This document shows, in pieces, positions 1-35,202 of a stretch of 35,202 nucleotides of DNA; the first letter of the stretch is position 1, and the number at the start of each line of letters is the position of its first letter. Under the pieces are notes generated by a model that saw only the letters and a list, made by a program, of their open reading frames with translations, made no database searches and was not told the DNA's origin. The position numbers and the translations under genes are program-made. The DNA comes from a virus, in IMG/VR virus record IMGVR_UViG_3300008267_000177, positions 1 through 35,202 of that record; one strand, written 5' to 3'.

Positions 1-30
1 TTGCTATAAAAAATAGTAAATTTGTAAAAG

Positions 31-110
31 ATGAGTTGCAGCATCAGTAATAAAGTTTTAATCCCTTTGGTGAGTAGAGCCTGCAACCTCGAAAGCCGAA
101 GGGTTTTTTA
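31..110 (+). ncRNA. Pseudoknot-capable leader or small RNA
   Basis: Two helices interlock. GTTGCAG (35-41) pairs perfectly with CTGCAAC (81-87). CCCTTTGG (63-70) pairs with CCGAAGGG (96-103) through 7 Watson-Crick pairs and one G-U. The order a-b-a'-b' is that of an H-type pseudoknot, and the second helix is followed by six T. With the promoter at 35081-35112, this would be an RNA of about 80 nt or the 5' leader of the replication gene at 121. It could be an attenuator, a riboswitch-like element or a trans-acting RNA. It does not resemble a riboswitch class I can name. Confidence 0.45.
63..109 (+). terminator. Rho-independent-type terminator in the leader
   Basis: The 8-bp stem 63-70/96-103 has a 25-nt loop and is followed by T104-T109. 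It lies 12 bases before the first start codon. It could end early transcripts arriving from the 28-35 kb side, or act as an attenuator for the gene at 121. The long loop makes it weaker than a classical terminator unless the overlapping helix 35-41/81-87 helps or competes with it. Confidence 0.5.
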
Positions 111-120
111 TTTCCTATAA

Positions 121-744
121 ATGAGAAAAGCAATTAACTTTTTTAGAAGTTATTTTGAAGTTGCAAAAGAATTAAACGATAAAGATAGGTTATCCTTTTA
201 TGATGCGTTATTAAATAAGCAATTTGAGAATATAGAGCCTAACTTAAAAGGTATGGCTAAATTCGCTTATATTTCACAAAAACATTCTATTGATGCCCAA
301 GTAAAAGGTTACTTTGATAAAACAAAAGATGAACAATTTAACCCTAACCAACCCCCTTCTGTAGGGGCTACGCAACCCCCTTACCTACAAGAGAAAGGAC
401 AAGAGAAAGAGAAAGAGAAAGAGAAAGTAAAAGAGAAAGAAGAAGTACAAGTCGTATCCAAAAAAATTCAACTTCGTGAATATGTATTTATTTCTCAATC
501 TGAATATGATAAACTTAATTCTGAATTTTTAGAACATGAAGTTAATTGGATGCTTGATAAACTTAATGACTACAAAGCAAGTAAAGGAGTTCAATATAAA
601 TCAGATTACCATGCTATTAATATGTGGGTAAAAAAAGCATTTGAAAAAGAGAAAAAAGACTTTATAAAAGATAACAATACTTTCTCAACTCGAATGCAAA
701 TAGTTCAAAATACAATTAACAATACAGACTGGAATAAACTATGA
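121..744 (+). CDS. Phage replication-type protein (DUF6291-like N-terminus)
   Basis: The protein has 207 aa. Residues 5-65 resemble the small helical domain at the N-terminus of DUF6291-type phage proteins, with a hydrophobic YFEVAKEL start and the stretch GMAKFAYISQKHSIDAQ. A charged Lys/Glu-rich linker follows at about 90-108, then a C-terminal helical segment (VNWMLDKLNDYKASKG, NMWVKKAF) of the kind seen in replication-initiator or helicase-loader-like phage proteins. It is the first gene after the structured leader and overlaps the next by ATGA. Early DNA replication is the likely setting, but the role is inferred from family resemblance. Base composition is similar to its neighbours except for the GA-rich linker. 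Confidence 0.6.
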   Translation: MRKAINFFRSYFEVAKELNDKDRLSFYDALLNKQFENIEPNLKGMAKFAYISQKHSIDAQVKGYFDKTKDEQFNPNQPPSVGATQPPYLQEKGQEKEKEKEKVKEKEEVQVVSKKIQLREYVFISQSEYDKLNSEFLEHEVNWMLDKLNDYKASKGVQYKSDYHAINMWVKKAFEKEKKDFIKDNNTFSTRMQIVQNTINNTDWNKL

Positions 745-1589
745 GTAACTTAACTACAGTTGGCTTTAACCAATTAGAAATGGAAGCCCTAAACAAAATG
801 CCTGAACATCTTAAAATTTATGTTTCAGCTAAAAATGAGCAGAAGATAATAAACATTGAACGTGGCGAAGCTCTTAGACTTATTTTCACAGAAATAATAA
901 AGACAATTGAATTATCAGGTGAGAATAAAAAATATGCTTTAGAAAGTGATCAGCTCAAAAACGTTTCTAAATTCATTTATGACTACGTTTTAGAACATTA
1001 TAAGGGTATAACACTAAGTGAACTAAGAAATGCTTTTAAATCAGGAATAAGCAACGAATTTGGGGACTTTGTTGGATTCGGTACTGTTACCTTTACAAAA
1101 TTCATAAAAGGTTATATGAGTTCATTAAAACGTGAACAAGCAATGAAGGAATGGAATAAGAATCAAATACAAACAACTCAAACACCGGTAACTAAGTTCT
1201 TTGACCAAAACATGGAACTGGCTAAAATCTTTTTTGAAATATGCGAAGAAAAAAGAGCTGAAAGGTTTGATACTATTTACAACCATAACGATACGCTTTT
1301 ACATTTGCCTTCCATTTATGATTTCCTTTATGAACATTATCAAATTTCATTTTCAGATGAAAGCAAAGAAATATTAGTTAAAAAAGCGAAGATTAAATAC
1401 AATAAGTATATTAACAAGTCAGGGGTTAAAACTTACGATGAAAGTGGTTACAAACAATTAATTAATTCAGTTAAGTTTGGAGAAAACAAAACATTTGATT
1501 TTTACGTTAAAACTCAGGCTTTAATATTCTTAACTTTAAAACTAAAAGAGCAGGGTAAAACATACGATAACTTAAAACCTTTAAAATGA
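741..1589 (+). CDS. Replication-module protein of unknown function
   Basis: The protein has 282 aa and is mostly helical and charged. Its start overlaps the previous stop (ATGA), which indicates translational coupling. The segment at about residues 92-130 (ITLSELRNAFKSGISNEFGDF, then TFTKFIKGYMSSLKREQ) resembles a conserved stretch in replication-region proteins of Bacteroidota phages and plasmids. I see no Walker motif, so it is not a helicase; a loader or accessory DNA-binding role is possible but unproven. It couples to the tiny gene at 1586. Confidence 0.5.
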   Translation: MSNLTTVGFNQLEMEALNKMPEHLKIYVSAKNEQKIINIERGEALRLIFTEIIKTIELSGENKKYALESDQLKNVSKFIYDYVLEHYKGITLSELRNAFKSGISNEFGDFVGFGTVTFTKFIKGYMSSLKREQAMKEWNKNQIQTTQTPVTKFFDQNMELAKIFFEICEEKRAERFDTIYNHNDTLLHLPSIYDFLYEHYQISFSDESKEILVKKAKIKYNKYINKSGVKTYDESGYKQLINSVKFGENKTFDFYVKTQALIFLTLKLKEQGKTYDNLKPLK

Positions 1590-1786
1590 TGTATAAATTA
1601 ATAATTCATAATATATCTAATGATGAAAAATCAGAATTTATTTCACCAATAATTCCAAACGTAAGTGATTACATTTGTATTGATAAAGATAATGAAAAAG
1701 AGATAAGTAAAGTAATAATGAGAGATTTTATATTTAAAGATGGGAAGTTATACGCAGTTGATTTAACTGTTGATGAAGAATATTAA
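1586..1786 (+). CDS. Small hypothetical protein, 66 aa
   Basis: An acidic 66-aa protein whose ATG overlaps the previous stop codon (ATGATG). It has no motif I recognise. It begins with a beta-like hydrophobic strand (YKLIIHNI) and ends in an acidic tail (VDEEY). It is the last gene before the spacer with the duplicated 37-nt element, so it probably closes the first replication operon. Confidence 0.5.
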   Translation: MMYKLIIHNISNDEKSEFISPIIPNVSDYICIDKDNEKEISKVIMRDFIFKDGKLYAVDLTVDEEY

Positions 1787-1806
1787 ATTTAAAATGATGT
1801 TATGAA

Positions 1807-1843
1807 TATAACTTACATCTTAGCGAATATTTATAGCGACTTA
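1807..1843 (+). promoter_or_regulatory. 37-nt shared upstream element, copy A
   Basis: TATAACTTACATCTT (1807-1821), GCG (1823-1825), TAGCG (1834-1838) and CTTA (1840-1843) recur with identical spacing at 29829-29865. This copy lies 45 bases before the first cytosine methyltransferase gene. The right half has lost the palindrome present in copy B. It is probably a promoter or operator shared by the two downstream genes. Confidence 0.5.
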
Positions 1844-1887
1844 GTTAACATCAAAACAATTAGAATATCAAATAATTAAAATTATTA

Positions 1888-2553
1888 ATGACAAATATGA
1901 AAATACTAAATTTATACGCTTGTTTAGGTGGTAATCGTTACAAATGGAATGAAGTTAAATCAGATATTGAAGTAACAGCTGTTGAACTTGACCCTGAAGC
2001 AGCAAGATTATACCAAGAGCGTTTTCCAAATGATAAAGTAATTGTAGCCGATGCTCATCAATATTTGTTAGACCATTACAAAGAATTTGATTTTATTTGG
2101 AGTTCACCACCTTGTCCAACACATTCAAAGGTTAGATTTACACAAAAGAATCAAGATTTTTATATTCCACAATATCCAAATATGATGTTATATCAGGAAG
2201 TTATATTTTTAGAACATCATTTTGAAGGTAAATATTGTATAGAAAATGTAATACCTTATTATGAGCCATTGATACAAGCACAAAAAAGAGGTAGACATTT
2301 ATATTGGTGCAATTTTAAATTACCATTAGATATTGCTGAAAGAAGTATGAGAGGTATAATGTGTGGTCAATCAAATGATGAATTTAAAAAACTTTGTGAA
2401 TTTCATCAATATGACTTTACTAAATATAAAGGCGAACAAAGTAGAACTAAAATGGCACGAAACCTTGTAGATTTTGAAGTTGGTAAAACAATATTTGAAA
2501 CTGCATTAGGAATAATAAATAAATCAAAAACAACACAATTACAACTATTATGA
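1888..2553 (+). CDS. C5-cytosine DNA methyltransferase-like protein, copy 1
   Basis: A 221-aa SAM-dependent methyltransferase of the Dcm/C5 type, short for the family. Motif I is LNLYACLGGN (residues 7-16). Motif IV is SSPPCP (72-77) with the catalytic-type Cys76. Motif VI is ENV (119-121), and a QxRxR-like motif VIII is QKRGRHLYW (132-140). The target-recognition region is very small. A start at 1897 (MKILNLY) would match the paralogue at 29201 better than 1888. No restriction enzyme is nearby, so it is an orphan enzyme, probably protecting phage DNA or marking it for further modification. The canonical PPCQ is PPCP here. Confidence 0.75.
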   Translation: MTNMKILNLYACLGGNRYKWNEVKSDIEVTAVELDPEAARLYQERFPNDKVIVADAHQYLLDHYKEFDFIWSSPPCPTHSKVRFTQKNQDFYIPQYPNMMLYQEVIFLEHHFEGKYCIENVIPYYEPLIQAQKRGRHLYWCNFKLPLDIAERSMRGIMCGQSNDEFKKLCEFHQYDFTKYKGEQSRTKMARNLVDFEVGKTIFETALGIINKSKTTQLQLL

Positions 2554-2699
2554 AAACACAAAACAACATGACTTCACTAATTAGCCAAGCTGAATGGTGG
2601 GTAAAGAAAACACAGGTTAACCAAGTAAGAGGTAACTTTAATTGGAAACTATACATGAAACTAATTGAAGCTAAAAGAAATGAAAATAAAAAAAACTGA
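2550..2699 (+). CDS. Small hypothetical protein, 49 aa
   Basis: An ATG overlaps the methyltransferase stop codon (ATGA) and opens a 49-aa frame: MKTQNNMTSLISQAEWW, then VKKTQVN..., ending with a basic tail. The tight coupling and the well-formed basic, Trp-containing sequence support a real gene. Its function is unknown. Confidence 0.5.
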   Translation: MKTQNNMTSLISQAEWWVKKTQVNQVRGNFNWKLYMKLIEAKRNENKKN

Positions 2700-2716
2700 T
2701 ATTCAATTTATTTTAA

Positions 2717-2748
2717 TTGCAACTTTCTTATTAGTTTGTTTAATTTTG
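2717..2748 (+). promoter_or_regulatory. Host-type promoter before the sigma-like gene
   Basis: TTG (2717-2719), a 21-base gap, then TAATTTTG (2741-2748) fit the Bacteroidota consensus TTG / TAnnTTTG. The GTG start of the next gene is only 6 bases downstream, so the transcript would be leaderless or nearly so. Confidence 0.55.
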
Positions 2749-2753
2749 CATAA

Positions 2754-3251
2754 GTGATAGATGAACTCGTTAAAAACCGAATTTATAAACAGATAACAAA
2801 AAATATCTGCCACAATCACTATCTTTGGGAAGATCTACATTTTGAAAGCGTTTTAATCATAATTGAAAAACAATTTGACTTAAGCGAAATAAGAAACCTT
2901 AAACACTTTTATTCGGCGGTTTGTTGGAGAACCTGGCACTCAAATAAGTTTAAAAAGAAATATTTAACTGATTTCATTCAGTATGTGGATAATCTAAACG
3001 AGGTTATTGAGAATGAAGAACAAATAGACTATTCAACTTTAATTAATTTTTTGACTTACTCACCACAAACAGAAAACGAGTTTTATGAACAGAATCTTCT
3101 TAAACTTTACATCCAGCATGGAGGGGCAAAAAAGTTAAGCGACAAAACAAAGATACCTTACAGAACAGTAGCAAATGATATAAAACAAATAAAAGAGAAA
3201 TTAAAACGACAGCACAATGATAAAAATTCTAATCAAGGCGAACATGGCTAA
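2754..3251 (+). CDS. Small sigma-70-like (ECF-type) transcription factor
   Basis: The protein has 165 aa from a GTG start. The N-terminal half is helical and aromatic/acidic (NHYLWEDLHFE, then FYSAVCWRTWHSNKFKKKY), as in sigma region 2. The C-terminus has a region-4-like helix-turn-helix at about residues 124-152 (GGAKKLSDKTKIPYRTVAND, then IKQIKEKLK). The central stretch is acidic. Size and layout fit compact phage-encoded sigma factors of the ECF type, but similarity is remote and it could be another HTH regulator. It stands after a good host-type promoter and before the glycosyltransferase run. It is the candidate reader of the GGTACTTT motif before late genes. It overlaps the next gene by 35 bases. 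Confidence 0.6.
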   Translation: MIDELVKNRIYKQITKNICHNHYLWEDLHFESVLIIIEKQFDLSEIRNLKHFYSAVCWRTWHSNKFKKKYLTDFIQYVDNLNEVIENEEQIDYSTLINFLTYSPQTENEFYEQNLLKLYIQHGGAKKLSDKTKIPYRTVANDIKQIKEKLKRQHNDKNSNQGEHG

Positions 3252-4242
3252 CCTTAACGGGTTATCCTATCACAGATTAATAGTTCCTTATTCAAAAGTA
3301 TCTGACCTTACTAACTTTAAATGTGATGTTTTAGAAGATTTAGATGTTTTGACAGATGAAATGATAAAAGGCTATCAATATGTAGTTTATCAGCGTGAAA
3401 TAGATGTTTATGGAAAATCAATAGAGAAAATAAAAAGGTTTCAAAAGTTAGGATGCAAAGTGATATTTGACATTGACGATTACTGGCATTTACCAACTTC
3501 ACATGCTTTGTGTAAAGTTTACAAAGAATATCAAATAGTAAAGCAAACTGAAGATATTTTAAAACATGTAGATATAGTTACTTGCACTACTCAGATACTT
3601 GCAGATAAAATAAAACCTTTTAATAAGAATGTAAAGGTATATCCTAACTGTTTAGACCTTACAGATGAACAATGGCAATCTAAAAAAGAACCTTCACAAT
3701 TTACACGTTTTGGTTACATTGCAGGTGTTCATCATGTGCAGGATGTTAAGATATTACAAATACCAATAAGGAAAGCAAGGTCAATAAATAACGCTCAATT
3801 TGTTTTAGGAGGTTACACTGATAACGATCATTACAAGTATTATGAATCAGTAATGAAACAAGGAAACTACCTAAGAATTAACGCTATTAATGTTTATGAG
3901 TATGGGAAAGCCTATAACCTTACGGATGTTAGTTTAATTCCTTTAGAGAAAAACATATTTACTGAAGGAAAGTCCGAAATTAAACTACTTGAAGCTGCTG
4001 CACATGGAAATGCTGCAATAGTTTCAAACGTAAAACCTTATAACATATTCCCAAAAGATACTGCAATATTTTTAGAGAATAGCGACATTAATGGTTGGTA
4101 TAAGGCAATAAAGCGACTTACTGAAAGTGAACAAATGAGAATTGACTATGCAGAAAAATTAAAAGAATACACGAATATTAACTACAATTTAAACACATGG
4201 ACAGAGAAACGCAAACAGGATTTAGTATTGGAATTGGCGTAA
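3217..4242 (+). CDS. Glycosyltransferase, GT-B fold (GT4-like)
   Basis: The protein has 341 aa. The N-terminal Rossmann-like half includes SYHRLIVPYSKV and the IFDIDDYWHLP segment (about residues 85-95). The C-terminal half has the donor-binding pattern of GT4 enzymes: FGYIAGVHHVQD, then DVSLIPLEKN, and KSEIKLLEAAAHGNAAIVSN with the conserved E-x7-type region (about 250-275). No signal peptide or membrane segment is visible, so it acts in the cytoplasm. It is the first of a tight series of transferases. The target could be host surface glycan, a virion protein or modified DNA; the sequence does not decide. It overlaps its neighbours by 35 and 46 bases. Confidence 0.75.
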   Translation: MIKILIKANMANLNGLSYHRLIVPYSKVSDLTNFKCDVLEDLDVLTDEMIKGYQYVVYQREIDVYGKSIEKIKRFQKLGCKVIFDIDDYWHLPTSHALCKVYKEYQIVKQTEDILKHVDIVTCTTQILADKIKPFNKNVKVYPNCLDLTDEQWQSKKEPSQFTRFGYIAGVHHVQDVKILQIPIRKARSINNAQFVLGGYTDNDHYKYYESVMKQGNYLRINAINVYEYGKAYNLTDVSLIPLEKNIFTEGKSEIKLLEAAAHGNAAIVSNVKPYNIFPKDTAIFLENSDINGWYKAIKRLTESEQMRIDYAEKLKEYTNINYNLNTWTEKRKQDLVLELA

Positions 4243-4853
4243 CAACCACTCCAAATAGAAAAGACTATGTAGATAGATGGCTATTAGAATTTGAAAAAGT
4301 AAAGCCTAAAAGCTATCATTTACACATTCATGAAGATGTAAATTATCGTGGAGTTGCATATTCAAAGAATCAAAATTTAAAAACTTTGCAAGATTGCGAT
4401 TGCATTTTTCTCTTTGATGATGATTGCTACCCGGTAAAAGATGGATGGGCTGACTACTTTATAAACTCAAAACAGAATCATTTATTATACCTAACTAAAA
4501 TACATAATAAAATTATAATAAAAAACGATATAGAAATATATCAAGATTGTGGAGGTGTGTTTATGTTCTTAACTAAAGAGGTTTTAAATAAAGTAGGTTA
4601 CATGAATCCTGAATACGGGCAGTATGGATTTGAACATGCAGGATACTCAAATCGAATTTACAAAGCTGGGTTCACTTACGCTCCATATCAACAACTATCA
4701 CGAACTAAAGAATATTTATTTGCTATGGATTATAACATTGAACATAAATCAAGCATACCTGAATACAAAAAAGCAAAGTTGATAGAAGAAAATCGAAAAG
4801 TATTTATAAAGGAATTGCAAAGTGAAAAAATCTTTTATAACTTTGAATCGTGA
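4197..4853 (+). CDS. Glycosyltransferase, GT-A fold (GT2-like)
   Basis: The protein has 218 aa. A nucleotide-binding first strand (SIGIGVTTTPNRKDYVDRWL) is followed by the metal-binding acidic cluster FLFDDDCYPVKDGW at about residues 82-95, the DXD equivalent. GGVFMFLTKEVL, then GYMNPEYGQYGFEHAGYSNR are typical of the acceptor side, with an ED/FEH-type element. It starts at ATG 4197 inside the end of the previous gene, and its last bases overlap the next gene. It is soluble with no membrane anchor, and part of the same operon as the other transferases. Confidence 0.7.
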   Translation: MDRETQTGFSIGIGVTTTPNRKDYVDRWLLEFEKVKPKSYHLHIHEDVNYRGVAYSKNQNLKTLQDCDCIFLFDDDCYPVKDGWADYFINSKQNHLLYLTKIHNKIIIKNDIEIYQDCGGVFMFLTKEVLNKVGYMNPEYGQYGFEHAGYSNRIYKAGFTYAPYQQLSRTKEYLFAMDYNIEHKSSIPEYKKAKLIEENRKVFIKELQSEKIFYNFES

Positions 4854-5533
4854 ATGAACATATCCTCTTCAAATTAGCAACACGCTCAAGACCACTAAAG
4901 GCAAAGAAATCAATTGAGAATATCATAATGAAATGTAACTCAATGAATTACACTATTTTAGTAAGTATTGATGAAGATGATGAAAGCATGTTTGGATTCA
5001 GTTATCCAGACGACAATGTGTTTATTGTTCGTGGAACTTCAAAAAATAAAATAGATGCTATAAACAGAGACATGGATATATTTGAAGGTTGGAAAATATT
5101 AATCAATACTTCAGATGACATGTACTTTGAAATAAAAGGATTTGATGAAATTATTAGGCAGGATTTTAAAGGCAATTATGACCAGGTTCTTCATTACTCG
5201 GATGGCTATCAAAGAGGTAATTTAATGACTATGAGTATAATGGGTGCAGATTACTATAATCGTTTTAATTACATTTACCATCCTGACTATGTATCTTTGT
5301 GGTGCGACATGGAAGCTACTGAAGTAGCAAAGATGTTGGGTAAATATGAATACAAAGGAGACCAAAAACTTTTATTTACCCATAGGCATCCAGCATGGGG
5401 ATTAAGTGAGTTTGATACTCAATACCAAAAGACTGAAGCACCTGAAGTAAACCAAAAAGATTACGAAACATATTTAAAAAGAAAAGCAAATCATTTCGAT
5501 ATACCTAAACATTTAATAATTTATCCTAATTGA
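4850..5533 (+). CDS. Glycosyltransferase-like protein (GT-A type)
   Basis: The protein has 227 aa from a GTG start overlapping the preceding TGA (GTGA). The N-terminus FKLATRSRPLKAKKSIENI and the YTILVSIDEDDESM stretch (about residues 34-47) resemble a GT2 nucleotide-sugar binding strand with its acidic loop. ILINTSDDMYF (about 84-94) supplies an SDD motif in the place of DXD. A conserved-looking HRHPAWG lies near residue 180. Similarity is weaker than for its neighbours, but the operon position supports the call. Confidence 0.55.
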   Translation: MNEHILFKLATRSRPLKAKKSIENIIMKCNSMNYTILVSIDEDDESMFGFSYPDDNVFIVRGTSKNKIDAINRDMDIFEGWKILINTSDDMYFEIKGFDEIIRQDFKGNYDQVLHYSDGYQRGNLMTMSIMGADYYNRFNYIYHPDYVSLWCDMEATEVAKMLGKYEYKGDQKLLFTHRHPAWGLSEFDTQYQKTEAPEVNQKDYETYLKRKANHFDIPKHLIIYPN

Positions 5534-6096
5534 TACTTTCTATTTTAATACCTACTTTGCCTGAAAGAGCAGAAAAGTTTAATAAACTATTCTTTGATAT
5601 TAACTTTCAAATAGAAATGCAGAATGCTTTTGGAATAGTTGAGGTATTAATTGATGAAGCTCCAAAAGGTAAAAGCATAGGTGAGAAAAGAAATCAGTTA
5701 TTAGAGAAAGCAAGTTGTGAATATGTTTGTTTTATAGATGATGATGATAAACTATCAAACGATTATATTCGTTTAGTTTTAAAAGCATTACAAAGTAAAC
5801 CTGACTGTTTATCTTTAAAGGGTGTTATTACTTTTGATGGACATGATCCTAAAATATTTGAACATTCAATAAGATATTCTGAATACAGAACAACTGCAAA
5901 TGTAATAACCTATGAACGTTATCCTAACCACTTAAATGTAATTAAAACAAGTATTGCAAAACAATTTAAGTTTCAAGAAATAAGTTTTGGCGAAGATACT
6001 GACTGGGCAACACAAATACATAAAAGTGGACTTTTAAAGAAAGAAGTACACATTGATGAAATACTTTATTATTATAAATTCGTTTCCAATAAATGA
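5530..6096 (+). CDS. Glycosyltransferase family 2-like protein
   Basis: The protein has 188 aa. The TTG start overlaps the previous stop (TTGA); the frame begins ILSILIPTLPERAEKF, a typical GT2 first strand. GEKRNQLLEKA, then CEYVCFIDDDDKLSNDY (about residues 52-80) contains the DDDD metal/nucleotide site. FGEDTDWATQIHKSG near 156-170 is the ED/W acceptor motif. It is short but complete for a minimal GT-A domain, soluble, and translationally coupled on both sides. Confidence 0.75.
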   Translation: MILSILIPTLPERAEKFNKLFFDINFQIEMQNAFGIVEVLIDEAPKGKSIGEKRNQLLEKASCEYVCFIDDDDKLSNDYIRLVLKALQSKPDCLSLKGVITFDGHDPKIFEHSIRYSEYRTTANVITYERYPNHLNVIKTSIAKQFKFQEISFGEDTDWATQIHKSGLLKKEVHIDEILYYYKFVSNK

Positions 6097-6911
6097 AATA
6101 TATTAGTTACTCACTTTTCGGCTATGGTAAAACAGAACACAATTGCTTTGATTTTAGCTCCTATCTTCGTGGCATGTGGATTAATATTCGCCTTGCTCGT
6201 TGTTTGTATCCTGACTGGAACATTCATATTTGCGTTGATGAAAAGACTTATAACGAGTATGAAAGACTATTTAATAGGTGGAAGGCTTACAAAGTAAGAT
6301 TTAGAGTATTACCTGAAGAACCATTGTGTAAAGCTATGTTATGGAGGTTATTGCCTATTTTTGAGCCTAACGTTGAAAGAATAATTTGCAGAGATACTGA
6401 TAGCCCACTAACTTACAGAGAAGCTCAAATGGTTAAAGAATGGGAAAATACTCCAAAAGTAGTACATGCTATTACAGATAGTATATCTCACAATATACCT
6501 TTAATGGGTGGCATGATAGGACTGAGCCAACACTTTAGAGATAGGTTTCAAAGTTTAGAATCTGTTTTAGATAGCAGAGACTATTCAATAAAAGGAACTG
6601 ACCAGGAAACATTGAACGCTAAAATTTATCCTATTTACGCTCAACATGGAACTGAATCTATTATTCAGCATTACATATTAGGAATGCCAAATACTTTCTT
6701 AAGTGGTTACAGAAATACTTTTATTGATGAACCATTGGAAAACGTTGAAGAAGTTTACAGACAAACAAACGATACATGCGGACACATTGGAGCTGCTGGG
6801 TGGTATGAAGCACCAACAGTTAAATTCTTAAATGGTTATGACCAGTATAAAGATGAATATAAACAAATAGAATCAGATTATAAACATATATTTTTTTGGG
6901 CAAATGAATAA
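6093..6911 (+). CDS. Glycosyltransferase-like protein with DXD motif
   Basis: The protein has 272 aa. IRLARCLYPDWNIHICVDE (about residues 33-50) and AMLWRLLPIFEP, then ERIICRDTDSPLT (about 81-108) give the DXD motif in the form DTD. This layout is known from capsule/LPS-type transferases that act on a polymer. IGAAGWYEAPTVKFL lies near the C-terminus. Its start overlaps the previous stop (ATGA) and its end overlaps the next ATG. It has no membrane segment. Donor and acceptor are unknown. Confidence 0.6.
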   Translation: MKYISYSLFGYGKTEHNCFDFSSYLRGMWINIRLARCLYPDWNIHICVDEKTYNEYERLFNRWKAYKVRFRVLPEEPLCKAMLWRLLPIFEPNVERIICRDTDSPLTYREAQMVKEWENTPKVVHAITDSISHNIPLMGGMIGLSQHFRDRFQSLESVLDSRDYSIKGTDQETLNAKIYPIYAQHGTESIIQHYILGMPNTFLSGYRNTFIDEPLENVEEVYRQTNDTCGHIGAAGWYEAPTVKFLNGYDQYKDEYKQIESDYKHIFFWANE

Positions 6912-7578
6912 ATTAATAGCACATCATTTAGGAATGGGAGACCACATAGTACATTGTGGATTAGTAAGGCATATTTATAAACGTGATGTAAGAAAATACG
7001 ACACTATATTTATTTTATGTTATAGACATAATGCAGAAAATGTAAAGAGAATGTATGAAGGTTTAAATAAAATTGAACTTTTAATAATTGATAATGAAAA
7101 TGAAATTGGAACTGCAATAGATAATTTTGTAGGAGACAAAGAGGATTTTCACTTAGATCAACAAGGTTATGAACTTTACAATCAAATAGGTGACGATGCT
7201 TTTTTTGAGAATAAAAAATATGATAAAAAGTTAAGAAAGGAATTTCAAGTTAAAAGGGATTTAAAAAAAGAACTTGAACATTTTAACAATTACGCTTCAA
7301 GCCATAATGAATATATTTTTGTTCATGACGATTTGCAAAGAGGATATGAAATAAAAACCTTACCTAACTTACCAATTGTAAGAATACCAAAGGATGTACC
7401 TTTATTTGAAGCATTAACAATAATGGAAAGAGCAAAAGAATGCCACGTAATTAGTTCGGCTTTTGTTTGCTTACTTCAATCAATGCCAAGCCTTAACTCA
7501 AATGTAACTGTTCACACATCTGTTCGTAATAGTTATTTAGAATCATATTTTAAAAACGATGGATTAAAAACTTTATAA
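6904..7578 (+). CDS. Heptosyltransferase-like (GT9/GT-B type) protein
   Basis: The protein has 224 aa. HHLGMGDHIVHCGLVRHIYK (residues 7-26) is the glycine-rich N-terminal loop seen in ADP-heptose/GT9-like enzymes. A C-terminal stretch, IPKDVPLFEALTIMERAKEC, then HVISSAFVCLLQSMP (about 162-200), matches the donor-site helix region of the same group. It is shorter than a full heptosyltransferase (about 330-350 aa), so it may be a reduced domain. It ends exactly where the DUF4254-like gene begins. Confidence 0.55.
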   Translation: MNKLIAHHLGMGDHIVHCGLVRHIYKRDVRKYDTIFILCYRHNAENVKRMYEGLNKIELLIIDNENEIGTAIDNFVGDKEDFHLDQQGYELYNQIGDDAFFENKKYDKKLRKEFQVKRDLKKELEHFNNYASSHNEYIFVHDDLQRGYEIKTLPNLPIVRIPKDVPLFEALTIMERAKECHVISSAFVCLLQSMPSLNSNVTVHTSVRNSYLESYFKNDGLKTL

Positions 7579-7841
7579 TGGAAACACCAGGCAGCTTAAT
7601 AGACAAACTGATTACAGTTGATTTAAAAATGTGGAATAATCAGGAAGCTCTTTATAAAATAAGGCGAATGACTTATGATGAATTTTACCAAAAATATAAC
7701 GGTAATGAAGAACTTTATGCTATTTTAAAAAAAGCATGTGATTTAAATGTTCAACGTAACTCTTTGATTTATGAATTAGATAAGCTATTTGAAAACCTAA
7801 CAGGAAAAGAAATGGCATTTAATCCACATAAAACATATTGA
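7578..7841 (+). CDS. DUF4254-like small protein
   Basis: The protein has 87 aa. PGSLIDKLITVDLKMWNNQE at the start and the later CDLNVQRNSLIYELDKLFEN match the pattern of DUF4254 proteins, which are often next to glycosyltransferase genes in Bacteroidota. The function of that family is unknown. It is coupled to the transferase upstream (stop and start share bases) and to a 37-aa gene downstream. Assignment is by motif memory, so moderate. Confidence 0.5.
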   Translation: METPGSLIDKLITVDLKMWNNQEALYKIRRMTYDEFYQKYNGNEELYAILKKACDLNVQRNSLIYELDKLFENLTGKEMAFNPHKTY

Positions 7842-7954
7842 TGGAACTTGCACTTTTAAATATGTATTTAGAAAGCGGATTAACACCTCAGCAATTTTAT
7901 GACTTAATAAAAGAAATAAACGAGCGACTATACTACGAAAACATAAATCAATGA
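7841..7954 (+). CDS. Very small protein, 37 aa
   Basis: ATG 7841 overlaps the previous stop (TGATG) and the frame ends with an ATGA overlap onto the next gene. The sequence MELALLNMYLESGLTPQQFY, then DLIKEINERL looks like a folded helical pair. The back-to-back coupling on both sides is the main support. Function unknown. Confidence 0.5.
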   Translation: MELALLNMYLESGLTPQQFYDLIKEINERLYYENINQ

Positions 7955-8175
7955 TACAACTACTCGCTACTACTTACATACTGGCTAAATACATTCCTAA
8001 GCCAAAACTATTAATGAGAAAACCTTTTACTTGTCCTTTGTGCTTAACTTATTGGAGCTTCTTAATTTACCAACTAATAAACTTTACAACTTATTTTGAT
8101 TTATTGACTATTCCTTTTACCTTTGCTTTATTGGCATCACTAATTGAACAGATAAACGATAGGTACTTATTATGA
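7951..8175 (+). CDS. Small membrane protein with CPLC motif
   Basis: The protein has 74 aa. A short hydrophobic N-terminus, then FTCPLCLTYWSFLIYQLINF (about residues 26-45) and a second hydrophobic stretch IPFTFALLASLI (about 54-65) predict two membrane segments. The CPLC...YW motif at the membrane edge could bind metal or form a disulfide. It might be a holin-like or envelope protein, but it lies outside the lysis block. ATGA overlaps on both sides place it in the small-gene operon. Confidence 0.5.
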   Translation: MIQLLATTYILAKYIPKPKLLMRKPFTCPLCLTYWSFLIYQLINFTTYFDLLTIPFTFALLASLIEQINDRYLL

Positions 8176-8366
8176 TTCCACAAAACATAGCAGAGCAGTT
8201 AATCAAATGGGAGCAGATGGGTAAAAACTACTCACCTACATTTAATTGGACAGAACTAAATGAGTTAGCTATAAAGAGTGGAAACAAACCTTTTAACTTA
8301 GGTTGTGGGGATTGCAGAAAACAATTACTTGAATACTTACTTGCAGTTATAAAAGATGGAAAATAA
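8172..8366 (+). CDS. Small hypothetical protein, 64 aa
   Basis: A helical protein with the C-terminal element NLGCGDCRKQLLEYLLAVIK, in which CxxC could bind a metal. It overlaps the membrane-protein gene by 4 bases and the next gene by 11. Proteins with this GCGDCR...LL pattern occur in other Bacteroidota phages, but I know no function. Confidence 0.5.
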   Translation: MIPQNIAEQLIKWEQMGKNYSPTFNWTELNELAIKSGNKPFNLGCGDCRKQLLEYLLAVIKDGK

Positions 8367-8538
8367 ATTAGCGATAACAATATTTTTAAAATATAATATA
8401 CCTACAAAACAAACTAAAGAATTAAAAGATAAATTTGTTAAAGCATATAATACAGAAAATGTAATTATATTAATAGGTATGGAAAAACAAACTATTTCAA
8501 TTACTAATTTGGAAACAAATGAAACTATTGTAATATAA
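8356..8538 (+). CDS. Small hypothetical protein, 60 aa
   Basis: A small mixed alpha/beta protein (AITIFLKYNIPT; ENVIILIG; TISITNLETNE). It overlaps the previous gene by 11 bases and shares one base with the next start. No recognised domain. Retained as real because of the gapless coding chain. Confidence 0.5.
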   Translation: MENKLAITIFLKYNIPTKQTKELKDKFVKAYNTENVIILIGMEKQTISITNLETNETIVI

Positions 8539-8741
8539 TGGAAACAGTAAATAACCCAAAACACTATGGTGGAGATACAACCTATGAAGCTATTAAAGTA
8601 ATAGAAGCATGGGAGTTAAACTTTCATTTGGGCAATGTAGTTAAGTATATTAGCAGAGCAGGTAAAAAAGACCTCACTAAGACAAAAGAAGACCTTTTAA
8701 AAGCTAAATGGTATTTAGATAGATATATTGGTACTTTATAA
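8538..8741 (+). CDS. DUF3310 family protein
   Basis: The protein has 67 aa, close to a full single DUF3310 domain. Family hallmarks are NNPKHYGG (residues 5-12), YEAIKVIEAWELNFHLGNVV, then KYISRAGKK and the closing LLKAKWYLDRYI. DUF3310 proteins occur widely in phages near nucleotide-metabolism and replication genes; their biochemical role is not settled. The last codons (GTL-stop) are written by the late motif GGTACTTTATAA, so a promoter-like element is embedded in the gene end. Confidence 0.85.
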   Translation: METVNNPKHYGGDTTYEAIKVIEAWELNFHLGNVVKYISRAGKKDLTKTKEDLLKAKWYLDRYIGTL

Positions 8742-8743
8742 AA
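8730..8743 (+). promoter_or_regulatory. GGTACTTT late motif before terminase small subunit
   Basis: GGTACTTTATAAAA begins 18 bases before ATG 8748. It is one of six copies placed immediately upstream of structural-region start codons. It is proposed to be a phage late promoter element. Confidence 0.5.
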
Positions 8744-8747
8744 TAAA

Positions 8748-9149
8748 ATGGCTGAAAAGAAAGAAAATAACTTACAAACTCGTACAGTCGAAGCTAAAAA
8801 GATATTATTAGCTGCATTAGAGAAACATTTAGGTATAATAACACCTGCATGTGCTGAAGCAGGAATAAGTAGAGATAGTCATTATCGTTGGTTAAAAGAA
8901 GATAAAGAATATAAAAAGGCAGTAAAAGAACTTGAGAATGTTGCTTTGGACTTTGCTGAATCTGCATTGCATCAACAAATTAAAAAAGGCAATCCGCTAA
9001 GTACAATGTTCTATTTAAAATGTAGAGCAAAGAAACGTGGATACATTGAACAGCACGAGGTAAAAGTAACAGGAAACATGAAATTCACAGCAGACTTTGG
9101 CGAAAGCAGTACTATACAATCCTCACAAGAATCAGAAGAAAATACATGA
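8748..9149 (+). CDS. terS: Terminase small subunit
   Basis: The protein has 133 aa. Residues 10-50 form a terminase-type HTH: LLAALEKHLGIITPACAEAG, then ISRDSHYRWLKEDKEYKKAV. The middle (ALDFAESALHQQIKKGNPLS, then TMFYLKCRAKKRGY) is the conserved oligomerisation/DNA-binding pattern of small terminases in Bacteroidota phages. The acidic/Ser-rich C-terminus overlaps the TerL start by 53 bases. It recognises phage DNA and regulates TerL during packaging. It follows the first late motif. Confidence 0.8.
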   Translation: MAEKKENNLQTRTVEAKKILLAALEKHLGIITPACAEAGISRDSHYRWLKEDKEYKKAVKELENVALDFAESALHQQIKKGNPLSTMFYLKCRAKKRGYIEQHEVKVTGNMKFTADFGESSTIQSSQESEENT

Positions 9150-10302
9150 TAGCATAAATAAAGAAAACCACAAATACTACGTTATAAACATAGGTAGGCA
9201 GTTTGGTAAAACTTTATTAGCTATTAATCAAATGTTATTTTGGGCTTTAAATAATAAAGGCATTAGAATAGCATGGGTAAGTCCTATTTATAAACAATCT
9301 AAAAAAGTATTTGACGATTGCTTTAAGGCATTTGCAAAGAGACCTGAAATTTACAGAAAGGTTAATCAATCGGAGTTAGTACTTGAATACATCACAGGTT
9401 CAACAATTCAATTCTTTAGTGCTGAGAGATACGATAACATGCGAGGTTTCACATTCGATTACTTGGTATGTGATGAGTTTGCATTTATGGATGAGAAAGC
9501 ATGGACTGAAGTATTAAGGGCCACAGTATTGGTAAAAGGCAAAAAGGTTTTATTAATAAGCACTCCAAAAGGTAAAAACCATTTTTATAAAATGTATCAA
9601 TTAGATGGGATAAACGAGCAGTACAAGTCATTTACAATGACATCGTATCACAATCCAATGATTAATCCAAAAGAGATTGACGATGCTAAACTTACTTTGC
9701 CTGACATGGTATTTAGGCAAGAATACTTAGCGGAGTTTGTTGATGGCACTGCAACACTATTCAACAATCGACAAATTGTCGACAGTAAAGCAAATGGTAG
9801 AGCATTTGCCGGTATTGACTTAGGCAGAGCAGACGATTACTCAGTGCTATCTATATTCAATGAAAAAGGCGAACAGTTCTACATTGAACGTTGGAGACAT
9901 ACTGACTGGCAAAGCATAGTTAAGAATATAGCGCAAGGATTAAGGACAAATTTTGTCCAAACTGCATTAGTTGAGGTTAACTCAATTGGTGATGTTATAT
10001 TTGAAATGCTGCAAAAAGAATGTGCAAGTTACTGTACTATTGAACCATTCGTTACTACAAATCAGAGCAAAAAGGAAATAGTTGAAAGTTTAATCGTGGC
10101 AAATCAAAACAAAGAGGTTAAATTCTTAAATGTGGATTGGTTAGATAAAGAACTTGAAATGTTTACCTATGAATACAACCCTAAAAGCAGAGTAATAAAG
10201 TATTCAGCACCTTCAGGATTCCATGACGATGGTGTTATGGCTACATGCTTATCTTTCCATGCTTACACTAAATACAAAACAGGCAGATACACACTATTAT
10301 AA
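9097..10302 (+). CDS. terL: Terminase large subunit
   Basis: The protein has 401 aa, a normal to slightly short TerL. The TTG start at 9097 is chosen because YNPHKNQKKIHDSI precedes the Walker A GRQFGKT (about residues 33-39) as in relatives. Walker B is DYLVCDEFAF (about 122-131), and motif III is LLISTPKGKNHF. The C-terminal RNase H-like nuclease has AGIDLGRADDYSVL (about 238-251), VEVNSIG and FHDDGVMA (about 374-381). It powers DNA translocation into the procapsid and cuts the genome. It overlaps TerS by 53 bases. Confidence 0.95.
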   Translation: MAKAVLYNPHKNQKKIHDSINKENHKYYVINIGRQFGKTLLAINQMLFWALNNKGIRIAWVSPIYKQSKKVFDDCFKAFAKRPEIYRKVNQSELVLEYITGSTIQFFSAERYDNMRGFTFDYLVCDEFAFMDEKAWTEVLRATVLVKGKKVLLISTPKGKNHFYKMYQLDGINEQYKSFTMTSYHNPMINPKEIDDAKLTLPDMVFRQEYLAEFVDGTATLFNNRQIVDSKANGRAFAGIDLGRADDYSVLSIFNEKGEQFYIERWRHTDWQSIVKNIAQGLRTNFVQTALVEVNSIGDVIFEMLQKECASYCTIEPFVTTNQSKKEIVESLIVANQNKEVKFLNVDWLDKELEMFTYEYNPKSRVIKYSAPSGFHDDGVMATCLSFHAYTKYKTGRYTLL

Positions 10303-10308
10303 AACAAA

Positions 10309-10320
10309 GGTACTTTTAAA
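10309..10320 (+). promoter_or_regulatory. GGTACTTT late motif before tail chaperone
   Basis: GGTACTTTTAAA lies 13 bases before ATG 10322, in the 19-base gap after terL. This copy is fully intergenic. Confidence 0.5.
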
Positions 10321-10321
10321 T

Positions 10322-10927
10322 ATGATGACAATTACAATACCAAATACATGGCATGAAATATCAATAGATAAGTTTCCATTGATATACGATATTGTTAAAG
10401 ATAAGGATATTGACCCTATCGATAGAGAAATTAGAGTGATTTCAATCATAGCTGATATTCCTGTGGCCGATGTTGAGAAAATAAGAATAGATCAACTAAA
10501 AGAACTTATCAAGTCAGTAAACTTTATTTTTCAAATGGAGTTTCCTAAGGCAGTTGAGATGTTTAAGCATAACGGGTATAGATGGATTGTAAACTATGAC
10601 ATTAGTAAACTTAGTGCAGGAGACTTTATCAGTTTAGCTAAGTTAACAGAAAGCGAAGAAAGTATAATTAGCAACTTGCCACAATTAGTAGCAATGTTTG
10701 TGAAGCCTTATAAAATAAGCTGGTTAAAGTACAAAGAAATTGAAATGGATTACATTCAAAGGGTTGAGCATATCAAAAGCATGAATGTTGGAATAGTTTA
10801 TCCTTTATGTGTTTTTTTTTGCAAAGTTATAGAGGGTTTGTATCCAAGTATAGAGGATTATTTGGTAAATCAAATGAAAGAAGCGAGGGAGTTGATACAG
10901 AGCGAACTGAACAACAAAAACACTTAG
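10322..10927 (+). CDS. Tail assembly chaperone, short form (G-like)
   Basis: The protein has 201 aa from ATG 10322. The open frame extends further upstream into terL, but this ATG follows the late motif and begins MMTITIPNTWHEISIDKFPL, which resembles the start of tail chaperones in Bacteroidota phages. Other matching features are YRWIVNYDISKLSAGDFISL and an LPQLVAMFVKPYK stretch. The frame contains a run of nine T (10812-10820) at about codons 164-166; a -1 slip there gives the long form. The two products would coat the tape measure during tail assembly, as lambda gpG and gpGT do. Confidence 0.7.
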   Translation: MMTITIPNTWHEISIDKFPLIYDIVKDKDIDPIDREIRVISIIADIPVADVEKIRIDQLKELIKSVNFIFQMEFPKAVEMFKHNGYRWIVNYDISKLSAGDFISLAKLTESEESIISNLPQLVAMFVKPYKISWLKYKEIEMDYIQRVEHIKSMNVGIVYPLCVFFCKVIEGLYPSIEDYLVNQMKEARELIQSELNNKNT

Positions 10928-11073
10928 ATTATTGGAGTTGGTATGTTACACTTGACAATTTAAGCGGTAAGGATAGAACAAAGTGGGATTTCTTTTTAAA
11001 CATGAATGTGGTATCGTTTTTAAACTATTTAAGTTACATTAAAGACAGAAACAAATGGCAACAGGGGTATTAA
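10322..11073 (+). CDS. Tail assembly chaperone, frameshifted long form (GT-like)
   Basis: A -1 slip on T TTT TTT (10813-10819) joins the first 166 codons of the short form to the -1 frame, which stays open to the stop at 11071-11073. The fused product would have about 250 aa. The extension carries a Trp-rich domain, HLDYWSWYVTLDNLSGKDRT, then KWDFFLNMNVVSFLNYLSYI. This has no good start codon of its own, because the only ATG (10807) lies on the slippery run. Both frames over 10820-10927 are open and look protein-like, which argues against a simple sequencing error. An indel in the homopolymer remains the alternative. Confidence 0.6.
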
Positions 11074-11561
11074 AAGATGAAATATCAAAAGTATTAGATG
11101 AATATATAAATAAAATTGAAGAAGGCGGTACTGTTGATCAATCCGTTTTAAAATTCATTAAACGAGTTAAAGATAACATTGTTAAGTTTGGATTTGATGC
11201 AAGTGGAAATTTAATGCAATCCATTACACCACTACCAACTTCAGTTAATGGCAACATAGTTAAGATTACGATTGAAATTGAAGATTATTGGAAAGACCTC
11301 GAAGAAGGTACTAAGCCAAAAGGATATTCAAAAGAAAAGAGAAAAAAGTTACAACCAAGAATATTAGATTGGATTAATAATAAACCAGCGCTACAAAAAA
11401 TAGCAAACACTCAAGAAGAAAGAAGGTCATTGAGTTATGCAATAGCTACTAACATATTAAAGAACGGAACTATAAAACGTTTTGGGTATAAAGGAAAGAA
11501 ATTCCTAACAATAGAGATTCCACAATTAGAAAAAGACATAGCAAAAGATTATCAACCATAA
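11055..11561 (+). CDS. HK97 gp10-like tail completion/neck protein
   Basis: The protein has 168 aa. IEIEDYWKDLEEGTKPKGYS (about residues 73-92) with the following basic segment and ISYAIATNIL-type helix, then GTIKRFGYKGKKFLT, follows the pattern of HK97 gp10-like proteins that finish the tail or join head and tail. It is mostly helical at the N-terminus and basic. It overlaps the long chaperone form by 19 bases, and its stop shares a base with the next start. Confidence 0.55.
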   Translation: MATGVLKDEISKVLDEYINKIEEGGTVDQSVLKFIKRVKDNIVKFGFDASGNLMQSITPLPTSVNGNIVKITIEIEDYWKDLEEGTKPKGYSKEKRKKLQPRILDWINNKPALQKIANTQEERRSLSYAIATNILKNGTIKRFGYKGKKFLTIEIPQLEKDIAKDYQP

Positions 11562-12778
11562 TGGCACTAACACTATACAACACACCTAACAGCTACGCAC
11601 CAGCGTATAATCAAATGATATTTACTTTGAGTTCTACTAATGTAGCTCAATCTAATTTCAGATACATAGCAGATATTTATGTAAATGGTTCAAGTGATTA
11701 CACACGTTTAGAAGTGGGAAAGAATCCAAATAATGGATACGGGACATTTGATGTAAGCGGAATAATACAAAACTTTCTTACAAGTGATGCTGAAGATAAC
11801 ACAACTACATTTAAACAATGTGGAAACTCGATAGCATCTTATATCGTTCAATTTGGTGAGCAATACGGGGCAAGTAGTGGAATTACTAACTACACAAACC
11901 TAACTTCAAGTAGCGGTTATGCTTTTAATGGAGTGTTTGAACCGAATAACTTTTTAACTTTTGCTACAAACACCTATGTACTTCAAAATACATCAAGTCA
12001 ATTCTTAACTGATCAACCTACATTTAAAACTATTACCGGTGAAAAAATGGCTTTTGGATTTATGACAGATTCAGTTAATGAAGGTTATAACTTAGAGATA
12101 GTAACTTATTATGATGAAGGTACTGTGTTTAATACAGTTAGGGTGCAGAATCCTTACGCTGCATTAAGCAATAGAGCTGATAGGTCTATTAATGTTAGAG
12201 TGGATTATGATTGGATTAATAGCTTAACAAATCCTGATTTATCATTTGGTAGCTTACCAATATTCGTTACTAATTGGGAATATTATGAAGTTAAGATAAA
12301 GAATAGTGCAGGAACAGTAGTAAGTGAGACAATAAGAATATATCCTGGTGAAATTTGCAGTAAGTACGAGCCTATTCGATTTAAGTTCATGAATAACTAT
12401 GGTAAGTACGATTATTACACTTTCACCGGTGCAAAGACAAAAAGCACTAACATAAAGAGAAATACTTACAAAAGCAATCCAAATCAATGGAGTGGAACAA
12501 ACTACAACTACTCACGTACAAGCAGAGGTTTAAGCCAATATGAAACTATATTAGACGATACGATTACTATCAATAGTGATTGGATTACTCAATTAGAATC
12601 TATATGGTTAGAGCAACTTGTAACAAGTCCTGATGTTTATATTTATGAAGGGGCTAACTTAGTTTCAGTTAATATCACGAATGCAAACTACGAGACTAAA
12701 TACGAAGCAAGTCAGCAACTATTTAACTTAGTTATTTCATTTACCTATTCACAAAACAGAAAAAGACAACGCAGATGA
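11561..12778 (+). CDS. Tail structural protein (distal-tail/baseplate type)
   Basis: The protein has 405 aa and is rich in Ser, Thr, Asn and Tyr with beta-strand character. The start LYNTPNSYAPAYNQMIFTLS and the pattern YIADIYVNG...GYGTFDVSGIIQNFL recall N-terminal beta domains of tail-tip proteins in Bacteroidota phages. It has no signal peptide. It sits between the chaperone/neck genes and the 980-aa tail protein and overlaps the latter by 4 bases. It is likely part of the tail tip, but the family is not certain. Confidence 0.5.
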   Translation: MALTLYNTPNSYAPAYNQMIFTLSSTNVAQSNFRYIADIYVNGSSDYTRLEVGKNPNNGYGTFDVSGIIQNFLTSDAEDNTTTFKQCGNSIASYIVQFGEQYGASSGITNYTNLTSSSGYAFNGVFEPNNFLTFATNTYVLQNTSSQFLTDQPTFKTITGEKMAFGFMTDSVNEGYNLEIVTYYDEGTVFNTVRVQNPYAALSNRADRSINVRVDYDWINSLTNPDLSFGSLPIFVTNWEYYEVKIKNSAGTVVSETIRIYPGEICSKYEPIRFKFMNNYGKYDYYTFTGAKTKSTNIKRNTYKSNPNQWSGTNYNYSRTSRGLSQYETILDDTITINSDWITQLESIWLEQLVTSPDVYIYEGANLVSVNITNANYETKYEASQQLFNLVISFTYSQNRKRQRR

Positions 12779-15717
12779 TTTTAACTAAAATTTATATCAA
12801 TAACGAGCAAATAGACTTAACGGATGAAGTTTCAATCCCTCTTAACTTTAATATTGCAGATATACGTGAGCCTGAGAAACGTGATACAACATGGAGCAAA
12901 ACGGTTGTATTACCTGGCACTACTTTTAACAATGAATTGTTTTCAAATATATGGAATGTTAATGCAGTCATTAATAGTACAGGCACTACTAACTTTACTC
13001 CAAATTTTAACCCGAACTTAAAAGCTATTGCAGAAATAACTTATAACGAAGCAACACAGTTTAAAGGCATTTGTCAATTGCTAAATGTTAATGTTACTGA
13101 TAAATATGAGATACAATATGAGGTGGCTTTCTTTGGTGAGCTTCAAAACGTATATCAATTCTTTAATAATAAGTATTTACGTGATTTAGATTTTAGTGAG
13201 TATAATCACAAATATACTTTGCACAATCAGCAACTAAGTTGGAATAACACAAACGGGTATGTTTACCCTATGATTGATTATGGATTTCAAATAAACAGTA
13301 GGTTTAATGTTACTAACATGTTTCCTGCATTATTTGTAAAAACTATAATTGATAAAATGTTTAGTCAAGCAGGATTCACATATCAATCAACTTTCTTCAA
13401 TAGTGAGATATTTAAAAAATTAGTTATACCTTATTCAGGTGGTTCAGCTTTAAAACTTACTAATCAACAAGTAACTGAAAGGACAGGTAGAGCAAGTAAA
13501 ACATCTACTCAAACTATTAAACAGGATAATCAAAACCCTATTTTAGGTGATGGATCACGTGAATTTGCAACAAGGTTAATTTATCAAGACAAAACAACAG
13601 TACCTAATAATGATGCAGGAAATAACTTTAGTGATCAGGATGGTGGAAGTAATTACCAAACATTTACAATTGAGAAAGCAGGAACATACACGATAAGTGC
13701 ATTTTTTAGAGCTAATGTAAAACATTATCCAACAGCGGCAACAGTTAGCTTTAGCACAGATAATAATATAGTAGGAGATGTTTTAATAGTTAAAAATCCA
13801 CCGAATAAAGGAGCGCAAGAAGTTGTAATAGCAAATAGAAGAATAAGTTTACAACCATACGCTACAATAAATCCATTAAGTGATTCTTTTAATATCCTAA
13901 ATCAAGTTGCAACATCTTTAACTATATCAAGTGGCACAACTTCATTAACAGGTGAGGGAACGTTATCAATTAACGCTTATTTAGAAAAAGATGATACAAT
14001 ACAAGTTAAAATAAGAAAAACAGCAGGAACTCAATTTAATCCACCTTCATTGTACAGAGTTGGAACAGTAAGAGAGACAGTAGGCACAAATAGTTATGCA
14101 GAATTAAATATATTACAGGATAGTTATTTTTCTGTTGCATTAGCAGATACAAGCATTCAAGAAGATGATGATGTTGAAGTAAATGCAGTATTGCCTGATA
14201 AAATAAAACAAAGTGAGTTTTTTAATTCAATTGTAAAAGCCTTTAATCTATTTGTAGAAGTAGATAAGGGAAATGCAAATAAACTAATTATAGAGCCAAG
14301 ACCTACGTTTTATAGCAGCGGAACTACTCAAGACTTTACTGATAAATTAGATTACTCAAAAGAAACTAAAATAATACCATTAGGCGAATTAAATAATAAA
14401 TCTTATGTGTTTAGTTATAAAGAAGATACTGATTACTTTAACAGTAACTACAAAACAACTTACAATGAAATATACGGGCAAAAGAAATACGATATATTAA
14501 ACGATTTCTTAAAAGGTGAGGTTAGAACTGAACTTATATTTAGTCCTACTCCATTAGTTGATACAATTGGACATGATAGAGTAATATCTAAAATTTACAC
14601 ATTAGATTCAAACGGAACTATAAAGCCAACACAATCAAACATTCGTTTATTATATTGGGGAGGACTTAAAACAACTAATGTTCAATGGCAGCACATAGCA
14701 ACAAGCGGCACAACTTTTAGAAGTGATTATCCTTACGCTGGTCATTTAGACGATATTAATAATCCAACTTTTGATTTAAACTTTGGAACTCCCTATCAGG
14801 TTTATTACACACCAATAAAATATACAGGAAACAATCTTTACAATAAATATTGGAGGGATTACATTGAACAAATAGCAGATAAAGATTCTAAAATATTTAC
14901 AGGCTATTTTTTATTAAATGAATTTGACATTCAAAACTTAGATTTTAGAGATACTTACTTTTTTGAAAATGACTATTGGAGACTTAATAAAATTATTGAC
15001 TACGATAGGATAAACAATCAACCTACAAAATGTGAGTTCATTAAATTAAAGACTTTGCCTGATTACGTTGATGACATTGGAGTTGATATAAATGGAGGTG
15101 TTAAAGATTTAGATACAGAAACACCAGCACCTACAGCAAGGTTAGGAACTACTTTTAACAATAATCAAATAGCAGATGGAGCTATTGTAAGTGGCAGAAA
15201 TAACATAGTAAGTAGTGGAGATGGAGTTATTGTTAGCGGTGAATCAAATGTAATTGGAGTTGGAAGTAAAAACGTTTCAATATTAGCGAGTACAGGTGTA
15301 ACAATATTGGGCGGTGTTTCAAATGTTTCAGTAACCAATAGCAGCGGAATAACAGTAACAGAATCAAACGTTACTTACAATAACGGGATTAAGACATTAA
15401 ACAATGTATCTTATAAACATTACATAGCTTTATTATCACAAACAGGTTTAAGTGATCCAATTGTGGATGTTTTAGAAAACACTTTAACAAGTGGCATTAC
15501 ATGGTTAAGAACAAACACCGGTGAATATGAAGGCACATTAATTGGTGAATTTACATTTAAAAAGACTACTATAAATTGTAGTAATTCACAACCTGGTGAA
15601 ATAAGAACAAACAGACAGGATAGTGATAAAGTAAATGTTTATACTTACGATTCAACAGGAACTGCAGCAGATGGGCAATTACTTTATTCAACAATAGAAA
15701 TACGAGTTTACTCATAA
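12775..15717 (+). CDS. Large tail-tip/baseplate hub protein with beta-helix-like end
   Basis: At 980 aa this is the largest gene. The N-terminus (DIREPEKRDTTWSKTVVLPG, then TTFNNELF) is the recurring start of baseplate hub or tail-tip proteins in Bacteroidota phages. The middle is long and beta-rich (about residues 100-770). Residues about 790-870 form short Gly/Asn/Ser/Val repeats (IVSGRNNIVSSGDGVIVSG, then ESNVIGVGSKNVS), as in parallel beta-helix or YadA-head-like folds, before a C-terminal cap. It probably carries host-contact or hub functions. It is followed by a late motif and the tape measure gene. Confidence 0.6.
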   Translation: MILTKIYINNEQIDLTDEVSIPLNFNIADIREPEKRDTTWSKTVVLPGTTFNNELFSNIWNVNAVINSTGTTNFTPNFNPNLKAIAEITYNEATQFKGICQLLNVNVTDKYEIQYEVAFFGELQNVYQFFNNKYLRDLDFSEYNHKYTLHNQQLSWNNTNGYVYPMIDYGFQINSRFNVTNMFPALFVKTIIDKMFSQAGFTYQSTFFNSEIFKKLVIPYSGGSALKLTNQQVTERTGRASKTSTQTIKQDNQNPILGDGSREFATRLIYQDKTTVPNNDAGNNFSDQDGGSNYQTFTIEKAGTYTISAFFRANVKHYPTAATVSFSTDNNIVGDVLIVKNPPNKGAQEVVIANRRISLQPYATINPLSDSFNILNQVATSLTISSGTTSLTGEGTLSINAYLEKDDTIQVKIRKTAGTQFNPPSLYRVGTVRETVGTNSYAELNILQDSYFSVALADTSIQEDDDVEVNAVLPDKIKQSEFFNSIVKAFNLFVEVDKGNANKLIIEPRPTFYSSGTTQDFTDKLDYSKETKIIPLGELNNKSYVFSYKEDTDYFNSNYKTTYNEIYGQKKYDILNDFLKGEVRTELIFSPTPLVDTIGHDRVISKIYTLDSNGTIKPTQSNIRLLYWGGLKTTNVQWQHIATSGTTFRSDYPYAGHLDDINNPTFDLNFGTPYQVYYTPIKYTGNNLYNKYWRDYIEQIADKDSKIFTGYFLLNEFDIQNLDFRDTYFFENDYWRLNKIIDYDRINNQPTKCEFIKLKTLPDYVDDIGVDINGGVKDLDTETPAPTARLGTTFNNNQIADGAIVSGRNNIVSSGDGVIVSGESNVIGVGSKNVSILASTGVTILGGVSNVSVTNSSGITVTESNVTYNNGIKTLNNVSYKHYIALLSQTGLSDPIVDVLENTLTSGITWLRTNTGEYEGTLIGEFTFKKTTINCSNSQPGEIRTNRQDSDKVNVYTYDSTGTAADGQLLYSTIEIRVYS

Positions 15718-15719
15718 TT

Positions 15720-15730
15720 GGTACTTAAAA
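15720..15730 (+). promoter_or_regulatory. GGTACTT late motif before tape measure
   Basis: GGTACTTAAAA lies 14 bases before ATG 15734. It is the most divergent of the six copies, with one T fewer in the run. Confidence 0.45.
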
Positions 15731-15733
15731 GAT

Positions 15734-17629
15734 ATGGCAAAGACTACATTTGAAATAGATATAGAAACAGCAGGAGCTGTAAACTCGGCAAAAGACCTTA
15801 GAGAGCAATTTAACATATTAGAAGATAAGATGTTTGAACTTGCAGCAGCAGGTAGAGAAGGTACTAAGGAATTTGCAGCAATCAGAAACCAATTAGCAGG
15901 AACTAAAGAACGTATTGATGACTTAAATGAGTCAATTGATATGTTAAAGCCTGAAGCTAAATTTCAGGCATTTGCAAACTTAGGAGCTGGAATAGCAAAT
16001 GGATTTGCAGCAGCACAGGGTGCAGCACAATTATTTGGAAGTGAATCTGAAGCATTAAATGAATCACTTGCAAAAGTTCAATCTGCAATGGCTTTGGCTC
16101 AAGGTATTCAAGGGCTTGCAGGCATGGGCGATAGTTTGAAGGTTGTAAGTACAATGTTAAAGTCAACAGCTATTGGAACTAAGATTGTAACAGCTGCTCA
16201 ATGGTTATGGAACGCTGCAATAGCAGCAAATCCAATAGGTGCAATAGTAGCAGCAGTTGCAGCATTAACAGCTGGAATATATTTATTAGTTAAGTCTCAA
16301 GAAAGTGCAATTGAAGAGGAAAAAAAATTAATTGCTGAAAGAGAAGCAGAAATTAATCAATTAAAAAGATTAAAAGATTCTTTAGAGAATTTTCAAACAT
16401 TTGAAACAAATTTAGCAAAAGCAAGAGGTAAAACATTAGCAGAAACAAGAGAATTAGAAGATAGGCAATATAGAGAAAGAGTTGATAATTTAAGAAATTT
16501 ACAACGTGAAACTCAATTACAGATAGATAAAATTGGAGCAGCAAGGTTAAAAGCTGATGAAGATGAAAGAAAAGAATTAAAAGAAAAACAAGATGCTTTA
16601 ATTAAAGATGAACAATCATATAATGATGAAATTTTAAAATTAATTCAAAATAGAAGTGTATTACAAAGTCAAAGAGTTACAGATGACTTAAAAGCAGAAG
16701 AGGAAAAAAGAAAAGAAGCTGATGCTAAAGCAAAAGAGAGAGCGGCAAAAGAAAAAGAAAGACGTGATAAAAAATTAGCAGATGATATAGCAGCTGCTGA
16801 AAAGTGGAGACAAGAACAAGCTAAATTTATTCAATATGAAATAGATGCTTTAAATAATAAATATGGCGAAGAAGAACAAATAATAGCAGAGCAACAGTTA
16901 GCAACTAAAATACAATTAGGAACTGCAACACCTGATGAAATAGCAGCATGGAATGCTTTTAGATTATCAGAGCAACAAAAATATAATAATGAAGTTGATG
17001 CAGAATTAAAAAGGTTAAAAGATATTGCTGACAAAAAAAGATTAGATGAAGATGCATCAGAAAAATTAAAACAAGAAAATTTAAAAAAGGCAAAAGAACA
17101 AGAAGTTCAATTAACTTTACAAGGCTTACAAACAATTCAATCATTAGCTGATTCATTTGCAGGTAAAAGTCAAGAAAGCCAAAAAAGAGCGTTTCAAATT
17201 AAAAAGGCTGCATCATTAGCACAGGCAACCATTGAAACATATCAAGCAGCACAGTCAGCTTATGCAAGTCAAATGACTATACCAACTCCTGATGCACCAA
17301 TTAGAGCAAACATAGCAGCTGCAATAGCAATAGCAAGTGGATTGGCAAGGGTAGCAGTAATTGCAAAAACAAAGTTTGAAGGTGGCGGTGCAGGTGCAAC
17401 TGGTGGCGGTGGTGGTGGTAATTTAGGTTCATTTAGTCAAGGCGGTGGAGGGCAACCACCTCAAGGATTAACAGCACAAAACACAGTTACACAACTTAAT
17501 CCTGATGGTACGGTAGCAGGGCAAGGTGAAAGTAATGCAGCACCTATGAAAGCGTATGTAGTAGAAAGTGAAAGTAGAGCAGTAACAGAAAGAGTAAACA
17601 AATTAAGTAATAATTCAAAAATAGGATAA
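15734..17629 (+). CDS. Tail tape measure protein
   Basis: The protein has 631 aa. The N-terminal coiled coil (about residues 15-75) is followed by Ala/Gly-rich hydrophobic stretches (LGAGIANGFAAAQGAAQLFG; AAIAANPIGAIVAAVAALTA, about 80-185) of the tape-measure type. A very long Lys/Glu/Ala coiled coil runs over about 190-480. Near the end lies a Gly-rich linker (about 550-580). At about 1.5 angstrom per residue, this length would give a tail near 95 nm. It lies downstream of the tail-tip genes rather than upstream as in most siphoviruses. Confidence 0.85.
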   Translation: MAKTTFEIDIETAGAVNSAKDLREQFNILEDKMFELAAAGREGTKEFAAIRNQLAGTKERIDDLNESIDMLKPEAKFQAFANLGAGIANGFAAAQGAAQLFGSESEALNESLAKVQSAMALAQGIQGLAGMGDSLKVVSTMLKSTAIGTKIVTAAQWLWNAAIAANPIGAIVAAVAALTAGIYLLVKSQESAIEEEKKLIAEREAEINQLKRLKDSLENFQTFETNLAKARGKTLAETRELEDRQYRERVDNLRNLQRETQLQIDKIGAARLKADEDERKELKEKQDALIKDEQSYNDEILKLIQNRSVLQSQRVTDDLKAEEEKRKEADAKAKERAAKEKERRDKKLADDIAAAEKWRQEQAKFIQYEIDALNNKYGEEEQIIAEQQLATKIQLGTATPDEIAAWNAFRLSEQQKYNNEVDAELKRLKDIADKKRLDEDASEKLKQENLKKAKEQEVQLTLQGLQTIQSLADSFAGKSQESQKRAFQIKKAASLAQATIETYQAAQSAYASQMTIPTPDAPIRANIAAAIAIASGLARVAVIAKTKFEGGGAGATGGGGGGNLGSFSQGGGGQPPQGLTAQNTVTQLNPDGTVAGQGESNAAPMKAYVVESESRAVTERVNKLSNNSKIG

Positions 17630-17630
17630 C

Positions 17631-18689
17631 ATGGAAAATTTACCAATTTATAAATTAGTAATTGACGATAACGAAGAGTTAGGTGTTGAGTTTGTTGCAT
17701 TAGTAGACCAGCCTGCCATAGAAACTAACTGGCATGCTTTTAAAGACCATAACTTTGAAACATACAATGATTACCCAAAACAAGCAAGTGAAAACGCAAA
17801 GATAGCTTTAAGATGGGCTGAAGAAAACGGATGGGGTGATTGTGGCACTCCCGTTGGAAAAGCACGTGCAAACCAATTAGCTAACGGTGAAAATATAAGT
17901 AGAGATACAATTGCGAGAATGGCATCATTTGAAAGACAAAGACAAAATAGTCAAAAGGCTTTAGGTGATGGGTGTGGTCGTTTAATGTGGTTAGCATGGG
18001 GTGGAGATGAAGGAATTGAATGGGCGCAAAGAAAACTTGAGCAAATAGACAGACAAGAAATGGTAGTTAATCCAAAAGCAGGTGAAAGTAAAGATGAATT
18101 TGTTTCTCGTTGCATATCTGTTGAAGTAGGAAACGGAATAGAGCAAGACCAGGCAGCTGCTATATGTTATAGCAAGTGGGATAACAAAGGAATGAGCGCA
18201 CAGTTTAAATTTTTTGCTAATCATGAAAGACGTTTAATATCGGGAGCACTTATGATATCGGATTTGCCCATCTATCGCAAAGACGAAAGCGGTGAGTATT
18301 ATGTGGTATTCGATAAAGAGCAAATTGAAAAGATAGCACAGCGTTTCTTTAAGAAAGGATATAGCCACAATGTAAATATGATGCACGATCCTGAAAGGCA
18401 AGTTAATGGAGTTTACATGGTAGAATCATTTATCATTGATAAAACAAGAGGTATCAAAACACCTGAAGGCTATCCTACATTAACAGAGGGTTCATGGTTT
18501 GGAACTTTTAAAGTAGATAACAATGAAGTTTGGAATGACTTTATTAAAACGGGAGTGTTTAAAGGTTTTAGTGTTGAGGGCGCATTTGCCCAAAGAAAGG
18601 TAAAAGATGCCCCTGTAAGCATTATCGAACAGTTAGCTGACAGAATACACAACTTAAGAAAAAAAGTGTCTGAGATTGCAACTAAATAA
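17631..18689 (+). CDS. XkdF-like prohead protease with extra N-terminal modules
   Basis: The protein has 352 aa. FVALVDQPAIETNWHAF (about residues 22-38) and the C-terminal half (about 195-330) match the XkdF/S78-type phage protease. Its histidine lies in YSHNVNMMHD (about 239-248), and the probable catalytic serine in GVFKGFSVEGAF (about residue 313). Between them are two added modules: YPKQASENAKIALRWAEENG, then WGDCGTPVG...GCGRLMWLAWGG (about 45-145), and SKDEFVSRCISVEVGNGIEQ, then DQAAAICYSKW (about 155-183). The protein should mature the procapsid. It ends before a late motif and the scaffold gene. Confidence 0.75.
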   Translation: MENLPIYKLVIDDNEELGVEFVALVDQPAIETNWHAFKDHNFETYNDYPKQASENAKIALRWAEENGWGDCGTPVGKARANQLANGENISRDTIARMASFERQRQNSQKALGDGCGRLMWLAWGGDEGIEWAQRKLEQIDRQEMVVNPKAGESKDEFVSRCISVEVGNGIEQDQAAAICYSKWDNKGMSAQFKFFANHERRLISGALMISDLPIYRKDESGEYYVVFDKEQIEKIAQRFFKKGYSHNVNMMHDPERQVNGVYMVESFIIDKTRGIKTPEGYPTLTEGSWFGTFKVDNNEVWNDFIKTGVFKGFSVEGAFAQRKVKDAPVSIIEQLADRIHNLRKKVSEIATK

Positions 18690-18696
18690 AAAACGT

Positions 18697-18710
18697 GTAC
18701 TTTATAAAAA
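18697..18710 (+). promoter_or_regulatory. GTACTTT late motif before scaffold gene
   Basis: GTACTTTATAAAAA begins 22 bases before ATG 18719. The GTG at 18695 would be in frame with the scaffold gene, but it lies on this motif, so ATG 18719 is preferred as the start. Confidence 0.5.
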
Positions 18711-18718
18711 AAAGAGCA

Positions 18719-19318
18719 ATGGAAAATAAAAAACAAACATTTAAAGAAGTATTCTCTGACATGAAAGATTTGTTCAAAGATATTTTTCAAGACGAAATAA
18801 AAGATTTAAAATTTGCTGATTATAAAGCAGCAGATGGAACTATCATTAGAACTGATAGCGAAGAAATCCAAGTAGGTTCTAAATTACAAGTTATAACACC
18901 TGATGGAATTATGGATTTACCTGTTGAAGTAACAGAAATCGTTTTAATGGTAAATGAAATGCCAATGAAGGTTTATGTTGAAAATGGAGTAGTAAAAGGA
19001 ATTGAACCACAGGAACAACCTGAAGAAGTAGTAGCAGCAGAAGAAATGAACACTAACCAAGAATTTGAAACTAAGTTTGCAGAATTAAACGAAAGACTAT
19101 CTAAGTTAGAATCTGCTTTAGGAATTTCAAATACAGCATTAGAAGCTGCAAACGCTCAAATCGTAGCACAAAACGATTTAAACAGAAAGTTATTTGCATT
19201 AGTTGAAAAGGTAGCAGATGCACCAAGTGTAGAACCAAAATCAACTGCAAAAGAAAACTTTAAAAAAACAAGCTCATTATCGAGCTTAGATGAATTTAGA
19301 AAACAAGTATTTAAATAA
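18719..19318 (+). CDS. Capsid scaffold/assembly protein
   Basis: The protein has 199 aa from ATG 18719. It is acidic and Glu/Lys-rich. The first part contains a small beta domain (IRTDSEEIQVGSKLQVITPD), and the second part a coiled coil (FETKFAELNERLSKLESALG, then ISNTALEAANAQIVAQND). The C-terminus is basic (SSLDEFRKQVFK), typical of scaffolds that bind capsid protein. It lies between protease and major capsid gene, the standard scaffold place. Sequence alone does not name a family. Confidence 0.65.
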   Translation: MENKKQTFKEVFSDMKDLFKDIFQDEIKDLKFADYKAADGTIIRTDSEEIQVGSKLQVITPDGIMDLPVEVTEIVLMVNEMPMKVYVENGVVKGIEPQEQPEEVVAAEEMNTNQEFETKFAELNERLSKLESALGISNTALEAANAQIVAQNDLNRKLFALVEKVADAPSVEPKSTAKENFKKTSSLSSLDEFRKQVFK

Positions 19319-19346
19319 ATTAAAAAACAATTAAAAACAAAAAACT

Positions 19347-20315
19347 ATGGCATTTTCATTTGACACAATGACCGCATATGTTGAAGAAAACAGAGCGGAC
19401 TTAATTAGCAAAGCGATCTTAGGCGCTAAAACTTTAGGATTAGGAGTTGATATTCGTACAGGTATCAAATCTTCTGAAAAAATTCCTGTATTAGAATCAA
19501 CAGTACCTTTCCAAGCTGCTGCATGTTCTTTTACAAGTTCAGGTACTACAACTTTTAGTCAAGTATCAATTGCAACAGTAGGCATTCAGTTTGCTGAGCA
19601 ATTATGTTTAAATGACTTAAACACTTACTTTACTCAAAAGTATTTACCAGCAGGTGCAAATATTGATTCATTATCAATTGCACAACAAATCATTGACAGA
19701 AAAATAGCACAGGTTGCTAAGAATGTTGAGCAAATGATTTGGCAAGGTAAAACCACTTACACAAATTCATCTGTTTTAAAACAAATGAATGGTTGGTTAT
19801 CTACAATTGACACAGCAGGAACAGCGGTAGCAGCAACAGCATCTACTTTAAACTCAACAAACGTATTAACTATATTTGATGATGTTTATGCAAAAGTACC
19901 AGCTGCTGCAATTGCAAATGAGCCAATCGTTGCTTTTTGTGGTTATGATACTTTCAGAATTTTAGCTGCTAAGATTACATCAACTTACGGAATCTATGGT
20001 TCTCAATATACTACTGATAATGTTTGGAATAATTGGGAATTAATGTATCCAGGAACTAACATGAAAGTTGTTGCAGTACCAGGTATGAATAATGATAACG
20101 CAGTTGATACAGGTGTACTTCCAACAGCGGTTAAAAATCGTATTATTGCAACTTACGCTTCTAACTTAGTTTACGGAACTGACTTACAATCAGACACTGA
20201 TAACATGGAAGCATGGTGGTCAAAAGATGACCGAGTATGGAAACTTTATGGTGCATTTCGTGCAGGGGTAGCAGTAAAGTTTATCGATCACGTTGTACAA
20301 TACACAAATTCTTAA
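19347..20315 (+). CDS. Major capsid protein (HK97-fold type)
   Basis: The protein has 322 aa, within the usual range for mature HK97-type capsid proteins without a long delta domain. The N-terminal helix (YVEENRADLISKAILGAKTL) and the spine-helix region (SIAQQIIDRKIAQVAKNVEQ, then MIWQG) support this. So do the A-domain-like stretch IVAFCGYDTFRILAAKIT and GTNMKVVAVPGMN, and the closing YGAFRAGVAVKFIDHVVQY. It follows protease and scaffold and is followed by a hairpin, which would help make it a strongly expressed separate segment. The codons are the most GC-containing of the late block. Confidence 0.85.
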   Translation: MAFSFDTMTAYVEENRADLISKAILGAKTLGLGVDIRTGIKSSEKIPVLESTVPFQAAACSFTSSGTTTFSQVSIATVGIQFAEQLCLNDLNTYFTQKYLPAGANIDSLSIAQQIIDRKIAQVAKNVEQMIWQGKTTYTNSSVLKQMNGWLSTIDTAGTAVAATASTLNSTNVLTIFDDVYAKVPAAAIANEPIVAFCGYDTFRILAAKITSTYGIYGSQYTTDNVWNNWELMYPGTNMKVVAVPGMNNDNAVDTGVLPTAVKNRIIATYASNLVYGTDLQSDTDNMEAWWSKDDRVWKLYGAFRAGVAVKFIDHVVQYTNS

Positions 20316-20324
20316 TAATTAACT

Positions 20325-20350
20325 AAGGGAGTGTAACAGCTCCCTTTTAA
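20325..20350 (+). terminator. Hairpin after the major capsid gene
   Basis: AAGGGAG (20325-20331) pairs exactly with CTCCCTT (20340-20346) across an 8-base loop and is followed by TTAAAAATTT. The T-run is interrupted, so it may be a partial terminator or a 3' stabilising hairpin for capsid mRNA. Confidence 0.5.
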
Positions 20351-20362
20351 AAATTTATAACT

Positions 20363-20872
20363 ATGCCATGTTTAATCACCGAGGGAATAACACTTGATTG
20401 TCGCCAGGGAGCAGGCGGTATTAAGAAACTCTATTTAACAGAGTTTGCAAACGTTTCTTCAGTAACAAGTTCATCAGGTAGTGTAACTGCAATTACAATG
20501 GCTTCAGGCAAAAAGTTCTGGACTGTTGAGGTTGAATTAGAAGATGCACAATTTGATGAAAATGCTACTGTATCAATTGAAAACGGAACTACTTTTTACG
20601 AACAAACATTAACTTTTAGCGTATATAAAATGACTGCTAAAAACAGAAACATTGTTCGCTTACTAACACAAAACAGATTAATGGTTATTGTTCAAGATGC
20701 TGATGATGTTTATCATTTAGCAGGTGAAACAAGAGCTATGCACTTAACAGCAGGTACAAGTTCAACTGGAAAAGCAATGGGAGACAAAAACGGCTACTCA
20801 TTAACTTTAACAGGCAAAGAACCACTACCAGCTAACAAAGTAAATTCAGGTGTAATATCTGGCATTATTTAA
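20363..20872 (+). CDS. Major tail (tube) protein
   Basis: The protein has 169 aa. The start MPCLITEGITLDCRQGAGGI, then KKLYLTEFANV is characteristic of tail-tube-like structural proteins in Bacteroidota phages. The rest is beta-rich, with KKFWTVEVELEDAQFDE, then MTAKNRNIVRLLTQNRLMVI and a C-terminal GYSLTLTGKEPLPA. It lies between two hairpins, right after the capsid gene, consistent with very high expression. Tail tube next to capsid rather than next to chaperones is part of the unusual order. An alternative is a head decoration protein. Confidence 0.65.
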   Translation: MPCLITEGITLDCRQGAGGIKKLYLTEFANVSSVTSSSGSVTAITMASGKKFWTVEVELEDAQFDENATVSIENGTTFYEQTLTFSVYKMTAKNRNIVRLLTQNRLMVIVQDADDVYHLAGETRAMHLTAGTSSTGKAMGDKNGYSLTLTGKEPLPANKVNSGVISGII

Positions 20873-20900
20873 TTTCCTGTTCGTTTATATTGATTACTTT

Positions 20901-20930
20901 AGGGCTGCAAAATATGTAGCCCTTTTGTTT
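20901..20930 (+). terminator. Rho-independent terminator after the tail tube gene
   Basis: AGGGCTGCA (20901-20909) pairs with TGTAGCCCT (20915-20923) through 9 pairs, one of them G-U, with a 5-base loop. TTTTGTTTTT follows directly. This is a good intrinsic terminator, and a new late motif lies 21 bases downstream. Confidence 0.75.
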
Positions 20931-20950
20931 TTACAATAGTTAAAAAATTA

Positions 20951-20964
20951 GGTACTTTATAAAA
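20951..20964 (+). promoter_or_regulatory. GGTACTTT late motif after terminator
   Basis: GGTACTTTATAAAA lies 15 bases before ATG 20966 and just after a strong terminator. A terminator followed at once by this motif is the best contextual argument that it is a promoter rather than a ribosome site. Confidence 0.55.
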
Positions 20965-20965
20965 T

Positions 20966-21364
20966 ATGCAAATCATAAACAAAGGACAAAACAACTTTTT
21001 AATTTTTACGTTAAGTGAAAAAGTTACTTTGACAAATCCTTACTACTTGTTTAGTTTTAAACATCAAGTATTAATGAGTTCGGTTAATTTTATTGCAAGT
21101 GATGTAAGTGGGTTTCCTACTCGTTTCAATAAGTTTTTAATAACTGAAACAACAGGCAGTGTTAATTTAACGAGTGGTGTTGTATCTTTACCCGAAACAG
21201 GATTTTATGAATACGCTATTTATGAGCAAACAAGTTCAAGTAATTTGAACCTTGCAAATGTTACAGGGCTATTAGAAATAGGAATGGTAAAAGTAGAAAG
21301 CACTTTGCCAATTTATAATGAATACGATAATCAAAGTAAAACGATTATAACTTATGGAGAATAA
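20966..21364 (+). CDS. Small virion-module protein of unknown function, 132 aa
   Basis: A beta-rich 132-aa protein. NPYYLFSFKHQVLMSSVNFI, then ASDVSG...RFNKFLITE (about residues 24-60) resembles a conserved small protein encoded near the portal in Bacteroidota phages. GVVSLPETGFYEYAIYEQTS suggests an immunoglobulin-like or jelly-roll fold. It may be a decoration or adaptor protein; no function is proven. It overlaps the portal start by 11 bases. Confidence 0.5.
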   Translation: MQIINKGQNNFLIFTLSEKVTLTNPYYLFSFKHQVLMSSVNFIASDVSGFPTRFNKFLITETTGSVNLTSGVVSLPETGFYEYAIYEQTSSSNLNLANVTGLLEIGMVKVESTLPIYNEYDNQSKTIITYGE

Positions 21365-23270
21365 TATATACGATGTAATTAACTTAAAACTACAGGCACA
21401 TAAAACACCTGTATTTAAAGAAGAGAAATCAAAAGAATGGGTTATCTATGGAGCTGAAAGAGATGGTTACTACAATAATTACCCAGCTTATTTGTTATAC
21501 CTGTATAATCGTTCTTCTAAGCATAACGCTTTTATTAACGGAAAGGTACTTTACATTTGCGGTGCTGGTGTTGGGTTTGATAGCGATAGTTTATCAATTG
21601 AAGATATAGCAAGAGCAAATGACTTTATCAATAAAGAGAATACTAATTTTGATACATTAAAAGACATTGTAAAAAAATGTGTTTTAGATAAAAAACTTTT
21701 TGGTGGTTACTATTTAGAAGTTATTTGGAATAAGGCAGGTAACAACTTTGAGTTATTACATTTTCCTTATAACAATCTTCGTAAAGCAAAAGATGCTGAA
21801 GGCTATTGGTACTCTAAAGATTGGAGTAAACAAAAACAAACACCTGAAGATACAGACCTTGAGTATATTCCATTATTTGACCCCGAGAAACCAACATCAA
21901 GACAAATATTTGTAAGTAAAGAATACAGACCTGATTTAGATGCTTATCCATTACCTGATTATGTTGCTTCAGCAGTTTATGCAGAAGTGGATGTTGAGTT
22001 ATCTAATTATAGATTGAATGCTATAAAAAGTAGTTTTAATGCAGGAACTATTTTAAACTTCAGTAATGGCAAACCAACTGAAGAAGAGAAAGAAGAAATT
22101 GAAGCACGTTTAAAAGAAAAATTTACAGGAACTGATAGAGCTAACAGCTTACTAATTTCATTTAGTGGCAATAGAGAAACAGCACCTACAATTGAACATT
22201 TAACACCTCAAAATGTAGATGCACAATTGACTGAATTAAATGATCAAGTTATTCAAGAATTAATCATAGGTCATCACATACCGAATCCAATGTTAGTTGG
22301 TATTAAAACACCTGGTGAGTTAGGAAGTAAAGACCAAATAAATGATTCTTACGAGCTTTACAAATCAACTTACATACTACCAAATCAAAGAGAAATTGAA
22401 AAAGACTTTAATTACTTATTAAAGTTAAAAGGATTTGGAAATCGTATTTACTTAAAAGAGTTAGATCCTATTGAAGAGCAGTTACCTATTGAAGAAAAGA
22501 TTAAGGTAATGACTAAAAACGAGGTTCGTGAAATGTACGGATTACCTCCAATAGAAGAAGAAATAAAACCAATTGTTTCAAGTGCTATTCATAGATTCTG
22601 TGAACCTGAACTTGAAGATACTTGCTGCGAACATTCATTTAAAAGTGTTTCTGAGATAGATGAAATAATTGAAATCTTTAAAATGTTTGGTGAAGATAAA
22701 GATGCCTTTGAATTTTATGAGCAAAAGTTTATGAATGAAGATGGTAAATTTGAATTTGCTGAAATTTCACCTTTAAGCAATAGTTTGAAAAGAGACATAG
22801 TTGCATTGTTAGATAAAGATCCATTAATGGAAAATAAGACAATTGCAGATACTTTAAGAATAAAAGAAGATAGAGTAGCGGACTTAATCAAAGACCTTGT
22901 AGATGAAGAGCAAATAAGTGTAAAAGAGAAAATAAGCGGTGGTGATAAAAAACTTATTCGAGTTCCTAAATCTTCAGCAATTAGACAGGCAAATAAAATA
23001 GGTAATGATTTTGAAGATTTTAAAATTATGTACTCTTACGAATGGAGACCAGGCGTAAAACCAAACAAAAGAAATAGCAGAGAGTTTTGTGTTAAACTTT
23101 TGGATGCAAATAAAATGTATTCGAGAGCGCAAATAGAACAGATTAGTAAGATAGTTGGATGGGATGTTTGGAATTTTAGAGGTGGTTGGTGGACTCGTAA
23201 AGGCGGGGATGCACGAACTCCATTTTGCAGACATATTTGGCAAGCTAACGTTGTAAAAACTAAAAAATAA
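21354..23270 (+). CDS. Portal protein with C-terminal extension modules
   Basis: The protein has 638 aa. Residues about 30-400 are a portal core: YLLYLYNRSSKHNAFINGKV, LFGGYYLEVIWN, IGHHIPNPMLVGIKTPGELG, then SKDQINDSYELYKSTYILPN. After about residue 470 come a winged-helix-like segment (LKRDIVALLDKDPLMENKTI, then ADTLRIKEDRVADLI, about 477-530). The last 80 residues contain SREFCVKLLDANKMYSRAQI, then DARTPFCRHIWQANV, a Cys/Trp module found at the end of portals or head proteins in related phages. The portal forms the DNA entry ring. It ends on the start of the connector gene. Confidence 0.85.
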   Translation: MENNIYDVINLKLQAHKTPVFKEEKSKEWVIYGAERDGYYNNYPAYLLYLYNRSSKHNAFINGKVLYICGAGVGFDSDSLSIEDIARANDFINKENTNFDTLKDIVKKCVLDKKLFGGYYLEVIWNKAGNNFELLHFPYNNLRKAKDAEGYWYSKDWSKQKQTPEDTDLEYIPLFDPEKPTSRQIFVSKEYRPDLDAYPLPDYVASAVYAEVDVELSNYRLNAIKSSFNAGTILNFSNGKPTEEEKEEIEARLKEKFTGTDRANSLLISFSGNRETAPTIEHLTPQNVDAQLTELNDQVIQELIIGHHIPNPMLVGIKTPGELGSKDQINDSYELYKSTYILPNQREIEKDFNYLLKLKGFGNRIYLKELDPIEEQLPIEEKIKVMTKNEVREMYGLPPIEEEIKPIVSSAIHRFCEPELEDTCCEHSFKSVSEIDEIIEIFKMFGEDKDAFEFYEQKFMNEDGKFEFAEISPLSNSLKRDIVALLDKDPLMENKTIADTLRIKEDRVADLIKDLVDEEQISVKEKISGGDKKLIRVPKSSAIRQANKIGNDFEDFKIMYSYEWRPGVKPNKRNSREFCVKLLDANKMYSRAQIEQISKIVGWDVWNFRGGWWTRKGGDARTPFCRHIWQANVVKTKK

Positions 23271-23833
23271 TGGCAACAGTATTATTATTAACAGCAACTT
23301 ACATTAAGGATTACACTTTTGTAGATCCTAATGTCGATGAGAAATATATTCGTATTTCAATTGAAGAAGCTCAAAAGATTCACATTCGTAACTATATTGG
23401 TTCGGGGCTTTACAATGAAATTATTACTCAAGTGCAAACGGGAAGTTTAACAGCTTTAAATACTACTTTATTAGACGATTATATTATCCCAGCTTTAAAG
23501 TGGTGGACAATGGTAGAAGCTGCGCCTTTCTTAACTTATAAGGTAACTAATAAGAACATTGTTAGAAAAAATAGTGATAACACTACGGGAGTTGATTATT
23601 CAGAATTAAATCAGTTTATGAATTTAGTAACTGACAAAGCACAATATCATACAAATAGAATGATTGAATATTTGTTGGAAAATGCAAGTAGTTATCCATT
23701 ATACGATAATCCTGGCAGCGGCTTTGATACTATTGTGCCACAACTATACGCTTACGATAATGGAATATTTTTAGGTCGTAATCAAAGATATATAAGCTAT
23801 GAAGAAAAATTTGAAAAAAGAAAACGCTACTAA
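23270..23833 (+). CDS. Head-tail connector/adaptor (DUF6712-like)
   Basis: The protein has 187 aa. The first half is an all-helical adaptor: TATYIKDYTFVDPNVDEKYI, then RISIEEAQKIHIRNYIGSGL, YNEIITQ, and IIPALKWWTMVEAAPFLTYK. This is the DUF6712 or gp6-like pattern of adaptors that sit under the portal. The C-terminus is Tyr/Arg-rich. It shares a base with the portal stop and contains the start of a tiny overlapping gene near its end. Confidence 0.65.
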   Translation: MATVLLLTATYIKDYTFVDPNVDEKYIRISIEEAQKIHIRNYIGSGLYNEIITQVQTGSLTALNTTLLDDYIIPALKWWTMVEAAPFLTYKVTNKNIVRKNSDNTTGVDYSELNQFMNLVTDKAQYHTNRMIEYLLENASSYPLYDNPGSGFDTIVPQLYAYDNGIFLGRNQRYISYEEKFEKRKRY

Positions 23834-23924
23834 AAAAAGTGGTTATAAGTTATTTAACAAAATAGAAATATTGAAAAAATATTTGAATGATCACGTTAAA
23901 CCAAACAATAAAAAACCTAAATAA
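23799..23924 (+). CDS. Very small basic protein, 41 aa
   Basis: ATG 23799 opens a Lys/Asn-rich 41-codon frame that overlaps the connector's last 35 bases and the next gene's first 38. It fills the 53-base gap between them. The product (MKKNLKKENATKKSGYKLFN, then KIEILKKYLND...) looks like a small helical protein. Without other support it could be fortuitous. Confidence 0.35.
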   Translation: MKKNLKKENATKKSGYKLFNKIEILKKYLNDHVKPNNKKPK

Positions 23925-24489
23925 TATTGCAAACGCTCACTATCAAATCAATTCATTTGGTAATGGTAGTATTGTTGAATTTGCAACAAGTGGAATAACT
24001 AATTACCCAGCGATGTGGGTTGATTATGAAGCTCCGCAAGTACAAGGTAATGCCTATGTTTATGTATTGAGAATATACATAATGGATAGGCTTATAAAAG
24101 GAAAGACAAATGAGTTAGAATTGTTTAGTGATATTCAGCAAATATGTTTAGATATTATTTCACAATTAAGCTCTACAATTTACGGCTGGAAGTTAATAAC
24201 AGATAACATTACTTTAAATCCATTTAATGATCAGAGATTTGACGATGAAGATGCAGGTTACTATTTTGATGTGCAATTAAAACAGCCATTTAAATATGAT
24301 ACTTGCCAAATACCTTTTAACTCAACAATTACAAATACAGGTACTTCAAATTTAGTTACAATAATAGACCAAAACGGAAATACAATAACAACTTTAAAAG
24401 GTGGTGAGACTTATCAAGTTTTGGTAGTTAGTACAATAGATGGAGGTTCAAGTTCTACAATTTATAGCAATACAATAGTACAAGCATGA
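23887..24489 (+). CDS. Tail terminator/head-closure-type protein
   Basis: The protein has 200 aa. NLNNIANAHYQINSFGNGSI, then YPAMWVDYEAPQVQGNAYVY, VLRIYIMDRL and LELFSDIQQICLDIISQL match the layout of tail-terminator or head-closure proteins following connector genes. A C-terminal beta extension (about residues 145-200, Thr/Ser/Gly-rich: LVTIIDQNGNTITTLKGGE) looks like an added surface domain. It overlaps the fibre gene by 4 bases. Confidence 0.55.
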   Translation: MITLNQTIKNLNNIANAHYQINSFGNGSIVEFATSGITNYPAMWVDYEAPQVQGNAYVYVLRIYIMDRLIKGKTNELELFSDIQQICLDIISQLSSTIYGWKLITDNITLNPFNDQRFDDEDAGYYFDVQLKQPFKYDTCQIPFNSTITNTGTSNLVTIIDQNGNTITTLKGGETYQVLVVSTIDGGSSSTIYSNTIVQA

Positions 24490-25946
24490 GTACATTAACA
24501 GCAAAAATACAATTAAGAAGAGATACATCTGCAAATTGGACTTCTAATAATCCAATATTGGCAGCTGGTGAAGTTGCATTTACAAGTGATGTATTTTACA
24601 CCTCAACAGACCAACAGAGGTTTAAAATAGGAGATGGTGTTCAAACATGGTCGCAATTAGATTATGTTCCTGAAGGTGGAGCAAGTGCTTATCCTGAAAA
24701 TTTATTTTTAACAGTAGTTAATAAGACAGGAGATAATTTACTTGCAAGTGGGTATAAAGTTTTAAAAGTAATAACTGCACAGGGACAAAGATTAGCAGTT
24801 GATTATGCTTTAGCTGATAGTGATGCAAATAGTGCTGATACCATTGGAGTTGTTTATGAAAATATAAATAACAATCAAGAGGGAAGAATAATAACAATTG
24901 GTGAAATAACAGGAATAAACACTACTGGCAGCATACAAGGTGAAACGTGGGCAGATGGGGATTCATTATTTCTTAGTGCTACTATTGAAGGAGGTATAAC
25001 TAATATTAGACCAACTGCACCTAATCATGGAGTAAGATTAGGATATGTTGTTTACTCACATGTTAATCAAGGAAAAATTTATGTTAAGATTGATAACGGA
25101 TATGAATTAGGCGAAATTCATGATATTTACGCACCAACACCAATAAATAATGATGGTATATTTTGGAGTTCAGGAACAACAAGATACGAGAATAAAAGCA
25201 TTGCAACTGCATTAGGTTATACACCAGAAAACTCAGCTAATAAAGGAGTGGCAAATGGTTATGTGCCATTAGCAAGTGATGCAAAAATTGATGCTGCTTA
25301 TTTACCAAGTTATGTAAGTGATATTCTTGAATATGCAAATTTAGCATCATTTCCTGCGACTGGTCAAAGTGGAAAAATATATTTAGCTTTAGATACCAAT
25401 AAAGTATATAGGTGGTCAGGTAGTGTTTATATTGAGGTCGCAGCAAATAGTGGTGTTTGGGGTGCAATAACAGGAACGATAACAAATCAAACTGATTTAC
25501 AAACAGCATTAGATGCAAAAGTATCTATTTTACCTTTATATTTTGGATCTGCGCAAAACACTTTAAATCCAGCAGATTCGACAACATACTACTTTGCTAA
25601 TACTTCAGGACCTTCAACGGGATTTATATCAAGATATATTCCAATTAGTTCGGCTCTTACAGTAATTGCATGTTCATTTGAAATATGGGTAAATAGCACT
25701 ATCGGTTCATCTGAAAATTCTCAAATAGATTTATTAGTATATAATAGTTCAGATGTTTTGCAATCAACTAATTCAATTAGTAATACTGTAAAATGGAATA
25801 ATGCAAGTAAAACAAATAAATACTTTATTACAGGGTTAAATTATTCAATACCTGCAAATAGCTATATAGTATTAAGGTTAATAACACCAGCATGGGTAAC
25901 TAATCCAACAGTAACTTGGGGAACATTTAATTTAAGTATAAAATGA
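24486..25946 (+). CDS. Tail fibre/receptor-binding protein with Mtd_N-like head
   Basis: The protein has 486 aa. The N-terminus KIQLRRDTSANWTSNNPILA, then AGEVAFTSD...FKIGDGVQTWSQL (residues 6-58) is the Mtd_N-like attachment domain shared by many phage fibre proteins. Middle repeats include TALGYTPENSANKGVANGYV, then PLASDAKIDAAYLPSYVSDI, a common fibre shaft linker. The C-terminal 130 residues form a beta-sandwich-like receptor-binding region. No reverse transcriptase or template repeat is seen, so it is not a diversity-generating system. Confidence 0.75.
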   Translation: MSTLTAKIQLRRDTSANWTSNNPILAAGEVAFTSDVFYTSTDQQRFKIGDGVQTWSQLDYVPEGGASAYPENLFLTVVNKTGDNLLASGYKVLKVITAQGQRLAVDYALADSDANSADTIGVVYENINNNQEGRIITIGEITGINTTGSIQGETWADGDSLFLSATIEGGITNIRPTAPNHGVRLGYVVYSHVNQGKIYVKIDNGYELGEIHDIYAPTPINNDGIFWSSGTTRYENKSIATALGYTPENSANKGVANGYVPLASDAKIDAAYLPSYVSDILEYANLASFPATGQSGKIYLALDTNKVYRWSGSVYIEVAANSGVWGAITGTITNQTDLQTALDAKVSILPLYFGSAQNTLNPADSTTYYFANTSGPSTGFISRYIPISSALTVIACSFEIWVNSTIGSSENSQIDLLVYNSSDVLQSTNSISNTVKWNNASKTNKYFITGLNYSIPANSYIVLRLITPAWVTNPTVTWGTFNLSIK

Positions 25947-26092
25947 TGTTTGAATATAAAATAAAATTAGAAAATGGTAAATACAATATTTACTATTTCA
26001 TAAATGGTGTTATTGACACAGTAGAGTTCTATGGTTATTCACTAAATGACCCTCAATTAATCATTCGTTATGGTTACAAAGAAATAAAATAA
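25943..26092 (+). CDS. Small hypothetical protein, 49 aa
   Basis: ATG 25943 overlaps the fibre stop (ATGATG) and encodes a Tyr-rich 49-aa protein, MMFEYKIKLENGKYNIYYFI, then NGVIDTVEFYGYS. Coupling and composition (beta, aromatic) support a small accessory of the fibre. It ends just before a late motif. Confidence 0.5.
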   Translation: MMFEYKIKLENGKYNIYYFINGVIDTVEFYGYSLNDPQLIIRYGYKEIK

Positions 26093-26093
26093 T

Positions 26094-26106
26094 GGTACTT
26101 TAAAAA
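26094..26106 (+). promoter_or_regulatory. GGTACTTT late motif before the second fibre group
   Basis: GGTACTTTAAAAA begins 22 bases before ATG 26116, directly after the stop of the 49-aa gene. Confidence 0.5.
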
Positions 26107-26115
26107 ATAAAAAAC

Positions 26116-26397
26116 ATGGCAAACGCATTAAGATTAACAGCTAATGGAGGTTGTGAATATATTGACAACACAAACGCAAGAACTGGTAAAAAATATTACT
26201 GCTTTATCGTTCAAGCTGATACAGTAGTAGGAACTTTAACAGGTGGATTTGCACCTGATACAACAACTAACTATTTAACATCAATTGGATTAAGTGGTAA
26301 AACATTAAAACAAGGTGCTATCATTTACGCTCCTGGTGATGCGGTGTTTACCAATCTGACATTAACAAGTGGTGCAATTATAGCTTACGCAGAATGA
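26116..26397 (+). CDS. Small virion-associated beta protein, 93 aa
   Basis: A 93-aa Gly/Thr-rich protein: MANALRLTANGGCEYIDNTN, then GKKYYCFIVQADTVVGTLTG, and a closing AIIYAPGDAVFTNLTLTSGA. Proteins of this form occur beside fibre genes in Bacteroidota phages and are probably surface or fibre-tip subunits. It overlaps the next gene by 4 bases. It has its own upstream late motif, suggesting substantial expression. Confidence 0.5.
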   Translation: MANALRLTANGGCEYIDNTNARTGKKYYCFIVQADTVVGTLTGGFAPDTTTNYLTSIGLSGKTLKQGAIIYAPGDAVFTNLTLTSGAIIAYAE

Positions 26398-27206
26398 AGT
26401 TAAGTTTAGGGATAACTCCACGTGACTATTCTGTTGCAGGCGGTGTAACTTACGATACCGACGCACAGGCTTACTTTACTGCTAATACAGCAATAACAAG
26501 TGCAGCAGATAAAAACGCTATCAACATTTTTTATTTAGGTCTTAAAAGCGACGGAATCTATACAAAGATGAAAGCAATGTACTTACCTATTTGGGGAAGT
26601 GCAGCGGCTTGTAAATGGAATTTAATAAACCCCGTAGATAGTAACGCGGCTTTTAGATTAACATTTTCAACGGGTATAACATACACTAGTAATGGAATGA
26701 CATTTAATGGTACAAGTGCCTTTGCTAACACATACTTTACACCTTCAATAAGCTTGTCTTTAAATTCAGGGTCTTTAGGTTATTATGGAGGAAATAATTT
26801 AGGCAGTCAAATCAATAAGCCAGCTTTAGGTAGTGTGATTTCAGGGCAGTTATTTATGTTAGAACCATCTTACAGTGGATATGGCGTATTTGGATGTGTT
26901 AATGACGGTTCTGCAACATTTACAGCTAATACCAATACAACAGGTTTTATATTTGTAACAAGAACAACATCTACACAAAAAATTATATCTATAAGAGGTA
27001 GTCAAGTAACTTTAAATGAAAATACAACAGGTAGACCGACAGCTACAGTAGTAATTGGTGCGAGAAATAATAATGGTACTGTTGAATTTTACTCAGCATT
27101 TCAACATAGGTTTGATTTTATAGCAGATGGTTTAACAAGCACAGAAGCAACTAATTTTCACACAAGGGTTCAAACATTAATGACATATTTTGGAATAAAC
27201 GTTTAA
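26394..27206 (+). CDS. Fibre/LamG-like receptor-binding protein
   Basis: The protein has 270 aa. It begins with a small linker, then AQAYFTANTAITSAADKNAI, KMKAMYLPIWGSAAACKWNL, then INPVDSNAAFRLTF (about residues 63-92), a pattern recurrent in Bacteroidota phage tail proteins with a concanavalin/LamG-like beta-sandwich. Later strands include VVIGARNNNGTVEFYSAFQH. It is likely a carbohydrate-binding tail component. Confidence 0.55.
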   Translation: MKLSLGITPRDYSVAGGVTYDTDAQAYFTANTAITSAADKNAINIFYLGLKSDGIYTKMKAMYLPIWGSAAACKWNLINPVDSNAAFRLTFSTGITYTSNGMTFNGTSAFANTYFTPSISLSLNSGSLGYYGGNNLGSQINKPALGSVISGQLFMLEPSYSGYGVFGCVNDGSATFTANTNTTGFIFVTRTTSTQKIISIRGSQVTLNENTTGRPTATVVIGARNNNGTVEFYSAFQHRFDFIADGLTSTEATNFHTRVQTLMTYFGINV

Positions 27207-27209
27207 ATT

Positions 27210-27428
27210 ATGGAAGGCAGAATAGTAACAACAGAACAAGCAACACAATTACAAGGAGTGTTCATTGACCATGATACTTTCTTTAATTTTGTTCAGGATA
27301 TTAACGGGATATATTTTTTATTTTTAAGTGAACAAGATGAGGTTGATATTGCTCAAACAGAATACGCACCTTTGTTGCAGATACCTTTAAGCCCTTATAC
27401 ACCACCATTACCACCACCAATTAATTAA
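27210..27428 (+). CDS. Small fibre-adjacent protein with proline tail
   Basis: A 72-aa protein with acidic/aromatic N-terminal part (IDHDTFFNFVQDINGIYFLF) and a C-terminus rich in proline (PLSPYTPPLPPPIN). It lies 3 bases after the fibre gene and 2 before the lysis-type gene. It is perhaps a fibre chaperone or accessory; no domain recognised. Confidence 0.5.
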   Translation: MEGRIVTTEQATQLQGVFIDHDTFFNFVQDINGIYFLFLSEQDEVDIAQTEYAPLLQIPLSPYTPPLPPPIN

Positions 27429-27430
27429 TT

Positions 27431-27634
27431 ATGAAAGAGGCATTAGACTTAATTAAGAAACATGGCGCAACTGCGGTACTCGTTTTGTGGCTATGGCATA
27501 CTCATACGAGAGTAGAACATTTAGAAGCTAAATTATATAATTGTTTAGAAAGAGAAAGATTAGAGCAATTGTATAGTAAACCAAACGAGGCTGTACTACC
27601 TAAAAAAATAGAAGATGAAACTAAAAGTAGTTAG
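27431..27634 (+). CDS. Small membrane-anchored lysis-type protein (holin/spanin-like)
   Basis: The protein has 67 aa. A short N-terminal helix is followed by a hydrophobic stretch ATAVLVLWLWHTHTRVEHLE (about residues 13-32) and a charged coiled-coil-like tail with one Cys. This shape occurs in small holin/XhlA-like proteins near lysis genes. The hydrophobic segment is short, so membrane insertion is uncertain. It overlaps the DUF5675 gene by 20 bases. Confidence 0.45.
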   Translation: MKEALDLIKKHGATAVLVLWLWHTHTRVEHLEAKLYNCLERERLEQLYSKPNEAVLPKKIEDETKSS

Positions 27635-28040
27635 AGAAATAAAGAACGATGTATGTACTATTGGTAGTTTATTCATCAATGATGTTTTCTTTTGTTATAC
27701 TTTAGAAGATAAGGACAGAGGATTAAAACAAAGTGATTCTTTACTTTTCATCCAAGCTAAAAAGATTTTCGGACTTACTGCAATACCTGTAGGCTTCTAT
27801 AAGCTAACAGTTAATCAAAGTCCTAAGTTTAAAAGGATGTTACCACGTATTCTTGATATAAAGGGATTTGATGGGGTTCTTTTGCACAGAGGTAATAATG
27901 CTAACCATTCACTCGGATGTATTCTTGTGGGTTATAAAAAAGGCGATAACTCAATCTTTGAAAGCACTAAAGCTGAAACTGATTTAGTAAACAGATTACT
28001 TTTACATAATCAAGAAGTTCACACAATAGAAATAGTATAA
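27615..28040 (+). CDS. DUF5675 protein (probable lysis/cell-wall enzyme)
   Basis: The protein has 141 aa, a complete single domain. CTIGSLFINDVFFCYTLEDK, then GLTAIPVGFYKLTVNQSPKF, LPRILDIKGFDGVLLHRGNN, then ANHSLGCILVGYK match the DUF5675 layout, which resembles L,D-transpeptidase/YkuD-type folds with a conserved His and GC motif (HRGN...SLGC). In phages these proteins usually lie in lysis blocks. Activity is inferred from context, not proven. It ends 5 bases before a strong terminator. Confidence 0.75.
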   Translation: MKLKVVREIKNDVCTIGSLFINDVFFCYTLEDKDRGLKQSDSLLFIQAKKIFGLTAIPVGFYKLTVNQSPKFKRMLPRILDIKGFDGVLLHRGNNANHSLGCILVGYKKGDNSIFESTKAETDLVNRLLLHNQEVHTIEIV

Positions 28041-28045
28041 AGCAA

Positions 28046-28069
28046 AAAAGCACCTTACGGGGTGCTTTT
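28046..28069 (+). terminator. Rho-independent terminator after the lysis gene
   Basis: AAAAGCACC (28046-28054) pairs exactly with GGTGCTTTT (28061-28069) across a 6-base loop. The stem's 3' T-run completes the terminator shape, and its A-rich 5' side makes it potentially bidirectional. Confidence 0.8.
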
Positions 28070-28141
28070 AAGTGTTAGAAATTTTTATGAAAAAACACAA
28101 AGAACGATAGGCAAAATTAAACAATTTAAAACAATATACAA

Positions 28142-28348
28142 ATGTTATTACAATTAGTAAATGATACACTAACAACAGTAGTTAGTGAAGTAGTTAATAC
28201 AGCGGTGGCCGTTCATGAAGTAACTGGTGGCGGAGCTTTCATAAATGGGGTTGATAATTCAGTAGTGGGTTCAATAGTTACTTTATTAGTAGCTGCTATT
28301 ATTCGCCATTTTGAAAAGAAAAAAATTAAAAATAGAGCGAATAAGTAG
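28142..28348 (+). CDS. Holin-like small membrane protein
   Basis: The protein has 68 aa. A weakly amphipathic N-terminus is followed by one clear membrane helix, VVGSIVTLLVAAIIRHF (about residues 41-57), and a strongly basic tail (EKKKIKNRANK). Length, single span and basic C-terminus suit a small holin or lysis accessory. It lies between two strong terminators, downstream of the DUF5675 enzyme, and so forms its own small transcript segment. Confidence 0.5.
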   Translation: MLLQLVNDTLTTVVSEVVNTAVAVHEVTGGGAFINGVDNSVVGSIVTLLVAAIIRHFEKKKIKNRANK

Positions 28349-28378
28349 TAAAATTTTCTTATTGATTTTCAATTAGTT

Positions 28379-28412
28379 AGCAATTATTTTAAATAATAGT
28401 TGCTTTTTTTTT
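28379..28412 (+). terminator. Rho-independent terminator closing the late block
   Basis: AGCAATTATT (28379-28388) pairs with AATAGTTGCT-type bases 28395-28404 through ten pairs including one G-U, then nine T follow. It separates the structural/lysis genes from the right-hand accessory and recombination genes. Confidence 0.8.
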
Positions 28413-28445
28413 ATCCATGAATGTTAAAGTGATTGAAATTTAGTT

Positions 28446-28453
28446 TAAATTTG
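28446..28453 (+). promoter_or_regulatory. Host-type -7 box before the right-hand operon
   Basis: TAAATTTG matches TAnnTTTG exactly and lies 24 bases before ATG 28477, just after the terminator. The -33 region has no clear TTTG, so the promoter is judged on the -7 box and position. Confidence 0.45.
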
Positions 28454-28476
28454 CTTTATAATTAAAAACACAAACA

Positions 28477-28731
28477 ATGAAAGTAACAATTACAGTAACA
28501 GAAAAAGTAAAAAAAGAAATTGAAATACAATTTCCTTATTACACAAAAAGCGATTACAGGTTCTATAAATTTATAGATGAAAATACTTGCTTAGAAGTTT
28601 ATAAAGGCATTACTGATTTCTCAATTGATTTCAGTCCTTATAAAACATTCGCTTTACCTTACGAACCTTCAACTGCTGAAGAGTTCAACACTAAATTTAA
28701 TATTGTAAAATCTTTAATCGAATCATTATGA
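28477..28731 (+). CDS. Small hypothetical protein, 84 aa
   Basis: A beta-rich 84-aa protein opening MKVTITVTEKVKKEIEIQFP, YYTKSDYRFYKFI, and containing DFSIDFSPYKTFALPYEPS. It is the first gene after the host-type box and overlaps the next by ATGA. No known domain is seen. Confidence 0.5.
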   Translation: MKVTITVTEKVKKEIEIQFPYYTKSDYRFYKFIDENTCLEVYKGITDFSIDFSPYKTFALPYEPSTAEEFNTKFNIVKSLIESL

Positions 28732-29039
28732 ATAATGCAAATCAAATAGAACTCAACAACAACTTAGAGTATTGGTACGGGTTTATAGATGCTAACTTAG
28801 TTCACTACAATAGAATCAATATAAGTAATGTTAGCTTAGACAATACAACAATGGAAATGTTCATCACAGATACTGAAACACATTTTTGTTTTGACTTCTA
28901 TAAAAAAGGTCAGGTAGTTGGTAAGCATAAAATCTTTATAGGAAATAACCAGCTTGAGTTTGATTGGAACTTACAGTTCAGCCAAGAGTTAATTAAAATG
29001 TTTAAAAGCATTGATGTTAAAAATCAAGTTATATTATAA
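28728..29039 (+). CDS. Hypothetical protein, 103 aa
   Basis: A 103-aa protein with aromatic beta strands (EYWYGFIDANLVHYNRI; HFCFDFYKKGQVVGKHKIFI). It is coupled to the previous gene. Its stop codon lies inside the outer arm of the attC-like fold. No function recognised. Confidence 0.5.
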   Translation: MNNANQIELNNNLEYWYGFIDANLVHYNRINISNVSLDNTTMEMFITDTETHFCFDFYKKGQVVGKHKIFIGNNQLEFDWNLQFSQELIKMFKSIDVKNQVIL

Positions 29040-29134
29040 CGGTTTGTGGCTTTGTGTCTGTTTGCCTCTTGCACAATGCTTCAATTTGCCGACAAACTTA
29101 ATGAGGAAAATAGCACAAAGCCGCTGTTATACGC
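29035..29134 (+). repeat. attC-like imperfect inverted repeat
   Basis: The outer arms TATAAC (29035-29040) and GTTATA (29126-29131) pair exactly. After an unpaired region (7 vs 3 bases), GGCTTTGTG (29048-29056) pairs with CACAAAGCC (29114-29122). A single bulged T (29057) follows, then an 11-bp stem (29058-29068/29103-29113) with one G-U and one mismatch, and a 34-base loop. R box, unpaired spacer, extrahelical base and terminal loop are the architecture of integron attC sites. The end reads GTTATAC, one position off GTTRRRY. No integron integrase is present. Confidence 0.45.
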
Positions 29135-29200
29135 TGGGCGGTAATTATAAATAAAACTTAATTTGAAATACAAAACCTTTTTTAATAACTTTTTTAAGCG

Positions 29201-29821
29201 ATGAAAATATTAAACTTATACGCAGGGATTGGCGGTAATAGAAAACTTTGGGGAGATGAACACCAAGTTACTGCCGTAGAAATAAATTCAGATATTGCTT
29301 CTGAATACAAATACAGACACCCAAACGATGAAGTAATACAAACGGATAGCCACCAATTTTTATTGCATAATTATCAAGACTATGATTTTATATGGAGTTC
29401 GCCACCTTGTCCATCACATAGTAGGTTGTGTTTTTCACAAAAAGAAAAACGCTATGCTGAAATGAGCCTATACCAACAAATAATATTGTTGAAAAGTTGG
29501 AGTAAAGGATTGTGGGCAATAGAAAATGTTGTGCCATATTATGAATATTTAATACAGCCAAGTATAATTATTGGCAGACACCCATATTGGAGTAATTTTA
29601 AAATAGAGCCACTTGAAGTAAAAAACATTGATGTATCAAGAAGTACAAAAGAAGAATTAAGTGAATATTTAGGAATACCGATACCAAGAATAAATGCAGG
29701 AGAATTATTAAGAAATTGCGTAGAACCTAAAGTTGGATTGCATATTTTAAATTGTGCGTTGGGTAAAAAAGTTATTAAAAAAGAATATGAGCAGAACAGT
29801 TTATTTGGAGAACAAATTTAG
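29201..29821 (+). CDS. C5-cytosine DNA methyltransferase-like protein, copy 2
   Basis: The protein has 206 aa and is a paralogue of the gene at 1888. Motif I is LNLYAGIGGN (residues 4-13), motif IV SSPPCP (66-71) with Cys70, motif VI ENV (108-110) and a reduced motif VIII GRHPYW (125-130). It keeps the canonical G in motif I that copy 1 has as C. It lies between an attC-like fold and GCGTATAAC, the inverted partner of GTTATACGC, so it may have arrived as a gene cassette. No cognate nuclease is present. It probably modifies phage DNA. Confidence 0.75.
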   Translation: MKILNLYAGIGGNRKLWGDEHQVTAVEINSDIASEYKYRHPNDEVIQTDSHQFLLHNYQDYDFIWSSPPCPSHSRLCFSQKEKRYAEMSLYQQIILLKSWSKGLWAIENVVPYYEYLIQPSIIIGRHPYWSNFKIEPLEVKNIDVSRSTKEELSEYLGIPIPRINAGELLRNCVEPKVGLHILNCALGKKVIKKEYEQNSLFGEQI

Positions 29822-29828
29822 CGTTGCG

Positions 29829-29865
29829 TATAACTTACATCTTTGCGCTAAAATATAGCGCCTTA
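29829..29865 (+). promoter_or_regulatory. 37-nt shared upstream element, copy B, with palindromic operator
   Basis: This is the same element as 1807-1843 with identical spacing. Here the right half is a perfect palindrome, GCGCTA-AAATA-TAGCGC (29845-29861). It sits 24 bases before the HTH-like gene at 29889, so an autoregulatory operator is plausible. The stretch TACATCTTTG resembles a relaxed host -7 box. Confidence 0.5.
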
Positions 29866-29888
29866 TTTAAAAATAAATTAAAAAAAAT

Positions 29889-30098
29889 ATGAAAATACCC
29901 GAAACAATTAAAACCAAAATGAATGATTACTACACGTTTGGTGACCACACAAAAATTAAAAGATTAGGCATACAAAAGAAAAAGCCATTCAGCTTAGTAA
30001 CAATTGGAAAGGCTTTTAAAGATGGAGAGTGCCATGATGACCTTTTGGACTTAATAGATGAATTTTATAACTTAAAAATTAAAAAGTATGGAAAATAA
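29889..30098 (+). CDS. Small HTH-like regulator candidate, 69 aa
   Basis: A basic 69-aa protein. GDHTKIKRLGIQKKKPFSLV, then TIGKAFKDGECHDDLLDLID follows the spacing of a short XRE-like helix-turn-helix as seen in small Bacteroidota phage regulators. Similarity is modest and it could be another small DNA-binding protein. The palindrome 28-44 bases upstream supports a regulatory role. It overlaps the next gene by 11 bases. Confidence 0.45.
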   Translation: MKIPETIKTKMNDYYTFGDHTKIKRLGIQKKKPFSLVTIGKAFKDGECHDDLLDLIDEFYNLKIKKYGK

Positions 30099-30312
30099 AT
30101 TTTATTCAGATGGCTTAACAAAGAGAAGTTTACAAGCCTTAAATGATATTCAAAGAATTGAATCAGAGCTTTATGATACTGCAGAAAGATTAGGTGAAGT
30201 ACAAAGAGCAGAACTTTATGACCAAAATTTAACGGAAAATTACTATCTACTTAAGAATCAGTTAGAAACAATTACAGATAATTTTTTAAATTATAATTCA
30301 GTTAAAAATTAA
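30088..30312 (+). CDS. Small helical protein, 74 aa
   Basis: A 74-aa acidic protein that is almost entirely alpha-helical/coiled coil (LQALNDIQRIESELYDTAER, then NYYLLKNQLETITDNFLNY). It overlaps the previous gene by 11 bases. No known family. Confidence 0.45.
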   Translation: MENKFYSDGLTKRSLQALNDIQRIESELYDTAERLGEVQRAELYDQNLTENYYLLKNQLETITDNFLNYNSVKN

Positions 30313-30316
30313 TTAT

Positions 30317-30324
30317 TAAATTTG
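30317..30324 (+). promoter_or_regulatory. Host-type -7 box before the recombination operon
   Basis: TAAATTTG matches TAnnTTTG and lies 4 bases before ATG 30329, implying a near-leaderless transcript. No convincing -33 element is seen. Confidence 0.4.
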
Positions 30325-30328
30325 CAAT

Positions 30329-30574
30329 ATGAAAACACAAGAACAAGCAATCCTCGATGCCTTATTAGGTGGGCAAGTGATAACAGGCTCAAATGCCTAT
30401 GCAATCACGAAAAAAGAATGTGCCTGTGGCACACTTAACCTTCACAAAGTTTTAGCTAAGATTAGAGATAAAGGTTATACCATTAATGAGCAATGGTGCA
30501 TCAACTCTAAAAGCAATACACGATTCAAAGAATTTACAATAACTAATAAAAAACAAAAGAAAAATGGAAACTAA
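30329..30574 (+). CDS. Small winged-HTH protein
   Basis: The protein has 81 aa. EQAILDALLGGQVITGSNAY, then LNLHKVLAKIRDKGYTINEQ follows the pattern of the short phage winged helix domains (HTH_39-type), with a beta-wing near NTRFKEFTI. CAC near residue 33 is unusual. It opens the recombination operon and may regulate it. It overlaps the SSB-like gene by 11 bases. Confidence 0.6.
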   Translation: MKTQEQAILDALLGGQVITGSNAYAITKKECACGTLNLHKVLAKIRDKGYTINEQWCINSKSNTRFKEFTITNKKQKKNGN

Positions 30575-30830
30575 ACTAAACAGCGGAGCAATCTTCAAGA
30601 ACTCTAAAAAGACAAATGAAAAACAACCTGACTATCAAGGAACTGTTAATGTGAACGGAAAAGAAATGCAAATCTCTTTATGGTTTAAAGAAAGCCAAAA
30701 AGGTACAAAGTACTTCAGTGCTGCATTCCAAGAGCCATTTAAAAAAGAAAATCAGGTAATGACTAAGCCAAATAGTTATGATACACACCAAGAATTTAGA
30801 ATAGATAGTAAAGATGATTTACCATTTTAA
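30564..30830 (+). CDS. SSB-like DNA-binding protein (OB-type, DDLPF tip)
   Basis: The protein has 88 aa. SGAIFKNSKKTNEKQPDYQG, then KEMQISLWFKESQKGTKYFS matches the small OB-like/DUF736-type domain. The last residues are KDDLPF, the same kind of acidic-hydrophobic tip that SSB proteins use to recruit partners. It lies directly before an ERF annealing protein. A single-strand-binding role is inferred from tip and context. Confidence 0.6.
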   Translation: METKLNSGAIFKNSKKTNEKQPDYQGTVNVNGKEMQISLWFKESQKGTKYFSAAFQEPFKKENQVMTKPNSYDTHQEFRIDSKDDLPF

Positions 30831-30842
30831 AAATTAATAATT

Positions 30843-31388
30843 ATGAAAACCAAAGAACAAACAAACGAAACAAAATCACTATTTAAAAGCTTAGCAGCAT
30901 TCCAACAAGAAGTGCCAGTGATTCACAAAGGAACAACAGGTTATGGATATTCCTATGCAGACCTTCCAACTATCTTTAATGTTATCAATCCATTATTAGC
31001 AAAGCATGAACTTGGCTTTACTCAACCTATTATGGGCGATTGTGTTAAAACAATTATATTCCATGTTGAAACAGGGGAAACTATTGAATCCTTAACTGAT
31101 ATTCCTAAAGGTGTGCAATTAAAAGGCATGAATGATTTTCAAGTTTTAGGTAGTGCCATTACTTACATTCGTAGATATGCTTTAAGTTCAATTTTAGGCT
31201 TAGTTACCGACAAAGATACTGATGCAGCAGGTGAGCAAACAAAGAGCAGTAAACCACAATTAGAAGTAAAATCAGAGGCATTCGGTAAAGCTGTTGAGTT
31301 TATAATGAAAGGTGGAAGCTTAGAGCAAATCAAAACTAAATACGAAATAAGTAAGGAAGTAGAAATTGCACTTATAAAATCAATATAA
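30843..31388 (+). CDS. erf: ERF-family single-strand annealing protein
   Basis: The protein has 181 aa. FKSLAAFQQEVPVIHKGTTG, then YGYSYADLPTIFNVINPLLA, KHELGFTQP and FQVLGSAITYIRRYALSSIL, then GLVTDKDTDAA carry the ERF signature, including GSAITYIRRYAL and the DTD element. It anneals complementary single strands in phage recombination and genome circularisation. It works with the SSB-like protein upstream and the YqaJ exonuclease downstream. Confidence 0.9.
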   Translation: MKTKEQTNETKSLFKSLAAFQQEVPVIHKGTTGYGYSYADLPTIFNVINPLLAKHELGFTQPIMGDCVKTIIFHVETGETIESLTDIPKGVQLKGMNDFQVLGSAITYIRRYALSSILGLVTDKDTDAAGEQTKSSKPQLEVKSEAFGKAVEFIMKGGSLEQIKTKYEISKEVEIALIKSI

Positions 31389-31549
31389 TGGAAAATAAAA
31401 TAATTGAAAATGATATTAAAATGAAAGAAATGGCTGATAAATATAAAGATGAATATTTTGAATTATTTGGAAGTTTAATCTTAAATGGTTACGATATTCA
31501 AAGTGCTATTGACTTTTGTTATAATAAATTAATATTAAATGTTAAATAA
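31388..31549 (+). CDS. Small acidic protein, 53 aa
   Basis: ATG 31388 overlaps the ERF stop (TAATG) and encodes 53 aa: MENKIIENDIKMKEMADKYK, then FELFGSLILNGYDIQSAIDF. It is helical and acidic, lies exactly between erf and the exonuclease, and ends 1 base before ATG 31551. The lack of gaps supports a real gene. Confidence 0.5.
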   Translation: MENKIIENDIKMKEMADKYKDEYFELFGSLILNGYDIQSAIDFCYNKLILNVK

Positions 31550-31550
31550 A

Positions 31551-32198
31551 ATGGAAAGCACAATAGAAATTTACTCACCTACGTGGTGGTACAATAGATT
31601 AGGTAACTTCACTGGTTCGGAAATTTGGAAACTTATGACTGAGCCAAGAGCTAAAAAAGACTTACTTAGTAAAGGTGCAGAAACTTACATTCGCGAGAAG
31701 GTATACGAAAGGTTAAGCGGACAACCTAAGCAAAGCATAGATAACTATGCAACTGCATGGGGGCATGAAAATGAGCCAATAGCGAAGAGATATTACACTG
31801 CTCGAACAGGTAATGAGGTAATAGAATCAAAGTTGCTTATAAGCGAAAATATTGAAGGATTAACAGGCAGTCCTGATGGCTTAGTAGGTGACGAAGGAAT
31901 GATTGAAATAAAATGCCCTTTTGTTGGTTCTAATCATTTAAACTTTTTCTTTAATGAAGAAACTTTTGAAAGTGAAAACAATGACTATTATTATCAAATG
32001 CAATGCTATTTACTTTTATCGGGCCGTAAATGGTGCGACTTTATTTCTTTTGACCCTCGTTTAATTCTTAACTCCGATGCTGGGCTTTACATTAGAAGAT
32101 GGGAAGCTAATGAAGAGGTGCAGGAAAGAATGATAGAGAAAGTGACTATTGCGAGGGATTTATTTAATCAATATTTAGATGCGTTCAATAAAAAATAA
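31551..32198 (+). CDS. YqaJ-like recombination exonuclease (PD-(D/E)XK)
   Basis: The protein has 215 aa from ATG 31551; an upstream in-frame ATG at 31539 lies inside the preceding small gene. FTGSEIWKLM, then YATAWGHENEPIAKRYY, GLTGSPDGLVGDEGMIEIKC with the D...E-x-K catalytic core (about residues 105-125), and YYYQMQCYLLLSGRKWCDF are standard YqaJ motifs. It resects DNA ends to supply single strands for ERF. It overlaps NinG by 20 bases. Confidence 0.85.
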   Translation: MESTIEIYSPTWWYNRLGNFTGSEIWKLMTEPRAKKDLLSKGAETYIREKVYERLSGQPKQSIDNYATAWGHENEPIAKRYYTARTGNEVIESKLLISENIEGLTGSPDGLVGDEGMIEIKCPFVGSNHLNFFFNEETFESENNDYYYQMQCYLLLSGRKWCDFISFDPRLILNSDAGLYIRRWEANEEVQERMIEKVTIARDLFNQYLDAFNKK

Positions 32199-32718
32199 AA
32201 AATGTAAGGAGTGCGGTGGAAACTTCACTCCTTTTAAAACAACTCAAGTAGTATGTGGTGCTAAATGTGCAGCAAAGTTAGCTGAAACTAAGGTATGGAA
32301 AGAGAAAAAGAAAGTAATGATTGAGAATACTCGTACCCGAACAGAATGGTTGGCTTTACTTCAAATAGTCTTTAACAAGTATATTCGGTTAAGGGATGCC
32401 AACAAACCATGTATTTCATGTGATAGGCCATTAGGAGCTAAGTATGATGCTGGACATTTCTTTTCAGTAGGTCGTTATCCTAATCTAAGATTTTGTGAAG
32501 ATAACGTACACGGACAGTGCGTACATTGTAACCAACATCTGCATGGAAATCATTTAGAATATAACGAAAAAATACAGCACAGAATAAGCGCATTTAATTA
32601 CGTTGTATTGATGAATAAGAGGAATGACGATCTTAAACTAACCTTAGATGAAATAAAAGAATTAATTAAAGTTTATAAACTAAAAATCAAAGAACATGGA
32701 AAAACAACTAACGAATGA
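32179..32718 (+). CDS. ninG: NinG-like recombination protein
   Basis: The protein has 179 aa. The N-terminal zinc site has Cys9, Cys12, Cys26 and Cys30. Next come NKYIRLRDANKPCISCDRPL, then YDAGHFFSVGRYPNLRFCED, NVHGQCVHCNQHLHGN, the HNH-like core of the lambda NinG/Rap family. In that family it resolves branched intermediates. It completes the SSB-ERF-YqaJ-NinG set. Confidence 0.85.
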   Translation: MRSIKNKKCKECGGNFTPFKTTQVVCGAKCAAKLAETKVWKEKKKVMIENTRTRTEWLALLQIVFNKYIRLRDANKPCISCDRPLGAKYDAGHFFSVGRYPNLRFCEDNVHGQCVHCNQHLHGNHLEYNEKIQHRISAFNYVVLMNKRNDDLKLTLDEIKELIKVYKLKIKEHGKTTNE

Positions 32719-32977
32719 TGAAGCTAAACTTGAATTTGAAAGCCATTTATTAATTGGTTTATTTAAATCAACAGTTGAGCAGTCAACACAATTAACAGGT
32801 AAATTCAAACAGAAGATGAAATCTGATTTTAATCTTTGGCAAAAGCAAGGCTTTAAAATAGTTGAGGAATTAGAAAAAAGGAATATAACAGATGTGGAAT
32901 ATTTAGATAAAATCGGTGATATTTACCACACAATAAATTCAAATATGAGAGAAGAATTTTACAAAGGATTGGAATAA
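32696..32977 (+). CDS. Small helical protein, 93 aa
   Basis: A 93-aa helical protein overlapping NinG by 23 bases (HLLIGLFKSTVEQSTQLTGK, then WQKQGFKIVEELEKRNITDV). It ends 18 bases before the modification-type cassette. No family recognised. Confidence 0.5.
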   Translation: MEKQLTNDEAKLEFESHLLIGLFKSTVEQSTQLTGKFKQKMKSDFNLWQKQGFKIVEELEKRNITDVEYLDKIGDIYHTINSNMREEFYKGLE

Positions 32978-32995
32978 TTAAAAAACACAAAGAAC

Positions 32996-34296
32996 ATGAA
33001 AAACACACAAACACAATTATTTACTGATAAAATAGAATTAATACATCTTAATTCAGTTATTGGTTCAGGTTATGAAACAAAAGTTGCAGAATTAGCATTA
33101 ATAGATAAAATTGCTTATCGTGCAGCTCGTGCTAATATGCAAAAGCATTCAGCAATTATTTTAAAAATTAATGACGAATTTTCAGGATTTTTTACATATG
33201 AGGTAAACCATACGGTACGTGAGTTTTGTCTATTACAATCAGCTATGTATCCAGGTAAAGAAGATAAAGCTATTTATAGTATGATGATACAAAAAATAAT
33301 AGACCAAAATACATATGGTTATCATATGATAATGACTGTATCTAATAAGCATAAATTAGAAAATCCAAAAGTATTTTTAGCACTTGGTTTTAAAGTAAAC
33401 TTAGCTAAAAGTGATTTTACTTATATTTATTATGGAAAAGAAGAGCAAGTAAGAGTAAAAAGATTATGTCATATGGCTATGACTAATCTATGGAATTCAA
33501 CTAGCGGTGAATGGTTAAAAGTAAAAAAAAATTGGAACGCAAAATTAGAAGAGGCTGGTTTAAAATATAATATACCTAATCCAAAATTCGCTAGTCGTGA
33601 AGGGTGTTGGCAAGGTAAAGCAGGTATGTCTAATATAGTTTTATCAAAACAAAAAGTAGAAAATGATGAAATTATAACAGATAAATCTAAAGATTTAAAT
33701 GGTAATGCAAGTGTATTAGACCCTACTGCGTGTGAAATAATTGTGCGTATGTTTATGCCTACAAATGGAGTTCGTGTTTATAATCCTTTTGGTGGTGGTG
33801 TTCAAATGGGTTTTGTTGCTGGTGGATGTGGTTACGAATATTTATCTAGTGAAATTAGACAAAATCAATGTGATGCTAATAATGCTTTATGTCAGGATTT
33901 TCCAAATGTAAAATGGTTAAAATCTGATACATCAAAATTTACACCTAAACAAAAATATGATTTAATTTTTTCGTGTCCACCATATTATAAAGTAGAAAAA
34001 TATATTGATTATGATGGTAAAAGAATACATTCTTTGTTGTAATGACTGGAGATAGTCGTAATAAAGATGGTGGTTATTATGGTAGTGATGCTGAACATGA
34101 ATTATTTTTTAAAGAACAAGGCTTACATATTTATAATAAAATTATTTATTTAGAAAGTGAATTTACAAGAAGAGCAACAGCTAAAAAAACTTTAAATTCA
34201 AGAAAGTATCCAAAATGTGAACAGCGTGTTTATGTATTTTATAAAGGTGATACATCTAAAATAAAAGACTTATTCCCAAATGTAGGTAGATTATGA
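32996..34296 (+). pseudogene. GNAT-like/N6-adenine DNA methyltransferase fusion, interrupted
   Basis: Two frames together make one protein. The first (32996-34042, 348 aa) has an N-terminal GNAT-like stretch (about residues 20-145: FTYEVNHTVREFCLLQSAMY; MIMTVSNKHKLENPKVFLAL, then GFKV). A class-beta-type methyltransferase follows with motif I NPFGGGVQMG (263-272) and motif IV CPPYY (327-331). It then runs out as KRIHSLL-stop. The second (ATG 34042 to 34296, 84 aa) continues the domain: MTGDSRNKDGGYYG, then LHIYNKIIYLESEFTRRATA. In its frame the bases before the ATG read KNTFFVV, which fits the strand before that motif. A non-multiple-of-3 deletion or error therefore lies near 34018-34024. Split expression cannot be excluded. 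Confidence 0.65.
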
Positions 34297-35087
34297 AAAC
34301 TTATAAAAACATTATATCCCTCTCTAAAAATGAGAGGGGTATTTGGGATTTAGATACGATTAAAGGTTGTGAAAGTGGTTTAAAAGAAAATAAAGATGGA
34401 TGTTATAATGATTGTTATGCTTATAAAACTGCTAAAAGATATGGTATTGATTTTAGTAAATCTATTGAAAGAAAATTTATTAATCAAATGCATAGAAATA
34501 CAATAGTTAAACAAATTGAAAAAATTGATATGCCATTTATAAGAATAGGATGTTCAGGAGACCCATCTGAAAACTGGGAACATACAATTAATATAATTAA
34601 ACAAATAAAAGAAAATAGTCAATTATCATTATTTGATATTTCATCAAAAAAACAAATTGTAATTATTACAAGACATTGGAAAATATTAACTGATAATCAA
34701 TTAAATGAATTATTAAAATATAATATTTGTATTAATACTTCAGTTTCTGCATTAGATAATGATAAATTAATTAAAAATTCATTAGAGCAATATAATAGAT
34801 TAAAACCATTTTGTAAATCAGTTTTAAGAATTGTAACTGCTGAATTTAATGAAGATAATTTATTAGGAAAAAAAATGTATGAAATACAAAGACAATTATT
34901 TAAAAATGAAAATACAATTGATACAGTATTTAGACCATCTTCAAAAAATGAATTTGTTAAACAAAATATTATTAAAGTAAAAAAAATGGCATTTATGAAT
35001 ACAAAAACATTAGTAAGTAAATACAATAAAAAAACATTTTTAGGTAAGTGTAAAAACTGTTTAGAAATGTGCGGATTAAATTTGTAA
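34293..35087 (+). CDS. Cysteine-cluster, radical-SAM-like protein (Gp88/DUF5131-type)
   Basis: The protein has 264 aa. Near the N-terminus GCESGLKENKDGCYNDCYAY has Cys26, Cys37 and Cys41. The segment MPFIRIGCSGDPSENWEHTI, then KQIVIITRHWKILTD and NICINTSVSALDN follows the strand order of a reduced TIM-barrel as in phage radical-SAM-like families (DUF5131/Gp88). The C-terminus adds Cys253, Cys256 and Cys260 in GKCKNCLEMCGLNL, which could bind a second cluster. It overlaps the interrupted methyltransferase by 4 bases and is very AT-rich. Chemistry on a modified base is inferred from neighbours; radical-SAM identity is a fold-level guess. Confidence 0.55.
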   Translation: MKTYKNIISLSKNERGIWDLDTIKGCESGLKENKDGCYNDCYAYKTAKRYGIDFSKSIERKFINQMHRNTIVKQIEKIDMPFIRIGCSGDPSENWEHTINIIKQIKENSQLSLFDISSKKQIVIITRHWKILTDNQLNELLKYNICINTSVSALDNDKLIKNSLEQYNRLKPFCKSVLRIVTAEFNEDNLLGKKMYEIQRQLFKNENTIDTVFRPSSKNEFVKQNIIKVKKMAFMNTKTLVSKYNKKTFLGKCKNCLEMCGLNL

Positions 35088-35112
35088 ATTGCTATAAAAA
35101 ATAGTAAATTTG
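35081..35112 (+). promoter_or_regulatory. Host-type (Bacteroidota) promoter for the junction leader
   Basis: TTTG at 35081-35084 lies 20 bases before TAAATTTG at 35105-35112, which is the same sequence as 17-24. This fits the Bacteroidota consensus of TTTG/TTG, about 17-23 bases, then TAnnTTTG. Transcription would start near base 30 of the circle, just where the folded leader begins. The 12-mer TAAATTTGTAAA occurs twice here (35077-35088 and 35105-35116), so a second box overlaps the -33 element. Confidence 0.6.
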
Positions 35113-35202
35113 TAAAAGATGAGTTGCAGCATCAGTAATAAAGTTTTAATCCCTTTGGTGAGTAGAGCCTGCAACCTCGAAAGCCGAAGGGTTTTTTATT
35201 TC
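35089..35202. repeat. Right copy of 114-bp terminal direct repeat
   Basis: This is an exact copy of bases 1-114. It begins one base after the stop codon of the last gene, so joining the ends gives an intergenic region of about 120 bp between the radical-SAM-like gene and the first replication gene. Confidence 0.97.

Follow-up and report, generated by a model that had tools for sequence, protein, structure and literature searches.

Phage Mu Mom is a GNAT-fold protein that modifies DNA, and radical-SAM chemistry on phage DNA bases has, to our knowledge, been suspected and hardly tested so far. Phage ParB-methyltransferases (PHROG 498; Listeria phage B054 gp77 and Enterococcus phage phiFL3A gp36) carry an N-terminal ParB-like domain, a conserved region before motif I and a methyltransferase domain with the motif CPPY. 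In DUF5131 proteins (phage Gp37/Gp68, PF07505) a cysteine motif with the spacing C-x6-C-x2-C ends in CYA, and the GP88 phage proteins are radical-SAM-like. Finally, CmoA, CmoX and CmoY of Synechococcus phage S-B43 constitute a 5-carboxymethylcytosine system, in which a phage enzyme with a methyltransferase fold attaches a handle and a neighbouring enzyme then builds on it (PMC12783734).

Here we describe a linked pair of genes, found in many environmental phages, that encodes a GNAT-methyltransferase and a radical-SAM-type protein and that probably writes a chemical mark on phage DNA. The first protein shares its methyltransferase domain, including CPPY and the conserved stretch that precedes motif I, with the ParB-methyltransferases, but a GNAT-like domain stands where those enzymes have ParB, and a radical-SAM partner lies downstream or is fused. 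It resembles Mu Mom in being a phage protein with a (predicted) GNAT fold and differs in that its GNAT-like domain is fused to a methyltransferase and has a radical-SAM-type protein as partner. The partner has a cysteine motif that, like that of DUF5131, ends in CYA; its spacing, however, is C-x10/11-C-x3-C, and relative to both DUF5131 and GP88 (the latter among its fold matches) it has an extra C-terminal CxxCxxxC cluster. A handle installed by one enzyme and elaborated by its neighbour would be common ground with the Cmo system, which differs in its cytosine C5 target, Cx-SAM donor and amide ligase; neither 'radical' nor 'acetyltransferase' occurs in the paper describing it (PMC12783734).

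The window (the whole stretch of DNA analysed, a virus record of 35,202 bases) carries terminase, portal and tape-measure genes, and its two ends are identical:

1..114, no strand: terminal direct repeat, identical to 35089-35202
35089..35202, no strand: terminal direct repeat, identical to 1-114

The 114 bases shared by both ends are most easily explained by a phage genome that is complete and either circular or terminally redundant/permuted, and the record probably is complete. The cassette thus adjoins the contig join and is not located at a true genome end; across the join it is followed by a replisome-organizer-like gene at 121-744 (phrog_13246). Three ORFs span the cassette (32996-34042, 34042-34296 and 34293-35087), the last two of which overlap by 4 bases. 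Domain architecture, motifs and predicted folds, all computed directly, are as follows:

32996..34042, + strand: GNAT-methyltransferase gene, N-terminal 348 aa; residues 1-342 are 100% identical to L001, followed by a shifted tail and a premature stop
33032..33433, + strand: GNAT-like domain (residues ~13-146), AlphaFold model m0448b06cb0ee
33782..33799, + strand: SAM-binding motif I, NPFGGG, invariant in 40 homologues
33974..33988, + strand: catalytic motif IV, CPPYY, invariant in 40 homologues
34023..34024, + strand: point at which 94 bp present in L001 are missing and the reading frame is lost
34042..34296, + strand: methyltransferase C-terminal 84 aa in another frame; phrog_498, E 8.6e-15; 100% identical to the L001 C-terminus
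34293..35087, + strand: radical-SAM-fold partner, 264 aa (model m9c6bd819d046, with BFVD fold matches)
34368..34415, + strand: N-terminal cysteine motif C26-x10-C37-x3-C41-YA, after beta-1, invariant
34557..34565, + strand: GDP motif where beta-2 ends, candidate radical-SAM GGEP motif (GEP in L207, L090 and L100)
35049..35072, + strand: C-terminal cluster C253-x2-C256-x3-C260-G, invariant; candidate auxiliary cluster or metal site

The initial annotation had described two reading frames, 32996-34042 with NPFGGG and CPPYY and 34293-35087 with two cysteine clusters. Both are present, and a break in the methyltransferase gene had gone unnoticed. Comparison with the near-identical virus L001, whose identity to the window is 100% across 4,637 bp ahead of the break and 99.8% across 1,179 bp behind it, shows the first two ORFs to be a single broken gene: because the window lacks 94 bp between 34023 and 34024, one protein of ~464 aa appears as two. 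The protein is intact (464 aa) in L001, and most other loci likewise carry an intact full-length homologue. The lost bases map between motif IV and the C-terminal part of the methyltransferase. They reflect either real decay or an assembly error and, unless the latter is true, the window's copy of the cassette is probably inactive.

The proposal that this gene encodes an N6/N4-type DNA methylase was supported by family searches. PF01555 was matched in 35 of 40 homologues (best E 4.3e-6), although the L001 protein, at 20.3 bits, lies below the curated cut-off of 26.7; intact homologues matched PHROG 498 'DNA methyltransferase' (E 3.3e-38), and the predicted structure (pTM 0.81) matched SAM methyltransferases (E 3.6e-8), with the AprA MT2-GNAT didomain as the second-ranked whole-chain match in the PDB. 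Motif IV reads CPPY rather than the D/N/S-PP-Y of N6/N4-type enzymes. By alignment, CPPY is common to the phage ParB-methyltransferases of Listeria B054, Enterococcus phiFL3A and Mycobacterium Vincenzo, so the catalytic domain comes from a widespread phage family and the novelty lies in the N-terminal domain. We therefore assign the C-terminal half, as a predicted activity, to the N6/N4-type DNA methylases of the phage ParB-methyltransferase family. Two relatives have other companions. In Croceibacter phage P2559S (L233:1473-3114) the gene after a methyltransferase relative overlaps it and is annotated as S-adenosylmethionine decarboxylase, possibly another SAM-derived donor system; in Mycobacterium phage Vincenzo (L234:1-2275) the ParB-methyltransferase overlaps a gene annotated as carboxylate deaminase, another odd partner.

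Many radical-SAM/methyltransferase enzymes modify tRNA, and proteins are frequent targets of GNATs. The same two enzymes might accordingly act jointly on RNA, such as tRNA of the host or the phage, or on protein rather than on DNA, and the best fold match of the methyltransferase half is indeed a tRNA m2G methyltransferase (5e71). We nonetheless regard such a substrate as improbable: the family matches (PF01555 and phrog_498) are to DNA methylases, the annotation of one relative names a ParB-domain DNA adenine methyltransferase of a phage, and in the window the cassette directly follows recombination genes (ERF, YqaJ and NinG).

The N-terminal half is predicted to adopt a GNAT fold, as the initial annotation had suggested. 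Its strands and helices follow the order beta-alpha-alpha-beta-beta-beta-alpha-beta-alpha-beta-beta, mostly at pLDDT ~90 (model m0448b06cb0ee), and there is a weak sequence match to the GNAT chain 3bln (E 0.19-0.48). In the alignment the CoA pyrophosphate-binding Q/RxxGxG/A is absent: after beta-4 the sequence reads YPxKKDKxIYSxMV, without a glycine motif. On the strength of the model, GNAT-like is a fair description of the domain. Kinship to Mom, also proposed, was not supported: comparison with a profile of 10 aligned Mom homologues gave P=0.21 over 14 columns (hhalign), and the conserved Mom motifs ELNRxW, SFAD and YxAxNF are absent from the GNAT-methyltransferase. No sequence relation to the Mom family was thus found. 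Among Mom-like genes themselves, that of Enterococcus phage RioGrande (L224:2474-3298) has a thioredoxin-domain gene as its immediate downstream neighbour.

The two cysteine clusters of the partner are not a chance feature, since all six cysteines (C26, C37, C41, C253, C256 and C260) are invariant in alignments of 46 and 18 sequences. The model built from the 46-sequence alignment has a mean pLDDT of 92.1 and a (beta/alpha)6 layout of alternating strands and helices: beta-1, the cysteines, beta-2 (residues 82-85) with GDP/GEP, and further beta/alpha units up to six. The first three cysteines sit at the radical-SAM place after beta-1, with spacings of x10/11 and x3 rather than CX3CX2C. In BFVD, most of the top matches are radical-SAM/Fe-S oxidoreductases (probability 0.84-0.99, best E 2.1e-3, TM <= 0.47), and the most probable PDB match among the matches listed is the radical-SAM enzyme TsrM (0.82); the leading PDB matches (SulE, LarE and hydrolases) were dismissed for low probability and low TM. 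No match in PDB or BFVD reached E<=1e-3. PF04055 matched neither the window's partner nor 40 homologues; a look-up in Pfam, NCBIfam and PHROGs gave no convincing family; and relatives were found neither among 50,697 phage records nor, with the initial pattern set, in genome contigs. A DUF5131/Gp37-Gp68 profile had no match in the window, and hmmscan found neither DUF5131 nor GP88, but the cysteine region, and that region only, aligns remotely with the GC-x6-GC-x2-CYA of DUF5131 (P=0.003). Against the canonical radical-SAM family, a narrower profile of the partner gave P=0.07 (unrelated control 0.2, obtained with this narrower profile, without fused members); addition of fused and divergent members gave P=0.0023 over 149 columns against the Pfam-positive radical-SAM family, which is still remote.

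We read the partner as a divergent, putatively Fe-S-binding radical-SAM family in which the N-terminal cysteines are unusually spaced (C-x10/11-C-x3-C) and a CxxCxxxC cluster lies at the C-terminus, and the confident (beta/alpha)6 model and BFVD matches agree with the radical-SAM-like layout first noted. The reading gains strength from loci in which a true PF04055 protein stands in the partner's place. The non-canonical spacing, and the lack of a significant match to any solved radical-SAM enzyme, might instead indicate a degenerate fold, or a Zn/Fe-S targeting or structural subunit, in which case the system would be an ordinary DNA methyltransferase. This is unlikely, given that the cysteines after beta-1, the GD/EP after beta-2 and the residues at later strands are all invariant or nearly so, and that a radical-SAM-family protein occupies the same slot in L152, L159 and L177.

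The linkage of the two genes is the strongest result of the analysis. Near-obligate pairing, predicted fusion and replacement by canonical radical-SAM proteins were again computed directly, from 98 distinct homologues of the methyltransferase whose 3' ends are intact, found in IMG/VR and bacterial genome contigs. The cysteine protein lies immediately downstream in 89 of the 98, usually with an overlap of 1-4 bases. Four others are predicted fusions in the reverse order, rSAM-GNAT-MTase, with a continuous frame of 739-839 codons between stops (genome contigs of Desulfobacula, L204; Desulfobacterales, L205; Smithella, L206; and a Spirochaetes MAG, L207). In a further four (L152, L159/L183, L177 and L203) a different radical-SAM-family protein fills the partner slot: those of L159 and L177 match PF04055 above cut-off and have CX3CX2C, that of L152 is split over two ORFs, and that of L203 is a C-terminal remnant. 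One homologue, the remote L208 (best segment 48% identical), is without a partner. This protein, from Riemerella columbipharyngis (L208:5326-6966), carries another domain at its N-terminus, which may be a second one of the GNAT/FemAB type. A sample of ~300 genomes in each of two prokaryotic phyla yielded no further cassette genomes and otherwise remote methyltransferases.

The earlier statement that the pair travels together in other phages is therefore correct, and the pattern does not stem from one phage lineage only. Neither outcome that the initial annotation had named as a refutation, predicted structures lacking a GNAT fold or a SAM/FeS-binding barrel, or two families that do not co-occur, was observed. 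Descent within a single lineage is ruled out as the explanation because flanking genes are mostly unmatched, reverse-order fusions exist and partners have been exchanged. At many loci no neighbouring gene of the window was matched, yet the second protein of the cassette is 53-80% identical. The two proteins tend to diverge in parallel (Spearman 0.47; none of 999 permutations reached this value), yet in 52 pairs, involving a few loci, methyltransferases that are 85-91% identical accompany radical-SAM proteins that are only 52-62% identical; in L030, L051 and L074, which are among these, the partner seems to have been exchanged and the slot kept. Taken together, the predicted fusions, the replacements in the partner slot and the varying surroundings point to a shared function of the two proteins, which we consider very likely.

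The replacement family raises another explanation, namely that the partner repairs or reverses DNA lesions in the manner of spore photoproduct lyase while the methyltransferase marks DNA separately, the two forming a DNA-protection island. The replacement proteins are weakly similar to spore photoproduct lyase (TIGR04070, E 2.5e-6 in L177) and to phrog_9252 'DNA repair photolyase', and their family occurs in other phages without a neighbouring GNAT-methyltransferase. The window-type partner, on the other hand, is without photolyase or spore-photoproduct-lyase similarity, and predicted fusion and near-obligate pairing argue for a single reaction path; of the alternatives considered, separate repair and marking is the least likely. 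The canonical family (L183-L201; CX3CX2C) is related to PA0069 and to the mobile-pair-B radical-SAM proteins and is found in gut phages and others, mostly with no GNAT-methyltransferase next to it, which rules out that it always needs one. A phrog_498 search elsewhere in these phages gave mostly ParB-domain matches.

The most economical reading of the cassette, and the most likely, is DNA base hypermodification against restriction. In its specific form, which we hold to be slightly better than an even bet, the GNAT-methyltransferase and its radical-SAM partner write a complex DNA mark that shields the phage from host restriction. The GNAT-methyltransferase would bind SAM and DNA and act at a base; the partner, encoded by an overlapping gene or present as a predicted fusion, would use an iron-sulphur cluster and SAM to functionalise either the installed group or the base itself; and the GNAT-like domain would transfer a further group or position the substrate. 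The mark would sit on the exocyclic amine of a base, with adenine N6 as the best guess, and once finished would protect phage DNA against the host. DNA as substrate, the base, the order of steps, the product and the anti-restriction role are what we infer here.

More tentatively, and at somewhat less than even odds, the cassette may represent an undescribed class of hypermodification: a GNAT-methyltransferase and a radical-SAM protein with a non-canonical cluster motif acting as one machine that builds a new base. Under the same tentative reading, the machine would sometimes be a single polypeptide and the radical-SAM module would be exchangeable between lineages, and thus possibly set the product. 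The component superfamilies are known. Their combination in three parts, the predicted fusion of these and the unusual cysteine motif appear to be new: none was found in the openly accessible literature that was searched, and an earlier mention elsewhere is possible. The pattern is modular: one methyltransferase platform, an N-terminal ParB or GNAT domain, and interchangeable radical-SAM partners. Being compact, widespread in environmental viruses and predicted to occur as a single-chain fusion, the cassette should allow both activities to be expressed from one gene, and DNA made with the single-gene fusion could then be analysed by mass spectrometry.

Base composition bears on the history of the pair, which had been described as much more AT-rich than its surroundings. 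This is marked for the gene of the cysteine protein (21.1% GC, compared with 31.0% for the window) but slight for the GNAT-methyltransferase (28.1%). In L050 and L081 the gene of the cysteine protein has 33% GC between flanks of 43-49%. Its AT-richness, seen also amid GC-richer flanks, is consistent with transfer.
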